From positions 62,001 through 126,000 of the forward strand of contig NZ_JAPDOD010000011.1 in NCBI RefSeq assembly GCF_027587205.1: 64,000 nucleotides of DNA, written 5' to 3'. Shown in pieces: positions 1-64,000 of this stretch (within the stretch, counting starts at the first letter, position 1; every line of letters starts with the position of its first letter). The notes under the pieces were generated by a model. That model ran no database searches and was not told where the DNA came from. It was given only the letters and a program-made list of their open reading frames with translations. The DNA comes from Solirubrobacter ginsenosidimutans (lineage in GTDB: Bacteria > Actinomycetota > Thermoleophilia > Solirubrobacterales > Solirubrobacteraceae). The position numbers were made by a program, and so were the translations under genes.

Positions 1-48
1 ACTTCGTCATCAAACGGCAACTTCACGTGCCCGGGAGGCACCGCCTGG

Positions 49-831
49 CTATCGCGATGACGGGAGTGGGCGAGCGGGCTCACGACGTTTATGGGGCAAT
101 GCCGACATCGGATCCGACGTGCTCGACTGGGTCGGAACCGGTAGCCGCCATGTCCTTTCAGTTGCGGCCGCGGGCGACCTGATTGGCAACGTGCCCGGCG
201 GCCCGCCTACCTTCGGCGCGGGTTTTGTGTCGCGTTCAAGCAGTCCGGTCGCCGGGCCGAGCAGGAACCACGTGAGCAGCACCGCGAGCGCGAGGATTAC
301 CTCGTTCCGCGCTGCCTCCTGCAGGTTGACGATCCGCTGGGTCCGGCGGGTGTTTGCCTGGGCGGCCTCGACGGCCACCTGTGCGAGGTGCTGCGTGGGC
401 GACGGCAGACCGGCGGCGAACTCAAGGTCGGCGACATCAATCGTGGACCGCTTCTGCGGACCCACCAGGTAGAGCGGGACGGCGAGCGACCATGCCGCGT
501 ACCACAGAGCCAACCCGAGCAGTGCTTTGCCGATGAGCGTGGCGTCATCGCCGGCCTCGACGATGGCGGCGCCGATTCCGGCGGCGATGATCGCCGACAC
601 CGTGACTAGTCCCGGCCCTTTAGATTCGAGGCTGCGCAGGCGGTCCTCGCTACGCGTTAGCAGCGCGTTGGCCTCTTGCTGAGCCCAAGGCGCCTCGGGC
701 AGATTTGGGACGTCGAGCTCGTCGCACAGATAGAACCGGTTGACGTACCAGTTCGTCGCCGTCGGGAACACGTATTCGAGCGGCTCCCATAGGATCACCG
801 ACTGCCACCAGTTCGGTCGCCTGTGGGTCAC
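49..831 (-). CDS. Three-helix membrane protein, third gene of putative graspetide operon
   Basis: I do not recognise a named family. The 260-residue protein has an N-terminal soluble stretch rich in aromatic residues (NWWQSVILWEPLEYVF near residues 7-22), a charged helix at about 50-72, then hydrophobic segments at about 74-92, 99-123 and 177-195. A Gln/Asn/Arg-rich helix (AAQANTRRTQRIVNLQEAARN) precedes the last one. The C-terminal ~60 residues look disordered. I chose the GTG at 831 because it overlaps the stop of the upstream ATP-grasp gene by GTGA, implying translational coupling; a longer reading frame upstream is inside that gene. The helix layout recalls small membrane effectors of conflict systems (2TM/SLATT-like), but that is only a resemblance. 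Its position suggests a role in export, immunity or action of the peptide product. Confidence 0.72.
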   Translation of the reverse strand: MTHRRPNWWQSVILWEPLEYVFPTATNWYVNRFYLCDELDVPNLPEAPWAQQEANALLTRSEDRLRSLESKGPGLVTVSAIIAAGIGAAIVEAGDDATLIGKALLGLALWYAAWSLAVPLYLVGPQKRSTIDVADLEFAAGLPSPTQHLAQVAVEAAQANTRRTQRIVNLQEAARNEVILALAVLLTWFLLGPATGLLERDTKPAPKVGGPPGTLPIRSPAAATERTWRLPVPTQSSTSDPMSALPHKRREPARPLPSSR

Positions 832-1766
832 TGGGTGAGCTCTGCGGCGATCGCCTCGGCGATCGGAAGGCCGGCAGCGTCGAGCCACCCCCACTCGCCG
901 TTGGGGTTGAGCTCGCAGAACCAATGCTCGCCGTCAGCGTCGACGAGCAGATCCACGCCCGCGAAGAGCAGACCCAGGTCGGCGACGAGCAGCACGCAGC
1001 GCTGCCGTATCTCCGGCGGCAGCTCGTATGGCGCCCACATCGGGGTGTCGGCCAGGCGCCAATCAGGTTCGTCGATCGTCGCGTCGTCGGTGACCGCAGC
1101 GAACGCCGCCGTCCCGACAACGGTCACGCGAACGTCGCGCTTGGCCTCGATTCGCTGCTGGAATGCCAGCGGGGCGGGCGCGAGCGAGTCGGGCCGTGGG
1201 AGCCCGGCGGTGCCAATCGCATGCGCGAAGACGAAATGCGAGGTGTCGTCGTGCTCCCAGTACGCCGTAGCCGTGGGCTTGGCGATCCCGTGGCCCCCGT
1301 GCGCCACAAGTCGCTGCTCGGCGGCGATCACGTCGTTAGTCCACGTTGTCGCCGGAACGCGGAAGCCGGCGGCAGCAGCGGCGACGAGCTGGCGGGCCTT
1401 GTCGTCTGCGACGCGAATAGCACTCGGGCGGGACATCCAGCGAGGACCGTCGACGTGCTGCAGCGCGCTGATCAGCGTGAACTGGTGGGCGCAGATCACC
1501 GCCCACTCCTCATCGGCAACGTCGCGAGGCGTCGCCGCCGACTCCGGACGACGCCACCACACGCCGCTGCAGCCTTCGCTATGAAGTCGACGCCCATGGC
1601 CCTCGAGGGTCCACGCCCGCCCCGGCTCGACGGCGATCCGCCAGGACTCGAACCGTTCGGTATTGAGCCGCACGACGCCGTGATCGCGCCGCACGAGCTC
1701 GCGGACGACGAGGTCGGCTTCGACGTCGTGCTCGTTGGTAACGATCAGGACGCCGCGATGACTCAC
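828..1766 (-). CDS. ATP-grasp ligase of the MvdD/graspetide-synthetase type
   Basis: The 312-residue protein resembles RimK-like ATP-grasp enzymes that install omega-ester or omega-amide links between side chains of a ribosomal peptide. Supporting features: an N-terminal pre-ATP-grasp domain (GVLIVTNEHDVEADLVVREL), a WWRRP motif near residue 70 typical of this subfamily, a central ATP-binding region (DDKARQLVAAAAAGFRVP; GIAKPTATAYW), and the C-terminal Mg/ATP signature CELNPNGEWGWLD at about 284-296, close to the (E)VNPNGQWxWLE form of graspetide ligases. Length fits the family. The GTG start overlaps the stop of the small upstream gene by four bases, and its own stop overlaps the next GTG, so the three genes form one unit. 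Ligase family is confident; the exact peptide substrate is inferred from synteny. Confidence 0.88.
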   Translation of the reverse strand: MSHRGVLIVTNEHDVEADLVVRELVRRDHGVVRLNTERFESWRIAVEPGRAWTLEGHGRRLHSEGCSGVWWRRPESAATPRDVADEEWAVICAHQFTLISALQHVDGPRWMSRPSAIRVADDKARQLVAAAAAGFRVPATTWTNDVIAAEQRLVAHGGHGIAKPTATAYWEHDDTSHFVFAHAIGTAGLPRPDSLAPAPLAFQQRIEAKRDVRVTVVGTAAFAAVTDDATIDEPDWRLADTPMWAPYELPPEIRQRCVLLVADLGLLFAGVDLLVDADGEHWFCELNPNGEWGWLDAAGLPIAEAIAAELTQ

Positions 1767-1993
1767 AGCTTCTGGTCCTCACCGACCTCGCGGTCGGCCT
1801 TCTTGGTCTGCGAGCGCTGATCGGTGTCGATCACCGCGATGTAGGGCTCGGCCAGGTAGGTCATCTGGGCCCCGTCGTCGTACGTGACGCCCTGCAGCGG
1901 CTCGCGTGCGCCGCGTTGTTCGGTGGCGAGGTCGAGCAGCCATGGGCGCCCGCCGCTTTCACTATTTGCCATGACGTTGACGCTATCGGCCAC
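1763..1993 (-). CDS. Putative graspetide precursor peptide
   Basis: A small gene directly upstream of, and overlapping by GTGA, the ATP-grasp ligase gene. From the GTG at 1993 it encodes 76 residues; an ATG at 1972 would give 69 (MANSES...). Neither start has a good ribosome-binding site. The leader-like half carries RPWLLDLA, recalling the RP[FW]xLR motif of ATP-grasp target peptides. The C-terminal half (IDTDQRSQTKKADREVGED) offers Thr/Ser/Lys acceptors followed by Asp/Glu donors, as expected of a graspetide core. No cysteines for lanthionine chemistry and no export signal are seen. Precursor status is inference from position, size and composition. Confidence 0.75.
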   Translation of the reverse strand: MADSVNVMANSESGGRPWLLDLATEQRGAREPLQGVTYDDGAQMTYLAEPYIAVIDTDQRSQTKKADREVGEDQKL

Positions 1994-2233
1994 ATCGGAC
2001 TGCAGGAACCGATTGATACGGGAATCCGCCCGTGTTTGCGGGCGGCGTCACTGCCGGCTCCTTGGGTCAGTCTCGCGGAGGGTCCGGCGAACGGGATTCG
2101 AAACACGGCTCCCAGCCGTGCACGCCACCGACGGGCGGCAGCCACGCCAGCCGATTCTTCACCTTCTCGTGAAACTGAGGGCCGGCGACCGGCGTCACCA
2201 CGCCTCAGCACTGAGCGGTACGGTTCCGCCTCG
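1994..2233. promoter_or_regulatory. Divergent intergenic region between graspetide operon and HEPN gene
   Basis: About 240 bases separate the small precursor gene (leftward) from the first HEPN gene (rightward), so promoters for both must lie here. I could not pick out convincing -35/-10 boxes in this GC-rich sequence. The plus-strand frame is open through the region, but its translation is Arg/Pro-rich and low in coding character, so I treat it as non-coding. Confidence 0.4.
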
Positions 2234-3673
2234 ATGACGGTGCAGAATTCGGAGCTGTTCGCGGCGGTGAAGGCGGTCGTGCTCGACGCCCGGGCAGTTG
2301 TCCAGGAGCATCTGGCCGCTGGAAAGTTCGTGCCGACGTTCTCCGACTGGATGAAGATCGACCACTTCAAGTCCGGCTTTCCGCATCTCGTGCGGGACTT
2401 CGACGCGAAGGTGTTCCGCTTTGGGGAGTTGCTCGGTCCACGTCCGAATACATGGACTCCGTACGGCTACGAGGACTGGGAATCGTTCAAGGAGCTTCTG
2501 GCCATCGTTGAACGCGACGATCGCCTCGGCTCATACTTCGGCGCCCACGCACAGGCCAATGTGCCCGACAACTTCAAGCGCCTGTTTTTCCTGATCAATG
2601 TCGGCGAAGTGCCGACACAGGTCTTCGAGAGGACGGTGCACCTCCACGGTCCAGACTTCCGCGAAGAGGACATCGAGCCCATCTACGAAGAGGTCGAGAC
2701 CGCGATCCTCGTTGAACAGCTACCGATCGCCATCGTCGTCCCGATCGCGTTGACGCACTTCGAGACACCGAGCGTTCTGCCTGTCGCGGACAACGTCGTC
2801 ATCGCGAAGCTACTTGATGACCTGCAGCTCGCGCGAGCGCGAGGATCTAGCTCAGGGGCGACGGTGAATCAGACTGTCGTCAATGCGGCGACGCACGCGC
2901 TCGTGCTGCTCGGATGGCAGATGACCTCGCCGAATCCGTTCCAGCCGGGGCCGTCGGACATGGGTTGGTATCCCGCCGAGATCATCGATCGCTTCTTCGA
3001 CGCGCTTCGCGTGGTCACCGGCCTCGAGACCGGATACGCGCAGGCCTTCGTGCGGCCGCAGGGATGGGCGCGCAGCTACACCGCCGATCTCCCGCCGGTT
3101 GTGAATGGAATCGCCGTGCGGCGCTACCCAGCGCCTTTCGAGCGATACGGGTGGCTCGATGCTCGTCCCCCCGTAACCGATGACCAAATTGCGGAAGTTG
3201 CCGCCCTCTACACCAACCTCGCGAACGCACCGGACGGCGGCACTCTTCCCCTCGCCGCCGGCCGACTGAGCGACGCGATGCTCCGCGACAACGACCGTGA
3301 CTCCATCCTTGACCTCGTCATCGGCCTCGAGGCGATCCTCGGCGACCAGACGACGACCGAGGTCACGCACAAGCTGGCACTACGCGCGGCAGCGGTCCTC
3401 GCGCGTCTCGATGAGCAGGCCGCCGATCCGAATCAGGTGTTCGCGGCGGTCAAGCACATCTACGGCTATCGTTCCGCAGTAGCCCACGGAAACGCGAGAA
3501 ACGTCGCCAGGAAGCAGAGCATCCAGGTCGGCGAGCAAGAGATTCGCACCGTCGATCTCGCCACCACCTATCTCCGTCGCGTGATCGATGCGCTCGCGCG
3601 CCGACCAGAACTCGCCGGCGGTGCGGACATCGACCGTCACGTGATCCTGGACGCGCTTACGGTAAAGGAATAA
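2234..3673 (+). CDS. Apea-like HEPN-domain protein
   Basis: A 479-residue protein whose C-terminal third resembles the Apea-like HEPN domain: a conserved GLEAILGD helix, then YGYRSAVAHG at about 410-419, with the R...H pair (R413, H418) of HEPN RNases. The first ~300 residues match no family I know. The ATG at 2234 is chosen because protein-like composition begins there; the frame extends upstream but reads as Arg/Pro-rich filler. HEPN proteins often act as RNA-cleaving effectors in defence or toxin systems, though Apea-like ones are also found as stand-alone proteins of unknown role. It is followed 276 bases later, same strand, by a second large protein with a HEPN-like motif, and faces away from the graspetide operon. 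Confidence 0.72.
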   Translation: MTVQNSELFAAVKAVVLDARAVVQEHLAAGKFVPTFSDWMKIDHFKSGFPHLVRDFDAKVFRFGELLGPRPNTWTPYGYEDWESFKELLAIVERDDRLGSYFGAHAQANVPDNFKRLFFLINVGEVPTQVFERTVHLHGPDFREEDIEPIYEEVETAILVEQLPIAIVVPIALTHFETPSVLPVADNVVIAKLLDDLQLARARGSSSGATVNQTVVNAATHALVLLGWQMTSPNPFQPGPSDMGWYPAEIIDRFFDALRVVTGLETGYAQAFVRPQGWARSYTADLPPVVNGIAVRRYPAPFERYGWLDARPPVTDDQIAEVAALYTNLANAPDGGTLPLAAGRLSDAMLRDNDRDSILDLVIGLEAILGDQTTTEVTHKLALRAAAVLARLDEQAADPNQVFAAVKHIYGYRSAVAHGNARNVARKQSIQVGEQEIRTVDLATTYLRRVIDALARRPELAGGADIDRHVILDALTVKE

Positions 3674-3949
3674 CGCGCCCCGGCCGAAGTCGGGACGCAC
3701 CCGCCAGATAGTTAGCCGCTGGTCCGTGCGCGCCAGCAGTGCCATCCACTCCTGCTGGGGTGGTCGCGCGGTTGGCTCTTCCGAGGCGGCGGCTCGAGTC
3801 ACACCGGAAGGTCTTCCGTAGCGACCATCGCGATCAGGACTTGGCGCACCGCTTCGATGACGTCGGCTTGATCGAGCTTGCGAGCGACCGACCCAAGGAC
3901 CGGCGTATCGCAGGAACGTCCGGAGGTATCGGTATTCAGCCGGGGGTCG

Positions 3950-5827
3950 ATGACCGCCTCTGACGATCCGATTTGGTTTCGTGAGCTCAAACCGGCCCTG
4001 CTCGAACGCTGGAGACGGCCCGCATCAATGGGGGTCGACCTCGAGCCGAGCGACGTCGCCGATGAGTTTGCGGAGTGGGTCGACGATGACTCTCGTTGGG
4101 CAGCGCTTGGCAGGGGCGACCGCGATTGGCGCTCGCTCTTGGGCGACGTCGTCGCGTCATGGTCGTTGCTGGGAGCGCATCTCGAACGTGTGATAGCTGC
4201 CGCGCCGCATGTCGCGGCACTGGAACGGGTTCTCGCGGCGCAACGGGTCAAGGAGGGTCTGCATCGGAGAGCGATCTCCGATGCCGCGGCGCATTTGGCC
4301 GGTGGCCTCGTCCAACCCGGCACGCTACTCGCTGCGTTCGAGGACCTTCTCGAAGCGGCGGAACAACACGTCCGTCCCGGCTCGCCCGCGCCGGCGGTGC
4401 GCTGGCACCTGGCGCTTTTGGCCTCCGCTGGCGAGCGACATGGACACGATTGGTCGGTCGTCGCCGACCGGCTTCGTAACGCCGTCGAGTGGTTTCCCGA
4501 CACTCCGTTCGAGAGTCGGCTTGATACCGCCCGTACCGCACTTCAGGCCGATGCGAGGCAGGGCCGATCCGTTGTCTGGCTGTGCGTCGATCATGCCTCA
4601 GCGTCTGAACCGTCCTCCGACCCCCGCGTCGAGCTCTTTGACGGAGACTGGCTACTCGCGGTGCTCGGCGTGTGGACTGGACAGCGGGCGGGAGTGCCGC
4701 CGGAACTGGCGGCCGATCCCGAGGTATTGGCGAGGGCGTGGCCTCGCCTTCACCCTGAGCAACCGGTCCAGGAGCAAATCCCCGTCGTGTTCGCGCGCGT
4801 CGATCTCGGGGACGGCCCTACGGCCGGGGCCCGTGATCGAGCGCGGGACACGCTTGAGCTACTCCTCGCTCGCGCATCGGTTCTGCAAGGTGGCACAAAT
4901 TGGCGGATCAGCGGCAAGGTCATCCATTTCGTCGACGGCGATGCCGTGTTCGAGTCGTCCGGTCCGGTTGGCGACCCCGACATCTACACGCGACTAAGCC
5001 GTACCGACGTGATCCGCGACCCGACAGCGGAAACCATCAAGCGAGAGCTCCCCCGCCTTCGAGCCCACCTCCCAGTGACTGATCGCCGGCTACGCGCGGC
5101 GCTTCAACTCAACCAGTGGCTCCACGACGCGCGGCGGACCGGTCCGCCGGCCCGGCTCGTGCTCTCGAGCCGAATCATCGAGCAATGTGCGCGATGGGCG
5201 GATCTCAGCCCTCCCGCATTCGTGGCTGACAACCTCGCTTGGTCTTGGTGCTGGGCGCAGGTCGCCGACGAGCTCGAACGCGCTGGTCGCGAGGCGGTGG
5301 ACAATATGCGTGGGCACAGCGGAGCCACCACTACACCAGAGGAGCGTGCGGCCTTCCTGAAGGTGAGCGCGGAGATCTTCCGACCGGACCGCGACTCGTG
5401 GCGCCCGCGCGTCTACCCGTGGAAGGTCCTCGAGAGACTCAGCTGGCTCATCGCGCGGTTTCCCCCCGACGGCTGGATCGGAGATTGGCTCATCGACCTC
5501 AGCGCACGGACGGCCGACGGATCGACCGTCTTCTCCTGGCTCAAGCGACTCGAGTCCGAGTTCACGACGCAACATGCCAGAGCCGTGCGCACCCGCAACG
5601 TCATCGTTCACGGTGGTCCTCTGCTTCTTCCGACGGCCCACTCGATCGTTGGCTTCCAAGACGAGGTCGCCGCGCACGCGCTCGAATCCACGATGGACGC
5701 CCTGCTTCGCGAGACAACGGTTGTCGAGCACTTCGCGGAGCAGCGGCGGCGCTACAACGACGCGCTCGAGACGCTGCGGCTCGGTGGCGACCCGGCGAAG
5801 GCGTTGCGAACACCGCTTGGCGACTGA
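3950..5827 (+). CDS. Large protein with C-terminal HEPN-like motif
   Basis: A 625-residue protein of no recognised overall family. The ATG at 3950 follows a GGGGGT purine-rich stretch and starts a sensible sequence (MTASDDPIWFRELK). Helical, charged and without membrane segments or a signal peptide. Near the C-terminus, VRTRNVIVHGG (R549, N550, H554) has the RN-x3-H spacing of HEPN catalytic motifs, followed by a helix (DEVAAHALESTMDALL) typical of the domain's last helix. Since the preceding gene also ends in a HEPN-type domain, the pair may work together. No nucleotidyltransferase partner (as in MNT/HEPN modules) is visible nearby. Function unknown; HEPN call moderate. Confidence 0.65.
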   Translation: MTASDDPIWFRELKPALLERWRRPASMGVDLEPSDVADEFAEWVDDDSRWAALGRGDRDWRSLLGDVVASWSLLGAHLERVIAAAPHVAALERVLAAQRVKEGLHRRAISDAAAHLAGGLVQPGTLLAAFEDLLEAAEQHVRPGSPAPAVRWHLALLASAGERHGHDWSVVADRLRNAVEWFPDTPFESRLDTARTALQADARQGRSVVWLCVDHASASEPSSDPRVELFDGDWLLAVLGVWTGQRAGVPPELAADPEVLARAWPRLHPEQPVQEQIPVVFARVDLGDGPTAGARDRARDTLELLLARASVLQGGTNWRISGKVIHFVDGDAVFESSGPVGDPDIYTRLSRTDVIRDPTAETIKRELPRLRAHLPVTDRRLRAALQLNQWLHDARRTGPPARLVLSSRIIEQCARWADLSPPAFVADNLAWSWCWAQVADELERAGREAVDNMRGHSGATTTPEERAAFLKVSAEIFRPDRDSWRPRVYPWKVLERLSWLIARFPPDGWIGDWLIDLSARTADGSTVFSWLKRLESEFTTQHARAVRTRNVIVHGGPLLLPTAHSIVGFQDEVAAHALESTMDALLRETTVVEHFAEQRRRYNDALETLRLGGDPAKALRTPLGD

Positions 5828-5980
5828 CGTCCAGCGTCGCAATGGTGACGGCGCTCTGGCGAGTCGCCGTTCGGTTCCTCCCAAAGACCCTGGTCTCCTA
5901 TCGCGACAACACCCGTGACAACATCCAGATCGTCCAGAGCGTCCAATGTGTTCCCTCGCGTGGAAAGAATCGACCGCATA

Positions 5981-6070
5981 GAGCAAAACGGCACGGATCG
6001 GGCAGGTGCGAACCAGGTTGAGGGCCTGGTCCGGGATAACCGGGTGGAGGTTCGAGTCCTCTTCGGCGCA
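5981..6070 (+). pseudogene. tRNA-Leu(GAG)-like relic
   Basis: An intact anticodon arm (CCAGG, loop TTGAGGG with anticodon GAG, CCTGG), long variable arm (CCGG GATAA CCGG), T-arm (GGAGG TTCGAGT CCTCT) and acceptor 3' strand TCGGCGCA are all readable. A D-stem GCAC...GTGC is also present. The 5' acceptor strand is missing: the bases before the D-arm (GAGCAAAACG) do not pair with TCGGCGC. It therefore cannot fold as a normal tRNA and is best read as an attachment-site relic. CCA is not encoded. Confidence 0.65.
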
Positions 6071-6076
6071 TCGCAG

Positions 6077-6100
6077 AAAGCCCCGCTACGGCGGGGCTTT
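6077..6100 (+). terminator. Stem-loop after tRNA-Leu relic
   Basis: Perfect 10-bp hairpin, AAAGCCCCGC with loop TACG and GCGGGGCTTT, ending in a short T run. It resembles the natural terminator behind a tRNA gene and was copied along with the relic; the second copy (12434-12457) carries a mismatch. Confidence 0.7.
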
Positions 6101-6163
6101 CGTCGTTCTCGGCCGACTCTGTCCCGCGGGGGACAACATTCCGTGACAACGCCTCTGGCAACT

Positions 6164-6184
6164 GGGGAACAACCCGTGTTCCCC
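6164..6184. promoter_or_regulatory. Inverted repeat upstream of integrase
   Basis: GGGGAACA, five-base spacer, TGTTCCCC: an 8-bp perfect inverted repeat 27 bp before the integrase ATG. A further GTGTTCCCC follows immediately. It could be an operator controlling the integrase or another integrase-binding site. Confidence 0.45.
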
Positions 6185-6211
6185 AGTGTTCCCCACCACT
6201 GGGAGGCCGCC

Positions 6212-6784
6212 ATGAGCGTGCACTACGAACGAAACCGGGACCGCTGGGTCGTCCGGTGGCGCGAAAGCGGACGGCAGCGATCGCGGACGTGCGCAACGGA
6301 GGCCGAGGCGCAAGAGTTGGATTGGACGCTGAACCCGCCGGATGCCTCGCGCGACGTCGTCGAGGAAGCGCGGTTCAACGATCCGAGACCGTCGCCCGGC
6401 GACCAGTCGGGCGTCTACGCCTATGCGACCAGTGCCGGCACTCGCTGGCGCTTCGTCTACCGGCAGTCCGACGGACGGCTCACGACCCGTCGCGGCTTCA
6501 CCAGTCGCAGCGCAGCCTTGACCGCCCGCGGTATCGCCCTCGAAGAGGTCCGACGCGGCGAGATCCGCGCCACGCCCGACACGTTCGGCGAGTTCTGGAA
6601 GAAGCTTCTCGAGGCCAAGCGCCCGTACATCACGCCCGGCACGCTGCAGGATTACGCGACGCACGGGCGCAAGCGGCTCTTGCCATGGTTCGGCGAGCTT
6701 CGACTTGTGACGGTGTCGTACAGCAACCCGTGTCGAATCGGCTCGGCCGCGTCCGCGGCGCCGCGCGACTCCTCTTCGAGCTGA
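6212..6784 (+). pseudogene. Truncated tyrosine integrase (N-terminal half)
   Basis: Starts MSVHYERNRDRWVVRWRESG, the N-terminal arm-binding fold of phage-type integrases, followed by an AP2-like repeat (SGVYAYATSAGTRWRFVYRQ) and a core-binding helix region (FGEFWKKLLEAKRPYITPGTLQDY, about residues 127-150). After RLLPWFGELRL (~165) the sequence turns into unrelated residues and stops at 190. The catalytic domain with R...H-x-x-R...Y is absent, so it cannot recombine DNA. The break coincides with the 3' end of a minus-strand gene, suggesting an illegitimate junction near 6712. ATG at 6212 follows GGGAGG. Confidence 0.78.
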
Positions 6785-6999
6785 CGGCGCTGTTCGGTGT
6801 AGGTCGCCTCGAGCTCAGCGAGCCGGCGTCGTGCGGACGCCTCGGCCGGCGTCTGCAGAGAGTCGATCACGACGCCCGGCGCCCGCACTCGTCGCAGTGC
6901 TCCGGGTACGTGTTCAGCAAGCGCGCGGGTGACCAGCCAGTCCAGCACGGTGTCCGGATCGGTGGCATCGGGGATCACGTACCAGCGCTGGTCGCCCAT
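6652..6999 (-). CDS. Hypothetical protein with coiled coil, 3' end altered
   Basis: From an ATG at 6999 the frame reads MGDQRWYVIPDATDPDTVLDWLVTRAL..., with a Glu/Arg-rich probable coiled coil (ASARRRLAELEATYTEQRRQLEEE). From about 6712 to its stop it reads the antisense of the integrase, so the natural C-terminus was lost at the junction. It lies just downstream of a ribbon-helix-helix gene on the same strand, which suggests a mobile-element accessory pair. No family recognised; start uncertain because a longer frame overlaps the upstream gene. Confidence 0.4.
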   Translation of the reverse strand: MGDQRWYVIPDATDPDTVLDWLVTRALAEHVPGALRRVRAPGVVIDSLQTPAEASARRRLAELEATYTEQRRQLEEESRGAADAAEPIRHGLLYDTVTSRSSPNHGKSRLRPCVA

Positions 7000-7081
7000 C
7001 CGGCGGCGGAGGGGCCAGGGTCCACTAGGCGATTGACCGGCCAGAACTGGTGGCGTCCCCGCGGCCCAGACCGCGTGCGGG

Positions 7082-7372
7082 CTAGCTGTCTTGTCGGTCC
7101 TTCGCAGAAGCGGAGCGTTTGCGTCCGGCGCCCGCCCGCGGCGGCCCCGGCGGGTCGACCTCGGCGAGGCGGCGGATCTCGCGGGCAACGGCGAGCAGGT
7201 CGTGGGCGGTGTGGACGGCCTGCTCGGCGTAGTCCAGGTCGTCGAGCACAGCGCGGATCAGGGCAGCCTCGCGGACGTACTGCGACACGCTGATCCCCTG
7301 CGAGTCCGCCGCGCGAGCGATTGCCATATAGCCCCGGTCGCCGAAGCGGATCGTCGTCGCGTGCAGGGCCAC
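7082..7372 (-). CDS. Ribbon-helix-helix / MobC-like protein
   Basis: A 96-residue reading from GTG 7372 containing TIRFGDRGYMAIARAADSQGISVSQYVREAAL, the beta-strand/helix/GxSxSxYVREA pattern of ribbon-helix-helix DNA-binding proteins, common in plasmid mobilisation accessory factors and antitoxins. The Lys/Arg-rich tail (AGAGRKRSASAKDRQDS) may contact DNA. The frame is open up to 7483, so a longer start is possible. Found beside an integrase remnant, it is likely cargo of an integrative or mobilisable element. Confidence 0.55.
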   Translation of the reverse strand: MALHATTIRFGDRGYMAIARAADSQGISVSQYVREAALIRAVLDDLDYAEQAVHTAHDLLAVAREIRRLAEVDPPGPPRAGAGRKRSASAKDRQDS

Positions 7373-7858
7373 GAGCGGGAACTCTACCGACGGCGCGGGC
7401 TCCGGCTTGTGGCGGGCGTGGACGAGTGTCCGATCACAGGTGAGGAACTGCGCGGTAACGTATACGCCATCGCGATAGCGCATGCGTCATCGGATCCTTG
7501 GGCCGTTTCCCAGCGCCGGATCCTCGCCACTCCCGGCCGCGCTGCGCCCTGAACCCACTGGAGCCCTGATGGAAACCCCGATGACCGCCGACATCGGCAT
7601 GCGCCTGCTGGTGTCGGTACCCGACCACGAGACCGCGGGCAAGCTGATGGACTCCGTGCGGGCGGCCGTCGGCGTGGTGCTCGGTCACCACGGGTTGACC
7701 GGCCGCCTTGAGTTCGTCCACTTCAACACCCCGCCCTGCAAGGCGGCGCGACTGGACGGCCACGCGCGTGACGTGCCTGACGAAGACGTGCGCCTCGGCG
7801 CAGGGCACGAGGCGTCTGCGCGTGGCAATCCCGCCACAGATGACGCGAATCAGCGCGC
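7373..7858. other. Low-coding stretch
   Basis: No gene is supported here. An open plus-strand frame (7482-7862) has no recognisable motif, no good ribosome-binding site, and overlaps other equally open frames, as expected of GC-rich DNA. Confidence 0.4.
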
Positions 7859-8056
7859 ATGAAGCGCAAGCTGCTCTGGCCGCGTTCGCCTGCGTGGCTC
7901 ACGCCGCCGGCTCGATCACCCGGGCGTCGATCAAGGAGGGGGGACAACACGATCACCGGCAAGGACGTGAAGGGCAAATCCCTGTCGCCCTCCGCGCCGC
8001 TGCTCCCGCCCAGCCCTGCTGAGCTGCAGCAGCACCCCGAAAGCGTGGGTGTCTGA
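7859..8056 (+). pseudogene. Decayed secreted repeat-type protein
   Basis: Begins MKRKL and ends with NTITGKDVKGKSLSPS, the start and the 'TGKDVK' phrase of a family of exported proteins abundant in Thermoleophilia. The hydrophobic signal region between them (ALAAFACVAHAAGSI) is only readable in a neighbouring frame, so at least two frameshifts separate the pieces. No continuous functional product remains. Low confidence, from remembered family consensus. Confidence 0.35.
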
Positions 8057-8922
8057 TGGGTTCGTTCGACATAGGAGGCAAGGTGGCGCTCGTCACCGGC
8101 GCCGCCCGGGGGATCGGCTTCGCAACGGCGCGCGCGCTCCAGGAGCGTGGCGCCACGGCGGTGATCGTCGACCTCGACGCGCGCGACGCCCAGCGCGCCG
8201 CGCAGGCCATCGGACCGCGCGCGATCGGCTTCGGCGCCGACGTGACGGACCTGGCCGCGATGCAACGCGTCGTGACACAAACGGTCAAACAGCGCGGGTC
8301 GCTCGACATCGTCGTCGCGAACGCCGGCATCACGCCCAAGCCGAGCAGCCTGCGCGCGATGGACCCGAGGCTCTTCGACCGCGTGATCGAGGTCAACCTG
8401 CTCGGCGTGCACCGCACGGTCAGCGCTGCGCTCCCCGAGGTCGTTGCCGGCGGCGGGCACGTAGTCGTGACATCGTCGGTGTACGCGTTCATCAACGGGG
8501 CGCTGCACGCCCCCTATGCGATGTCGAAGGCGGCGGTTGAGCAGTTTGGCCGCGCTCTGCGCGCCGAGCTCGTGAATCACGGCGCCTCGGCGAGCGTCGC
8601 GTACTTCGGCTACATCCACACTGCGGCGGAGCGCGACGGGTTCGCCGAGCGGGTCGGTGATAGCTTCGAGCCGACCTTCCCGCGCGGGTGGCTGGGGCCG
8701 GTCGGGCCGGACGACGCCGCCGACGCGATCGTGCGCGGCATCGAGCGCCGGGCGCCACGTATCTTCGCGCCGCGCCGCTGGGTCCCGATGTCGATCCTGC
8801 GCGGGCTCGTGAACCCGCTCCTCGATCGCCGGACCGAGCGCAACGCGATGATCCAGGCGATCGTACGCGACGCGGACCAGATCGATCCGTGCGTCGTTGC
8901 GCCGGCGCCCAACGCGCCCTGA
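8056..8922 (+). CDS. SDR family oxidoreductase
   Basis: A 288-residue classical short-chain dehydrogenase. The NAD(P)-binding motif TGAARGIG sits at residues 15-22, an acidic residue after strand 2 (IVDLDARD) favours NAD, NAG is present (VVANAGIT), and the catalytic Ser (VVTSSVYAF) and Tyr-x-x-x-Lys (YAMSK) are intact. The C-terminal extension (IVRGIERRAPRIFAPRRWVP) is typical of SDRs grouped near acyl or sterol metabolism. Substrate unknown. It is followed by a truncated acyl-CoA synthetase on the same strand. Confidence 0.88.
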   Translation: MGSFDIGGKVALVTGAARGIGFATARALQERGATAVIVDLDARDAQRAAQAIGPRAIGFGADVTDLAAMQRVVTQTVKQRGSLDIVVANAGITPKPSSLRAMDPRLFDRVIEVNLLGVHRTVSAALPEVVAGGGHVVVTSSVYAFINGALHAPYAMSKAAVEQFGRALRAELVNHGASASVAYFGYIHTAAERDGFAERVGDSFEPTFPRGWLGPVGPDDAADAIVRGIERRAPRIFAPRRWVPMSILRGLVNPLLDRRTERNAMIQAIVRDADQIDPCVVAPAPNAP

Positions 8923-9033
8923 GCGCCCCGCTCTCCCGGCTCGGGTCTGAGCGACTCGGCGTCGTGACGGCCGCTGAGCTTCCGTTCGACGTGGTCGAGC
9001 GAAGCTGCGCCGCCGACGCTGCGCCGCGACGAC

Positions 9034-10308
9034 GTGATCGACGCAGTCCTGCGCAACGCCGGGATCCTTCGGTTCACGAGCGGTGAGGAACTCTTCAACG
9101 CCGCCGAGTTCTTCGAGGGCCAGCCACTCCCGGGTGGTCGGCGGGTCGGAATCGTCAGTAACTCCACCGGCGTGGCGACGCTCGCCGCCGACGGCTGCAT
9201 GACGCGCGGGCTGGTCATCGGCGAGCTCGACGAAGGTGCACGGAACCCGCTGGTGCTGGGCATCCACGCGGATCCGGAGGCGTACGCCAAGGGCATCCGC
9301 AGCATGCTCGGCGACGCAGGCATCGACGCCGTCATCGCGTGCTTCGCCGACCTCGCCGGCGGCGATCCGCGGACGGTCCTCGACGCGGCGACCGAGCAGT
9401 CAAAGCCCGTCGTCGCCTCCGTCGTGACGGCCGACGGCCGCCTGCCGGCCGACGGACCCGTGGGACTGCCCAACTTCCTGTTTCCCGAGTCCTGTTCCGC
9501 CGTACTGGCGCGCGGCGCCGAGCGACGCGCGTGGCTCTCGCGTCCGGTGGGCCAGCGGCCCATGCACGACGACATCGATCACACGGCGGCCGGTGTGCTG
9601 CTCGCCGCGCAACTCCAAGCGGACGGCACGAGCTGGCTCGGCACCGCGGACGGCGCCGCCCTACTGGCGACCCACGGCATCGCGACCGTCGCGTCGCATC
9701 GCTGTGAAGACGTTGAAGCGGTTGTCGCCGCGGCGGAACGCATCGGGGGACCGATCGCGTTGAAGGCCGACTTTCCCGCCCCCGGGCACGCCGGTGACAT
9801 CGATGCCGTACTCCTCGGTCTCGCCGGTCAGGAGGCGGCACGGGCGGGCTGGCGCGAGCTCGAGCGGCGGGTGCAGGCGGCGGGACGGCCGTGGATCGGC
9901 GCGCTCGTGCAGCCGTTCGTGGGCGCGGGAGCGGACGTGCTCGTCGGCGCCGTCCGGGATCCCGACTTCGGTCCGGTCATGGCGATCGGCCTCGGCGGTC
10001 GCCAGGCCGGCCTGGCACGCGCCGTCGCGTTCCGCATGCTGCCCGTGACCGGTGAGGAGGGGGACGAGTTGATCGACGCATCTGAAAGCGTGGCGACCCA
10101 GTTGGCCGGCTTCCGCGGGAGCCCGCGGGTCGACCGGCCGGCACTGCGGGACGTGATCCTGCGGTTCGCCGAGCTGCTCCGCGGTTCCCCCGAGATCGTC
10201 GAGGCCGACCTCAACCCGGTGCGTTGCATGCCCAAGGGTTGCGTTGTGCTCGACCTGCGGATGCGCATCGCGCGTCAGCAGCCGATCGAGCGCGTCAAGA
10301 CGTGGTGA
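9034..10308 (+). pseudogene. 5'-truncated acyl-CoA synthetase (NDP-forming)
   Basis: The 424 residues from GTG 9034 correspond to the C-terminal half of ADP-forming acetyl/acyl-CoA synthetases: the second CoA-ligase subdomain (GRRVGIVSNSTGVATLAADGC) and the ATP-grasp beta part (GPIALKADFPAPGHAGDIDAV; EADLNPVRC). The N-terminal CoA-binding Rossmann domain (a few hundred residues) is missing, and a TGA closes the frame at 8965-8967. The preceding codons (TLRRDDVID) still look family-like, so the break is close to 8970-9020. It might be expressed as a partial protein, but full catalysis is unlikely. Confidence 0.7.
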
Positions 10309-10369
10309 TCGCCGATGCGGCGGCGGACCTCACACCATCTGGCATGAGGACCGCCTCCGCCGGACTTCC

Positions 10370-11914
10370 TTAGAACAGCCCGACCGGCTCAGGGTCGTAG
10401 CTGACGAGCAGGCACTTGGTCTGCGTGTAGTGGTCGAGCATCATGCGGTGGTTCTCGCGTCCGACGCCCGAGGCCTTGTAGCCGCCGAACGCCGCGCCGG
10501 CGGGGTACTGGTGGTAACAGTTGGTCCACACGCGGCCGGCCTTGATCGCGCGCCCCATGCGGAACGCGCGGCTGCCGTCGCGGGTCCAGACGCCGGCACC
10601 GAGGCCGTACAGCGTGTCGTTGGCGATCGCCAGCGCCTCGGCCTCGTCACGGAACGTGGTGACGGCGAGCACGGGACCGAAGATCTCCTCCTGGAAGATG
10701 CGCATCGAGTTGTCGCCCTTGAACACGGTGGGCTCGTAGTAGGAGCCGCCGTCGAGCTCGTCGCCGAGCTCAGGCCGCGCGCCGCCGATGAGCAGTTCGG
10801 CGCCTTCGTCGCGGCCGATCTTCACGTAGCGCTCGATCGTCTCGCGCTGCGACTGCGAGACCTGCGGGCCGACCTGGGTCGCCGGGTCCAGCGGCGTGCC
10901 TTGCACAATCGCGGCGATCCGCTCAAGGCAGCGCTTCATGAACGCGTCATAGATGTCCTCCTGAATGAGCGCGCGCGACGGGCAGGTGCAGACCTCGCCC
11001 TTGTTGAACGCGAACATCACGAGGCCTTCGACCGCCTTGTCGAGGAACGCGTCGTCCTCGTCCATCACATCGGCGAAGAAGATGTTGGGCGACTTGCCGC
11101 CCAGCTCGGTCGTCGACGGGATCAGCGACTCGGCGGCGTACTCCATGATCTGCTTGCCGATCTCCGTCGATCCGGTGAAGGAGACCTTCGCGATGCGCGG
11201 GTTGGTCGCCAGCGCCTTGCCGATCTCGCCGCCCGGGCCGTTGACGACGTTCACGACGCCCGCCGGTACCACGTCGGCGATCAGCTCGCACAGCTTCAGG
11301 ACCGACCACGGGGTCGGGCTGGCCGGCTTGACGACCGTGCAGTTGCCGGCCGCGAGGGCAGGCGCGATCTTCCAGGCAGCCATCAGCAGCGGGAAGTTGA
11401 ACGGGATGATCTGTCCGACCACGCCGAGCGGCTCCTGGAAGTGGTACGCGTACGTCTGGCCGTCGATCTCGGAGATCCGGCCCTCTTCTGCGCGGACCGC
11501 GCCGGCGAAGTAGCGGAAGTGGTCGATCGCCAGCGGCACATCGGCGCCGAGCGTCTCACGCACGGGCTTGCCGTTGTCCCAGCTCTCGACGATGGCCAGC
11601 TCCTCGAGGTTGGCCTCCATCACGTCGGCGATCGCGTTCAGGACGGACGCCCGCTCGGCGGGAGACCGCGCGGCCCACGCATCCTTGGCCGCGTGGGCGG
11701 CGTCGAGCGCGAGCTCGATGTCGCCGGGCGTGGAGTCCGCGACCTCGCAGATCAATTCGCCCGTGACGGGCGTGCGGTTCTCGCGGTAGTTGCCGTCGAC
11801 TGGCTCGACGAAGGCTCCGCCGATGAAGTTGCCGTATCGCGCGGCGACGGTGATCGGACTGTCAGGCGAACCAGGGGCAGGGTAGGCGGTGCGCTCTCGA
11901 AGGATTGCGGTCAT
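10370..11914 (-). CDS. NAD-dependent aldehyde dehydrogenase (ExaC/AldB-like)
   Basis: A 514-residue aldehyde dehydrogenase oxidising an aldehyde to the acid. Catalytic features are intact: Asn in PFNFP (N173), cofactor motif FTGSTEIG (247-254), general base in [10 protein letters not shown] (E270), and nucleophile C309 in GEVCTCPSR, the variant typical of the AldB/ExaC branch acting on acetaldehyde or chloroacetaldehyde. Full length for the family. It faces away from the tRNA-derived repeat at 12.3 kb and converges with the truncated acyl-CoA synthetase; with the SDR it could form an alcohol/aldehyde oxidation set. Confidence 0.93.
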
Positions 11915-12260
11915 GTTTCTCTCCCGTTCGGTGTAAAGCGCTGCCGATCAGAGACAATCACCGACCCCGGCCATATACATCGGTAGTCCGCACGCGACCG
12001 CTGCGGCCGACCACGTCCACGCCGCGTAGTACTAAACGGCGGATGGTGTGTCGGCCACCGTGGCGAGGGCTGGTCACGAGGTCTCGCTCATCGCCGCTTC
12101 CGCTCGCTGCGCTCCCGTCGAGGTTCATCACTGCGGGCGACGGAGCTTGCGGACAACTACGCCGCGACGTACGCCCGAATGCGGATGTGCGCGCACGGCG
12201 CCAGTGGCGCCGTCGAACGGGACGACCAAACTCGGGGTCTCGCGCAACCCTGCCTCTGAT
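11915..12260. other. Intergenic, ALDH promoter side
   Basis: About 345 bases between the aldehyde dehydrogenase start and the second integration module. It should contain the dehydrogenase promoter. No gene, RNA or clear palindrome was recognised. Confidence 0.4.
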
Positions 12261-12506
12261 CGTGACAACACCCGTGACAACATCCAGATCGTCCAGGGCG
12301 TCCAATGAGTTCCCCAGCGTGTACAGAATCGACCGCATAGAGCAAACGGCACGGATCGGGCAGGTGCGAACCGTGTCGAGGGCTGGTCCGGGATAACCGG
12401 GTGGAGGTTCGAGTCCTCTTCGGCGCATCGCAGAAAGCCCCGCTCCGGCGTGGCTTTCGTCGTTCTCGGCCGATCCGGTCCGCAGGGGCCGACATTCCGT
12501 GACAAC
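12261..12506 (+). repeat. tRNA-Leu-derived integration module, copy 2
   Basis: Second, more degraded copy of the module at 5902-6150: GTGACAAC octamers at the left (12262 onward) and right (12499-12506), the same stretch CATCCAGATCGTCCAG, then the tRNA-like core and hairpin. The anticodon stem and terminator stem carry substitutions and a base loss. Integrase coding sequence resumes a few bases after its right end, after loss of ~80 bp relative to copy 1. Confidence 0.65.
12340..12427 (+). pseudogene. tRNA-Leu-like relic, copy 2
   Basis: T-arm (GGAGGTTCGAGTCCTCT), variable arm and acceptor 3' strand TCGGCGCA are identical to copy 1. The anticodon region (CCGTG TCGAGGG CTGG) has lost pairing and one base, and no 5' acceptor strand is present. 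Not a functional tRNA. Confidence 0.6.
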
Positions 12507-12580
12507 GGCGAAAAGGGACGGCAGCGATCGCGGACGTTCGTAACCGATGGTGATGCGCAGGCACTTAGCGAGTGCAACTG
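12507..12580 (+). pseudogene. Integrase N-terminal fragment
   Basis: Reads GRQRSRTFVTDGDAQAL, matching GRQRSRTCATEAEAQEL of the integrase remnant after copy 1 at both DNA and protein level. Start codon and the rest of the gene are gone. It shows that copy 2 once carried its own integrase. Confidence 0.6.
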
Positions 12581-13039
12581 CGTGCCCGGATCATAAAGTT
12601 GCTCGTCGACGCAGTCCTTCGATGCAGAAACGGCCACGTGCATTTGAACGACGGCGTCGTACGCGTGCGGCGTCATGTGGATGCGCTGGCCGAGCGCGTG
12701 CATGCCACCAGCGCCGGGGCGTCGCTGCACGCCCGAGAGCTCCTAGCGCCGGCTCGGCGCATAGGGCTCGTGTGCTCGGCGAGCTCTGTCTCTCGCGCTA
12801 CCTCGCGAACCCGACGACGGCGCGTGAGCCGAGCTCCACGATCGGCTGGCAGACGATCGATAGGCCGCGGCCACCGCTTCGATCGCGCCTCAAGGATCGC
12901 CGGCCGGCACCGCGGGAGCAACGTTGACAGCTGGAGTCGTCGTGGCGTTCACCTTCTGAGTGATCGGCCGGCCGGAACCAGCCAAAATCCGCCGTTTGGC
13001 GGATCTCGGCGACCGACCGCAGAAGCCGATGCAACGGAC
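12581..13039. other. Intergenic leader of histidine kinase operon
   Basis: The plus-strand frame is open from 12572 but encodes Arg/Ser-rich sequence with no motif until the membrane domain begins at 13040. Apart from the palindrome at 12987-13004 I see nothing supported here. Promoter of the kinase operon presumably lies within it. Confidence 0.4.
12987..13004. promoter_or_regulatory. Palindrome 35 bp before histidine kinase start
   Basis: ATCCGCC GTTT GGCGGAT, a 7-bp inverted repeat. An almost identical palindrome occurs at 20451-20468, also exactly 35 bp before the start codon of a signalling gene. Likely a shared operator or 5'-UTR hairpin. Confidence 0.55.
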
Positions 13040-15082
13040 ATGTTCTTCTTGCCCCCGAGAGCGGTGCTCCTTGCCGTCGTGGCCGCAGCGGCGGTCGCGT
13101 TCGCGCTCGACCCGCGGCTGCACGGTCTCGCCATCGTGGGCGCCACCGTTCTCGGGTCGGTGTGGGTGGGCGCCGGGCTTCGACGTCACCGTCTTCCTCG
13201 CGGGTTGTTCCGACTGCTCGCCGTCACCATGGTCACGAATCTCGTGTTTGTACTGGGGTCGGTGACCCCGGTGATTCTCGACCCCAGCGGCTCGCTGGCC
13301 GAGCCATCGCACGCCGACCCAGGACTCGTCTTCGCGGCCCTGATGCTGGCCGCCACGTTGATCGTTGCGCTGAGCCGGCGCCAGCGCCCATCGACGGTGC
13401 TAGTCGAGCTCGTCACGATTGCGGTAGGCGCCGGCCTGGTCATCGGCTCGCTCCTGGTCCGTGGTGGCACGGGTGGCGAACAACTTGCGACCGAGGTCGG
13501 TTCGGCGGCGGCTGCCCTTCTGCTCGGGTGGGCCGCCTTGCATCCGTCTGTGTGTCGTATCGGTGATTCAAAGCCGTCAAGCCACGGCCTGCGGACGACC
13601 AGCGCAGTCGTCTTAGGCCTCACCTCGTTGATCGCATCGCTCGTGCTGACCATGCACAGATTCACCGCGGCGTTTTCCGGCATCGATGACACCAGCCATC
13701 TCAGCGTTGCCGTGATGGCGTGCGGGGCAGTCCTGACGACGCTCGTCATCGCGTGCGTCATGCAGCTTCTCGGACGAGCGCGATCACAAGCGGACGCGGC
13801 GACGGCTGCGTTGGACGAGCGGAGTCGCATGCTCGAGGAATGCGAGAGCCGTTATCGGCAGCTCATCGAGAAGGTCCCTGCGGTCGTGGTCGTGTTCCGG
13901 CTCGGGCAGCACCAGCCGATCCCGGTCTACGTAAGCCCGCAGTCGGAGCGCATGTTCGGTGTGAGTCCGGAGCAGTGGCTCGCCGATCCGAGCGCGATTG
14001 GTGCCCGCATCCATCCCGAGGACCTGGCACAGCTCGACTCCGAGCTCGCTCGACGCGAGGATGGCAGGAGCACGAACCACCCGGAGTTCCGCTTCACGCG
14101 TCCCGACGGCGAGGAGGTCTGGGTCCGCGACGTCAGCGGCCTCATCATGGAGGAGCCGGGAGGTCGCTACCTGCAGGCGATGCTCGTCGACATCACCGAG
14201 TACAAGCGAGCGGAGTGCGAACGGCAGCAGATGGAGCACGAGCTGAGGCTCTCTCAGAAGCTCGAGGCCGTCGGCCAGTTGGCCGCCGGCATCGCGCACG
14301 AGATCAACACCCCGATCCAGTTCGTCGGCGACACGTTCAATTTCCTGCAGAACGCTTTCTCGGACCTGCTCGCGCTCACCGAGGTTCAGTCGGAGCTGCG
14401 ACGGGCCGCGGAGGCGCACACGGTCTCGCCAGAGCTGCTGGCACGGGCGCGTGAGGCCGAGGACTTTGCCGATCTCACATACCTCAGCGATCGTGTACCG
14501 GCGGCCGTCGCGCGCGGCGTCGACGGCGTCGCGCGCGTGGGCGCGATCGTGCGCGCGATGCGCGTCTTCGCGTACCCGCCGACAAGCGAGAAGTCCCCCG
14601 TGGACGTCGCGGCGACGGTGCACGACGCGCTAGCCGTGGCAATGAACGCATACAAGTACATCGCGGAGGTCGAGACCGACATCGACGTGCTGCCCGACGT
14701 CACGTGCAACGGCGGCGAGATCGGCCAGGTGTTCCTCAATCTGATCGTCAACGCGGCGCACGCCATCGAGAGCGTCGTCGGCGACTCCGGCCGGCGCGGA
14801 AAGATCACCGTGCGCGCCGAGCAAGACGGCGACGACGTGCTCGTCTCAATTGCTGACACCGGCGGTGGCATCCCAGCCGAGGTCGCGGCGCGCGTTTTCG
14901 ACCCCTTCTTCACCACCAAGGAGGTAGGGCGCGGAACGGGCCAGGGGCTCGCGCTCGCGCGCACCATGATCGTCGAGCGGCACGGCGGCACTTTGACCTT
15001 CGACACCGTGCCAGGCACCGGCACGACGTTTCACGTCCGGCTGCCGATCAGCGCCGCGCGGACAGTACTGGAGGCGGCATGA
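13040..15082 (+). CDS. Membrane-bound PAS sensor histidine kinase
   Basis: 680 residues from ATG 13040 (MFFLPPRAVLLAVV). The first ~220 residues are several membrane helices forming an integral sensor. A coiled coil (TAALDERSRMLEECESRYRQL) leads to one PAS domain (about 275-390, with a PAC-like end TEYKRAECERQQME), then a phospho-acceptor helix GQLAAGIAHEINTPIQF with His420. The ATPase domain has the N box (GGEIGQVFLNLIVNAAHAI), G1 (ADTGGGIP) and G2 (GRGTGQGLALA). The C-terminus overlaps the next gene by ATGA, and that gene overlaps a response regulator the same way. Its partner is probably the regulator at 15537. Signal unknown. Confidence 0.88.
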   Translation: MFFLPPRAVLLAVVAAAAVAFALDPRLHGLAIVGATVLGSVWVGAGLRRHRLPRGLFRLLAVTMVTNLVFVLGSVTPVILDPSGSLAEPSHADPGLVFAALMLAATLIVALSRRQRPSTVLVELVTIAVGAGLVIGSLLVRGGTGGEQLATEVGSAAAALLLGWAALHPSVCRIGDSKPSSHGLRTTSAVVLGLTSLIASLVLTMHRFTAAFSGIDDTSHLSVAVMACGAVLTTLVIACVMQLLGRARSQADAATAALDERSRMLEECESRYRQLIEKVPAVVVVFRLGQHQPIPVYVSPQSERMFGVSPEQWLADPSAIGARIHPEDLAQLDSELARREDGRSTNHPEFRFTRPDGEEVWVRDVSGLIMEEPGGRYLQAMLVDITEYKRAECERQQMEHELRLSQKLEAVGQLAAGIAHEINTPIQFVGDTFNFLQNAFSDLLALTEVQSELRRAAEAHTVSPELLARAREAEDFADLTYLSDRVPAAVARGVDGVARVGAIVRAMRVFAYPPTSEKSPVDVAATVHDALAVAMNAYKYIAEVETDIDVLPDVTCNGGEIGQVFLNLIVNAAHAIESVVGDSGRRGKITVRAEQDGDDVLVSIADTGGGIPAEVAARVFDPFFTTKEVGRGTGQGLALARTMIVERHGGTLTFDTVPGTGTTFHVRLPISAARTVLEAA

Positions 15083-15540
15083 AACAGGCCCTCTTCGTCG
15101 ACGACGACCCGAGCGTGCTCGAGAGTCTCCGTGACGCACTGCGTCCGTGGCGCCGCGGGTGGCGAGCCACCTTCGCGTGCGGCGGGGACACGGCCGTGGA
15201 CATCAACGAGTCCATTCGGACCACGCTCATCGTCGCGGCCAACCAGTACAAGTACGTGGCGGACATCAAGACCGAACTCGGGCCGGTTCCCGCGATCGTG
15301 TGCAGTGTCGGCGACAGCGGCTGCGGCATCCCGCCCGAGCTGGCAGGTTGGGTGTTCGACCCGTTCTTCACCACGAAGGACGTCGGGCGTGGAACGGGCC
15401 AGGGGCTCGCCATCGCGCGGGCGATCGTCGTCGGCCGTCACGCCGGAGTCCTGAGCTTCGCCCCCCGGCCCGGCGGAGGCACGACGTTCACGATCCGCCT
15501 CCCGCTGACGAACGCCTCCAACCCCGCGGTGTTCCCATGA
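15079..15540 (+). CDS. Chimeric receiver stub / HATPase C-terminal mini-protein
   Basis: A 153-residue in-frame mosaic. Residues 1-35 (MKQALFVDDDPSVLESLRDAL) are the start of a receiver domain, including the acidic pair, but the phospho-Asp strand is missing. From ~40 (VDINESIRTTLIVAANQYKYVAD) it reads as a histidine-kinase ATPase domain, jumping from before the N box straight to VGDSGCGIPPEL and then FFTTKDVGRGTGQGLAIA to the normal end. About 45 ATPase residues, including the N box, are lost. Both borders keep ATGA overlaps with its neighbours. It is most likely the scar of two in-frame deletions in a former regulator-kinase pair; a residual role cannot be excluded. Confidence 0.7.
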   Translation: MKQALFVDDDPSVLESLRDALRPWRRGWRATFACGGDTAVDINESIRTTLIVAANQYKYVADIKTELGPVPAIVCSVGDSGCGIPPELAGWVFDPFFTTKDVGRGTGQGLAIARAIVVGRHAGVLSFAPRPGGGTTFTIRLPLTNASNPAVFP

Positions 15541-16478
15541 ACCGCACGACGAAGCCCCGGGTACTGTGCCTCGATGACGAGCCCGAAGTGCTCGAGTCGC
15601 TACGTGACGCCCTGCGCCGTCAGTTCGAGGTCGTCGTCAGCACCAACGGCTTCGAGGCGCTGCGGCTGCTGGCGTCCGACCCGTTCGCCGTGGTCCTCAC
15701 CGACATGCGCATGCCGATGCTCAACGGTGCCCGCTTTCTCACCCTCGCTCAGGAGCATGCACCCGACACCGTCCGCGTGATGCTGACCGGCCAGTCCGCG
15801 CTGCCGGATGCCGCCGCCGCGATCAACGATGGCCAGATCTTCCGGCTCCTGCTCAAGCCGTGCAAGACCGACGACCTCGTCAAAGCACTCGAAGCCGCCG
15901 TCGTCGAACACGGGGCCCGGATCAACCAACGCGCGGAGCGCGACGGGCTGGTCGACACGACCGTGCAGGCGATGATGAAGCTTTCCGCCCAGGTCGACCC
16001 CGATGGCCGCGCTCGCGGCGACCGGGTCAAGCGCCACGCGCTCGAGCTCGCGGGGCGGGTCAAGGCGATCACCTCCACGTCCGAGCTCGCTACCGCATGT
16101 TTGCTCATGCAGCTCGGCGCGGTCGGAGTCTCCGCCGAGACGCGCGCCCGGGCCGCAGCCAACAGCCGGCTCGGCCCCGAGCACGCCACCGAGCTCGAGC
16201 GGCTGCCCGAACTCGCTGCGCCGCTGGTGCCGGGATTCGTGGCGCTGGAGCCGGTGGCGGCGCTGCTCGCGGCCACGGCGCCGCCGTTCGCCACGTCACG
16301 CCCACGTACGCCCGATGTCCCCGGCGGCGCCCAGGTCCTCCGGATCGCGCTCGACTTCGAGCTACAGCTCCGCCAAGGCGCCCCGGGCGAAACGGCCATG
16401 CGCGCGCTCAACGGTCGCACGGGCCGCTACGACCCCGCGCTGCTCGCCACATTCGGCCAGCTCATGCAGTTCACGTAG
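15537..16478 (+). CDS. Response regulator with degenerate C-terminal domain
   Basis: 313 residues. An N-terminal receiver domain (residues 7-125) has the acidic pair (CLDDEPEV), phosphorylation site D56 (VVLTDMRMPMLNG), a conserved Thr/Ser (MLTGQS) and Lys (LLKPC). The C-terminal ~180 residues are helical (MMKLSAQVDPDGRARGDRVKRHALELAGRV) and resemble the position of an HD-type output domain as in RpfG-like regulators, but HD and GYP residues are not seen, so output may be protein-protein only. Start ATG overlaps the preceding stop. Likely receives phosphate from the kinase at 13040. Confidence 0.82.
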   Translation: MNRTTKPRVLCLDDEPEVLESLRDALRRQFEVVVSTNGFEALRLLASDPFAVVLTDMRMPMLNGARFLTLAQEHAPDTVRVMLTGQSALPDAAAAINDGQIFRLLLKPCKTDDLVKALEAAVVEHGARINQRAERDGLVDTTVQAMMKLSAQVDPDGRARGDRVKRHALELAGRVKAITSTSELATACLLMQLGAVGVSAETRARAAANSRLGPEHATELERLPELAAPLVPGFVALEPVAALLAATAPPFATSRPRTPDVPGGAQVLRIALDFELQLRQGAPGETAMRALNGRTGRYDPALLATFGQLMQFT

Positions 16479-16554
16479 TTCGACGAGGCGGTCGCCGGAC
16501 CTCGTTTGGCCGCCTTCGTCCCGCCGGCCGAGCGTGGCCACGAGCAGATCTGTG

Positions 16555-17141
16555 TCAATCGATCAAGCCCCGACACAGCGCCGCGGCGACAGCGCCGGCA
16601 CGGTCGGATACGCCGCATTTTGCGTAGATGTGCTGGAAGTGTGTCTTGATGGTCCCGGGACTGAGTACCAGATGCTCAGCGATCTGCGGTCCCGACATCC
16701 CGTCGGCAGCGAGTTGGAGGATCTCGAGCTCACGGGCGGTGAGGCGGCCCGACTCTGACTGGCTCCGGCGTCTACCGCGTAGGAGAGCCTGTAGCTGCTG
16801 AACTCGATGCGTCCACGCTGCCCGCCCAACGCGGTCCGGTAATGCTGGACGCACAGCTTTCGCACAGCCGATGGCATCTCCCTGATGTCGGGCAGTTGGC
16901 GGGCGACGAATAGATCGTCGTCGAACCAGGGCAGCTCGAGGATGCTTCGGCCCCCGGCGCCGCGGACCAGCAGATCGTGGTCCATCAAGAACGAGGACAC
17001 GTCGAGCGACCTCGGGTGGCGTGGACGGTCAGCGGCGCGGCCTGCGAGAAACCCCAGCGCGACCGCCTCATCGAGCGCCTCCAGGCCTGTGAGATGCGCG
17101 AAGAGCGTTCCGAGGTCTCCCACTCTGCCGGGGACAAACAC
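16555..17141 (-). pseudogene. LuxR-type regulator broken by frameshift/deletion
   Basis: The 3' half encodes a clear LuxR helix-turn-helix (RLTARELEILQLAADGMSGPQIAEHLVLSPGTIKTHFQHIYAKCGV). The 5' half, in another frame, encodes a sensory-like region (SSFLMDHDLLVRG; ELPWFDDDLFVARQLPDIREMP). The two meet out of frame near 16770 and the linker expected between them is short, so an internal deletion is likely. The same HTH type closes the PAS/GAF regulator at 20584 (SGPQIAEELFVSPSTVKTH). Non-functional as a single protein. Confidence 0.65.
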
Positions 17142-17429
17142 GTCCTCGCTCTAGGGCGCGGAGGGCGCGTTCAAGGAGGGTCAGCCCCCACTGCGCGTTG
17201 ACGTGGGCGGCGCGCCCGCCGTCCGACCGCACCGGGTTCGGAGGGCGTGGGCCGCGCGATGACCAGTCGCGGGGCGCCATCCGGAGCGGATGAACGGCGG
17301 GCCGAGGGCTTGCCGCACGGGTGCCGATCGATCTGCCGGAGACCGCTGGATCGGTCGCCGGGGTCTCGCTCGGGTGGTGTACCCGCTTGACTCAGGATGG
17401 GTGACGCCGGCCCGCCGGACCATCCCCCG

Positions 17430-17451
17430 TTCGGCGGATTTATCCGCCGAA
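17430..17451. terminator. Perfect hairpin spanning the stop codon of the EAL gene
   Basis: TTCGGCGGAT, two-base loop, ATCCGCCGAA: 10-bp perfect arms. The TAA stop of the minus-strand EAL gene falls at 17442-17440, in the loop. The arm sequence is the same as the palindrome found upstream of that gene. No T run follows on either strand, so it may be a regulatory site or RNA-stability hairpin rather than a true terminator. Confidence 0.5.
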
Positions 17452-20415
17452 AACCTCGGCGACCGGCGCCGGGCGGGCGATCCCGTAGCCCTGGGCGTAG
17501 TCGACGCCGAGCTCGCGCAGGAGCTCGAGCGTACGCTGGTCCTCCGCGCCCTCGGCCACGGTCCGCTGACCGAAGCCGCGGGCCAGGCCCACGATCGCAC
17601 GGACGACTTCCTGGCTGGCCTGGTTGACAACGAGGTCGCGCACGAACTCGATGTCGATCTTGAGGTAGTCGACGGGCAGGCGCTTGACGTACACGAAGCC
17701 GCCGTAGCCCGTTCCGAAGTCGTCGAGGGCCAGCTTGCAGCCGAACGACTTGACGCGCTCGATGAAGGCCTCGGCGGCCTGCTCGTCCTCGAGCAGCGCC
17801 GTCTCCGTCAGCTCGACGACGAGCAGGCCGGCGTCCGCGCCGGTGCGGGCGAGCTCGGCCTGGAAGTGCTCGACCAGCCCGGGCGCACCGAGCGAGCGCG
17901 CGGACAGGTTGAGCTCGACCGCGTGACCCTGGCCCGCCAGCTCGGTGGCGCGCGAGACGACCCACCGGTCGACGTCGACGATGACGCCGTACGCCTCGGC
18001 CGCCGGGAGGAAGCGGTCCGGCATGACCAGTGCGCCGTCGCGATCGCGCATGCGGATCAGCAGCTCGTGTTGCACGGTGCGGCCCGTCGCCAGCTCGATG
18101 ATGGGCTGGGCGTGCAGCTCCATGCGCTCGTCGTTGAGCGCCTCGTGGACGCGTCCGGCCCAGGTGACGCGGTCCACCTGCTCGCGCAGGCGCCGCTCCT
18201 CGGCCTTGCGGTGGCTGATGTCGCTGAAGACGACCACCGAGCCCGCGACGCCGTCGCCAACGTCCAACGGCGTCGCCGTGTACGCGACCGGCAGCGGTGC
18301 CCCGTCGCGGCGGATGAAGACGTCGTCCTCGATTCGGACCAGCCGGCCCTCGCGTCGCGCGGTGTACAGCGGGCAGTCGGCCGAATCGAACGGCGTGCCG
18401 TCGGGCCGGCGGTGGTGGATGGTGTCGTGCATGTCGCGGCCGACGAGCTCCTCCCCGCACCATCCGAGCAGTGCCTCGGCGGCCGAGTTGATGTAGGTCA
18501 GGCGGCCGTCTCCGTCGACGGTGAACAGCCCCTCCCCCATGCTGTCGGTGATCGCCCGCGAGTAGTCGAGCGCGACCCGCAACCGGCGCGCGGTCTCGTT
18601 GCGTTCGCTGAGGTCGACGGAGACGCCGACGATGCCCGCGGGGTGCCCATCGGCGTCGACGAAGAGGGCCGCTCGCATGTAGACCGGGAAGCGCGAGCCG
18701 TCCTTGCGCCCCACTTCGAACTCGCCCTCCCAAGTCTGTTCGGCGAGCACCGTGGCCATGATCTCGTCGGCGACTCCATCGTCCTCGGGTACAACCGTGA
18801 ACTCGGTGATCGAGCGCCCGAGGACTTCGGCGCCCGACCAGCCGTAGAGCCGCTCCGCACCGCGGTTCCAATGCGTGACGCAGCCCTGGAGGTCGCTCGC
18901 GATCAGCGCCACCTCGACGGCGTCGAGCAGCTGCGCCTGCAGGTCGATCTCGCGCTGGGCCTCCTTGCGCGCGGTGATGTCCTGCATCGTGCCGCGCACC
19001 GCCCCTTCGCGCAGGCGCTCGAGCCGCATTTCCGCCCAGCGCGGCTCACCGGCGCGCAGATAGCGGTGCTCCAACCCTCTCGGCCGGCCGTCGGCGGCGG
19101 TCTCAGACGCCAGTTCGACGACGTGCTCGCGGTCCGGCGCCGGCAGCATCGCCCGAACCCCGGACAGCCCGAGCTCGAAGTGCTCGCCCTCGACGCCGAA
19201 GAGCCGGTAGAGCTCCGGGGACCAGTTGATCGTCGCCGTCGAGTAGTCGACCTCGAAGCTCCCCATGCCGCTCATGCGCTGCGCCTGGCGCAGGCGTTCC
19301 TCGGACTCCTCGCGGGCGAGCTCGGCGCGCCGGCGGGCGGTCACGTCCTGTGTCGTCCCGCGCACGCTGCGCACCGCGCCGGCGGCGCCCCGGACGCCCT
19401 GCATCCGCGTCTCGAGATAGCGCGTGTCATCCGGCGCGAACGCGACGGCGGTCTCGACCACGATCTCGTCGACGACGCCGGACGTCACCTCCGAGAGCGC
19501 GTCCACAGCCCGATCGCGATCCGCGTCGGCGATGAGGGGGAGTACGTGCTCGACGCGCGGATCACTGGGGAGCCGCAGACCGCCGATGTGGCGGAGATCG
19601 CTCGAGAGCTCCAGCGACATCGTCCTCGGGTCCAGCTCCCAGCTCGCGAGCCGGGCGACCCGATGCGCTTCCCGCAGCCGCTCGCGCTCGGCCACTTCGC
19701 GCGACATGTCGCGAACGACGCAGATGAAGGCGCCTATGTCCGCACCGACCTCGATGTGCGACGCGTCGAGGGTCACCGGGAAGCGCTCGCCGTCCTTGCG
19801 GCAGAAGACGAGCTCCAGTCGCCGCTCGTCGCCCGTGAGCGCGAGCGCGAAGTGGGCGGCCAGCGTGGCGTGATCCTCCTCCGGCCAGAACGCAAACGGG
19901 GCCCGTGCGCCCTCCAGCTCCGCCGCGGAGAAGCCCACCATCTCACAGAACCGCTCGTTGACCTCGACGATGCGGCCGTACGGGTCGACCTCGCACAGCC
20001 CATCGCGCAGCACACGCGCCAAGGCGTCGCCGTTGCGGCCGCGGCCGGTGCGCGCGCGGAGCGCGGTCACGTCCTTGCCGCTGCAGTCCCACGCCGCTCC
20101 CCGGCGAACGCCGGACCAGAGCACCCAGCGCCAGCGGCCGCGCGCGTCGCGGAGGCGGCATTGCAGGTCGGTGAAGCGGTCTGCCGCCACGGGCAGGCAA
20201 TCGAGGATGGCGCGAGCGTCGTCGGGGTGTACGCACTCGAACACGTGGGCCCCCACGAACGCGTGCGGCGGGCGGCCGAGCACGCGGCCCCATGCCGGGT
20301 TCGCGGCGCGCAGCACGAGGTCGTCCCCGAGCACGCACAGCAAGTCCTCGGAGCGTTCCCACCAGCTCGCGTCGGCGCTCCGGTGCGGCTGGGCGTCAGC
20401 GGCCAAAATGGTCAT
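17440..20415 (-). CDS. Multi-PAS c-di-GMP phosphodiesterase (EAL)
   Basis: 991 residues. About six PAS/PAC modules fill residues 15-740 (each closing with phrases such as VVRDMSREVAERERL, GTTQDVTARRRAEL, GTMQDITARKEAQ, VSVDLSERNETARRL, VFSDISHRKAEERRL). An EAL domain follows at ~760-985. Its signature is HELLIRM (EAL to ELL) and the other metal/catalytic residues appear intact: ELNLSARS, VELTET, LALDDFGTGYG (about 898-903), LKID and AEGAED. There is no GGDEF domain and no membrane segment, so it should be a cytoplasmic c-di-GMP hydrolase tuned by several ligands or redox cues. Start ATG 20415 is preceded at 35 bp by a palindrome shared with the kinase operon. Confidence 0.88.
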   Translation of the reverse strand: MTILAADAQPHRSADASWWERSEDLLCVLGDDLVLRAANPAWGRVLGRPPHAFVGAHVFECVHPDDARAILDCLPVAADRFTDLQCRLRDARGRWRWVLWSGVRRGAAWDCSGKDVTALRARTGRGRNGDALARVLRDGLCEVDPYGRIVEVNERFCEMVGFSAAELEGARAPFAFWPEEDHATLAAHFALALTGDERRLELVFCRKDGERFPVTLDASHIEVGADIGAFICVVRDMSREVAERERLREAHRVARLASWELDPRTMSLELSSDLRHIGGLRLPSDPRVEHVLPLIADADRDRAVDALSEVTSGVVDEIVVETAVAFAPDDTRYLETRMQGVRGAAGAVRSVRGTTQDVTARRRAELAREESEERLRQAQRMSGMGSFEVDYSTATINWSPELYRLFGVEGEHFELGLSGVRAMLPAPDREHVVELASETAADGRPRGLEHRYLRAGEPRWAEMRLERLREGAVRGTMQDITARKEAQREIDLQAQLLDAVEVALIASDLQGCVTHWNRGAERLYGWSGAEVLGRSITEFTVVPEDDGVADEIMATVLAEQTWEGEFEVGRKDGSRFPVYMRAALFVDADGHPAGIVGVSVDLSERNETARRLRVALDYSRAITDSMGEGLFTVDGDGRLTYINSAAEALLGWCGEELVGRDMHDTIHHRRPDGTPFDSADCPLYTARREGRLVRIEDDVFIRRDGAPLPVAYTATPLDVGDGVAGSVVVFSDISHRKAEERRLREQVDRVTWAGRVHEALNDERMELHAQPIIELATGRTVQHELLIRMRDRDGALVMPDRFLPAAEAYGVIVDVDRWVVSRATELAGQGHAVELNLSARSLGAPGLVEHFQAELARTGADAGLLVVELTETALLEDEQAAEAFIERVKSFGCKLALDDFGTGYGGFVYVKRLPVDYLKIDIEFVRDLVVNQASQEVVRAIVGLARGFGQRTVAEGAEDQRTLELLRELGVDYAQGYGIARPAPVAEVFGG

Positions 20416-20450
20416 GTGAATGAAGATCGGAACGAACGCGCCGCCGGCCC

Positions 20451-20468
20451 ATCCGCCGTTCGGCGGAT
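20451..20468. promoter_or_regulatory. Palindrome 35 bp before EAL-protein start
   Basis: ATCCGCCG TT CGGCGGAT, 8-bp perfect arms, ending 35 bp before the start codon of the minus-strand EAL gene and 115 bp before the plus-strand PAS/GAF/LuxR gene. Same core and same spacing as 12987-13004; the sequence between palindrome and start codon is unrelated in the two cases, so the palindrome itself is what is shared. Confidence 0.55.
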
Positions 20469-20583
20469 CTCGCCGTGACAGTACCCGGAGATCCTTCAAT
20501 CGGCGGATGCCGAGCGCTCTCCGACGCTTCGTAAGTGGCGCGTTGCCACGCATTCGCTCGGCCGGCCTGGCAAGGTGTGAGAG

Positions 20584-22020
20584 GTGGCGAGCAGCGTCAA
20601 CCCTGGCGAGGATTGGACCGGCGCGGCGGTCGAGGCCGCGCTCGACGCGATCGTCACGATCGACATCGCTGGGACGATCGTCCACGTCAACCGGGCGGCG
20701 GAGACGCTGCTGGGGCAGGCGCGCGAGGCGGTCGTCGGCCGGGCGGTGGGCGAGTGGATCGCGGCGCCCGCGCTGCGGCCTAGGGCCGAGCCGGAGTCCG
20801 GCGGTCCGCATGAGGCACGCGTGCGGCGCGCCGGTCAGGAGCTCGCCGCCGAGGTCACCGTGGCGCAGACTCGGAGGAACCCCGCTCTGTGGTCGCTGTT
20901 TTTGCGCGAGCCGGTCGCGGCGACCCAGATGTCGGCGCTGCTCGCGTCGGCTGAGGAGCTGGCTCTGATGGGCGGTTGGGAGATGGACCTCGACACGCAG
21001 CACGCGCGCTGGACGGACGGGATGTACCGCATCCACGGCCTGCCGCCGCAGTCGGTCGAGCCGGGGGTCGAGATGTTGCTGAAGCTCGTCCACCCCGACG
21101 ATCGCGACCGCATCCAGGCGTTGCTCGAGAACGTCGGCGAGCGCCCCGACCTCGCCGGGCCGGAGGGCATCGTCGACGAGTACCGCGCTTGCCTGGCGGA
21201 CGGCTCGGTGCGCCACGTACGTTTCCTCGGCCGGATCGAGTGCGACGATCGGACCGGCCGCCGGCGCTGGATCGGCAGCGGCCAGGATGTGACCGCCGAG
21301 CTGCTCACCGAACGCGAGTTGCGAGCGCACTACGCCGTCAGCCAGGCGCTGCGCGAGTGGGAGTCCTTCGACGAAGGCGTCGTCGACCTCCTGCGCCGGA
21401 TGGCGACCGCGCTCGAGTACCCGATGGCGTCGCTGTGGCTGTGGGACAAGTCGATCGAAGGTCTGCGCTGCCGCGCGCTCTGGCACGTTCCGGACCTCGA
21501 CCCGGGCGAGTTCGAGCCCGTGATGCGCTCAGCAGTGTTCTCGCCGGGCGAGGGCAAGCCGGGACTCGCCTGGCGGCGCCAGGAGCCGGTGATCACGATC
21601 GACGTCGCGACCGATCCCGCGTTCCGGCCGCGTGACGCAGCGCTCGCGCTCGGCGTCCAGTCCGCGATCGCGTTCCCCGCGGTCGGGCCCGACGGCCCGC
21701 TCGCGGTGCTGTCGCTCTACTCGCTTGAGAAGCGGGTGCCGAGCCCGAGTCTGATCCGCACGCTGACCGGCATCGGCAGCGAACTCGGGCGCTTCCTCTC
21801 GCGCCGGCGCGCGCAACTGGGCCCGCGACCTCTCTCCAATCGCGAGTTGGAGGTGCTCACCTTGGCCGCGGAGGGGTACAGCGGCCCGCAGATCGCCGAG
21901 GAGCTCTTCGTGAGCCCCTCGACGGTGAAGACCCACCTCGAGCACATCTACGACAAGCTCGGCGTCGGCGACCGTGCAGCCGCTGTCGCCACCGCCTTGC
22001 GCACCGGTCTAGTGGCCTGA
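20584..22020 (+). CDS. PAS-PAS-GAF LuxR-type transcriptional regulator
   Basis: 478 residues from GTG 20584. PAS 1 is at ~13-55 (ALDAIVTIDIAGTIVHVNRA), a second PAS at ~125-240 (GGWEMDLDTQHARWTDGMYRIHGL; RWIGSGQDVTAELL), and a GAF domain at ~255-395 (YPMASLWLWDKSIEGLRCRALW; SAIAFPAV). The C-terminal LuxR helix-turn-helix (~410-470) reads LSNRELEVLTLAAEGYSGPQIAEELF. A one-component sensor-regulator with no receiver. Divergently arranged with the EAL gene across the palindrome region, so it may be co-regulated with it or control it. Confidence 0.85.
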   Translation: MASSVNPGEDWTGAAVEAALDAIVTIDIAGTIVHVNRAAETLLGQAREAVVGRAVGEWIAAPALRPRAEPESGGPHEARVRRAGQELAAEVTVAQTRRNPALWSLFLREPVAATQMSALLASAEELALMGGWEMDLDTQHARWTDGMYRIHGLPPQSVEPGVEMLLKLVHPDDRDRIQALLENVGERPDLAGPEGIVDEYRACLADGSVRHVRFLGRIECDDRTGRRRWIGSGQDVTAELLTERELRAHYAVSQALREWESFDEGVVDLLRRMATALEYPMASLWLWDKSIEGLRCRALWHVPDLDPGEFEPVMRSAVFSPGEGKPGLAWRRQEPVITIDVATDPAFRPRDAALALGVQSAIAFPAVGPDGPLAVLSLYSLEKRVPSPSLIRTLTGIGSELGRFLSRRRAQLGPRPLSNRELEVLTLAAEGYSGPQIAEELFVSPSTVKTHLEHIYDKLGVGDRAAAVATALRTGLVA

Positions 22021-22525
22021 CCCGCGTTCACCGAATCGCGGCGAGTCCGACAGCCCGTCAATCGGGTGGGGACAGCCCTGCCGGCGGCCCCGCACAGATC
22101 CCGGCGGGCGGAACCACCGCATGTCGAATTCGAATACGTCGAAGTCGCACTCGTCGCGTTGGAGCAAAGCGGACTCGCGAGGCAGGCGCGGACGCACTGG
22201 TCCCTCAGCCGCGAGGGGGGGTCAGCAGCGCGTGCCGACGATCCCTACCGCGACCTCGACTGAACAAGCGTCACCGCGGGTCTCGAGCTCGACGGCGCAC
22301 GCAGCCAGGGAATCTCACCGGGCCCGGTGATCCCGCCAGGCCTCAGCGGTCGCTGAGCGCGTAGCGGAGATGCTGCTCCTGCGCGGCGAAGAGCTCGGAG
22401 CGCAGGACGTCGTATTCGTTGCCGCCGAACCCTTCGGCCACCCGGTCTGCCGATGACCGAGTGCTCAGCACGAAGATCGCCGAGGTGCGAAGTGTCACAC
22501 GCTCCCGTCAGCGCCGCGGATGGAT
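22021..22525. other. Non-coding stretch with gene scrap
   Basis: No intact gene. On the minus strand, 22343-22471 reads a short tail ending GGNEYDVLRSELFAAQEQHLRYALSDR then stop, protein-like in composition but too short to assign. The rest shows nothing supported. Confidence 0.35.
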
Positions 22526-22777
22526 CTAGGTCGGGAGGACCGCGATCGCCTCGATCGAGACGAGCAGGCCGCGCGGAAGCCGCACGTGAGCGGGGGCCGA
22601 GCGCGCCGGGGGAAGGTCGGGCATGTGCCGCGCGTACACCTCGTTGAGGCGGCCGAAGTCCTCGACATCCGCGTAGAAGATCGTCGTCTTGACCACGTCA
22701 TCCATCGACGCACCCGCAGCCTCGAGCACGGCCGCCAGATTGGTCAGGGCTTGCTCGGTCTGGGCCTCGATCCCTTC
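22526..22777 (-). pseudogene. RidA-family protein, N-terminus missing
   Basis: Reads EGIEAQTEQALTNLAAVLE then GASMDDVVKTTIFYADVEDFGRLNEVYA, the middle and end of RidA/YjgF proteins, including the conserved KTTIFxxDxxDFxxxNxVY block. The ending (HVRLPRGLLVSIEAIAVLP) is family-like: the Arg of the usual ARxxLPxGxLVEIExIA is in HVRLPRG. A TAG at 22778-22780 cuts the frame just upstream and the first ~45 residues are absent. Intact RidA proteins are about 125-130 residues and deaminate reactive enamines/imines. Confidence 0.7.
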
Positions 22778-22925
22778 CTAGCCGTTCCGCGTCTCGCACC
22801 GGCTGACGAACGCGCGCGACACCGATCGGTTTGCGAGCCCGCTCACCCGGGCTTGACTCCGCCGAGCGCTTCATCGTGACGGCCGAGCTCGAGGGAATCG
22901 CGATTAAACCGTCGGTCTGATCTTC

Positions 22926-23027
22926 ATGATCGCCGGGTTGATCGGCTTCGTACTGGCGATCATCGTCGCGAACCGGACGTCTGAGCCGGCGGTTGCGACG
23001 GGACTACTCGTGTGCGCGAGCTGGTGA
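22926..23027 (+). CDS. Possible 33-residue membrane peptide
   Basis: MIAGLIGFVLAIIVANRTSEPAVATG... has one hydrophobic helix at residues 1-15. Similar tiny single-helix proteins exist in actinobacteria, but no ribosome-binding site is evident and it could be another gene fragment. Listed tentatively. Confidence 0.25.
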   Translation: MIAGLIGFVLAIIVANRTSEPAVATGLLVCASW

Positions 23028-23441
23028 AGGCCAGTACTGACTGAGATCAGTGGCCGCGAGGCGCGATTTGCAGACGAAGCCCTGCGCGCCGCACGCGTGG
23101 ATCTGCTCGTCGGATGGCGCGTCGCGATCCGCGGACGTCAGCAGCACCGCCAGGCCCGGGTGGGCGCGTGTCAAGGCTGCTGAGACTTCGATGCCGTTCC
23201 CGTCGGGCAGTCCTAGGTCGAGCAGGGCGGCGTCGGGCATGACCCGGGCGGCCGTCTCCACGGCGGCCGCGGCGCTGGCAGCCTCGCCGGCCACCGTGTA
23301 CCCGCGGTGTTGCACCAGTTCGCTCGCCACGTCTCGGAACAGCGCGACATCGTCGACGATCAGGACCCGGACGGTGAACCCGTCAGACCACGGCTGCCTC
23401 TGGAGGTGCGGGCGCGGGGCGATCCTCACGCCGAGCATCAC
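23004..23441 (-). CDS. Stand-alone receiver-domain response regulator
   Basis: 145 residues with one receiver domain: acidic pair in VLIVDDVALF, phosphorylation Asp in DAALLDLGLPDGNG, Thr/Ser in LLTSADRD and Lys in GFVCKSRL. No output domain; the protein stops after LAATDLSQYW. The start (GTG 23441, or the ATG directly after) overlaps the stop of the upstream LAL gene by GTGA, so it is co-translated with that regulator. It could relay phosphate or modulate the LAL protein. No kinase is adjacent. Confidence 0.82.
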   Translation of the reverse strand: MMLGVRIAPRPHLQRQPWSDGFTVRVLIVDDVALFRDVASELVQHRGYTVAGEAASAAAAVETAARVMPDAALLDLGLPDGNGIEVSAALTRAHPGLAVLLTSADRDAPSDEQIHACGAQGFVCKSRLAATDLSQYWPSPARAHE

Positions 23442-26110
23442 CCCGAGCGGATGACTTGCCCATCGTGTGCGAGCTGGCCGCGGAGTAGGCCCAGGGCCTT
23501 GGCCCGCTCGACCGCGGCACGGCGGTCAGGCACGTCGAGTTTGCGGTAGATCGCGCGCACGTGCGTCTTCACCGTGTTCGTGGTCACCAGCAGCTCGCCG
23601 GCGATCTCGCGATTGGAGAGCGACGTGGTCAGGTAGCGCAGGACGCCCTGCTCGCGCTCGGTCAGCGGATCGAGCGTCAGGCCCGGCGTTTCGATCACCG
23701 GCTGGCGGTCGTCGAGCACGTCGAGCAGCTCGCCGACCAGCGCCCGATGCTGGGTGCCGTGGCGGATCGCGTCACGCAGGAGCGAGCGCGGGCACGTGCC
23801 GGGCTCGAGTAGTGCCGAGCGGTTGCCGGTCGCTTCGGCGGCGGCGAGCGTGGCCTCCAGCGCCAGGCGGACGTCGGACCGGTCGAGCGCTTCGAGCGCG
23901 AGCGTCCTGATCAGCAGCAGCTCAACTCGGGTGGACGCGAGCTCCGCGCGCACGTCTTCCATCGAAGCGAGCGCGGCGTACGGATCGCTGGCGGCGAGGT
24001 GCAGCCGCGCGAAGCCGCACTCGAGCGCCCCCGCGGGTGCGGACGCCACACGACGCAAGACGTCCTCCGCGCCGGCGAGGTCGCCGACGGCGATCAGCAG
24101 CCGTGCGCGCGTGACGTCAGCCAGCCCCGGGTCGGCGAGCCCCCAGCCGGGCATCCCGCCGGCCTCGAGCTCGGCGAGACCGCGCTCGACGTCGCCGTCC
24201 GCGGCGGCCAGCAGTGCGTCGAGGTGCCGCGCCACCGCGCGGAGATGGACGTCCGAGCCCGCGCCTCCGAGGGCCGTGCGCGCGGCGTCGAGGTGCGCGG
24301 CGGCCGCGTCAAGACGGTGGGCGTCGAGCGCCGCCGCCGCGGCGGCCAGCTGTGCGGGCGCGGTCTCCGGGATTCCCTCCCAGCCGCGGCGGCACGCGAG
24401 CTCGAGCGCCTCCTCGGCCAGCGGGATCGCGGCGTCAGGCCCGCGCCGCGCGACTTGCAACAGGGCGAGCTGGCCGAGCGTGCCGACGAGCAGGTAGTCC
24501 AGCCCGCCGGAACGCCCGATCGCCACCGTGTCCTTGAGGAGCGACGCGGCGCGCGCGACGTCGCCGGCCCACAGCGCCGCCCGGCCGAGATTGGAGCTCA
24601 CCAGCGCCTGTCGCGACATGCCCGAGAACCCGCGCGCATCAGCGGCGCCGGCCAGCAGCTCGTCGGCCGCCACCAGCGCGTCGCTCACGTCGCCGCGCAA
24701 CCGCGCGAGATAGAGCCGCGCGACCGCGCGCGTCTGGGCGAGATCCTTCCGCCGGTCGGGCGCGACCAGCGCGGCGTTGCGCTCGGCGGCCTCGAGGTGC
24801 GGCGCCGCGGCCTGAGCGTCACCGGCGTCGAGCAGGCTGCACGCCACGATCGCCGACAGCTCCGGATCAGACTCCACCCTCTCGGGCGGGAGCTGCGCGA
24901 CCAGTGCGCCCAGCGATCCGCCCTGGCCGCCGACGAGCAGCTCCACGCCGTGCGCGACGATCAGCCGTGCGGCCAGCTCCCAGTCCTCGCCCGCGACGCT
25001 GTGGCGCAGCGCCGGCCAGATCTCACCCTCGCTCGCGTGCCAGCGAGCGGCCCGCGCGTGCAGCGTGCGCATCTCGTCGCCGAGCTCCCAGCGCGCGCGG
25101 ACCTCGAGCAGGCGGGCGAACAGCGCGTGGTAGCGGTACCACTCGTCGCGCTGGTCGAGACCGACCACGAAGCCGTTGGTCCGCTGCAAGTCGGCGAGCG
25201 TCTCGGCGCCGGTGCTCTCGCCGGTGATCGCGTCGGCTAGCGCTCCCGTGACGCGGTCGGCGATCGACGTGCGCAGCAGGAACGCCCGTCGGCACGGCGA
25301 CTGGTGGTCGAGGACCTCGGCCAGCAGATAGTCGGCGACGACCCGATCGTCGCCGCCGAACTCGACGACGAAGCGGTCGCGATCGTCGCAGCCCTTCAGG
25401 CCGAGCGCGGCGAGCCGCAGGCCCGCAGCCCAGCCCTCGGTCCGCGCACACAGCGTGGCCAGGGCCGCGTCACCCAGCGGGAGCTCGTGCGCGGCGAGCA
25501 GCTCCGCGGCCTCGCTCCCGCTGAAGGCGAGGTCGCTCGCGCGGATCTCGGTGAGCGTGCCGAGCACGCGCGACACGTGCAGCGGCAGCGGCGGTTCGGC
25601 GCGTCCGCTTAGCACGATCCGCACCGTCGGCGGCAGGTGCAGCGTCAGGAACGAGAGCTGGGCGATGCACTCGCGCGAGCGCAGGACGTGGACGTCGTCG
25701 AGCACCAGGATCGCGGTCTCGGGCAGCTCGGCCAGCGCGTTGACCAACCGCGGCATGAACGTCAGGTGCGATCCGCGCACCGGCGGGGCGATCGAGGGCT
25801 CCGCGGAGTCGCCGCGCAGGGCCGTCAGCACGGCGCTCCACAGCACGGCGGGAGCGTCGCTGCTCTGATCGAGCGAGACCCAGGCGACGCGCTCGGTCCC
25901 GGAGCGCTCCTGCATCCACGAGCACAGCAGCGAGGTCTTGCCGCTGCCGGGCGGACCGCAGACCAGCGTCAACGGTCCGGCGGCGCCACGCTCGAGCCGC
26001 TCGATCAGCCGCGGACGCCGGATATGCGCCGACGGGAGGCGCGGCGGCAGCAGCTTGGTGACCAGCGGAGGGGGCGACTCCTTCGGGGTCCGGAGGCGGC
26101 GGGCGCTCAT
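23438..26110 (-). CDS. MalT-like LuxR-family ATPase regulator (LAL)
   Basis: 890 residues from ATG 26110. Order: N-terminal TKLLPPRLPSAHIRRPRLIERL typical of MalT-type STAND proteins, Walker A GPPGSGKT (52-59), Walker B ILVLDDVHVL (~130), a winged-helix region (TEGWAAGLRLAAL), a long alpha-helical TPR-like region (~400-800) and a C-terminal LuxR HTH (LTEREQGVLRYLTTSLSNREIAGELLVTTNTVKTHVRAIYRKLDV). Such proteins bind ATP and an inducer, oligomerise and activate promoters. Coupled by GTGA to the receiver gene behind it. Target unknown. Confidence 0.9.
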   Translation of the reverse strand: MSARRLRTPKESPPPLVTKLLPPRLPSAHIRRPRLIERLERGAAGPLTLVCGPPGSGKTSLLCSWMQERSGTERVAWVSLDQSSDAPAVLWSAVLTALRGDSAEPSIAPPVRGSHLTFMPRLVNALAELPETAILVLDDVHVLRSRECIAQLSFLTLHLPPTVRIVLSGRAEPPLPLHVSRVLGTLTEIRASDLAFSGSEAAELLAAHELPLGDAALATLCARTEGWAAGLRLAALGLKGCDDRDRFVVEFGGDDRVVADYLLAEVLDHQSPCRRAFLLRTSIADRVTGALADAITGESTGAETLADLQRTNGFVVGLDQRDEWYRYHALFARLLEVRARWELGDEMRTLHARAARWHASEGEIWPALRHSVAGEDWELAARLIVAHGVELLVGGQGGSLGALVAQLPPERVESDPELSAIVACSLLDAGDAQAAAPHLEAAERNAALVAPDRRKDLAQTRAVARLYLARLRGDVSDALVAADELLAGAADARGFSGMSRQALVSSNLGRAALWAGDVARAASLLKDTVAIGRSGGLDYLLVGTLGQLALLQVARRGPDAAIPLAEEALELACRRGWEGIPETAPAQLAAAAAALDAHRLDAAAAHLDAARTALGGAGSDVHLRAVARHLDALLAAADGDVERGLAELEAGGMPGWGLADPGLADVTRARLLIAVGDLAGAEDVLRRVASAPAGALECGFARLHLAASDPYAALASMEDVRAELASTRVELLLIRTLALEALDRSDVRLALEATLAAAEATGNRSALLEPGTCPRSLLRDAIRHGTQHRALVGELLDVLDDRQPVIETPGLTLDPLTEREQGVLRYLTTSLSNREIAGELLVTTNTVKTHVRAIYRKLDVPDRRAAVERAKALGLLRGQLAHDGQVIRSG

Positions 26111-26360
26111 GGGGACGCAGCCTGCGGGGCGGCGCCCGTGCGAGCAAGGATGCGCACACGTCACCCCGGGGGTGCACGCACCTATCGGTCAGTCGCGCAG
26201 CGGTCGCCGGTGGAGCAAGCGGCCATAAACGGCTCGAACTCGGCCACAGGTGCCGCCGGCAACCTCCAGGCGGTCTCGCGCTCGTGGCGCGTCTCTGGTC
26301 CCCAGCGGCGAGGGCCGTCTCGTTCCTCTCGGCGCAGGAGCGGAGACGGAAGGGCCGGTG

Positions 26361-26555
26361 ATGTGGACGACCGGCACTTTCGCCCTGGTCGCGAACTTCG
26401 TCGTCGTTCCGGCGATTGCCTACGGCGCCTCGGAACTCCTGATCTCAGACAGCCATCCAGGGCTGCGAACGGGGCTGATCCTCGTCGGTTGCGCAGCCGG
26501 AGCGCCGTTTCTGGCAGATCGCCGCGGATCGCTGGACAAGGGCGGTTCTCGGTGA
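26361..26555 (+). pseudogene. Fragment of bile acid:sodium symporter-like transporter
   Basis: MWTTGTFALVANFVVVPAIAYG...GLRTGLILVGCAAGAPFL matches the N-terminal two-helix segment of BASS-family transporters, including the CAAGAPF phrase. It then runs into unrelated residues and stops at 64; a full transporter has ~300 residues. An AAGGG stretch lies upstream, so it may be translated, but it cannot be a complete transporter. Confidence 0.55.
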
Positions 26556-26610
26556 CGGAGTCCCGTGCCTCGCCGCACGCGCCGCATCGCGGCCTAATGA
26601 GCGGCGCGGC

Positions 26611-27840
26611 TCACGCGGACGCGACCGTAGCGGTGGCGGAATCGGACCCTCCGCGGGGGAACTCTCTCAACGTCTCGCGACGCAGCGCCACGACGCCGAT
26701 GACGATCAGTGCGCCGAGCAGCAGGATGCCCCACCACGTGCGAAGCGCGTGTGTGCCGCCCCACAGGACGAGCAAGAGAAACACGGTGCCGACGGCGGCC
26801 CAGGCGATGCCCGGGCGCTCGTTGAGCAGCGGCGCGACCCGCCGGCGAACGCTGGTCGCGGCTGCGGTTGGACCGGCGAAGATCGAGCCCGCGAGAAGGA
26901 TGGCGCCGTAGAGGATGGTCGCCCAGCCGATCTGGCTGAGGATCTCGCTGCCGATGAGCCACGCCTCGTGCCCCGCAGGTTCCCCTTGCGGGGACGTGAG
27001 CGCGTCGACCGCGACGTTGCCGGCCACTCGGCGCACGACGAGGACCGTCAGACCGACGAGGACGAGCGCGAATCCGATGTCCCGGAGCGTCTGCCGGCGT
27101 TCGCCGCGCGCCAGATAGACCGCAAGCGCGAGAAGCGCGAGCACGAGGACCAGGAGGCCCGTACTGAGCACACGCACGCCCTTGACGGCGGTCTGGGCCG
27201 CGGACAGCTGGTCCGAGCGCATGACCGTGATCACCCCGGTGTCCGGCGGGATCTTGGCCAGCGCCGAGGCCGGGACGCCGAGCTCGGTCCCGATCTCCGT
27301 CACCAGCGCGCTCAGGTCCAGCGTGACGTCCCCGTTGCCGGTCGAGATCCCGTGGCCGGTCTTGTCCTCGAGTACGTTGACGAGCTTCTCTTGCGCCACC
27401 GCGTTGGCATTGATCCAGAGCTGCTGTATGCGAGGCGCCTCGAGCAGCCGCTTGACACCGTCCGTGGCGGGCTGGCGCAGCGCGGCGGCGACGGACGGGG
27501 CCAATGGCTTGAGGTTGTCGGGCAGTCTCTGCTCGAGCCCTGAAGCGACATCCACGTTGTCGTAGAGCTCGTTGACCAGGAAGACAGAGAGCGAGTCCTG
27601 GACCTGCGGGTTCTCGATCAGCCGGGCGCTCGCGTTCTTCCAGGACTGGTTGTCGAGCATCTGCCTGTGGACCCACGTCGTGAGGATCGATCCCAGCCCG
27701 ATCAGCGAGGCGAGGACGATCAAGGTCCAGACAAGCGCGCGGCGTCGCCCGCGCATCGGAGCGGCGCCGACTTCAGCAGCGGGTGAGGGGAGTGTCGCGG
27801 CCACGGCATGCAGCGTCCTCCCTGACGCACCAGCACACAT
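26611..27840 (-). CDS. Conserved multi-pass membrane protein
   Basis: 409 residues from ATG 27840 (ATG 27756, MRGRRRALVW, is an alternative giving 381). Topology: one N-terminal helix (ALVWTLIVLASLIGLGSILTTWV), an extracytoplasmic domain of ~150 residues, then about five helices (VLSTGLLVLVLALLALAVYL; IGFALVLVGLTVLVV; ILYGAILLAGSIFAG; IAWAAVGTVFLLLVLWGG; WGILLLGALIVIGVVAL). I recall similar 'hypothetical membrane proteins' in actinobacteria, with the RQxLDxxxWxxxSxxLIxNxxVQ pattern after helix 1. Function unknown. Confidence 0.8.
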   Translation of the reverse strand: MCAGASGRTLHAVAATLPSPAAEVGAAPMRGRRRALVWTLIVLASLIGLGSILTTWVHRQMLDNQSWKNASARLIENPQVQDSLSVFLVNELYDNVDVASGLEQRLPDNLKPLAPSVAAALRQPATDGVKRLLEAPRIQQLWINANAVAQEKLVNVLEDKTGHGISTGNGDVTLDLSALVTEIGTELGVPASALAKIPPDTGVITVMRSDQLSAAQTAVKGVRVLSTGLLVLVLALLALAVYLARGERRQTLRDIGFALVLVGLTVLVVRRVAGNVAVDALTSPQGEPAGHEAWLIGSEILSQIGWATILYGAILLAGSIFAGPTAAATSVRRRVAPLLNERPGIAWAAVGTVFLLLVLWGGTHALRTWWGILLLGALIVIGVVALRRETLREFPRGGSDSATATVASA

Positions 27841-27929
27841 CACCTCAAACGGATGAGGGTGCCCGACGACCCGGTCCGCGCAGCTCGCGAGCTTCTTCTG
27901 TGCGTCTCCGTGATCGACGGCGTCGTGGT

Positions 27930-28370
27930 CTATGGCGACGAGACGGTGGCCCGCGGAACCTGAGGGCGGAACGGCACGTGTTCGAGCACGCCGCCGCTGC
28001 GGACGATCACGGCGGAGGACTCGTCGATCTCGTGCCACACGCCCGGCAGATCCGAGAACGGTTCGGACGCGATCAGCCGGTCGCCCGACCCCGCCGTCGC
28101 GAACCACATCTTCTTATCGGGATAGAGATGGTGCGGCGAGTCGACGTCGGCCGACGCGAAGAGGGACCGCGCCCGGCCCTCGGTCGCGTACCGCACCGCC
28201 CACAGGCTGCTGCCGTCCGAGACACCGAAGGTCCCTTGCACCATCGGCGCGACACCGAGGTCGCTGGCGGTCGCCTCGATCAACCCGACCGTGCGCTCGA
28301 GCGCAGGGATCGGCGCCACCCGGCTGACCCTCGCGGCTTCCGCGGCGACGAGGCGGCGCTCTCGCAACTC
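27930..28370 (-). pseudogene. C-terminal remnant of class II glutamine amidotransferase-like protein
   Basis: From about 28340 downward: TVGLIEATASDLGVAPMVQGTFGVSDGSSLWAVRYATEGRARSLF...LYPDKKMWF...LIASEPFSDLPGVWHEIDESS. This matches the end of YafJ/EgtC-type class II amidotransferases (SDG..LWAVRY; SEPL.DLPGVW.E). The N-terminal catalytic Cys (usually residue 2) and ~120 residues are missing. Its upstream end abuts the LAL remnant on the other strand at about 28370, so both genes were cut at one junction. Confidence 0.7.
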
Positions 28371-28372
28371 CG

Positions 28373-28750
28373 GACGTGGCCCGCGCCCACCTGCTCTACG
28401 GCGAATGGCTTCGGCGGACAAGCCGGCGAGCCGACGCGCGTGAGCAGCTCCGCGCCGCGCACGGCATGTTCACCACGATCGGCATGGATGTCTTCGCCGA
28501 GCGTGTGCGCCGAGAGCTGGAAGCACGGTCCGACCGTGCGCAAACCGCAAGTCGGCGACCCGGGACGAACTCACCGCCCAAGAGGCCCAGGTCGCGCAGC
28601 TGGGGCGGGACGGCGTCTCGAATCCGGAGCTCGCCGGCCAGCTCTTTCCTGAGACCGCGCACCGTCGAGTGGCACCTGCGCAAGGTGTTCGCCAAACTCG
28701 GGATCAGCTCCCGGAGAGAGCTCGAGGCCGCGCTGGGTTCGGCCGCCTGA
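28373..28750 (+). pseudogene. C-terminal LAL regulator remnant with two frameshifts
   Basis: Begins RAHLLYGEWLRRTSRRADAREQLRAAH, identical in pattern to the end of the intact LALs here (ACLLYGEWLRRQGRRTAAREQLRQAH). It then shifts frame near 28553, where the HTH start TRDELTAQEAQVAQLGRDGVSNPELAGQLF is readable, and shifts back near 28648 for FLRPRTVEWHLRKVFAKLGISSRRELEAAL. The ~780 upstream residues are absent. Its end overlaps the 3' end of the cysteine hydrolase gene on the other strand by 47 bp. Confidence 0.72.
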
Positions 28751-29363
28751 GTGAGCCGGCGAGCGACTCGACGATCTCCGAAGTGGTCACGATGGCGGCG
28801 TAGTTCGGCAGGTTCACCTCGAGCGTCGCGTGCATCTCCTCTTCGGAGAGGCTCGCTGTGGCGTCCCTGACGACCGTGACGTCGTAACCCAGCTCGGCGG
28901 CGAAGCGCACGGTGGCCTCGACGCACGTGTTCGCGCGCACGCCGATCACGATCACGCGCTGGATTCCGTGCACCTTCAGCTGCTGATCCAGATCGGTGTT
29001 CGCGAAGCCGCTCGAGCACCAGTGCTCGTGCGCCACCACGTCGCCGGGACCCGGCTCGAAGCCCTCGCGAATCGCACCGCCCCAGCTGCCCTCCTCGAAG
29101 GTCTTGGCCCGCCACGCCGCGCCCTGGATCGGCGCCATGTGTTTCCACGCCTCGAAGTCACCGGGCCGGTAACGATGGTGCAGCGCGTAGAAGACGCGCA
29201 GCCCGGCGCCCCGCGAGGCCTCGAGGACGGCGAGCATGTTGGTGATGCACCGGTTGGCTTCCGCGACCGCCTTCAGCCGATCCCAGATCTTCCCGCCCTC
29301 GGACAGGAAGTCGTTGTAGGGATCGATCACCAGCAGCGCCGTGTTGTCGGGGTCGTAGGTCAC
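28704..29363 (-). CDS. Isochorismatase-like cysteine hydrolase
   Basis: 219 residues. Conserved acid in LLVIDPYNDF (D14) and nucleophile C147 in GVRANTCVEATVR are present. The usual catalytic Lys region reads VVAHEHWCSSGFANTDLD, the EHW..SGFANTDLD subgroup in which Lys is not evident. Family members hydrolyse C-N or ether bonds (nicotinamidase, biuret and N-carbamoyl amidases, isochorismatase). The C-terminal tail after SLAGSL looks random and runs into the LAL remnant, so the end may have been altered. It follows the SRPBCC gene by 3 bp, last of a probable operon. Confidence 0.82.
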   Translation of the reverse strand: MTYDPDNTALLVIDPYNDFLSEGGKIWDRLKAVAEANRCITNMLAVLEASRGAGLRVFYALHHRYRPGDFEAWKHMAPIQGAAWRAKTFEEGSWGGAIREGFEPGPGDVVAHEHWCSSGFANTDLDQQLKVHGIQRVIVIGVRANTCVEATVRFAAELGYDVTVVRDATASLSEEEMHATLEVNLPNYAAIVTTSEIVESLAGSLRRPNPARPRALSGS

Positions 29364-29366
29364 GGC

Positions 29367-29906
29367 TCACCCCAGCGCGTGGCGCTCGATGCTCTTGGCG
29401 AACTCCGGCGTCTCCTGCTGGTTGTGCGCCACGGAGTTCGGACGGCGGGCGGCGGCGAAGGCGTCGAACGCGAGACCCTGACGGGCGAGGAACTCCTGCA
29501 TCTCCGGTGGTGCAGAGCTGCGCACGGTGTTGGTGAACTCGCACGTCTCGTCGTCGACGCGGCGGACCTGCAGGTCCCAGACGACGTCGATCTTGGTGCG
29601 GCCGGCGGGGGTGAAGAGGTCCGAACGCGACACGAGCCTGAGGTGGTCTGGCTCGCCGATCTCCTCGACGTAGTGCTGCACGATCAGGCTCCCGCCGATG
29701 ACCTCGACGTTGATCGACATCGCTCGGCCGTCCGGGCTCGTGGTCGCCCCGGCCGCGACGTGCGCCGGCGAGCACGCCTGGTACTCCGCCTCAGGGAGCG
29801 CGTAGCACCAGGCGGGGAGGTCGATCTTCTCGAACGGTGCGTGGATCGTCGCCGAGACACTGGACTCGACCAGCGTCGGGTTCTCCTGGTGGGTGATGAC
29901 AGCCAT
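29367..29906 (-). CDS. SRPBCC-like ligand-binding protein
   Basis: 179 residues from ATG 29906, chosen for the AGGAGA box five bases upstream. Alternating beta strands (SVSATIHAPFEKIDLPAWCYAL; SLIVQHYVEEIGEPDHLRLVSRSDL; KIDVVWDLQVRRVDDETCEFTNTVRSS) and a final helix (EMQEFLARQGLAFDAFAAAR) fit the START/SRPBCC fold of small polyketide-cyclase or ligand-binding proteins. No catalytic motif can be named. Lies between an enoyl-CoA hydratase-like gene (14 bp gap) and the cysteine hydrolase. Confidence 0.65.
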   Translation of the reverse strand: MAVITHQENPTLVESSVSATIHAPFEKIDLPAWCYALPEAEYQACSPAHVAAGATTSPDGRAMSINVEVIGGSLIVQHYVEEIGEPDHLRLVSRSDLFTPAGRTKIDVVWDLQVRRVDDETCEFTNTVRSSAPPEMQEFLARQGLAFDAFAAARRPNSVAHNQQETPEFAKSIERHALG

Positions 29907-29920
29907 GGGTTCTCCTTTGA

Positions 29921-30769
29921 TCAATTGACATCGAGCACGCGCCGGCCGAGGTCGCGCTCGAGATCGCCGTCGCGGTTGAGCCCGAGCGCGGCGAGCCGCG
30001 CTGACCGGGCCTGCGGGCCGGGACGTCCGAACGCGGCGAAGAAGTCCGGCAGCGCGGCCCCGAGCTCCGCGTCGGACGGCAGCGTCGCCGTGTCGACGTG
30101 CGCCTTGGTCCGGGCGATCGCCTCATGGTCGAAGCGGGCGAGTCGCGACGCGATCGCGTCGACCTCGTCGTCGAGATTGTCGTCGGCGATGGCGCGATTG
30201 ACGTAGCCGTAGAGCTCGGCGCGGGGTCCGTCGTGGTCGTCGGCAACCAGCAGGATCTCCAGCGCTCGGCCGCGCCCGACGAGACGGGGCAGGCGCGCGG
30301 TCGGCCCGCCGCCCGGCACGAACCCGGACGCGACTTCGAACTGTCCGATCAGCGTGTTCTCACGCGAGGCAAACCGCAGATCGCAGGCGAGGACGAGCTC
30401 GCTGCCGGCGCCGCGGGCGCGTCCGCGGATCGCGGCGATGCTGACCACCGGTGCGCGAGCCAGGCGCGCCATGAGGTCCAGCCACGGGTGCATCCCGGTC
30501 GGCCCGGCCGGCATGGACGCGGTCCGCCCCGGGTCGCCCTCGGTGTCGTAGTGGGCGAGGAAGAAGTCGGGGTTGGCGCTGTCGAAGACGACGACGTTGA
30601 GCTCGCTGTCGGCCTCGATCAGCTCGACGAGTTCGACGAGCTCGATCACCGTCGTTGCGGTGATCGTGTTGATCGGCGGATGGTCGAACGTCACGCGCCA
30701 ATAGGCGGGGCTCCGGCGCTCGAGCTTCAGATGGGTCCACGTGGAGACCTGGTTGATCGTGCTGTCCAT
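29921..30769 (-). CDS. Enoyl-CoA hydratase/isomerase family protein (paralog 1)
   Basis: 282 residues of crotonase fold: substrate loop FFLAHYD, oxyanion-hole region IRGRARGAGSELVLACDLRFAS, and the glutamate-bearing segment GQFEVASGFVPGGGPTARL. The opening RVTFDHPPINTITA is nearly identical in the paralog at 40544. Crotonases hydrate, isomerise or cleave CoA thioesters; which one here is unclear. It lies 90 bp downstream of two tandem LAL genes and heads hydratase-SRPBCC-hydrolase, so it is a likely LAL target. Confidence 0.87.
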   Translation of the reverse strand: MDSTINQVSTWTHLKLERRSPAYWRVTFDHPPINTITATTVIELVELVELIEADSELNVVVFDSANPDFFLAHYDTEGDPGRTASMPAGPTGMHPWLDLMARLARAPVVSIAAIRGRARGAGSELVLACDLRFASRENTLIGQFEVASGFVPGGGPTARLPRLVGRGRALEILLVADDHDGPRAELYGYVNRAIADDNLDDEVDAIASRLARFDHEAIARTKAHVDTATLPSDAELGAALPDFFAAFGRPGPQARSARLAALGLNRDGDLERDLGRRVLDVN

Positions 30770-30859
30770 GCACCCAAGCGTCCCGGGCGGCGCGCGTGCT
30801 CGCCCCCCGGGATGCGCGTGTCACGACGCGTGACCTGACGACCGGGTATCGCTCCTAGG

Positions 30860-33628
30860 TCAGGCGGGGGCGAGCTCGCCCTCCGCCGCCGGGAGCGCAT
30901 CCGCGAGCTCCCGCCGAGAGTTGATGTCCAGTTTGTTGAACACCTTGCGCAGATGCCACTCGACAGTGCGCGGACTCAAGAACAGCCGCGTGCCGATGTC
31001 GAGGTTCGACAGTCCGGCACGCGCCAGTTGGGCGATCTGACGCTCCTGCGCGGTCAGCTCGACGCCGGCCGGCGCCTGGCGCGCCACGGTCCGCTCGCCC
31101 GCCGCCACCAGCTCGCGCCCCGCGCGCTCCGCGAACGCCGCCGTCCCCATGTCGGTGAACCACGCATGTGCCTGGCGCAGCTGCTCCCGGGCGGCCGTGC
31201 GGCGGCCCTGGCGACGCAGCCACTCGCCGTAGAGCAGGCAGGCACGGGCGTGCTCCCCGCGGACCCGCGTGCGACTGAGCCGCTCGATCGCGTCGAGGTA
31301 GTGCGACTCGGCCGCCGCATCGTCGCTCAACAGCGCCCGGCAGCGAGACTCGAGCCCGAGGCCCCAATCAGAACCCGCGGCGCGCGTCATCTCCGCGAGC
31401 TGCGCGAGCCCGGCTCGCGCGACGTCGAGCTGATCGCAGTGGACCGCCGCCTCGATGAGCTCGGGGAGCGCCCAGCCGATCGCCTGGTCGAATCTCCGCG
31501 GCGGTTCCATCAGCTCCTGCGCCGATGCCAAGGCGACCTCGTAGTGGCCGAGACCGTTGTGGAGCAGCGCGTTGACCCACTGGGCGGCGCTTAGCCCGAT
31601 GCCTTCTCCGCGCGGCACCACGTCCTTCATCGTGGCATCGATCAATGCCGACAGCTCAGGCTCACGGCCTTGCCAGGCGGTCAGGATCAGCGCGGCATGC
31701 GGCCCGAGCCGGCTGCCGCTCGCTTCGGTGACGATCCGCTGCTCGTCGATCAGCGACGCGGCGGCGTCGAGCTGCCCGCCGAAGATCCGGACAAAGATGT
31801 AGACGCTCAGCGCGGGCGCCAGCACCGTCAGCGCGCCCGCGTCGCGGACCAACTGGACCTCGCGGGTGGTGAAGTGGTGCCAGCTGTCGTAGTCCCACAG
31901 CTCGATCGCCGCCATCTCGGCGAGGTAGAGCCAGCGGAACCCGCCGACGGCGACGGCATCCCCGGTCCGGAACGCGTGCACGGCCTGCTTGAGGATCGGC
32001 GCCGCGGCAGCGTGCCCGTCGGTGATCAGCAAGGAAAAGCCGTCCAGCAACAGGTCGGGTGGGCGCGGCGAGGGCGAAGGCGGCGCGCCTCGCGCTGCCC
32101 GCGCCACCTCGAGGACCGCGCCAGGGGCGAAGCGGCCCGCCAGCTGGGCGGCCACCAGTGCCTGGAGGTAGGTCTCGCGCGCCAGCGTCGCGTCGAGCGG
32201 CTCGAGCCGGCGCGCGGCACGGAGCAGCAGCGCGGGAGCGTCCCGGCCGCGATCGGTCGTGAAGGCAATTCCGGCGCGCAGCATCTCCACCTGTGCGCGC
32301 TGGAGCGGGTCCAGCGCCATCGCTTCAGCGCCTGCCAGGATCGCGAGTGCCGCCTCGGGTGCGCCCGCCTGGTGCTTGGCCTGCGCGGCGGCCAGCGCAC
32401 GGCGCGCACGCGGCGCGGGGTCGGCGGTCAAGCGCGCGGCGCGTTCGAGGAACGCCGCGGCGGCGGCCACGCCTCCGCGCATCTGGGCCCGTCCGGCGGA
32501 GCGCTCGAGCTCCACCGCTACGTCCTCGTCGTAGCCGGCCGCTGACAGCGCCCGGTGCCAGGCCCGGCGATCGGCGTCCAGCTCCGCATCGCTCGCCTCG
32601 GCCAACGCGGCGTGCACACGGCGCCGGTTCTTCTCCGTCGCCGCGCCGTAGACGCTCGAACGGACGAGTGGATGGCGGAACCGGACCCGCGTGTCGACGG
32701 CGATGAGCTGCGCTTGGAGCGCGGGTTCGAGCGCGGTTGCGTCGACGCCGAGCGTTCGGGCGGCGGCCCAGAACAGCGCCGGGTCGCCAGAGGGGTCCGC
32801 CGCCGCGAGCAGCAGGAGCAGCTGCGTCGGCTCGGGCAGCGCGTCGGTGCGCCTGAGGTAGTGGTCCTCGAGCTCGCCGGATACGTCTCCCACGGCAGGA
32901 AGGGCGAACCCGCCCGCCAGCTGCACCGGCGTCATCACCCGCGGGAGCTCGAGCAGCGCGAGCGGGTTGCCGCGCGTCTCGTCGAGGATGCGGCGCTCGA
33001 CGCGTTCGTCGAGCCGGCCCGGGATGACCTTCGCCAGCAGCTCGCGCGCGGAGTGCTCGTCCAGACCGGCGAGCGACAGCTCTCCAAGCCCGTCGAACTC
33101 GGGCCGGTTCGCCGGCTCGCGCACCGCGAAGACGAGCGCGATCCGCTCGGCCAGCACCCGTCGTGCGACGAACGCGAGTGCCTGGGCCGTGGCACCGTCC
33201 AACCAGAGCGCATCGTCGATCAGGCACAGCAGCGGCCGCTCCTCGGCGGCGGCCGAGAGCAGCGTCAAGGTCGCCAGCGCGACCAGGAATCGGTCGGGGG
33301 GATCACCCGGCGCGAGGCCGAAGGCGACGCGCAACGCTTCGCCCTGGGGCTGCGGGAGCGTGTCGAGGCGAGCCAGAAGCGGCAAGCAGAGCTGATGCAG
33401 CCCGGCGAACGGCAGTTCCATCTCCGCCTGCATGCCCGTGACCCGTGCGACGCGAAAGCCCGACGCCTGCCGCGCCATATGGCGCAGCAGCGCGGTCTTC
33501 CCGATGCCCGCCTCGCCGCGGAGCACCAGGACCGCGCTCTGGCCCTCGCGGACGTCGGACAGCAACCGCTCGAGCAGCTCGCGCTCGGCGGTCCGGCCCA
33601 AGAAACCGAGCGCCGAGTTGGCGGCCAT
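30860..33628 (-). CDS. LAL regulator (ATPase-TPR-LuxR), tandem copy A
   Basis: 922 residues. STAND ATPase with Walker A GEAGIGKT (38-45), Walker B LLCLIDDALWLD, sensor/arginine region (VFAVREPANRPEF), a GNPLALLELPR motif near 210, TPR-like helices to ~840, and a C-terminal LuxR HTH (ELTAQERQIAQLARAGLSNL; FLSPRTVEWHLRKVFNKLDI). The ATG directly follows the TAG of the upstream LAL with no gap, so the two are co-translated. ATP-dependent activator; the inducer is unknown. Confidence 0.93.
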   Translation of the reverse strand: MAANSALGFLGRTAERELLERLLSDVREGQSAVLVLRGEAGIGKTALLRHMARQASGFRVARVTGMQAEMELPFAGLHQLCLPLLARLDTLPQPQGEALRVAFGLAPGDPPDRFLVALATLTLLSAAAEERPLLCLIDDALWLDGATAQALAFVARRVLAERIALVFAVREPANRPEFDGLGELSLAGLDEHSARELLAKVIPGRLDERVERRILDETRGNPLALLELPRVMTPVQLAGGFALPAVGDVSGELEDHYLRRTDALPEPTQLLLLLAAADPSGDPALFWAAARTLGVDATALEPALQAQLIAVDTRVRFRHPLVRSSVYGAATEKNRRRVHAALAEASDAELDADRRAWHRALSAAGYDEDVAVELERSAGRAQMRGGVAAAAAFLERAARLTADPAPRARRALAAAQAKHQAGAPEAALAILAGAEAMALDPLQRAQVEMLRAGIAFTTDRGRDAPALLLRAARRLEPLDATLARETYLQALVAAQLAGRFAPGAVLEVARAARGAPPSPSPRPPDLLLDGFSLLITDGHAAAAPILKQAVHAFRTGDAVAVGGFRWLYLAEMAAIELWDYDSWHHFTTREVQLVRDAGALTVLAPALSVYIFVRIFGGQLDAAASLIDEQRIVTEASGSRLGPHAALILTAWQGREPELSALIDATMKDVVPRGEGIGLSAAQWVNALLHNGLGHYEVALASAQELMEPPRRFDQAIGWALPELIEAAVHCDQLDVARAGLAQLAEMTRAAGSDWGLGLESRCRALLSDDAAAESHYLDAIERLSRTRVRGEHARACLLYGEWLRRQGRRTAAREQLRQAHAWFTDMGTAAFAERAGRELVAAGERTVARQAPAGVELTAQERQIAQLARAGLSNLDIGTRLFLSPRTVEWHLRKVFNKLDINSRRELADALPAAEGELAPA

Positions 33629-36310
33629 CTAGACCCCCCTCGATTCGCCCTCGAGGACGTCACGGAGAACGGTGCGCGAGCCGATCCCCAGCTTCTTGAA
33701 CACGTTCTTCATATGCCACTCGACGGTTCGCGGGCTCAGGAACAGCCGCGCACCGATCTCCGGATTCGTCAGGCCGTCGCGGGCGAGGGTGGCGATCTGG
33801 CGCTCCTGCGGTGTGAGATCGTCACGCGTCTCCACGGTGCGCCGGCGGGCGGTTTCTCCGGTGACCGCCAGTTCGCGCCGGGCGCGCTCGGCGAACCCTT
33901 CCATGCCCATCGCGGCGAAGGTCTCGTATGCGGCACGCAGCTGTTCGCGAGCTGCCATGCGACGGCCTTCGCGGCGCAGCCATTCGCCGTAGAGCAGCTG
34001 CGTGCGAGCGCATTGCGGACGCAGCCACGTGCGGCCGAAACGCATGATCGCCTCGCGGTAAGCGACCTCTCCGTCGCCTGCCAGCGCACGCACGAGCGCC
34101 TCGGTACCCAGCGACCAATCGGTCCGGGTCACGCGGGTACGCTCGGCCATCCAGTCGATCACCGACCCGAGTCGCTGCGAGTCGCCCGTTCGCGCCGCGG
34201 CCTCGGCCAGCTCCGGCACGACGAACGGCCCATACCCGAGGTGATCGGGCGCGAACGCGCGCGACGCGGCCTCGAGCGCCTCCGCGTGGCGGCCGAGGCC
34301 GTTGTGAAGGATCGCGCCCGCGTACGCGGCGAAGCAGCCGATCCGCCCGCGCACCGGCGTGTTCGCTCGCGTCGCCGCGATCAGCTCGCTCTCCTCGCCA
34401 CACCACGCCGCGCGGACCATCTCGACGAACGCCATCGACGGGTTGCCCGTGGCGTGGGCGATCGCTCGCTCCTCGGCGATCGCGGCCCTGGCTCGCGACA
34501 TGTCGCCAGCAAGCACATAGACCCACGGCTGCATCCCCAGCGCGTACTGGAGCTGGACGAGCGCACCCGCCTCGCGCGCGAAGTCCTCGTGTCGCGCCGA
34601 CAACGCCCGCCAGGCGTCGGGCTCCCACAGTTCCTGGGCGATCGTGATCGCGTTCCCCGCCACCGCGAACCACACCCAGTCGTCCGGCGCGTCGAGCACC
34701 AGCTCGAGCGCAAGCCGCAGTGCGGGCGCCGCGGCCACGTGCCCGTCGGTCACGAGGCGGGCCACCGCGTCCAGCAGCGCGTCGCCGGCCGCCGGTGGCG
34801 CGGGAGCGGGCGGCGCGGCTCGCGCGGCGGCGGCGATCTCCCCCATCCCCCCTCCATCCCACATCGCGGCGCCGAGTGCCTGCAGGTACGTCTCGCGCGC
34901 GAGGCCGCCGTCGACGGGTTCAAGGCGCCGGGCGGCGCCGGCGAGGTGGCGTGCGGCATCGCCAGGCCGAAGCTGGTCGAACGCGATCTGCCCGCGGAGG
35001 ATCGCCACCTGGGCGCGGCCGCGCGCGTCGAGAGCGTCCGCGTTGAGCGCGTCGAGGAGGGCCAGCGCCGGGTCGAGTGCCCCCGCGTCGTGTTTGGCCC
35101 CGGCCGCCGCCAGCAGCCGTTCGGCGCGTCTGGCCGGGACGGTCGAGAGCGTGCCCGCTCGCTCCAGGAAGGCCGCGGCCGCCCCCGGCCCGCCTCGCGC
35201 CTCGGCGCGCACCGCGCATGCCTCCAGCGCCGCGGCCACCGCTTCGTCGGGGCCCGGCGCGGCCGCGGCCCGATGCCACGCGCGACGGTCCGTTTCCTCC
35301 ACTGCGTCCGCCAGCGCCGCGTGCACGGCCCGGCGGCGCTCCAGGGGCGCGGCTCCGTACACCGCCGAGCGCACCAGGGGATGCCGGAACGTCACGCGTT
35401 CGCCGATGGTCAGCAGGCCCCTGGTGTCCGTTGTCGCGGACGGGTCGACGCCGAGGCGTTCGGCGGCGCGCCAGACCGGCCGCGCGTCGTCGGCCGGCTC
35501 CGCCGCCGCGACCAGCAAGAGCAACCGCGCGTGATCGTCGAGCAGCTCAAGCTGGCGCACGAAGCGCTCCTCGATCCGCCTCGCCGGAGGGGCTTCGAAC
35601 GTCGAAGGCGTGTCCAACGCGCTCGGCAACTCGAGGATGGCCAACGGATTGCCGCGCGTCTCGGCGACGAGCCGGTCGCGCACCGCCGCATCCAACCGGC
35701 CGGGCATCACGGTGGACAGCAATGCGCGCGCGTCCTCGTCCGCCAGCCCGTCGAGCGTCAATTCGGGCAAGCGCGCCAACTCGCGCACCTCGAGCGGCTC
35801 GCGCACCGCGAAGATCATCGCGACCGACTCGGCGTGCAACCGGCGAGCGACGAACCCCAGCACCTGGCCGGATGCGGCATCGAGCCATTGCGCGTCGTCG
35901 ATCAGGCACGCCAGCGGCCGTCGCGCCGCGATTTCGGACAGCAGGCTGAGCGTGGCCAAGCCGACCAGGTAGCGGTCCGGCGCCGCCCCCGACGTCACCC
36001 CGAGCGCGACACCGAGCGCGTCCCGCTGCGGCTCGGGGAGCGCTTCGACCTCGCCGAGCATGCGCGCGCACAACTGGTGCAGACCGGCGAACGGCAGCTC
36101 CATCTCTGACTGGACCCCGGCAACGTGCGCGACCCGGAACCCAGAGGCCTGGCGGGCGCAATGACGCAGCAGCGTCGTCTTGCCGACGCCCGCCTCGCCG
36201 CGGATGACCAGCACCGCGCTGCGCCCGTCGCGCGCGTCGTCGAGTACCCGATCGAGCGATTGGCGCTCGCTCGCGCGACCCAGCAGCACGGGATCCAGGC
36301 CCGTGGACAT
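33629..36310 (-). CDS. LAL regulator (ATPase-TPR-LuxR), tandem copy B
   Basis: 893 residues from ATG 36310 (MSTGLDPVLLGRASERQSL); ATG 36322 would add four residues. Walker A GEAGVGKT (38-45), Walker B LACLIDDAQWLD, GNPLAILELPSAL, an Ala-rich helical middle, and a terminal HTH (DLTPQERQIATLARDGLTNP; FLSPRTVEWHMKNVFKKLGI). Same architecture as copy A but clearly diverged, so an old duplication. Divergent from the small SDR remnant at 36464; the ~150-bp gap should hold its promoter. Confidence 0.92.
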   Translation of the reverse strand: MSTGLDPVLLGRASERQSLDRVLDDARDGRSAVLVIRGEAGVGKTTLLRHCARQASGFRVAHVAGVQSEMELPFAGLHQLCARMLGEVEALPEPQRDALGVALGVTSGAAPDRYLVGLATLSLLSEIAARRPLACLIDDAQWLDAASGQVLGFVARRLHAESVAMIFAVREPLEVRELARLPELTLDGLADEDARALLSTVMPGRLDAAVRDRLVAETRGNPLAILELPSALDTPSTFEAPPARRIEERFVRQLELLDDHARLLLLVAAAEPADDARPVWRAAERLGVDPSATTDTRGLLTIGERVTFRHPLVRSAVYGAAPLERRRAVHAALADAVEETDRRAWHRAAAAPGPDEAVAAALEACAVRAEARGGPGAAAAFLERAGTLSTVPARRAERLLAAAGAKHDAGALDPALALLDALNADALDARGRAQVAILRGQIAFDQLRPGDAARHLAGAARRLEPVDGGLARETYLQALGAAMWDGGGMGEIAAAARAAPPAPAPPAAGDALLDAVARLVTDGHVAAAPALRLALELVLDAPDDWVWFAVAGNAITIAQELWEPDAWRALSARHEDFAREAGALVQLQYALGMQPWVYVLAGDMSRARAAIAEERAIAHATGNPSMAFVEMVRAAWCGEESELIAATRANTPVRGRIGCFAAYAGAILHNGLGRHAEALEAASRAFAPDHLGYGPFVVPELAEAAARTGDSQRLGSVIDWMAERTRVTRTDWSLGTEALVRALAGDGEVAYREAIMRFGRTWLRPQCARTQLLYGEWLRREGRRMAAREQLRAAYETFAAMGMEGFAERARRELAVTGETARRRTVETRDDLTPQERQIATLARDGLTNPEIGARLFLSPRTVEWHMKNVFKKLGIGSRTVLRDVLEGESRGV

Positions 36311-36463
36311 CACTGTCCGCATTCCTGCGCCACCGTGAGCCGCTGGCCGCTCACCGCCGCGATTCTCGCACGTTTGACATGGGCTGCCCATCTGGTCTTG
36401 ACCAGGGTGCCGCCCGGTGGGATCCGGGGGGCGACTGATCACGCTCGCGGCCACACTGAGGCC

Positions 36464-36967
36464 ATGCTCCCGGTCAGCGATCCGGTGGCCATCGTCACCG
36501 ACGGAGCTTGCGGAATCGGTCGCGAGCTCGCCCGTGGCCTCGCCGATCGCGGCTTTGCGGTGGTCATCGTGTACCTGCGCGACCCGGAGCGCGCCGAGGC
36601 TGCCGTCGAGCAGATCCTCGCGTCGGGCGGCACGGCGGTTTCGGTGCGGGCCGACGTCACGGACGAGGTCGACGTCGAGCGCCTCTTCTACGAGACCGAC
36701 GCCGCCTTCGGAGCCGTCGACGTGATCGGCCACACCGCCGTACGTGGTGCGAACCTGGTCTATCGGTTCGCGGCGCGTAAGCTGCGCCGCGGCGGGGCGA
36801 TCCTCAGCCTCGCGGGCTCGGAGCCGATGCTCCCGGATGTCGAGGCTGGGCTGCGCGACCAGGAGATCACCGTCAACGGCATGCCGCCGGGTGTGGCGCC
36901 TCCCGGCGCGGGCCATGACGGCGGCGGACTGCTGGCGCTGCTCGACCAGTGGCGCACCGGCGGTTGA
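36464..36967 (+). pseudogene. SDR remnant lacking the active site
   Basis: 167 residues. The N-terminal Rossmann part is good (VAIVTDGACGIGRELARGLADRGFAVVIVY, with TGxxxGIG altered to TDGACGIG). After RRGGAILSLAGSEPML the sequence jumps to DVEAGLRDQEITVNGMPPGV, skipping the ~20 residues that hold Tyr-x-x-x-Lys, and the end is shortened. It therefore lacks catalytic Tyr and Lys. The frame is open, so it may be a recent in-frame deletion. Ends exactly where the next LAL gene stops on the opposite strand. Confidence 0.7.
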
Positions 36968-39724
36968 TCACCCAACGGTCACGGGTTCGGGCAGCGCGTC
37001 CCGGAGGCCCGCGCGAGAGCTGATCGCGAGCTTGACGAACACCTTGCGCAAGTGCCACTCGACGGTGCGAGGGCTGAGGAACAGTTGGCTTCCGATCTCC
37101 GCGTTCGTGAGCCCGGAACGCGCCAGCCGCGCGATCTGCGTCTCCTGGGGCGTCAGCTGGCTCTGCGCCTCGGGGGTGTGCGTGCGCACCGTCTCACCGG
37201 TGGCCTGCAACTCGTGTCGGGCGCGCTCGGCGAAGGCCTCCATGCCCATCTCGGTGAAGCGCTCGTAGGCGGTTCGCAGCTGCGGGCGGGCGTCGCCGCG
37301 GCGGCCCTCGCGGCGAAGCCATTCGCCGTAGAGCAGGTGGGCACGAGCGCACTCGCCCGGCAGGCGCGTACGTCCCAGCCGCTCGAGCGCCTCGCGGTAG
37401 TGCGATTCCGGGCGCTCGCTCACCAGCGCACGGCAGCGCGCCTCGACCCCGAGTGCCCAGTCGGTGCCGCTCGGTCCGGTGACCCGCGCAAGCCGCTCCA
37501 TGGCGTCGGCGGCGAGCTCGGATCGGCCACTGCCGATCGCCGCCTCGATGAGCTGCGGCAGGGACCACATCGAAAACGCCAGCTCCTGCGGATGGGCCGC
37601 ACCGCGTTGTGCCGCGGCGCACGCCTCCGAGTAGCGCCCGAGTCCGTTGTAGAGCACCGCGACGGCGTGCTCGACGAGCGTGAGGCCCATCCCCTCGCCG
37701 CGCGGCTCCAGGCCCACGCGAGCCGCGCGGATCAGCGGTTCGGCCTCGGACTCGCGCCCGCGGAACGCGGCGATCGCGAGCGTGCCGTAAGGCGGTAGAC
37801 CGTTGCCGGTCGCAGCGTTCACGGCGGCGATCTCTTCGTTGAGCGCGGCCGCCTGCGCGAGCTCGCCTGCGAACAGGTGCAGCCCGATACGGGCGCTCAG
37901 TGCGATCGGCAAGACCAACAGCGCGCCGGCCCGCCGTGCGAGGTCGATGTGCCTGGCGCACAGCCGAGCCCAGCTCTCGTCGTCCCATACATCGTGGGCG
38001 GCGTGGGCGGCGAGCCACAACCACCGAATGGCCTCGCCCGCCGGCGGTTCCTCGCCGATGAACGCGCGGACCGCGCGCTTGAGCGCCGGAGCGCCGGCCT
38101 CGTGCCCGTCGGTGATCGTCAAGGCCAGGCCGTCGAGGAGTAGATCCTGTGGACGGGCCGCTGAAGGCGGCGCGGAGCAGGCCGCCTCGGCCACCTCGCG
38201 GACGCCGACCTCACCCGCCAGCCGGCCGACGTACAACGCCGCGGAGAGCGCGTCCAGGTACGTATCGCGCGCCAGCAGGGGATCGAGCGGTTCCAGCTCG
38301 CGCGCCGCCGCGAGCAACAGCGGGGGAGCGTCGCGGCCGTGGCTCGACGTGAATGCGGACTGCCCGCGGATCAGGTGTACGCGGGCACGTTGCAGCTCGT
38401 CCAGCGAGCCGGCCTCGGCTTGCGCGAGCAGCCGCAGTGCCGCATCGCGCGCACCCGCGTAGTGCTTGACCTCCGCCGCGGCCAGCGCACGCCGGGCCCG
38501 CGGTCCGGCCTCCGGCGTCAGCTCGGCCGCCCGCTCCAGGAAGGCCGCGGCCGCGGCAAGCCCGCCGCGCAACTGCGCTCGCCCGGCCGAGCGTTCGAGC
38601 TCTCCGGCCAGCGCCTCGTCGCGGCCGGGAGCCGCCAGCGCGCGATGCCAAGCCTGGCGATCGGGGTCGTCCCGCGGATCGATCGCCGCGGCGAGTGCCT
38701 CGTGCACGCGGCGCCGGTCGCTGCGCGACGCCGCCCCGTAGATCGCCGAGCGAACCAAGGGATGACGGAAGCGCACCCTTGCCCCGATGTCGACCAACCC
38801 GCCGCTCTCGACCGACGCGATCGTGTCCGCGCCGATGCCGAGCTGCGTGGCGGCGCGCCACAGGAGCGTCGCGTCGCCCAATGGTTCAGCCGCCGCCAGC
38901 AGTAGGAGGCGCTGTGTCTCGGCGGGCAGTTCGCTGACCCGCCGCAGGTAGTGCTCCTCCAGCTGCGCGGGAAGATCGCCGGTCCCGGATCGCTCGAGCC
39001 CGGCGGAGAGGTCCGCGGTGCTCATGGTGCGAGGCAACTCCAGCAGCGCGAGTGGATTCCCATCTGTCTCGGCGACGATCCGGTCGCGGACGCGTTCGTC
39101 CAACCTGCCGGGAACCACCCGTGCCAGCAGTGCACGCGCGTGCTCCTCGTCGAGCCCTGCGAGCGGCAGCTCAGGCAGGCCGTCGAAGTCGGTCCTGCGG
39201 CCGGGCTCGCGGACGGCGAACACCAGCGCGACCGACTCCGCGAGCAGCCGCCGCCCGACGAACCCGAGGACGTGACCCGACTCGGCGTCCATCCACTGCG
39301 CGTCGTCGACCAGGCACAGCAGCGGGCGCTCCGTCGCCACCGTCGACATGAGGGTGAGCACGGCCAGTGCGACCAGGAACCGGTCAGCCGCAGCACCGGA
39401 CGACAGGCCAAGGGCGACGCGGAGCGCCGCCCGCTGCGGCTCCGGAAGGGCGTCGAAATGTTCCGCCAGCGGCGCGCACAACTGGTGGAGCCCGGCGAAC
39501 GGGAGCTCCATCTCCGCCTCGATGCCAGGGACTTCCACGACGCGGAACCCGACCGCCTGCCGCGCGCAATGACGCAGCAGAGCGGTCTTGCCGACACCGG
39601 CCTCGCCATGCACGACCAGCACGCTGCTCTGGCCGTCGCGGACGTTGCGCAACATGCGGTCGAGCAGCTCGCGCTCGCGGCCGCGGCCCAGCAACACCGG
39701 CGGACGGCGTGTGGACATGGGCAA
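36968..39724 (-). CDS. LAL regulator (ATPase-TPR-LuxR), copy C
   Basis: 918 residues. Walker A GEAGVGKT (40-47), Walker B LLCLVDDAQWMD, GNPLALLELPRTM, helical repeats, and a C-terminal HTH (QLTPQETQIARLARSGLTNAEIGSQLF then VEWHLRKVFVKLAI). Starts MPMSTRR; the second Met at 39718 is also possible. Very similar in motif wording to copies A and B. Its divergent neighbours on the left are the dead SDR and on the right the VOC/enoyl-CoA hydratase pair. Confidence 0.93.
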   Translation of the reverse strand: MPMSTRRPPVLLGRGRERELLDRMLRNVRDGQSSVLVVHGEAGVGKTALLRHCARQAVGFRVVEVPGIEAEMELPFAGLHQLCAPLAEHFDALPEPQRAALRVALGLSSGAAADRFLVALAVLTLMSTVATERPLLCLVDDAQWMDAESGHVLGFVGRRLLAESVALVFAVREPGRRTDFDGLPELPLAGLDEEHARALLARVVPGRLDERVRDRIVAETDGNPLALLELPRTMSTADLSAGLERSGTGDLPAQLEEHYLRRVSELPAETQRLLLLAAAEPLGDATLLWRAATQLGIGADTIASVESGGLVDIGARVRFRHPLVRSAIYGAASRSDRRRVHEALAAAIDPRDDPDRQAWHRALAAPGRDEALAGELERSAGRAQLRGGLAAAAAFLERAAELTPEAGPRARRALAAAEVKHYAGARDAALRLLAQAEAGSLDELQRARVHLIRGQSAFTSSHGRDAPPLLLAAARELEPLDPLLARDTYLDALSAALYVGRLAGEVGVREVAEAACSAPPSAARPQDLLLDGLALTITDGHEAGAPALKRAVRAFIGEEPPAGEAIRWLWLAAHAAHDVWDDESWARLCARHIDLARRAGALLVLPIALSARIGLHLFAGELAQAAALNEEIAAVNAATGNGLPPYGTLAIAAFRGRESEAEPLIRAARVGLEPRGEGMGLTLVEHAVAVLYNGLGRYSEACAAAQRGAAHPQELAFSMWSLPQLIEAAIGSGRSELAADAMERLARVTGPSGTDWALGVEARCRALVSERPESHYREALERLGRTRLPGECARAHLLYGEWLRREGRRGDARPQLRTAYERFTEMGMEAFAERARHELQATGETVRTHTPEAQSQLTPQETQIARLARSGLTNAEIGSQLFLSPRTVEWHLRKVFVKLAISSRAGLRDALPEPVTVG

Positions 39725-39904
39725 CGGAGCCTAAGACACAGGTCGCGGCCGATCCAGCCTTCGAGGGCGTGCTCCTGATCCACGTGTTCCCATCGCGGCT
39801 GGGCGCGCGCGTGTGGAGCTGAGCCAGGACGAGGCTGTCGCCGCGCTGGAGGTGTACCCCCATGACCCGCGCCCCGTCGTCGGGACGTCCACGCAGCCGA
39901 GTCG

Positions 39905-40393
39905 TCAGCCCTCCCAGACGCGGCCCGGAAGCCGGGCGGTGATCTCCTGCAGCAGCCACCCGTTGCCGTCGGGATCGCTGAACGACGCGTAGCTCAGATA
40001 CGACCGGCGCTCCGGGTCAGGGCCTCCGACCAAGCCTTCGGGGCCGCGGTGGAAGAGGTCGCTGACTTCGACACCCCGCGCGATCAGGTCCTCGCGTGCC
40101 GCGACGATGTCGGAGACGACGAGCTCGAGGCGCTGAACGGAGCCCGGCTCGGCGGTGGTGAGGCCCGTGCCGAAGGAGATCGAAGCGTTTGACCGCGGCG
40201 GCGTGAACTGCACCGCGCGGATGCTGTCGCCGATCGCGAAGTCCGCATCCAAGCGCCAGCCGAGGCGCTGATAGAACCGCTTCGCGCGATCGACGTCGGA
40301 AACGGGAAGCGTCACGACCTCGAGCTTCATGTCGATGGTCGCGATCTGCTGGCTTGTCGCCGAGGCATCAGCGTGCACGTCGATGGTGCTCAT
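39905..40393 (-). CDS. VOC-superfamily (glyoxalase/dioxygenase-like) protein
   Basis: 162 residues with the two-module VOC pattern: MKLEVVTLPVSDVDRAKRFYQRLGWRLDAD, then VQRLELVVSDIVAAREDLIARGVEVSD and a final SFSDPDGNGWLLQEI, which carries the conserved Asp-Pro-[DG]-Gly-Asn and metal-site Glu. A strong AAGGAG box lies before ATG 40393. The metal-binding His in the first strand is replaced (V-x-L), so it may be a non-enzymatic or atypical member. Divergent from the hydratase gene 150 bp away. Confidence 0.83.
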   Translation of the reverse strand: MSTIDVHADASATSQQIATIDMKLEVVTLPVSDVDRAKRFYQRLGWRLDADFAIGDSIRAVQFTPPRSNASISFGTGLTTAEPGSVQRLELVVSDIVAAREDLIARGVEVSDLFHRGPEGLVGGPDPERRSYLSYASFSDPDGNGWLLQEITARLPGRVWEG

Positions 40394-40543
40394 GGGAGCT
40401 CCTTGGACCGATGAGTTGATGGGCCGTCAGCGTCCCGCCAGCGGGCCCTTCGTCGCCCCCGTAGGCCCCCTGGCCTTGGCCCGGGTACCGGCCACGTGAA
40501 GTTACGGGCGCAACGGCGCACGAGTCGCGCGACGCTTCTTGGC

Positions 40544-41434
40544 ATGAGCATCAACGAAACGACCGCGGCCGCGAACGGCCGCGGTTCCGACGCGTGGGCG
40601 AGGCCCTGGACGCAACTGTCGGTCGAGCGCGTGAGCTCCGGCCACTGCCGGGTCACGTTCGATCACCCGCCGATCAACACGATCACCGCGGCGACCGTCG
40701 CGGAGCTCGCCGAGCTGGTCACCTTGATCGAGGAGGACCCCGAGCTCAAGGTCGTCGTGTTCTCAAGCGCCAACCCCGACTTCTTCCTCGCGCACTACGA
40801 CGTCGAGAACGACCCTGCGCGGACGGCCGCGCTGGGCCTCGGCCCGACCGGGCTGCCGGCCTGGACCGACGTCCTCGTCCGGATCTCGCGCCTGCCGGTG
40901 GTGAGCATCTGCGCGATCCGCGGACGCGCCCGCGGCGCCGGCAGCGAGTTCATCCTCGCCTGCGACCTGCGCTTCGCGTCGCGCGAGAACACGCTGCTCG
41001 GCCAGTTCGAGGTCGGGATCGGCGTCGTGCCCGGTGGCGCTCCGATGGCCCGGCTCGCCCGTCTGGTCGGTCGCGGCCGGGCACTCGAGATCCTCCTGGT
41101 CGCCGACGATCTCGACGGGCCGCGCGCGGAGCGCTACGGGTACGTCAATCGCGTCATCGCCGACGACCAGCTCGACAACGAGGTCGCCGCCATCGCGTCC
41201 CGGCTGGCACGCTTCGATCGCGAGGCGATCGCGCGAACAAAGGCCCACGTCGACCGCGTCACGCTCCCCGCCGAAGCCGAGCTGACGGGCGCGATCACCG
41301 ACTTCCGCGAGCTCTTCGCCCGTCCCGCTCAGCAAGCGCAGTGGGCGCGGCTACAAGCCCTCGGGCTCAACACCGACAGCGACCTCGAACGCTCGCTCGG
41401 CCACCGCGTCGTCGAATCGCTGCCCGACGCCTGA
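40544..41434 (+). CDS. Enoyl-CoA hydratase/isomerase family protein (paralog 2)
   Basis: 296 residues from ATG 40544. Very similar to the paralog at 29921: RVTFDHPPINTITAATVAEL, FFLAHYDVENDPART, IRGRARGAGSEFILACDLRFAS, GQFEVGIGVVPGGAPMARL and GRGRALEILLVADDLDGPRAERYGYVN. The active-site Glu of GQFEV is retained. Both copies sit beside LAL genes, pointing to duplication of a LAL-hydratase unit. Reaction on a CoA ester is expected; substrate unknown. Confidence 0.87.
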   Translation: MSINETTAAANGRGSDAWARPWTQLSVERVSSGHCRVTFDHPPINTITAATVAELAELVTLIEEDPELKVVVFSSANPDFFLAHYDVENDPARTAALGLGPTGLPAWTDVLVRISRLPVVSICAIRGRARGAGSEFILACDLRFASRENTLLGQFEVGIGVVPGGAPMARLARLVGRGRALEILLVADDLDGPRAERYGYVNRVIADDQLDNEVAAIASRLARFDREAIARTKAHVDRVTLPAEAELTGAITDFRELFARPAQQAQWARLQALGLNTDSDLERSLGHRVVESLPDA

Positions 41435-41581
41435 TCCCCTGGCGCTTAGTGGAACCCCGGGGCGCGGGAACGTGGCCGCGACCCGGGGTCGCGCCAGTAC
41501 TCGCAGGGGGGCGAGAACCGGACGAGAGGGACAGGCTTCGCGATGACACTGCCGCTCAACGGATCAAGAGAGGGATTCGAC

Positions 41582-42907
41582 ATGAGCTCAACCTCCTTCG
41601 ACACACCCGGCATCACGCGCGGGCAGCTTCTGCAGCGTGGCCTGGCCGCGGGGCTCGCCGTCGGCGCCGCGAGCGCGTTCGCCGATTCCGCGGCGGGCGC
41701 GGCACAGCCCGCGAAGGCAACACGCCTGCGTGACTGGTCGGCCAACCCGGCCGGGATCCACCCCTTCCGGGTCAAGATCCCCAACGACCAGCTCGCCACG
41801 CTGAGACGCCAGATCGCCGCGACGCGCTACCCGTCGATGGAGCTCGTCGCCGACCGCTCGCAGGGGGTGCAACTGGCGGCCACCCAGGCGCTCGCCCGCT
41901 TCTGGGTGACCAGGTACGACTGGCGCGCGTGCGAGGCGCGACTGAACGCGCTGCCGCAGTTCAGGACCGAGATCGACGGCGTCGACATCCACTTCATCCA
42001 CGTGCGCTCGCGCCAGCGCGGCGCGCTGCCGCTGATCATGACCCACGGATGGCCCGGGTCGATCATCGAGATGCTCGAGGCCGTCGACCCGCTCACGAAC
42101 CCGACCGCGTACGGCGCCCGCGCCGATGACGCGTTCGACCTGGTGCTGCCGTCGATTCCCGGCTACGGCTTCTCCGGTGAGCCAAGAGAGCTCGGCTGGA
42201 ACCCTGGCCGCGTCGCGCGCGCCTGGGCGGAGCTGATGCGCCGCCTCGGCTACACCCGCTACGTCGCCCAAGGCGGCGACGTCGGCGCCATCGTCACGGA
42301 CGCGATGGGCCGCCAGGCCCCCGCGGGGCTGATCGGCATCCACACGAACCTGCTCGTGACGGCGCTCGGCGGCGCCGCCGAGCCGGTGAACACCGACGAG
42401 GAACGCGCCGCGGCCGCCGCACTGAAAGCCTTCGCCGATACCGGCAGGGGCTACTTCGTCGAGCAGGCAACTCGCCCCCAGACGATCGGCTACGCGCTGC
42501 TGGACTCACCGATCGCGCTGGCGGCATGGATGCTCGATCACGACACGGACAGCTACACCAAGATCTCCCGCACCTTCCTCGGCGAACCACCCGCAGGCCA
42601 CCTCACCCGCGAGCACATCCTCGACAACATCACCCTCTACTGGCTGACCGGCACCGGCGCCTCGGCAGCCCGCTCGTACTGGGAAAACGCACAGCCCACG
42701 GGTCAGGTCCCCGCGCCGGTCAAGATCCCGGTCGGCTTCAGCGCGTTCCCTGGCGAGCTCTTCCAGGCCCCGCGCACCTGGGCCGAACAGGGCTACCCGA
42801 CGCTCACGTACTACAACAAACCCGCACGGGGCGGCCACTTCGCCGCCTGGGAGGAACCCGAGCTGTTCGCGAGCGAGGTCCGCGCTGCGTTCCGGGCGCT
42901 GCGCTGA
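41582..42907 (+). CDS. Epoxide hydrolase, probably exported
   Basis: 441 residues from ATG 41582, preceded by AGAGAGGGA. N-terminal ~45 residues form a signal-like segment (LLQRGLAAGLAVGAASAFADSAAGAA) without a twin-Arg motif. Then the EHN domain (IHPFRVKIPNDQLATLRRQIAATRYP) and an alpha/beta hydrolase core: oxyanion HGWPG (155-159), nucleophile D233 in GGDVGAIV, and catalytic His in RGGHFAAWEEPE. Eukaryotic-type/microsomal-like epoxide hydrolases of this family open epoxides to diols. Follows the enoyl-CoA hydratase by ~150 bp on the same strand. Confidence 0.88.
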   Translation: MSSTSFDTPGITRGQLLQRGLAAGLAVGAASAFADSAAGAAQPAKATRLRDWSANPAGIHPFRVKIPNDQLATLRRQIAATRYPSMELVADRSQGVQLAATQALARFWVTRYDWRACEARLNALPQFRTEIDGVDIHFIHVRSRQRGALPLIMTHGWPGSIIEMLEAVDPLTNPTAYGARADDAFDLVLPSIPGYGFSGEPRELGWNPGRVARAWAELMRRLGYTRYVAQGGDVGAIVTDAMGRQAPAGLIGIHTNLLVTALGGAAEPVNTDEERAAAAALKAFADTGRGYFVEQATRPQTIGYALLDSPIALAAWMLDHDTDSYTKISRTFLGEPPAGHLTREHILDNITLYWLTGTGASAARSYWENAQPTGQVPAPVKIPVGFSAFPGELFQAPRTWAEQGYPTLTYYNKPARGGHFAAWEEPELFASEVRAAFRALR

Positions 42908-42922
42908 CCGGCGGCGTCTGGG

Positions 42923-43184
42923 TCAAGCCGGCACGGGCAGAGCGCCGGCGAGGCCTTGCGTGAGCTGATCCGATTGCGGCGTGAGGTCGTCGCGCGTGTC
43001 GTCGCGGCGCTTGCGGACCGTCGCCCGGTCGTCGGCACCTCATGTCGCGCGCGCTCGGCGAACCCGCGCGCGCCGATCGCCTCGAAGCTGTCGTGCGCGG
43101 TGCGCACCTGCTCGCGCGCGTCGGCTCGGCGGCCGGGGCCGCGCACCACTCTCCGTAGAGCGGACAGGCGCGAGCGTGCTGGGC
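42923..43184 (-). pseudogene. C-terminal LAL regulator remnant
   Basis: Starts HARACPLYGEW, shifts frame, then reads GRRADAREQVRTAHDSFEAIGARGFAERARHEV, shifts again to TRDDLTPQSDQLTQGLAGALPVPA and stops. This is the tail of a LAL (ARAHLLYGEWLRR...; LTPQE.QI..LA) with the HTH cut off. It joins directly to the CurA-like remnant upstream. Confidence 0.65.
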
Positions 43185-43208
43185 AGCGCAACCGCTCGCG
43201 TACCAGCC

Positions 43209-43469
43209 GCCCTCGCGCAGCCAGCCGGCGAGCTCCGCAACGGCCTCCGGATAGCGGTCGGCGTCGTCGGGCGTGACGAATCCGGTCATCGACGAGCGCG
43301 TCCGCAGGAGCTCCAGATAGTTGGACGGTCCCCAGCGCTGATCCTCGTCGTACTGCGAGAGACCCCCGCTGATGACGACGCGCGCCCCGCGAGCCAAGTG
43401 CGAGAGCACCGCGTCGAGGATCTCGCCGCCGACGTTGTCAAACACCTCGACGCCGTCGGGCGCGAGCAA
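43209..43469 (-). pseudogene. Remnant of CurA-like NADP-dependent oxidoreductase
   Basis: PDGVEVFDNVGGEILDAVLSHLARGARVVISGGLSQYDED...GPSNYLELLRTRSSMTGFVTPDDADRYPEAVAELAGWLREG matches the C-terminal third of medium-chain NADP-dependent double-bond reductases (FDNVGG; R-x-x-GF-x-x-x-D). The N-terminal part is missing: at 43469 it meets the tRNA-Leu relic. The last ~15 residues are replaced by the LAL tail. Two recombination junctions within 300 bp. Confidence 0.7.
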
Positions 43470-43553
43470 AACGGCACGGATCGGGAAGGTGCGAACCGTG
43501 TTGAGGGCCTGGTGGGAGGTAATCCCGTGGAGGTTCGAGTCCTCTTCGGAGCA
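43464..43553 (+). pseudogene. tRNA-Leu-like relic, copy 3
   Basis: Shares GAGCAAAACGGCACGGATCG and the T-arm with copies 1 and 2 but has its own variable arm (GGGAGGTAATCCC) and acceptor end TCGGAGCA. The anticodon loop TTGAGGG (GAG) remains, while its stem (CCGTG/CCTGG) is mismatched and no 5' acceptor strand pairs. The distinct variable arm means it came from a related but different tRNA-Leu or integration event. Confidence 0.55.
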
Positions 43554-43562
43554 TACAGAAAA

Positions 43563-43579
43563 GCCCCGCAAAGCGGGGC
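43563..43579 (+). terminator. Hairpin after tRNA-Leu relic copy 3
   Basis: GCCCCGC, loop AAA, GCGGGGC followed by CTTTCTCG: a 7-bp GC hairpin with a short T-rich tail, in the same position as the hairpins behind the other two copies. Confidence 0.65.
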
Positions 43580-43809
43580 CTTTCTCGTTCTGGCAAGCCG
43601 TCCCGGCCGGCGCTAAAGACCAGGGATCTGGCGAGCTCAAGGACCAGACGAGCTGAAGGATCCGTTGACTGAGGGATGCTCAGTTCACGCACGCTCGGCA
43701 CCGGTCATCGGGTGCCAGCGTCCCCACAAGCTCCCGCAGCGCTGTTTTAGCGCGCTGTCGGTCCGGTGGGGGCGACGGCAAAGGCGGTGAGCACCAACGA
43801 CGTCCCGCC

Positions 43810-44763
43810 CTAAACGGCGACGCCGCCACCGTTCACACCTGACGGGGTGTCGGCCTCAAAGGACCGGCGCAGGAACTCGACGACGATGCCTGTCGTCGCC
43901 TGCGGCTGCTCTTCCGTGATCCAGTGACCGCAATCCGGGATGATCAGATCTTCGACGTTTTCGGCGACACACCGGATCACCGAGCCGATCATCGGGCCAA
44001 ATGTGGCTTCGCCACCGAAGGCCAAGACCGGCATCTGAAGCTTGCCCTGCGCAAGGAACGTCCTGTTGTCGGCCGCATCCTGGCTGAACGCCAGGAACTG
44101 GGCAAAGCCCGCTCGCATTGCGCCGGGTCGCGCATAGAGCGCCGCGTAGTGCTGGCGCTTCGCTTCATCAAACCGCTTCGGGTCCCGGGAAAGTTCGTTC
44201 CAGAAGCGGTCGAGATAGATGCGCTCGCGGCCGGCGACCAGGCGCTCCATGTCCTGACCACCGAACCCAAAGTGCCACATGGCCGGATCCTGCGTGATCT
44301 GATCCCAGGGTCCGACGCCGGGCAGCGGCGCATCGATCGCCACCCATCGGCTCACGCGCTCGGGGTGGGTGGCGGCAACTGCGTAGCCGACCATGACGCC
44401 GATGTCGTGCGTCACCAATTGGGCCGTACGCACACCCAGGGCGTCCAGGACGCCCACCACGTCCGCCGCCTGATTCTTCTTGTCGTAGCCGCCGTCAGGC
44501 TTCGACGAGAGGCCCAACCCACGCAGGTCGGGTGCGACAACCATGTGGTCTTCGATGAGTGCGCTCGTCAGATGGCCCCACATGTCGCCGGTTGTGCCGA
44601 AGCCGTGGAGCACGACGACCGCTGGACCATGCCCGCCCACGCGTACGTGGATCTTGGCGCCGTTGGTCTCGATCTCATGCGACCGCATACCGGCCGGGAA
44701 GGGGTTGATGCCATCCTGGCGTCTGTTGTCGTTCATCGATTGACTCCGGGTTTGAAGAGACAT
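43810..44763 (-). CDS. Alpha/beta hydrolase (haloacetate dehalogenase/epoxide hydrolase-like)
   Basis: 317 residues; a start at the internal ATG 44736 (MNDNRRQDG) is also possible. Core motifs: oxyanion HGFGTTGDMW, PDLRGLGLSSKP, nucleophile Asp in VTHDIGVMVGYA, and catalytic His in PDCGHWITEEQP. The Asp nucleophile points to dehalogenase or epoxide hydrolase chemistry rather than ester hydrolysis. No signal peptide. Stands alone, divergent from the 45-kb gene group. Confidence 0.87.
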   Translation of the reverse strand: MSLQTRSQSMNDNRRQDGINPFPAGMRSHEIETNGAKIHVRVGGHGPAVVVLHGFGTTGDMWGHLTSALIEDHMVVAPDLRGLGLSSKPDGGYDKKNQAADVVGVLDALGVRTAQLVTHDIGVMVGYAVAATHPERVSRWVAIDAPLPGVGPWDQITQDPAMWHFGFGGQDMERLVAGRERIYLDRFWNELSRDPKRFDEAKRQHYAALYARPGAMRAGFAQFLAFSQDAADNRTFLAQGKLQMPVLAFGGEATFGPMIGSVIRCVAENVEDLIIPDCGHWITEEQPQATTGIVVEFLRRSFEADTPSGVNGGGVAV

Positions 44764-45150
44764 GGCATGGCCGGCGCCGCCCTGCGGCGCCGCCGCCGCC
44801 CGCGGATTTGTTCTGCAGGCTGGTCTGGTTCAGCGTCGCGCTCCGGATGCCCCGTCGTACCCGTGGTGATCACTTGCAGATTCCCTGGCCCGCGGTCCGC
44901 GCCATGCGCCAGTGCTCGTGCAGCGCCGACTTTGGCGCACCCTCGCGGGTGCCGGCGGCGCACTAATCGACCACCGGAACTGCGGCACTATTGGGCTCCC
45001 CGCATCAGACGGACTGCGAACGCTCGTATGAGGGGGCGGCTAAGAGCGTGACGGGATAGGTCGTGGAGTTCGAGAGTTGCATGGGCAACCATGTCGCCAC
45101 GGGGGCCTGTTTGGCCCTCGCAGACTCCGAATTGACCGCAGGAGGTCATC
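44764..45150. other. Intergenic region, divergent promoters
   Basis: About 390 bases between the hydrolase (leftward) and the YceI fragment (rightward). No gene or RNA recognised. The right end carries a strong GGAGG box before ATG 45151. Confidence 0.4.
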
Positions 45151-45327
45151 ATGTCCGTCGTTTCTCCACACTCCACGGGCATCACGCGCCTGGGCTTCTC
45201 CCTCAAGGCCATGATCGACCGCACGGCCTACGACATCAGCTGGAACGCGGACCTGCCGAGGGGCGGGCGCGCTCTGTCCGACGACGTCGAGCTGACCGCC
45301 GAGCTCGAGTTCGTCCGGGCCGCTTGA
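45151..45327 (+). pseudogene. YceI-family C-terminal fragment
   Basis: 58 residues (TRLGFSLKAMIDRTAYDISWNADLP...DVELTAELEFVRA) match the final beta strands of YceI-like lipid-binding proteins, normally 170-190 residues. It has a good GGAGGT box seven bases before ATG, so it may still be translated, but the beta barrel would be incomplete. It is followed 21 bp later by the muconolactone isomerase-like gene. Confidence 0.65.
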
Positions 45328-45348
45328 AAGAGGACAGGAGCGATCGTC

Positions 45349-45657
45349 ATGGACTATCTCGTCGACTTCGCCCTCACGGTGCCGGAGGGGACCCCCGCCT
45401 CCGAGCTTGAGCAACGCACGACGGGCGAAGGAATCCGAGTTGCCGAGCTCGCGGCCCGGGGTCGCGCGTTGCGCGTCTGGAAGCCGTTGCCCGACGACGG
45501 ACGCGCTCGCGCCATCGGCCTTTATCGGGCGGCCGATGACACAGAGCTGCAGGCGAACTTGGCATCCCTGCCGCTGTGGCCTTGGATGGAGATCTCGGTG
45601 ACTGCGCTGGCCGAGCACCCCAACGACCCCGCTCTGTCTGGCGGATCGGCATCATGA
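45349..45657 (+). CDS. Muconolactone delta-isomerase family protein
   Basis: 102 residues with family hallmarks: MDYLVDFALTVPEGTP, a central helix (ELEQRTTGEGIRVAELAARGRALRVW), GLYRAADDTELQANLASLPLWPWMEISVTALAEHPNDP. Muconolactone isomerase acts late in the ortho-cleavage route of catechol. No other catechol-pathway gene is nearby, so a role on a different lactone or as an auxiliary protein is possible. Its stop overlaps the start of the next SDR gene by ATGA. Confidence 0.82.
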   Translation: MDYLVDFALTVPEGTPASELEQRTTGEGIRVAELAARGRALRVWKPLPDDGRARAIGLYRAADDTELQANLASLPLWPWMEISVTALAEHPNDPALSGGSAS

Positions 45658-46370
45658 GCGACCAGACGCCGCGTGTGGTGGTCATCACCGGCGCGTCGCA
45701 GGGCATCGGCGCGAGCTTGGTCCCCGCCTACAGGAAGCTGGGCTATGCCGTGCTCGGCACCTCGCGGACGATCCGGCCGCTCTCCGACGACCCGATGATT
45801 GCCACGGTTCAGGGAGACATCGCAACGGCGGACACCGCCGAGCGCGTCATCCGACACGCGATTGACCGCTTCGGTCGCATCGACACGCTGATCAACAACG
45901 CCGGCGTGTTCGTGGCCAAGCGATTCACGCAGTACACCGATGACGACTATGACCTGGTCACGGGGGTGAACCTCGGCGGGTTCTTCCACATCACCCGGCG
46001 CGCGATCGAGCAGATGGAGCGGCTCGGTGGCGGCCACGTGGTCAACATCACGACCACGCTGGTCGAGCACGCTGACGTCAAGATTCCGTCGGCCTTGGCG
46101 TCGCTCACCAAGGGCGGGCTGGCGGCGGTGACAAAGTCGCTGGCGACCGAGTACGCCGCCACGGGCATTCGCGTGAACGCCGTCTCACCGGGGGTCATCA
46201 AGACACCCATGCACGCGCCGGAGACCTATGACGGCCTGGACGCGTTGCACCCGATGGGACGCATGGGTGAGACGAGCGATGTCGTCAACGCGATCATGTA
46301 CCTGGAGTCGGCGCCGTTCGTCACCGGCGAGTTCATGCACGTCGACGGCGGCCAGAGTGCCGGCCACTAG
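45654..46370 (+). CDS. SDR family protein with atypical active site
   Basis: 238 residues: cofactor motif TGASQGIG, NNAG (INNAGVFV), VNAVSPGVIKTPMH and the C-terminal GGQ all fit classical SDRs. However, the position of the catalytic Tyr in the Y-x-x-x-K motif is Ala (ALASLTKGG) and the Ser position reads NITTTL. I recall a subgroup with this ASLTKGGL form, so it may be a functional variant rather than damaged. Translationally coupled to the isomerase-like gene; a DUF3237 gene follows after 9 bp. Confidence 0.83.
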   Translation: MSDQTPRVVVITGASQGIGASLVPAYRKLGYAVLGTSRTIRPLSDDPMIATVQGDIATADTAERVIRHAIDRFGRIDTLINNAGVFVAKRFTQYTDDDYDLVTGVNLGGFFHITRRAIEQMERLGGGHVVNITTTLVEHADVKIPSALASLTKGGLAAVTKSLATEYAATGIRVNAVSPGVIKTPMHAPETYDGLDALHPMGRMGETSDVVNAIMYLESAPFVTGEFMHVDGGQSAGH

Positions 46371-46379
46371 AGATCGGCC

Positions 46380-46847
46380 ATGACCGCCCTCCCAGCCCCC
46401 AAACTCCGCCACATCTATCGCCTGGACGCTGACCTCGAGGCCCCCATCGACCTCGGCGTCACGCCGCAAGGTCACCGCCGCATCGTCGCACTGACCGGTG
46501 GGCGCGCCGAGGGCCCCGACTTCCATGCGGAACTTCTGGCGAGGGGCGGCGCCGACTGGCAGATCGTCCGGCCGTCAGGCAGCTCGGTCGCCGACATCCG
46601 ATACACGCTCAAGACCGATCGCGGAGCGCTGCTCTACGTTCAGTCGCACGGGGTACGCCATGGCAAGCCGGACGTGCTCGCGCGCCTAGCCAATGGTGAG
46701 GACGTCGACCCTCCGAGTACACATTTCGCATATCGGTCGGAATCGAGACCTCGGCCCCGGAACTGGCCTGGCTCAACGACGGCGTCTTCATCGGCGTCGG
46801 CGCGCGCCGGCCCGGCGGCGTCTCCTACGACGTGTATCTGGTCGAGT
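46380..46847 (+). pseudogene. DUF3237 family protein, single frameshift
   Basis: The first ~110 residues (LRHIYRLDADLEAPIDLG; ADWQIVRPSGSSVADIRYTLKTDRGALLYVQSHGVRHG) match DUF3237. At about 46712 one extra base shifts the frame. In the next frame the true ending is intact: EYTFRISVGIETSAPELAWLNDGVFIGVGARRPGGVSYDVYLVE, stop at 46847. Either a recent mutation or a sequencing error. Third gene of the isomerase-SDR group. Confidence 0.75.
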
Positions 46848-46927
46848 AGCCGCAGCTCGCGCCGCCGGGCGACACTACTTACCGTCCGGTGCCGAGTTCG
46901 ATGACGTCGACCCGGCCTGGTACAGGT

Positions 46928-47653
46928 TCAACTTGGGCCGAAGCGCTCGGTTCTGATGCGACCAGGCTCGTGCCCCAACGCGACGAGCGTGTCAGCCACG
47001 GCTTCGACTAAGCCTGTTGGGCCGCAGACATAGATCAGTGGGCGCTTGGCCGCCGGCCACCCGACCTCGGCGAGAAGCTCGCGGTCGATGCGGCCCGTCC
47101 GGCCGTCCCATCGTTGTGGCTGCTCGCGCGTCAGGGTGATGATCGTGCCGTCGCCCTGGAGCTCGCCCGGGTAGATGAGGTCACCGCGGGTGCGCGCGGA
47201 GCAGAGCAGCCTGGCCGGGACGTCGCTCGCCGTCGCGCGGTGGTGCCGGAGGATGGCGCGCATCGGGACGACGCCGGAGCCGCCCGCGACGAGCAGCAGC
47301 GGGCCGCCGAGTGACTCCTGCCAGACGAAGTAGCCGCCGATCGGGCCGCGCAGCTCGAGATCGTCTCCGGGCTGCAGGCTCTCGGTCAGGTACGGCGACA
47401 CCTCGCCGTCCTCGAGCCGTTCCACGGTGAGGACCAAGTGGTCGTCCTCGGGCGCGGACGCGATCGAGTAGCTGCGCTGCGCCTGATAACCGTCCTCCGC
47501 AGTGAGCCGCACGTCCACGTGCTGGCCGGCGAGGTGCCCCGGCCACTCGGGTACGTCGAGCACGATGCTCTTCGTGCGCGCGTTCTCGGAGACCAGCTCG
47601 ACCACCCGGCCAAGCTGCCAGCTCAGTCGCCGGCGTACCGTTGCTCTTTCCAT
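46928..47653 (-). CDS. FAD-dependent ferredoxin/flavodoxin reductase-like oxidoreductase
   Basis: 241 residues. FAD-binding beta barrel with RSYSIAS, PYLTESLQPGDDLELRGPIGGYFVW, then an NAD(P)-binding domain with LLVAGGSGVVPMRAIL, and CGPTGLVEAVADTL near the C-terminus ending ERFGPS. No 2Fe-2S domain. It overlaps the sulfite oxidase-like gene by 31 bp, a pairing common in actinobacteria, suggesting that it supplies or removes electrons for that enzyme. Confidence 0.88.
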   Translation of the reverse strand: MERATVRRRLSWQLGRVVELVSENARTKSIVLDVPEWPGHLAGQHVDVRLTAEDGYQAQRSYSIASAPEDDHLVLTVERLEDGEVSPYLTESLQPGDDLELRGPIGGYFVWQESLGGPLLLVAGGSGVVPMRAILRHHRATASDVPARLLCSARTRGDLIYPGELQGDGTIITLTREQPQRWDGRTGRIDRELLAEVGWPAAKRPLIYVCGPTGLVEAVADTLVALGHEPGRIRTERFGPS

Positions 47654-48234
47654 GGGTCACCGTAGTTGTGGTAGCCGTAGGTCTCCCAGAATCCGGGCTG
47701 ATCGTCCGGACGGAGCTCGATCCCGCGCACCCACTTCGCGCTCTTCCAGAAGTAGTGGCGAGGGACGAGCAGCCGCGCCGGGCCACCGTGCTCCGGGGCG
47801 AGCGGCTCGTCCTCGTACTCGTACGCCACCCACGCTTTGCCGTCGCGCACGTCGGCGAGCGGGAGGTTCGACGAGTAGTCGCCGTCGCTGAACGCGAGGA
47901 CGTACGCCGCACTCGTGTCGACGCCGTCCAGCAGCGTGTCGAGCGACACGCCGGTCCACGACGTGTCGAGCTTCGACCACTTCGTCACGCAGTGGATGTC
48001 GACCGTGATGCGCTCGCTCGGGAGCGCCTTGAACTCGGCCCACGTCCACGACCGCACCTCGTCGATCTCGCCGCGGATCTCGAAGGTCCACGACTCGATG
48101 GGCTGGTGCGGGGTGGGCCCGGCGGAGAGGACCGGGAAGTCCGGCGTGACGTACTGGCCCTGCGGCACGCGCTCCGCCTCGGCCTCGGCCTCGTTGCCGC
48201 GGCGACGACGGAACCCGCGCGAGATCGGCGGCAT
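47623..48234 (-). CDS. Sulfite oxidase-like molybdopterin oxidoreductase
   Basis: 203 residues with the SuoX/YedY-type Mo-cofactor fold: FEIRGEIDEVRSWTWAEFKALPSERITVDIHCVTKWSKLDTSWTGV, in which C82 (DIHC) is the molybdenum ligand, and RLLVPRHYFWKSAKWVRGIEL near the end. No heme or dimerisation domain and no signal peptide, so a small cytoplasmic form. Probably oxidises or reduces a small sulfur or N-oxide compound with the overlapping FAD reductase as partner. Confidence 0.9.
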   Translation of the reverse strand: MPPISRGFRRRRGNEAEAEAERVPQGQYVTPDFPVLSAGPTPHQPIESWTFEIRGEIDEVRSWTWAEFKALPSERITVDIHCVTKWSKLDTSWTGVSLDTLLDGVDTSAAYVLAFSDGDYSSNLPLADVRDGKAWVAYEYEDEPLAPEHGGPARLLVPRHYFWKSAKWVRGIELRPDDQPGFWETYGYHNYGDPWKEQRYAGD

Positions 48235-48241
48235 CCTGGCA

Positions 48242-48958
48242 TCACGCAGCCAGCTTCGAGGTGGACGCCTGCACGGCGTCGCGGATGACGTCGGCGACGA
48301 CGTCGGGCTGCGACAGTTGCACGAAGTGCGAGGCGCCTTCGACCGCCGTCACCGTGGAGCCGGCACGGTCATACGAGAAGCGGTGCAGCTGCGGGGCGAT
48401 CGGCTGATCCGCGGTGCCGAACACGGCCCAAGACGGCTTCATGCGCCAGGCGGCAGCGGTGGCCGGCTCCTCGAACGCCGTCGCCAGGAGAGGGCGTTGC
48501 GCGTGGGCCATGAACGCCGCGTCGGCGTCAGGCACGTCGGCGCAGAAGATGTCGTGGAAGCGCTGCGGGGCGACCGTCAGCTCGGCGGTCCCGTCGGGCA
48601 GTGGCGTCGGCTGGAGGAAGTTCCCCATCGCCAGCGATGGGAAGCGTGCCTGCAGGTCGGCGATCGACTCGCCCTCGACGGGCGCGAACCCGGCCACGTA
48701 GACCAGTCCGGTGACCTTGTCCGACGCGCCGGCGACGGTGATCACGGAGCCGCCGTAGGAATGGCCGACGAGAACGATCGGCCCGTCGATCTGGTCGATG
48801 ACCACTGAGAGGTAGGCGGCGTCGGCCGCGAGCCCACGAAGCGGATTCGGGGCTGCGATGACGGTGTGCCCGTCATCGTCGAGGCGGTCGAACACGGGAC
48901 GCCAGCTCGAGGCGTCTCCGAACGCGCCGTGGATGAGCAGGATCGTCGGCTTGGACAT
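48242..48958 (-). CDS. Alpha/beta hydrolase
   Basis: 238 residues. Begins TILLIHGAFGDASSWRPVFDRL; nucleophile Ser in VLVGHSYGGSVI, Asp in AVFGTADQPI, and His in VEGASHFVQLSQP. Matches the small esterase-like family often called salicylate-esterase-like or 'alpha/beta fold hydrolase' in actinobacteria. Substrate unknown. Sits 7 bp upstream of the sulfite oxidase-like gene and 32 bp after the GlcG-like gene, so likely in the same operon. Confidence 0.87.
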   Translation of the reverse strand: MSKPTILLIHGAFGDASSWRPVFDRLDDDGHTVIAAPNPLRGLAADAAYLSVVIDQIDGPIVLVGHSYGGSVITVAGASDKVTGLVYVAGFAPVEGESIADLQARFPSLAMGNFLQPTPLPDGTAELTVAPQRFHDIFCADVPDADAAFMAHAQRPLLATAFEEPATAAAWRMKPSWAVFGTADQPIAPQLHRFSYDRAGSTVTAVEGASHFVQLSQPDVVADVIRDAVQASTSKLAA

Positions 48959-48990
48959 GCTGTTCCTTTCAAGAGTGGGTAGGTAGGCGG

Positions 48991-49407
48991 CTACGCGACG
49001 AGCTCGGTAGCCATGACTTGTGTCATCGCCGCTTCGACGATGACAATGTCCTGTTCCGTCGTTCCGCCGCTGACCCCGACGCCGGCGATGACCTGGTCCT
49101 CACTGGTGAGCGGCACGCCCCCGCCCATCGCGGAGTACCTGCCGCCGGAGACGGCGAGGAGCGGATAGAGCTCCGCGCCGGGTTGCACCAGGGGCACGAG
49201 GTCAGCGGTGCGCAGGCCGACGAGAGCGGACGTGTAGGCCTTTCGCTCGGAGAGCTCTAGAGAGAAAGCGGGCGCTCCGGTCATGCGGTGCGTGAGAACG
49301 ACGTTGCCGTGGCTGTCGATGACGGTGACCGCGACGGGCACGCCTTGTTTGAGCGACTCGGCCTCGACGCGGTCGGCGACCTGCTTGGCGGTAGCGAGCA
49401 AGTCCAT
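48991..49407 (-). CDS. GlcG/HbpS-family heme-binding-like protein
   Basis: 138 residues: VAVTVIDSHGNVVLTHRMTGAPAFSLELSERKAYTSAL, then YSAMGGGVPLTSEDQVIAGVGVSGGTTEQDIVIVEAAM, the standard DUF336 signature. Members bind heme or cobalamin or act as accessory proteins near oxidoreductases. ATG 49407 lies 2 bp after the stop of the upstream hydratase-like gene. Confidence 0.9.
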   Translation of the reverse strand: MDLLATAKQVADRVEAESLKQGVPVAVTVIDSHGNVVLTHRMTGAPAFSLELSERKAYTSALVGLRTADLVPLVQPGAELYPLLAVSGGRYSAMGGGVPLTSEDQVIAGVGVSGGTTEQDIVIVEAAMTQVMATELVA

Positions 49408-49409
49408 GG

Positions 49410-50270
49410 TCAGCACGGTCCCTGCCGGCCCAGCTGTCCCACGTGGAATCCGAGTCGATCTTCCGCGTCGCCGGGCGTCTGCAGCCCCTGATCCAGCAGG
49501 GCCTTGATGCGTTCCTGTGCCGCTGGGCGCTTGACAGAGGCCATGCAGGCGTCCCAGCCCGCTCTGATTTCGACGTCGGGCGGCAGGCTGGCCTCGTTGA
49601 CGAGGCGCTTGGTGTTGGCGATCGCCCACTTGTCGAACGAGGCGATCCGGGTGGCGAGTGCATCGACGAAATCGTCCAACTCGGCATCCGGAAGCGCACG
49701 GTTCACGTAGCCGAGGAACTCGGCGTCGGCGGCTCGGATGTCGTCCGCGCCCAGGAGCACCTCGAGCGCGCGTCCCCGTCCCATGACCCGCGGCAGGCGC
49801 GCCATGGGCCCGCCCCCGGGGACGAGACCCACGCCCACCTCGAACTGCGACAAGAGCGCGTTCTCGCGGCTCGCGAAGCTCATGTCACAGGCGAGCGCGA
49901 GCTCGCTGCCGTTTCCGGTCGCACGCCCCCGGATCAGCGCGATCGAGACGAACGGGGCGCGCGTCAACCGCACCAGGACGTCGGGCCACGCCTCAAGGCC
50001 GGTCGGACCTTGCGGGATGCTGATCAGATCGTCGAAGCTCGCGAGGAAGTCTGAGTGATTCAGAAAGACGCCGTCGACGGCGCTTTCGAAGACCACCACC
50101 TTCACGCGGTCGTCGTTCTCGAGCGTCGTGACGATGTCTCGGATCTGCGGGACGAATTCCGGGCCCATGAGGTTGAGCGGCGGGTTGTCGAGCAGGACTC
50201 GACAGTGTGCAGGTGTAACTCGATCGAGCCTGACTTGCGCGGCCTTCGTTGGTGAGGGCATGACGCTCAT
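49410..50270 (-). CDS. Enoyl-CoA hydratase/isomerase family protein (paralog 3)
   Basis: 286 residues from ATG 50270, which overlaps the upstream stop by ATGA. Crotonase fold: RVLLDNPPLNLMGPEF, FLNHSDFL, IRGRATGNGSELALACDMSFAS, QFEVGVGLVPGGGPMARL and GRGRALEVLLGADDIRAADAEFLGYVN. More divergent from the paralogs at 29921 and 40544 than they are from each other but of the same subgroup, with the active-site Glu kept. Substrate unknown. Confidence 0.87.
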   Translation of the reverse strand: MSVMPSPTKAAQVRLDRVTPAHCRVLLDNPPLNLMGPEFVPQIRDIVTTLENDDRVKVVVFESAVDGVFLNHSDFLASFDDLISIPQGPTGLEAWPDVLVRLTRAPFVSIALIRGRATGNGSELALACDMSFASRENALLSQFEVGVGLVPGGGPMARLPRVMGRGRALEVLLGADDIRAADAEFLGYVNRALPDAELDDFVDALATRIASFDKWAIANTKRLVNEASLPPDVEIRAGWDACMASVKRPAAQERIKALLDQGLQTPGDAEDRLGFHVGQLGRQGPC

Positions 50271-50710
50271 GGCTTCGACGTGATCTTCTCGCCGGCGGCC
50301 GAGACGACCCACCACGTTCCGCCGAAATGCACGACGCTCTGGCCGTTGACGTCGCCGGCCTTCTTGTCCGGGGCGAAGTAGTAGAGCGGGTGGCCGCTGT
50401 AGGTGACCTGCAGCTTCCCGTCCTTGCGCTTCGTCGTACCGAGCTTCGAAGCGCTCAGGCCGGCGCCGGCCGTCGGCTTGGCGCTGAGCAGCGGCGGCCA
50501 GGCGGCTGCGCACTTTCCGTAGCACGCGCTCTTGGAGCCCTTGTCCGCGGTGAACAGATAGACGGTCCGGCCGTTCGCGGCGACGAGCACGCTTCCCACC
50601 GCCGTCTTCCGTAGCGAGATGGTTGACTTGCTCGTCGATGCCACGGCGGCCGTGGCCAGCACGCCGGCCGCGGCCACCGTCGCGACGACGATGAGTCTGA
50701 ACTTACGCAT
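50267..50710 (-). CDS. Secreted repeat protein (COG4315 type)
   Basis: 147 residues from ATG 50710, preceded by AAGGAGAGG. A signal peptide spans ~1-25 (FRLIVVATVAAAGVLATAAVAS). The rest has two copies of the 'secreted repeat': VLVAANGRTVYLFTADKGSKSACYGKCAAAWPPLL and, weaker, LQVTYSGHPLYYFAPDKKAGDVNGQSV...WWVV. No lipobox Cys. Exported, function unknown; two Cys may form a disulfide. First gene of a run of up to six minus-strand genes ending at 46928. Confidence 0.88.
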   Translation of the reverse strand: MRKFRLIVVATVAAAGVLATAAVASTSKSTISLRKTAVGSVLVAANGRTVYLFTADKGSKSACYGKCAAAWPPLLSAKPTAGAGLSASKLGTTKRKDGKLQVTYSGHPLYYFAPDKKAGDVNGQSVVHFGGTWWVVSAAGEKITSKP

Positions 50711-50788
50711 GGTGCCTCTCCTTCGGGTCGTCATGGAGGCGTCATGCTCACGTCCTGGGCCGCGGGTCGTACCGGTTGAATGCCCTGG

Positions 50789-52192
50789 TCACAGCCCTGG
50801 ACTCGTTGCCGATGCCAGCGAGCCGACCCGCTCTCGGCGGTGGCCGCTCAGCGCCAGGGCGACACCGGTCGCGTAGGCCGCAGCGGTGGCCATAAAGGCG
50901 GCGCGCAACGAGACGGAGCTGCCGTCCGAGACGAGCAGGGCGCCGAGGACGGCGACGCCCAAGGCTCCTCCGGTCTGGCGGGATGCGTTGAACACGCCCG
51001 ACGTCAGGCCGACGCGGTCGCGTGGCGCGCGGCTCAGCGCGAGCGCGGTCATCGCCGGCATCGCCAGTGCGGTGACGCCGAGCAGAACGGTGGAAGGGAT
51101 CAACGCCGTCGTGGAAGCGCCGGGCGCCTCGAGCGAGATCAGCAGCGCTCCGGCGGTGCCTGCGGTCAGGCCGACGACGATCGCGCGCCATTCGCCGACG
51201 CGGCTAACCAGGCGACCGCTGAGGAACGCCATCGTCCCCGTGACGGCCGTCATGGGCAGCAGGGCCAGGCCGGTGTGCAGCGCATCGAGTCCCTGGGCGC
51301 GGTGCAGGTAGACGGCCAAGCAGAAGATCGCTCCGTACAAGCAGAAGTTGAACACGGTTCCGATCGCGACCGCCGTCGAGAACGTGCGCTCGCGGAAGAG
51401 CAGCGGATCGACCATCGGGTGGGCGACCGATCGTTCGACGATCACGAATGCGCCGGCGATCGCGATGCCGGCGACCAGCAGCGCGACGGTGAGCGTCGCG
51501 CCCCAGCCCTGGCTGCCCGTGGTGATAAACCCGCCTGTTAGTGACGCCAGGCCGGCTACGGCCAGCAGTTGCCCTGGAACGTCGAGCGGATGAGCATGCC
51601 GGCGCGTCTCGTCGACATGGCGCACGAGCAGGAGCGCAGCAGCGGCTGCGATCGGCACGTTGACCAGGAAGATCGCGCGCCAGCCGAGGGCGGCGACCAA
51701 CACTCCCCCGAGCACCGGGCCGGCCGCAAGGCCGATCCCCGACGCGCCGCCCCACAGGCCGAGCGCTCTGCGGCGGTCATGCGCTTCGGGGAAGGAGAGC
51801 GCGACAAGCGCCAGCGAGCAAGGCATCAACGCGGCGGCGCCGGCGCCCTGGACGACCCGGGCGACGATGAGCACGGTCAGCGAACCCGCTCCCGCACAGG
51901 CGGCGCTGCCCAGGGCGAAGATCGCCAGGCCGATGAGAAAGCCGGTGCGCGAGCCGACGTGGTCGGCCAGCACTCCAGCCGACAACAGCAGTGACGCGAA
52001 CGTGAGCGTGTAGCCGTTGACGATCCATTGCGCCGCCGGGAGCGCGCCACCGAGGTCGGCGCCGATCGGCCCCAGCGCGACATTGACGATGGTCGCGTCG
52101 AGCGTGATCACCAGGAAGCCCAGGCAGATCCCCGTGAGCCCGAGTGCCCGACTTCGTGTGGCGTCGGCGGCGATCAAGGTCATGGCGTTCAT
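50789..52192 (-). CDS. MFS drug-efflux transporter, DHA2 (EmrB/QacA) family
   Basis: 467 residues, about 14 hydrophobic helices. Signature motifs: LDATIVNVALGPIGADLGG (motif D1), LADHVGSRTGFLIGL (motif A, with GxxxDRxGRR loosened), RVVQGAGAAALMPCSLALV (motif B) and GGASGIGLAAGPVLGGVL (motif C). Proton-driven export of drugs or antiseptics is typical. Divergent from a LysR gene 85 bp away, the standard arrangement for regulator-controlled efflux. Confidence 0.93.
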   Translation of the reverse strand: MNAMTLIAADATRSRALGLTGICLGFLVITLDATIVNVALGPIGADLGGALPAAQWIVNGYTLTFASLLLSAGVLADHVGSRTGFLIGLAIFALGSAACAGAGSLTVLIVARVVQGAGAAALMPCSLALVALSFPEAHDRRRALGLWGGASGIGLAAGPVLGGVLVAALGWRAIFLVNVPIAAAAALLLVRHVDETRRHAHPLDVPGQLLAVAGLASLTGGFITTGSQGWGATLTVALLVAGIAIAGAFVIVERSVAHPMVDPLLFRERTFSTAVAIGTVFNFCLYGAIFCLAVYLHRAQGLDALHTGLALLPMTAVTGTMAFLSGRLVSRVGEWRAIVVGLTAGTAGALLISLEAPGASTTALIPSTVLLGVTALAMPAMTALALSRAPRDRVGLTSGVFNASRQTGGALGVAVLGALLVSDGSSVSLRAAFMATAAAYATGVALALSGHRRERVGSLASATSPGL

Positions 52193-52277
52193 GGTCCCCG
52201 TAGGGGCGGGCGTTCTCCACGATCTCGGAGGTCATGCTCGTAGACGTCGCCTAACAGACGGCGTACGGTGCGTCCTG
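52193..52277. promoter_or_regulatory. Divergent promoter region, MFS/LysR
   Basis: 85 bp between the MFS and LysR starts. A LysR-type T-N11-A operator is expected here, controlling both genes; I could not single out one copy with certainty. Confidence 0.45.
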
Positions 52278-53213
52278 GTGGAACTACGACAGCTGCGCTA
52301 CTTCGTGGCCGTCGCCGAGGAACTGCACTTCGGCCGTGCGGCCGCGCGCTTGCATATCGCCGCGCCGTCCCTCTCCCAGCAGATCAAGGCATTTGAGGCG
52401 AGCCTCGGCGTCGCGCTGTTCGCACGGGACCGCCGCCACGTCGAACTCACCGCCGCGGGCCGAACGCTGCTCCCCGATGCGCGTGAGATCCTCACTATGG
52501 CGGCCCACGCGGAGCGCCGTCTCGCCGGAACGACGGTCACGTTCCGGCTTGGCTACGTCAGCTGGCTGCCGGACCAGCTGATCGCTTCGTTGCGCTCCGA
52601 CGTGCGCATCGACGAGTGGGTGATGCCCAGCCACATCCAGATCGCGCGCGTCCTGGACCGCGGACTCGACGCGGCGATCGCCTGGGCCTCGGGGCCCGAC
52701 GAGCGTCTGGATCACCAGCTGTTGTGGGCCGAGCCGCTCGCGGCCGTCGCGCCCGCCAAGGGCGGCAACGAGATCGTGAAGGCGTCAGCGTTGCGCGTGC
52801 TGGTCGACGCCGACCTCACCTCGTGGGACGCGTGGAACCGGTACGCGACGGAATTCGCGAACGACGTCGGCGCCAAGATCCTCCACATCGACGACGGTGG
52901 CATCACCGGGCGCGCGTTCTATGACCGCGCGCGCAAGTACCGCGCACCGCTGCTGATGTCACCCAAGCGGCATCCAGACCCGCTGCCCGCCGGGCTGCGG
53001 ACCCATCTGGTCGTCGATCCGACACCGCTGTGGTGCTGGTCACTGGTCACGCGCGCCGACGACGAGCGCCCGGCGGTCCTCGCGCTGCGCGAAACGGCGA
53101 TCGCGCTGGCACGTGCCGCCGGGCTTCACGTACTGCCGCCCGGCGACACCTGGCTTCCCGCTCAAGATCCGCACCGCGACGCGATCCGCGCGCAACGCGA
53201 GGCCGACCCATAG
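52278..53213 (+). CDS. LysR-family transcriptional regulator
   Basis: 311 residues from GTG 52278 (VELRQLRYFVAVAEELHFGRAAARLHIAAPSLSQQIKAFE). The N-terminal winged HTH (1-60) is canonical. The effector domain is present (TFRLGYVSWLPDQLIASL; RGLDAAIAWASG), with hinge ~88-92. Upstream sequence in frame is filler, so this start is preferred. Probably regulates the divergent MFS pump in response to a small molecule. Confidence 0.92.
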   Translation: MELRQLRYFVAVAEELHFGRAAARLHIAAPSLSQQIKAFEASLGVALFARDRRHVELTAAGRTLLPDAREILTMAAHAERRLAGTTVTFRLGYVSWLPDQLIASLRSDVRIDEWVMPSHIQIARVLDRGLDAAIAWASGPDERLDHQLLWAEPLAAVAPAKGGNEIVKASALRVLVDADLTSWDAWNRYATEFANDVGAKILHIDDGGITGRAFYDRARKYRAPLLMSPKRHPDPLPAGLRTHLVVDPTPLWCWSLVTRADDERPAVLALRETAIALARAAGLHVLPPGDTWLPAQDPHRDAIRAQREADP

Positions 53214-53375
53214 CGCGCGCTCCTGCCCTTCGCGTCCACCGCCGCGCGGCTGCATCGCCTGGACGCACCCCGACGAAGTCAACGAAGCCCTGCATCAGTT
53301 CATCGCCAACTGATCGGAGACCCCGTTGTTAGGTCCCGTCTACCAGCATGAGCGTGAAGATCGTGGAGAACCGCG

Positions 53376-56207
53376 GTGCGTGCGGCCACCATCGGGATCG
53401 TGACACTACGCCTCGCTGAAGCCCATAGAGCACCCGAGCACGGCGACGAAGCCGCTCAGCTGTCCCGTCCCTTCGCGCAGCGGATGCTCGGCAGGTGCAG
53501 CGAGCGTGCGACGCTCGACGCGCTGGTGCGGTACGTCGGCGCGGGCGAGAGCCAGGCACTCGTGGTACGTGGCAACCCGGGCGTCGGCAAGTCGATGTTG
53601 TTGGCGTACGTGGCCGAGCGCGCGGAGCACTGCCGGATCGTGCACGCAGCCGGCGCAGAGTCAGAGATGGGGCTGGCGTTCGCCGGCCTCCAGCAACTGT
53701 GCGCCCCGCTGTTGGATCGACTCGAGCGTCTGCCGGCGCCGCAGCGCGACGCGCTGGCCACGGCGTTCGGCCTCCACGCCGGCGAAGCACCGGATCGCTT
53801 TCTGGTCAGCCTCGCCGTGCTGAGCCTCCTCGGCGAGGCCGCCGAGCATGCACCGTTGATCTGCCTGGTCGACGACGCGCATTGGCTCGACCGCGCCTCG
53901 ACTCAGATCCTGGCGTTCGTCGCACGCCGGTTGCGCGACGAACCGGTCGGGCTCGTCTTCGCATCCCAGCAGCGCAAGCACGACGACGAACTCGATGGTC
54001 TCCCAGAGATCGAGGTCGAGGGCCTCGGCTACGACGACGCATGTACGTTGCTCGAGTCGGTGATCGCCGGACCGTTGGACGACCGCGTCCGCGACCGGAT
54101 CATCGCCGAGACGGCCGGCAACCCGTTGGCGCTGCTCGAGTTGCCGCGCGGCCGGAACCCGGCAGAGCTGGCGGGCGGCTTCGGACTGCCGGACGCCACG
54201 CCACTCGCCACCTACGTCGAACAGAGCTTCGCCCGACGCTACGAGCAGATGCCAGCCCTCACCCAGCAGCTCCTGCTGGTCGCAGCCGCCGACCCAACCG
54301 GCGACGCGACGCTGCTCCTCCGGGCCGCCGATCACCTGGGCCTGAAGATCGACGAGGACGCGCTCGATGCCGGAGAGCTCGTCACAGTGGACGACCGGGT
54401 CTGTTTTCGTCGTCCGCTCGTCCGCTCTGCCGTCTACCAAGTCGCCTCGGCGGCGGACCGGCGGCGCGTGCATGCCGCGCTCGCCGAGTCCATTTCCCCG
54501 GGGGAGGACGCCGATCGGCGCGCATGGCACCGGTCCCACGCTGCCGCGGCGCCCGATGAGGCCGTCGCGGCCGAGCTCGAGGCGTCGGCCGGGCGAGCGC
54601 ATGCTCGTGGTGGGCTTGCGGCCGTGGCTGCGTTCCTCGAGCGAGCCGTAGCGCTGACGCCGGACCCAAGGCGGCGAGCGCAGCGGGCGCTCGCCGCCGC
54701 GCGCGTCGCCCACGCGGCCGGAGGCGCAGACGCCGCCTCCCCCTTGCTGCGCGCTGCGCGTGTCGGGCCACTTGACAAGCTGGAGAGCGCCCAGCGCCAG
54801 CTGCTCGAGGCTGAGATCGCGTTCGGCTCCCGGCGGGGCGGCGATGCGGCCTCGCTGCTGGTCGCGGCCGGGCGGCGCCTTGAGCGGCTGGACCCGCGGC
54901 TGGCTCGCGCTGCGTACCTCGAGGCGGTCTGGGCGGCGTGCGGCGCGATGCATCTCGCCAATTCGAGCGGGCAAGTCGACGTCTCCGTGGCGGTCCGTGA
55001 AGCGACGCCTGCCGCCGGAGCTCCGAGCCCCGAGGACCTGATGCTCGATGGGATGGCGACGCGCTTCATCGACGGTTTCGGGGCCGGCGCACCGACGCTG
55101 CGTCGAGCGCTGGACGAGTTCCGAATTACTGAGACCGAGGGTTTGTTCGACATTGCGTGGGTGTGGCTCGCCGTCGAGCTGTGGGATGCCGACGCGTGGT
55201 TCGAACTCGGCACGCGGCACGTCCAGGCGGCCCGTGAGGCCGGCGCGCTCACCGTACTTCCCGTCGCCCTGCACACGCTCGCGTCCCGGCACCTGCTCTC
55301 CGGAGACCTTGTGGCGGCCGAGTTGCTGCTGACCGAAGCTGACTCGATCCTGGCGGTGACCGGCGACGCACCCATGATCGATGCGCGGCTACGTCTGGGC
55401 GCGCTGCGCGGCACCGACGCCCAACCGCTGATCAAGGCGAGTATCCGCGATTCGACGCAACGGGGCGAGGGGGTGCTGGTACGTCACGCCGAGGAGGCGG
55501 CAGCAACCCTGTACGCCGGGCTGGGCCGTCATGACGACGCGTTGGCGTGGGCGCAGCGAGAGTTCGACCACAACCCCCACGTGCTCTACCGGACCGCGCT
55601 TCCGGAGTTGGTCGAGGCGGCGGTTCGGTGCAACCGGCTCGACCTTGCGCGCCGCGCTGTCGATGAGCTCAGCGAGCACACACATGCGAGCGGCACGCCC
55701 TGGGCGCTGGGCGTCGAGGCGCGCTCCCGCGCGCTGATCAGCTCGGGAGACGACGCCGACGCCTGGTACCGGCAGGCGATCTCGCTGCTGGGCAGCGGTC
55801 GCCTAGATGTCGAGTCCGCTCGCGCTCAGCTGCTCTACGGCGAGTGGCTGCGTCGCGAGCGACGACGGCGCGACGCACGCGATCAGCTGCGCGCAGCCCA
55901 TGACAGATTCACGCTGATGGGCGCCGGGCCGTTCGCGGAGCGTGCTGCCCGCGAGCTGCGCGCCACCGGCGAGACTGCGCGCAAGCGTACCGGCACGACC
56001 AACGAGGCCCTCACCATGCAGGAGGCGCAGATCGCCCGCCTCGCCGCCGATGGATACACCAACCACGAGATCGGCGCCCAGCTGTTCCTCAGCCACCGCA
56101 CCGTCGAGTGGCATCTGCGCAACGTGTTCGCGACGCTCGGGCTCAGGTCCCGCAGAGAGCTGCGCTCAGCCCTGCCCGACGCCACCCGAGCAACCGCGCG
56201 AATCTGA
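53376..56207 (+). CDS. LAL regulator (ATPase-TPR-LuxR), copy D
   Basis: 943 residues if started at GTG 53376 (GGAG box 7 bp upstream); an ATG at 53484 (MLGRCSERATLDALV) would match the other LALs better and give 907. Walker A GNPGVGKS, Walker B LICLVDDAHWLD, GNPLALLELPRGR, TPR-like helices, terminal HTH (LTMQEAQIARLAADGYTNHEIGAQLF then VEWHLRNVFATLGL). Same subfamily as copies A-C but on the opposite strand, 13 kb away, next to no obvious target operon. Confidence 0.9.
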   Translation: MRAATIGIVTLRLAEAHRAPEHGDEAAQLSRPFAQRMLGRCSERATLDALVRYVGAGESQALVVRGNPGVGKSMLLAYVAERAEHCRIVHAAGAESEMGLAFAGLQQLCAPLLDRLERLPAPQRDALATAFGLHAGEAPDRFLVSLAVLSLLGEAAEHAPLICLVDDAHWLDRASTQILAFVARRLRDEPVGLVFASQQRKHDDELDGLPEIEVEGLGYDDACTLLESVIAGPLDDRVRDRIIAETAGNPLALLELPRGRNPAELAGGFGLPDATPLATYVEQSFARRYEQMPALTQQLLLVAAADPTGDATLLLRAADHLGLKIDEDALDAGELVTVDDRVCFRRPLVRSAVYQVASAADRRRVHAALAESISPGEDADRRAWHRSHAAAAPDEAVAAELEASAGRAHARGGLAAVAAFLERAVALTPDPRRRAQRALAAARVAHAAGGADAASPLLRAARVGPLDKLESAQRQLLEAEIAFGSRRGGDAASLLVAAGRRLERLDPRLARAAYLEAVWAACGAMHLANSSGQVDVSVAVREATPAAGAPSPEDLMLDGMATRFIDGFGAGAPTLRRALDEFRITETEGLFDIAWVWLAVELWDADAWFELGTRHVQAAREAGALTVLPVALHTLASRHLLSGDLVAAELLLTEADSILAVTGDAPMIDARLRLGALRGTDAQPLIKASIRDSTQRGEGVLVRHAEEAAATLYAGLGRHDDALAWAQREFDHNPHVLYRTALPELVEAAVRCNRLDLARRAVDELSEHTHASGTPWALGVEARSRALISSGDDADAWYRQAISLLGSGRLDVESARAQLLYGEWLRRERRRRDARDQLRAAHDRFTLMGAGPFAERAARELRATGETARKRTGTTNEALTMQEAQIARLAADGYTNHEIGAQLFLSHRTVEWHLRNVFATLGLRSRRELRSALPDATRATARI

Positions 56208-56412
56208 GGTCGTCCAGCGCACCGTCACGAGGTCCCAACGGACCGGAGCGGACATCGAGAGCCAACCCGTTGACCGACAACGCCCACTGCTCCCACACGA
56301 CCCACATCGCGCGGCGCCCCAAGCATCTTCGGGAAGAAGTGCAACTGCGTGCCCGGCTTTGGGGTTCGCGAAGCTGGGTGACCGCCTCGCTGGTCACGTC
56401 GTTAGATCGTCG

Positions 56413-56877
56413 TCACGCTCGTGGCCCGCCGTGCGATGTTCCGTCGTAGTCGTAATGTGGCATCGGGAGGCTCGACACGTTCAGCGCCCACGCCGCCCCA
56501 TACGCTTCGAAGCCGGAAATCATGGGCGGCGGGAACGTCGGGTCGGTGAAGGCGCCGACCGCGACCCCGACGACCTCCGGCGCGACGGAGATCTCCCAGT
56601 ACACGGTCGAGCCGCACTCGGGGCAGAAGTGATACGTGGCGCCGCCGCTGTCGCAGGAGCGAAACGCGGCGGGCTTGTCGCTGTCACTCGGGAACGTCCA
56701 CGCCGTCGATGGGCCTTCGATCGTCACGTGCTCGACCGGAAGTCGCGCCTGCACGCTGAGCACGCTGCCCGTCCGCCTCTGGCATTCGTAGCACTGGCAC
56801 ACCGAGATTCGCTCTGGGTCGGGGCCTGCGTAGGTGAGGCTGAGCTTGCCGCAGTTGCACGAAGCTGTACGCGCCAT
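56413..56877 (-). CDS. GFA-family (glutathione-dependent formaldehyde-activating-like) zinc protein
   Basis: 154 residues with the zinc cysteines of the GFA/CENP-V fold: CNCGKL (8-10), CQCYECQRRTGS, and FCPECGSTVYWE. Family members bind zinc; only a few activate formaldehyde with glutathione, and actinobacteria usually lack glutathione, so the biochemical role is unclear. 39 bp downstream of the DUF1254 gene on the same strand. Confidence 0.87.
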   Translation of the reverse strand: MARTASCNCGKLSLTYAGPDPERISVCQCYECQRRTGSVLSVQARLPVEHVTIEGPSTAWTFPSDSDKPAAFRSCDSGGATYHFCPECGSTVYWEISVAPEVVGVAVGAFTDPTFPPPMISGFEAYGAAWALNVSSLPMPHYDYDGTSHGGPRA

Positions 56878-56916
56878 TGGTGGGTCCCTTCTGCGTTGTG
56901 TGTGGACGTCCGCGCG

Positions 56917-58341
56917 TCAGATCAACTCGACGTCTGGTAGTGCCCAGGTGCCGTCGAACAGGCCCTCCGTGGGGCTGTAGAGGCGGAACATCGGGTAGAA
57001 GCCCCGGCCGGGAACGGTCTCGATCCAGTTGCTCTCCAGACCTGCCGGCGCGGCGGGCCCGAAATACATGTCGAACGAGCCATCCGCGTTGGTCTTGAGC
57101 TCGTCGTAGGACGCGTGGGCGGCGTCGTTGGTCGGGTTCTGGACCATCGAGCGCGTTGCGCTGTCGTACAGCGTCAGCGACCAGAAGGCGGCGGCCGGCG
57201 GGTTCGCGGGCAAGTGGAGGCGATAGGACTTGCCGCCGTCGAAGTGGTTGCCGTCGGAGTCCTTGAAGGCCTGCATGTAGTTGCCGCCGGGACCGGCTTT
57301 CATCACTCCGAGAGCGGGCGAGAGGTAGATCGCGCCGTAGGTGTATTGCAGCCGCTCGTCCAACTGGCTGTAGGTCTGCGTTTCCTGGCTCGGCTTCACG
57401 TAGAACACCCAGTCCCACTGAGTGCCTTCAAACGCGGTGACGCCGGTTTCGCGCTTGGAGCCCTCGTACATCACGTTGCGGGCCATCGCGTCGCCGAGGA
57501 CGGCTGCGTCCTCGAGCATGGCCTGCTGGCGGGCGTCAGGCTCGAACGGCCGGCCCTTCTCGATGCCCAGCGGCTTCAGCATCGCCATGAAGAACCGGTC
57601 GTGCTCTTGGACGGGGTTGTTGTCGATGACCGTGGCCAGTCGCGCCCAGAACTCCATCCCGCCGGGCGGAGTCGTGTCGATCAGCTTGCCCGAGATCGAG
57701 ACGAACTTGTTCGGCTTGGGGTCTTCACGCTCGCTCCACGGGTAGACCTTGACGTTGCGGATGCGTGCCACGGCGTCGGGCACGTCGTTGTCGACGACGA
57801 TCCCGCGCACCAGGAGGTTGTGGTTGTGCATCGTGGCCCGGACCTCGTAGTAGCCGGACGGAGCGTCGCCGGCGTGGCCCGGTGGTAGCAGCAGGAACTT
57901 GCCGCCGTGGCCCGCGTCGGGCCCTGGCAGGCCGACGTCGACCAGCGAGCGTTGCCAGAAGTCGTCCAAGAGGCCGACGATCGCTCCGGGTGGGATCTCG
58001 ATCACGACCGGACCCTGCGCGACGTCGATGTTGATGACGGCGTAGATCGTCGTGTCGTTGGCCGTGAGCCAGACAGACTCGGGACCGACGAAGTGGTCGG
58101 CGATGCCCATGTCGTTGAAGTCGATGCCCAGGTCCCGTTTGAGGGTGAGCCGGATGGACTCGAACGACACGGCGGGATAGCCCCACAGGTAGGCCTGCAC
58201 CGCGCGCTGGAAGTCCATCTCGTCGAAGAGCTTCCGCGACGTCTCGGCGGTCGGGAAACCCAACTCGTACCGAAGCGTGCCGACACGCGGCACCTCCACG
58301 CTGTCTAGAACCGTGGCGTTCGGGTGTTCCACCGTCGTCAT
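56917..58341 (-). CDS. DUF1254/DUF1214 domain protein
   Basis: 474 residues from ATG 58341, preceded by GGGAG. N-terminal DUF1254 (FQRAVQAYLWGYPAVSFESIRL; ESVWLTANDTTIYAVINIDVAQGPVVIEIPP) and C-terminal DUF1214 (GGKSYRLHLPANPPAAAFWSLTLYDSATRSMVQNP; SNWIETVPGRGFYPMFRLYSPTE). No signal peptide seen here, though many members are exported. Function unknown in general; often found near xenobiotic or lipid metabolism genes. Confidence 0.9.
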   Translation of the reverse strand: MTTVEHPNATVLDSVEVPRVGTLRYELGFPTAETSRKLFDEMDFQRAVQAYLWGYPAVSFESIRLTLKRDLGIDFNDMGIADHFVGPESVWLTANDTTIYAVINIDVAQGPVVIEIPPGAIVGLLDDFWQRSLVDVGLPGPDAGHGGKFLLLPPGHAGDAPSGYYEVRATMHNHNLLVRGIVVDNDVPDAVARIRNVKVYPWSEREDPKPNKFVSISGKLIDTTPPGGMEFWARLATVIDNNPVQEHDRFFMAMLKPLGIEKGRPFEPDARQQAMLEDAAVLGDAMARNVMYEGSKRETGVTAFEGTQWDWVFYVKPSQETQTYSQLDERLQYTYGAIYLSPALGVMKAGPGGNYMQAFKDSDGNHFDGGKSYRLHLPANPPAAAFWSLTLYDSATRSMVQNPTNDAAHASYDELKTNADGSFDMYFGPAAPAGLESNWIETVPGRGFYPMFRLYSPTEGLFDGTWALPDVELI

Positions 58342-58443
58342 GACACGTACTCCCGTGGCGATGCAGTTGACCCCGCGACCGTATGTGTCCTGGAGCCGCT
58401 GCTCATCATCCACTCGGGATGAACGCGCCTCTCGCGCCGGCGA

Positions 58444-60717
58444 TCAGCGCGACGTGATCGTGTCGGCTCGCGCCGGGTAGCGTGAGTCCTCGAGCAGGCC
58501 GAGCTCGACGGCCCGCTCGATCGCTTCGTCTCGCGACGCCACGCCGAACTTGCGGTAGATCGAGCTCGCCTGCGTCTTGATCGTGGTGCGCGAGAGGAAG
58601 AGCCGCTCCCCGATCTGCGGAAACGCGAGATGGGTCGTCAACAACGGCAGGAGCCGCAGCTCTGCTGCTGTGAGGCTCATCGCCCACTGGCCGCTCGGAA
58701 TCGACGTTGCCGCGACGCGTTGCCGGAGCTCGCGCGCGAGCACGGCGAGCGTTCCCAACCGCGGGCGGACGCGCAGGATGGCCTCGGCCTCGCCCAGCAC
58801 CGTGCCCGCGACACCGGCTTCTCCGAGCGCGAGATGCAGGCGCGTGAGCTCGAGGCCGATCTGGACCGACAACCAAGGGAGTCCATGGTTCAAGAGCGGG
58901 CGCACGCGATGGATCCGAGCCACGTCCTCGCGGGCCTGCCTGACATCGCCGTGCTGGATCGCGATGCGCGCCGTGGCGGCAAGCGCGAGCCCGCTCACGA
59001 TGTAGTCGTCGAGCCCCGCTTTCTCGACGACCGACACCGCCCGCGCCGCGTGGACCGCGGCCTCGTCCCACGAGTCCGCCTCCATCGCGACAAAGGCGAG
59101 CTCGGCGAGAGCGGCGGTGCCGTCCTCGGATGCACCGGCCGATGCGGCGATCTCGGATGCGAGCAGGAGCGCTTCGCGGCCGCGATCCGGGTCGCCGAGG
59201 AGCACGTGTGCCACCCCGGCGGCAAGCTGCGCCGCCGGTCGAAACCACCCGTCCGGGCTGAGCTCGAACGTCAGCTCGGCGTCCGCGAGCATCGACTCGA
59301 TTCCGTCCGGGCACGTGGAGGTCCGCAGCGCCGCGATCCACGGCTCGATCGACGCGCTCCCGTCCGGGAGTACCGGCGATGCCGTGCTCATCTGCGCGGC
59401 GCGCTCGCAGCGCGCGCCCTCGGCCGGGCGCCCGGTAAGGAAGTAGACCCAGGCGCCGAGCACGGCGATCGTCGGATAGCGCCTGAGCAACGCGTCGTCA
59501 TACCAGGCGAGCCATGACTCGACGGTGGCCACGCGGCCGGAGTACCACGCAGGCAGGAGGAGCTGCTCGATCAGACGGGTGACGGCGTCGGTGTCGCCGG
59601 CCTCGTGGGCATAGTGGAGCGCCGGCTCGGCCATGCCGTTGCGCTCGCACCACGCCATCGCCCGCCGGTTCAACTCGCGTGCGATCTCCGGTTCGCGGAG
59701 CCCGAGCTCGCTGCGCAGCAGGTCGCGGAACAGGTGGTGGTAGCGGTACCACGTCCGGCTGCGCTCGAGCGGGACGACGAAGTGATTGCGGCGCTCCAGC
59801 GTCACGAGCTCGCGCGAAGAGTCGTGTTGCCCGACAACCGCATCGCACAGCCCGCCGCACATCCGATCGAGCACGGAGGTGCGGGTCAAGAACCGCACCT
59901 CCTGGTCCGTGAGTTGCGCCAGGAGCTCGGACCGCAGATAGTCGGTCACGAACCGGTCATCGCCGCCGAACGCCTGGACCGCTTGCGGCCCGGCCCTCCC
60001 CGCCTGCAGCGACAGTGCGGCGAGATACAGGCCCGCCGGCCAGCCCTCGGTCCGCTCCACGAGCTCGGCGACGGCAGCGTCGTCGAGATCGACGCCCGCG
60101 TTGCGCAGCAGCGCCGCCGCTTCCTCCACATTCAGGCGCAGATCGCCTGCGCCGATCTCCAACACGCGCCCCTGCGAGCGCAGAAGCGGCAGCGGCAACG
60201 CGGGCTCTTCCCGGCTTGACAACACGATCCGCGATCGCTCCGGAATGTGGTCGATGAGCGCGGCGACCACGTCCATGCACGTTGGATCGCTCACCAGGTG
60301 CACGTCGTCCAGCACCAGGACGACAGGGTTCGCCGCTGCCGAGAGTGCCGCGCACAGCCGGGGAACGCAGGTTGCCCAGACCGATCGACCCGGCGTCGAG
60401 AGCGCTTCGAACACTGGCACCGGGACGGGCTCGACGCGATCCAGGGCGGCCGTGACGTAGCGCAGCAGGACCACCGGATCGTTGTCACGCTCGTCAAGCG
60501 CCACCATCGCGAACGACCGCCCGTCCAGTTCGGCCAGATGCGCGAGCAATGTCGTCTTCCCGAAGCCCGCCGGCGCCACCACGCTCGCCGCACGTGCGCT
60601 CGATGCGCGGAACCGGTCGATCAGCTCGGTCTTCGCCACCGTGTCGGGGCGCAACTCCAGTGGCGCGAGTTTCGCCTCGATCAACTCATACGGAAGCTCG
60701 GCCGGCGTCATGGCCAA
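58444..60717 (-). CDS. MalT-like LuxR-family ATPase regulator
   Basis: 757 residues. Walker A APAGFGKT (48-55), Walker B VVLVLDDVHLV, MalT-type winged-helix phrase TEGWPAGLYLAALSL and YLRSELLAQL. The helical middle is shorter than in the other LALs. The terminal HTH is divergent (LTAAELRLLPLLTTHLAFPQIGERLF, TTIKTQASSIYRKFGV). It resembles the regulator at 23438 more than copies A-D. Second start at 60711 possible. Downstream on the same strand is the DUF1254-GFA pair, a possible target. Confidence 0.9.
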   Translation of the reverse strand: MAMTPAELPYELIEAKLAPLELRPDTVAKTELIDRFRASSARAASVVAPAGFGKTTLLAHLAELDGRSFAMVALDERDNDPVVLLRYVTAALDRVEPVPVPVFEALSTPGRSVWATCVPRLCAALSAAANPVVLVLDDVHLVSDPTCMDVVAALIDHIPERSRIVLSSREEPALPLPLLRSQGRVLEIGAGDLRLNVEEAAALLRNAGVDLDDAAVAELVERTEGWPAGLYLAALSLQAGRAGPQAVQAFGGDDRFVTDYLRSELLAQLTDQEVRFLTRTSVLDRMCGGLCDAVVGQHDSSRELVTLERRNHFVVPLERSRTWYRYHHLFRDLLRSELGLREPEIARELNRRAMAWCERNGMAEPALHYAHEAGDTDAVTRLIEQLLLPAWYSGRVATVESWLAWYDDALLRRYPTIAVLGAWVYFLTGRPAEGARCERAAQMSTASPVLPDGSASIEPWIAALRTSTCPDGIESMLADAELTFELSPDGWFRPAAQLAAGVAHVLLGDPDRGREALLLASEIAASAGASEDGTAALAELAFVAMEADSWDEAAVHAARAVSVVEKAGLDDYIVSGLALAATARIAIQHGDVRQAREDVARIHRVRPLLNHGLPWLSVQIGLELTRLHLALGEAGVAGTVLGEAEAILRVRPRLGTLAVLARELRQRVAATSIPSGQWAMSLTAAELRLLPLLTTHLAFPQIGERLFLSRTTIKTQASSIYRKFGVASRDEAIERAVELGLLEDSRYPARADTITSR

Positions 60718-60855
60718 AGGCTCGTCAGGGGCGGATTCAAAAGGACCTGGATAGCGCTAGCGGAACCCTGCTCGGCTACGCGTCGAGCTTCGCAGAGCAG
60801 CGCGCCGCATGCAATCACCCAGACGGGGTGACGCCCACAATTCCGGTTCGCGGCG

Positions 60856-61200
60856 CTAGACGTCGAGCCCTTCGAGCGCGGCTTCGACGTCATAACCGAG
60901 CGCCAGCGCCACTTTCGGGGCAGCCGCCACGGCTCGCGGAACCCCCGTCAAGCAGACGACAGCGAGGAGCGTGCCGGCGATTTCGTCCGGAGTGGCTCCC
61001 GCCGCCAAGGCACGCTCGACGGCCAGTTGGTACGACGCCTGCCCACCGTCAACCGCGACCGTGGTCCCGAGGCGCACGAGTGCGTAGATCTTGTCCTCGA
61101 GGCCCGACGCCTCGCGATTCGGCTCGGCCGCGAGGAGGGAGGCGACTAACGCCTCGTCACCGAGGGCGAGCTTGCGCAGGCGGTCTGTGTAGTCATCCAT
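60856..61200 (-). CDS. Carboxymuconolactone decarboxylase-like (AhpD-fold) protein
   Basis: 114 residues from ATG 61200 (MDDYTDRLRKLALGDEA). All-helical AhpD/CMD fold with DKIYALVRLGTTVAVDGG and a second conserved helix (ALAAGATPDEIAGTLLAVVCLTGVPRAVAAAP). The catalytic CxxC of AhpD is absent (single Cys in AVVCLTG), so it is neither a typical peroxidase nor a clear decarboxylase. Same-strand neighbour of the MalT-like regulator, 138 bp downstream of nothing else. Confidence 0.82.
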   Translation of the reverse strand: MDDYTDRLRKLALGDEALVASLLAAEPNREASGLEDKIYALVRLGTTVAVDGGQASYQLAVERALAAGATPDEIAGTLLAVVCLTGVPRAVAAAPKVALALGYDVEAALEGLDV

Positions 61201-61374
61201 AACGTTCAACAGCGATCGAACGCTGCGGGGTTTTCGTCGGCCGTGAAATTGTTTGTCGAAGCTAGGCTGGCGCCGGCCAGACCTCATCGTGCCAATGGGA
61301 TGAAATCGATCCGTGGCCGCGCTTCATCCAGTCGGGACGATGAGCGTGTAGCCGATTGAGCGGATGCTGCGTGC

Positions 61375-62082
61375 GTGGTCGCTGCCCGGTCCGAACCGTC
61401 TCAGGAAGAGATCCGCGCGGCCCGGCGCGAAAGCAGGCTCCGGGAACGCTACGGGCTGCTCCTCGCCTCGCTCGTGGTGCTGTTCATCGTCCAGGGCGTC
61501 GCGCCCGGTGGTCCGTGGCAGGAGGTCCTGATCACCGCCCTCAGCGCGAGCACGCTCGTGCTCGCGTTGCGAGCGGGCGAGGTGAGCCTGCGGATCGTGC
61601 GGCTGGCCGTCGTCGCCGGCGCGATCCTCGTGGCCACCGTCGCGGCGCTCGCGCTCGCGGACACGACGAACACGGGCGCCGCGCGGATCGCGAGCGGCCT
61701 GCTGGTCGCTGTCGCGCCGCCGGCGATCGCGATCGGCGTGCTCCGCGGCCTGCGCGCCCGTGGGCATACGACGGTCCAGGCAGTGCTGGGCGTCCTGTGC
61801 CTCTACCTGATGTTCGGCCTGTTCTGCGCGTTCGCGTACGGCACGATCGACCACCTGGGCGGCGCTCCCGTCTTCGCCAACGACGTCGCCGCGACGACGG
61901 CCCACTGCCTGTATTTCAGTTTCGCGACGCTCACCACGGTCGGCTACGGCGACGTGCTCACGCGCTCTGACCTGGGCCACACCTTCGCAGTCACCGAGGC
62001 GCTCGTGGGGCAGGTCTACCTCGTCACCGTCGTCGCGCTGCTCGTCTCCGACCTCGGGTCGCGGCGCACCCACGCCCCGTAG
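61375..62082 (+). CDS. Potassium channel family protein
   Basis: 235 residues. Six hydrophobic segments: four before ~125 (RYGLLLASLVVLFIVQGVA; VLITALSASTLVLAL; IVRLAVVAGAILVATVAAL; GLLVAVAPPAIAIGVL), then AVLGVLCLYLMFGLFCAFAYG and AVTEALVGQVYLVTVVALLVSDL. Between the last two lies a pore loop with the selectivity filter TTVGYGD (187-193). The S4-like segment has few charges, so voltage sensing is doubtful. No cytoplasmic RCK domain. GTG start at 61375. Confidence 0.88.
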   Translation: MVAARSEPSQEEIRAARRESRLRERYGLLLASLVVLFIVQGVAPGGPWQEVLITALSASTLVLALRAGEVSLRIVRLAVVAGAILVATVAALALADTTNTGAARIASGLLVAVAPPAIAIGVLRGLRARGHTTVQAVLGVLCLYLMFGLFCAFAYGTIDHLGGAPVFANDVAATTAHCLYFSFATLTTVGYGDVLTRSDLGHTFAVTEALVGQVYLVTVVALLVSDLGSRRTHAP

Positions 62083-62103
62083 GCCGGAGACATGCGGATG
62101 CGT

Positions 62104-62613
62104 CTACGCGGTGGCGGCCACGGCCTTCTTGGCCTCCTCGGCGCTGTCCTTGTCGATTTCGTGCTTTGAGACCTTGTCCGCCTTGGCCGTGGCCTTCTCG
62201 ACCTCGGCGACCCACTGTTCGTCGAACAGGGCGACGATGCCCGAGCTGCCGGGCGGGAGAGACTCGGCGACCTCTTCCTTGATGTCCTTCTTCTGGGCGT
62301 GCGAGACGAGACCGCCGACGCCCGCGCCGATGCCCGCGCCGACCACGCCGGAGGCGAGGAAGGCGGGCGGGAAGATCAGCCCGATGAGCAGGCCACCGGC
62401 GGCCCCTAGCCCCGCGGCGACGCCGACCGTGTGGAAGTTGTCCTTCACATCGATCTTCCCGTCCATGTCCCGGGTGACGAGCACGAGCGCTTCTACCGTG
62501 ATCACGTCGTCCTTCGCGAGCTGCTTGATGGCATCCCAATCCGCCTGGGCGGCGTTGGGATCGCTATACGCCGCGATGTAGAGGTCGACGGGGGCTTGCG
62601 TCTGATCCGTCAT
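62104..62613 (-). CDS. DUF1269-type membrane-associated protein
   Basis: 169 residues: YSDPNAAQADWDAIKQLAKDDVITVEALVLVTRDMDGKIDV, then a glycine-rich hydrophobic stretch (GVAAGLGAAGGLLIGLIFPPAFLASGVVGAGIGAGVGG) and GSSGIVALFDEQWVAEVEKA. This is the DUF1269 layout; function unknown, often stress-associated. Ends with a Lys/Ala/Glu-rich tail. 24 bp after the DUF2252 gene on the same strand, so probably co-transcribed. Confidence 0.87.
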   Translation of the reverse strand: MTDQTQAPVDLYIAAYSDPNAAQADWDAIKQLAKDDVITVEALVLVTRDMDGKIDVKDNFHTVGVAAGLGAAGGLLIGLIFPPAFLASGVVGAGIGAGVGGLVSHAQKKDIKEEVAESLPPGSSGIVALFDEQWVAEVEKATAKADKVSKHEIDKDSAEEAKKAVAATA

Positions 62614-62637
62614 GGTGATGCTCCCTTCCGTTGTTGT

Positions 62638-64000
62638 TCAGAGGCCTGTCTCGGCCGCGATGCGACCGGAGGCGACGGCCTCCTGCAGCGCGCTGTAGTC
62701 GCGCTCGTTCTGATCGGCGTACGTCTCGGCAAACGTCGCCAGCGCACGGTCGAAACTGTCGCTGCCGCCGAGATAGCTCGCGATCGCGATCGCGTCCCCG
62801 GAGCGGGCGTGCGCCTTCGCGAGCGCATGCCCGCACAGGCGCGCGTAGATCGTCATGGCCGTGGGCTCCATCAGGTCGACGAGCGCGGAGCCCTTGCCGT
62901 CCCAGAGCTGGCGGATGTAGAAGTCCCGGTTCACGCCCTCGAGGTCCGCGACCCGGATCCAGCCGAGCATGATGTCGCCGGCGGCCTGCGTCAATCGCTG
63001 GCCCTCGACGACGCGCTGGCCGTGGTGGTTGAACTTGCTCTTGCCGACGAACGGCTCGAGCACCGACGCCTGCGCTTCCTTGACCTGCAGGAACAGCGGA
63101 TCGTGGTCGTCGCGCCCGAGCATGAGCACGATCCACGCGCGCGCTCCGACGCTGCCGACGCCGACGACCTTTCGCGCCGCGTGCACGTAGCGGAAGCGCT
63201 CGAGCAGCTCTCGGCGATCGGGAGTCAGGGTACGCCGGTAGGAGCGGATGACTCCGCGCACGAACTCCGCGTGGTCGAACTCCTCCGCGCCGGCCGCGAC
63301 CTCGTCGATCGGCACGATCAGCGGCGGATCGCTCGCGATCCGCGGCTCGCCGTCGACAGTCGTCGTCAGCTTCGTGAACGCCCGGAGGCTGTCCTTGGAC
63401 CGCGCCTTCGCCACGTTGGCCTCGAAGCGCTTGCGCTGCTTCCCTGACCCATGCTGGGCCACGGCCGCGTCGATCTCGTCGACGTCGATCCGCGAGTACC
63501 AGAGGTCGAGGTTCGACATCCCGGCGAACTCCCGGATCGCCTCCCGGTACGCCTTGCTGACGTCCCGATTGATCGAACGTCGCTGCTTCGCGTCGAACCC
63601 GCGATCACGGCCGGCCACGGCGAAGCTGGCCACCAGCCGCTTGACGTCCCACTCGAACGGGCCCGGCAGTGTCTCGTCGAAGTCGTTGATGCTGAACACC
63701 AGGCGCCGGTCGGGCGCGCCGAAGGCCCCGAAGTTGGACAGGTGCGCGTCGCCGCAGAGCTGCACGTCGAGCCCGGTCCGAGGTGCGCCGGCCAGGTCGG
63801 CCGCCATCGGATACGCGGCGCCGCGGAAGAACGTGAACGGCGAGACGAGCATGCGGCCGTAGCGGATCGGGACAAGCTCCCGCAGCCTGGATGCGGCCTG
63901 CTCCTCCAGCAGCTCGACCGGATCACGCCGATCGGCGGCCGGCTGCCAGTCGCCGAGCTCGGCACGCGGTGCCGCGAGCCTCGCCGCCTTGCCCTTCTCC
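62638..64000 (-). CDS. DUF2252 family protein, 5' end beyond window
   Basis: The frame is open to the window edge, giving 453 residues without the N-terminus. Family motifs: RYGRMLVSPFTFFRGAAYPMAADL, LCGDAHLSNFGAFGAPDRRLVFSINDFDETLPGPFEWDVKRL (kinase-like D-x-H-x-x-N-F and DFDE), and VVGVGSVGARAWIVLMLGRDDHDPLFLQVKEAQASVLE. Normal length ~450-480, so only a few tens of residues are missing. DUF2252 proteins resemble protein-kinase-like folds; the biochemical role is not established. Confidence 0.9.
   Translation of the reverse strand, partial: EKGKAARLAAPRAELGDWQPAADRRDPVELLEEQAASRLRELVPIRYGRMLVSPFTFFRGAAYPMAADLAGAPRTGLDVQLCGDAHLSNFGAFGAPDRRLVFSINDFDETLPGPFEWDVKRLVASFAVAGRDRGFDAKQRRSINRDVSKAYREAIREFAGMSNLDLWYSRIDVDEIDAAVAQHGSGKQRKRFEANVAKARSKDSLRAFTKLTTTVDGEPRIASDPPLIVPIDEVAAGAEEFDHAEFVRGVIRSYRRTLTPDRRELLERFRYVHAARKVVGVGSVGARAWIVLMLGRDDHDPLFLQVKEAQASVLEPFVGKSKFNHHGQRVVEGQRLTQAAGDIMLGWIRVADLEGVNRDFYIRQLWDGKGSALVDLMEPTAMTIYARLCGHALAKAHARSGDAIAIASYLGGSDSFDRALATFAETYADQNERDYSALQEAVASGRIAAETGL

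Follow-up and report, generated by a model that had tools for sequence, protein, structure and literature searches.

The window, by which we mean the whole stretch of 64,000 nucleotides that was analysed, contains three open reading frames (ORFs) on the minus strand that together span less than 2 kb and encode a small precursor peptide, an ATP-grasp ligase and a membrane protein. The genes and the features within them are as follows:

1763..1993, minus strand: precursor peptide gene, 76 aa, GTG start
1925..1945, minus strand: leader motif PWLLDLA, precursor residues 17-23 (alignment A3), counterpart of PFLxRFA in relatives
1775..1807, minus strand: core TKKADREVGED, precursor residues 63-73, presumed crosslink site
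1776..1780, minus strand: GAGGA within the Glu-Asp codons of the core, putative ribosome-binding site of the ligase gene
828..1766, minus strand: ATP-grasp ligase of the graspetide synthetase type, 312 aa, GTG start
1545..1559, minus strand: WWRRP motif, ligase residues 70-74 (alignment A1)
891..914, minus strand: ELNPNGEW motif, ligase residues 285-292 (alignment A1)
49..831, minus strand: membrane protein, 260 aa, three predicted membrane helices
619..651, minus strand: SEDRLRSLESK, membrane protein residues 61-71 (alignments A2/A4)

The genes are joined by two four-base GTGA overlaps, in which the stop of the precursor meets the start of the ligase (1763-1766) and the stop of the ligase meets the start of the membrane protein (828-831). 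An initial annotation of this DNA had pointed out both overlaps and had described a three-gene graspetide-type operon, a description borne out by the ORFs, the class of the ligase and the precursor profile. The mechanical ORF of the membrane protein runs from 49 to 924 with a TTG start, for which the coupled GTG start at 831 was adopted, giving 260 aa; in the precursor gene, an in-frame ATG at 1972 provides an alternative start. The next two ORFs beyond the trio lie at 2234-3673 and 3878-5827. Across the three genes and these two ORFs, no protease, methyltransferase, exporter or cyclase model of Pfam, NCBIfam or PADLOC was matched, in keeping with the earlier remark that methyltransferase, protease and ABC exporter are missing. 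Tandem repeats, promoters, terminators and Rfam were checked as well and yielded nothing useful.

The ligase contains GVWWRRPE and ELNPNGEWGWLD. In a 32-row alignment (A1), W71, R72, R73 and P74 are invariant, as are K123, K163, K209 and D272 and, within ELNPNGEW, residues E285, N287, P288, N289, G290, E291 and W292; from general knowledge of ATP-grasp enzymes, we take ELNPNGEW to be the region of the ATP/metal site. Among 7994 candidates scored, 185 were relatives at E<=0.001. Among NCBIfam models, those of graspetide maturases score best, though each below its curated cut-off: TIGR04187 (GRASP_SAV_5884; E 6.4e-63, 212.8 bits, cut-off 350) and the MvdC/MvdD models TIGR04185 (E 3.3e-47, 161.2 bits, cut-off 425) and TIGR04184 (E 4.9e-39, 134.4 bits, cut-off 475). 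The rimK_fam model gave E 6e-11 (42.2 against 143.4 bits). Searched against the PDB, a profile of 32 ligase sequences found AMdnB, MdnB, MdnC, CdnC, 9bou (PruB) and PsnB at E 1.8e-58 to 4.3e-25, and LysX/RimK chains at E 2e-7 or weaker. The AF2 model of the ligase (pLDDT 91.1) aligned in Foldseek with TM scores of up to 0.84-0.86 to CdnC, AMdnB and MdnC, 0.71-0.79 to PsnB and 0.61-0.67 to RimK. Both profile and predicted structure place the ligase among the graspetide synthetases. A grouping with RimK, singled out beforehand as the outcome that would speak against this class, was not seen, the graspetide synthetases being closer in both comparisons; a RimK/glutathione-type identity was rejected on its weaker PDB profile E values and lower TM scores.

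The tail of the precursor reads TDQRSQTKKADREVGEDQKL. Upstream of related ligases, a small protein of about 75 aa is found with the consensus PFLxRFAxxCxSPGRA...YxYDxxxDMVRWxG...P.A....GPxTKKxDxEKGEDxKDRRMW, and it occurs in Pseudomonadota, Myxococcota, Planctomycetota, Verrucomicrobiota, Acidobacteriota, Bacteroidota (partial) and Halorubrum. The window precursor keeps the leader PWLLDLA and the core TKKADREVGED and lacks DRRMW; T63, K64, K65 and E69 are invariant in 11 of 11 rows of alignment A3. A profile built independently from nine precursors of other phyla, with the window and its relative L001 left out, ranked the window precursor first among the 694 window ORFs of at least 25 aa (E 0.0038, runner-up 0.06), with TKKAD.E.GED.K in register. 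Given this rank, a chance ORF was rejected.

A database search with the precursor alignment returned 387 relatives at E<=0.001, with archaeal names among the best 120. All of these best 120 carry the same T, K, K, E, K, final D and W in the core, TKK.[DN].E.[GS][ED][DE] is matched by 118 and a DRRMW-like end is present in 94; since the best-scoring 120 were used, the full set of 387 may be less conserved. As far as can be read from the best 120 sequences, the core TKKxDxEKGEDxKDRRMW of the cross-phylum clade thus hardly varies. The window precursor is more divergent than these 120. The residues noted earlier in the tail as Thr/Ser/Lys acceptors and Asp/Glu donors are present, and the TKK-type core T-K-K...D...E...E-D is conserved. 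With its position adjacent to the ligase, its conserved Thr/Ser/Lys and Asp/Glu core and its Phhx(1,2)h-like leader, the small protein has by sequence the properties of a graspetide precursor; PWLLDLA resembles the leader motif Phhx(1,2)h described for graspetides in the available part of Makarova 2022 (PMC8939145).

The AF2 model of the membrane protein (63 rows, pLDDT 82.8, pTM 0.68) consists of long helices at residues 48-93, 99-122 and 145-200, and hydropathy peaks at 75-93, 105-123 and 178-196. A conserved S-E-x-x-R-x4-E-x-K motif, in which R64 and K71 are nearly or fully invariant (alignments A2/A4), precedes the first membrane helix. The window protein matches no model in Pfam, NCBIfam or PADLOC, and a fold search with its model gave no match at E<=0.001. 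VIA-align returned generic long-helix matches only, with no PycTM structure among the matches listed; these fold comparisons are uninformative and do not speak against PycTM.

In hhalign, the clade of the window protein aligned with the clade accompanying TKT-type precursors at 90.9% (reversed 0.2%), with all other clades together at 90.6% (reversed 0.8%) and with the TKK clade at 15.0% (reversed 0.5-0.6%); TKT and TKK clades aligned at 99.4%. A hidden Markov model built without the window clade found L001 at E 0.0034 and the window protein at E 1.5. Against a reference of 11 PycTM proteins, the whole membrane family reached 87.9%, the TKT clade 90.8%, the family without the window clade 72.5%, the TKK clade 21.8% and the window clade alone 4.9%, with reversed controls at 3.7% or less and five shuffles at 0.1% or less. 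On the basis of these clade-by-clade comparisons and of the model without the window clade, the membrane proteins of the cassettes probably form one family, and this family is probably, though not certainly, a remote relative of PycTM. The family and PycTM have two motifs in common, x-K-A ahead of the first membrane helix and K-x-x-L-x-x-A ahead of the last one. A precomputed PycTM label (PF18967) on one relative (P0128) was not reproduced by our own Pfam scan, in which the PF18967 model gave no match at E<=10 to the window protein and eight relatives including P0128.

Of the other families compared, DUF2721 is a weak alternative relative by sequence profile (39.4% with the whole membrane family; for the TKK clade alone 27.4%, above the 21.8% of PycTM). 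DUF2207_C was rejected at 3.4% against the whole family. SLATT_1 gave 0.2% with a profile of three sequences only, and a SLATT-family effector was rejected, SLATT_5 giving weak matches to three of the 68 members, the best at E 0.51.

The three-gene linkage recurs in bacteria of many kinds, in a salt-loving archaeon and in a phage. The membrane protein starts downstream, within 400 bases of the ligase end, in 24 of 63 ligase rows, which is not a frequency because the rows were brought together from a genome scan guided by a pattern, from samples of phyla and from plasmid and phage matches chosen by hand. The trio anatomy of the minimal layout proposed in the initial annotation therefore stands, as a recurring cassette rather than a singleton. 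The small acidic-tailed gene whose presence upstream of related ligases it had suggested checking was found at 23 of these 24 ligases; for the remaining one (L021), whose ligase is incomplete, no upstream small gene was seen. Precursors are of the TKK type in 12 of the 24 (window, L001-L008, L010, L014, L016), have TKT-type or degenerate repeats, e.g. TKTxxxxExDD, in eight (L022-L026, L040, L104, L046) and end in ETTDD in three, all from Chloroflexota (L009, L012, L013). By eye, a PFLxRF-like leader is kept in many precursors of the related types.

On a 60-row ligase tree, the membrane partner requires 6 changes, compared with a mean of 18.5 in 500 shuffles, none of which was as low. The partner may have a single origin on this tree, the deep branches of which are weak. 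The window ligase pairs with L001 (SH-aLRT 92), and the TKK clade comprises 10 tree rows (SH-aLRT 97), in which an archaeon stands amid bacteria from several phyla, a mixture that suggests transfer. The membrane partner is absent from 37 of the 60 rows, so graspetide synthetases generally do not need it. This argues against the idea that the protein is a biosynthetic partner that holds the ligase at the membrane or stabilises it there, so that the peptide forms at the place of need, as the partners of rosaritide and corallotide might suggest. Its gene does overlap the ligase gene, and graspetide synthesis that depends on partner proteins exists (Carter 2026, available part; PMC13097080), but in the cases described there the partner is a PPIase-like protein or an oxygenase rather than a membrane protein, and we regard a biosynthetic role as improbable.

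The distribution of the cassette across genomes is very patchy. At E<=1e-20, the ligase was found in 4 of 150 genomes of Pseudomonadota, the starting genome counted, and in 23 of 296 genomes of Actinomycetota, with the membrane protein in two genomes of each phylum (G010 and G163; G001 and G347). The TKK precursor was detected in the starting genomes alone (1 of 398 and 1 of 396), in searches that small genes may escape. Some cassettes are plasmid-borne, in Croceicoccus, Sinorhizobium, Agrobacterium and Pseudomonas, and a Leptospira phage carries one between regulator genes and near a ParB-like gene. A plasmid search with one membrane protein of the TKK clade gave no match, a viral-contig scan with the precursor gave 46 pattern stretches and no confirmed relative, and two viral-contig scans with ligases gave one identical contig in which the membrane protein is absent. 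Patchiness and presence on plasmids and phage fit accessory rather than housekeeping genes. They make it very improbable, in our view, that the peptide is an intracellular regulator or stress peptide with a housekeeping-like target unconnected with phage or rivals, even though the near-invariant core (best 120 of 387 relatives) and the membrane partner in relatives from several phyla would suit such a role.

The neighbourhood was surveyed in eleven regions of 11.4-20 kb around cassettes, which hold 113 neighbour ORFs of at least 200 aa when the cassette genes are set aside, and in ten control regions of 20 kb each, taken from these genomes and holding 100 ORFs. PADLOC scans of both sets at E<=1e-8 listed 25 of 102 families for the cassette set and 25 of 92 for the control set. 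Among the matches listed, cassette neighbours included TIR proteins of the PDC-S66/ThsB type (2), STK_OB, TerY, PP2C, type III restriction, Shedu, Lamassu A and B, PDC-S20, HEC-06 and mad2 (2), and controls included a type IIG restriction enzyme, methyltransferases, PD-T4-6 (kinase-like), mad2 (3), mad6 and an oxidoreductase model (3). The mad2 model is found on both sides, and restriction models also occur in the controls. In single scans, which covered 20 of the 113 neighbour proteins and none from L092, L093, L094 and L098, defence-model matches were placed in at least 5 of the 11 regions (L096, L097, L100, L101, L102); the models were Shedu, Lamassu with type III restriction, TIR/PDC-S66, STK_OB and HEC-06, and L102 had methyltransferase models only. 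The singly scanned proteins of L091 and L095 gave no defence-model match, nor did the two neighbours of the window cassette in PADLOC. The defence neighbourhood of the relatives' cassettes is suggestive, the comparison of the two sets being descriptive rather than a formal test of enrichment.

The cassette shares with the systems of MdnB/MdnC, AMdnB, CdnC, PsnB and PruB the predicted ligase fold, the ligase motifs and the adjacent small precursor, and a PFFARFL/Phhx(1,2)h-type leader and a core of Thr/Lys with Asp/Glu are common to both. It differs from them in having a dedicated membrane protein and no recognised exporter, protease or methyltransferase, in the nearly invariant core of its cross-phylum clade and in a ligase that scores under the curated NCBIfam cut-offs. 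Graspetide loci with membrane or unmatched partners are already known from the available parts of two studies. Makarova 2022 (PMC8939145) records that thuringinin loci carry uncharacterised membrane proteins, its cluster 18 with 198 occurrences, for which it proposes transport and not an effector role, and Carter 2026 (PMC13097080) describes groups whose partner proteins match no model. These loci likewise combine a precursor, an ATP-grasp ligase and an uncharacterised (membrane) protein, and cluster 18 is likened to the cassette here by description only. In group 34 of Carter 2026 the precursors are likewise long and built of repeats, and the TKT type could belong to this group.

Because the core is nearly invariant, no known exporter or protease is present, the genes are translationally coupled and a membrane protein is the partner, we favour an intracellular peptide-effector pair. 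Specifically, we tentatively posit, at a little short of an even chance, a conflict or defence cassette in which a cyclised peptide controls the membrane protein. Such a cassette would be self-contained, mobile and active within the cell. The leader PWLLDLA would dock on the ligase, which may crosslink Thr/Lys to Asp/Glu side chains in the core TKKADREVGED. The cyclised peptide would be retained rather than exported and would act on the three-helix membrane protein translated together with it, which is probably a distant relation of the PycTM effectors of Pycsar. In the likeliest case the peptide would keep this protein inactive; when phage or another stress halts synthesis or removes the peptide, the protein might be freed and damage the membrane. 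The logic would be that of abortive infection or a toxin-antitoxin pair. It may be compared, as an analogy only, with Panoptes (OptS/OptE), where an operon-made small molecule, a cyclic dinucleotide, keeps a membrane effector inactive until phage removes it (PMC12657218, available part). In a variant of opposite sign, the peptide would trigger opening as in Pycsar, whose PycTM is reported in the available text to disrupt membranes once activated by cyclic pyrimidines (PMC11224242). When profiles are compared, the membrane family as a whole can be aligned with PycTM, but the Pycsar pairing of PycC cyclase and PycTM is replaced here by a peptide and its ATP-grasp ligase, direct Pfam matching fails and the window clade reaches only 4.9%. 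PycTM-type systems carry a cyclase and none was seen in the cassette, which we counted against a PycTM-type reading; the near-invariant core (best 120 of 387), unlike that of a diversifying antibiotic, was counted for an intracellular one.

It is also conceivable, though somewhat unlikely, that the product is an ordinary secreted graspetide, a protease inhibitor or competition peptide, whose leader is cut by a host protease and which the membrane protein exports or confers immunity to. Characterised graspetides are described as protease inhibitors and the cluster 18 membrane proteins as likely transporters (PMC8939145, available part), the repeated cores of TKT-type relatives recall multivalent graspetides, and the PycTM homology of the window clade is weak. 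However, neither a protease nor a known exporter, of the ABC type or otherwise, is present in the trio, the TKK clade has a single, nearly unchanging core (best 120 of 387), and a three-helix protein of 260 aa seems small for a transporter. The surroundings of plasmid, phage and defence genes also fit secretion less well than the intracellular cassette that we favour.

Graspetides have so far been known chiefly as secreted protease inhibitors, and a metatranscriptome study ties RiPP families to phage defence in general (PMC11118758, available part). Among the matches listed in open-literature searches combining graspetides or RiPPs with phage defence or membrane proteins, no title or abstract dealt with the cassette, nor did any under abortive infection or defence islands; the available main texts on graspetides, Pycsar and Panoptes draw no link between graspetides and PycTM-like effectors. 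That the cassette is the first immune or conflict system to signal by a ribosomally made, ATP-grasp-cyclised peptide gating a PycTM-like protein, spread horizontally among bacteria, archaea and phage, is a bolder proposal that we ourselves consider rather unlikely. If true, it would be a peptide counterpart of the cyclic-nucleotide signalling of Pycsar and Panoptes. More generally, a cassette whose core is almost constant, which lacks an exporter and whose membrane protein remotely resembles an immune effector would give graspetides an intracellular role and would add modified peptides to the nucleotides used in immune signalling.

The contig measures 126,410 bases, and the closest named relatives of the stretch are Solirubrobacteraceae. 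To the right of the cassette, RX4H motifs were noticed by eye in two ORFs that we take to be HEPN-like. On the same side lie a tRNA-Leu (5991-6070) and an integrase-like ORF that scores slightly under the Pfam cut-off (21.3 vs 22.6 bits).

Two related ligase loci from Chloroflexota carry two precursor genes each, followed downstream by the ligase and the membrane protein.

L009, 5578-5996: tandem precursor pair, each precursor with an ETTDDR end (Chloroflexota)
L013, 800-1171: tandem precursor pair, each precursor with an ETTDDR end (Chloroflexota)

The cassette regions L010/L100 and L011/L099, found in MAG/genomes labelled Zoogloea and Oryzomicrobium, are almost identical, which suggests recent transfer or close kinship. 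A kinase gene matching the defence model STK_OB is located immediately upstream in these regions.

The ligase relative P0038 (370 aa) has a C-terminal extension starting NWWQRVLV, which resembles the start of the window membrane protein, and it is possibly a fused or frame-shifted pair of ligase and membrane protein. At another locus (L131 and L065, which are one place, G191:C61), a precursor-like ORF with the end SKKADLETGEDQKSE, in which Ser replaces Thr, adjoins a ligase ORF. This ligase ORF is cut short, and part of it coincides with a large ORF that has Rhs-like repeats. On a Pedobacter plasmid (L105, 4001-8096), lasso peptide biosynthesis genes lie near an ATP-grasp ligase gene, and on a Ligilactobacillus plasmid (L106, 3866-6310) the gene of a distant ATP-grasp ligase precedes those of a SagB/ThcOx dehydrogenase and of a small protein.

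Beside the window cassette lie two large ORFs, for which scans against Pfam, NCBIfam and PADLOC gave no match of note.

2234-3673, plus strand: large ORF with an RX4H motif
3878-5827, plus strand: large ORF with an RX4H motif

The motifs (RSAVAHG and RNVIVHG), spotted by eye only, are reminiscent of HEPN RNases. Further along the window, an integrase-like ORF overlaps a tRNA gene.

5915-6784: integrase-like ORF (Phage_int_SAM_3, 21.3 bits against a cut-off of 22.6)
5991-6070: tRNA-Leu (gag)

The ORF at 6256-7293, in a different frame, may be a continuation of this integrase-like ORF.
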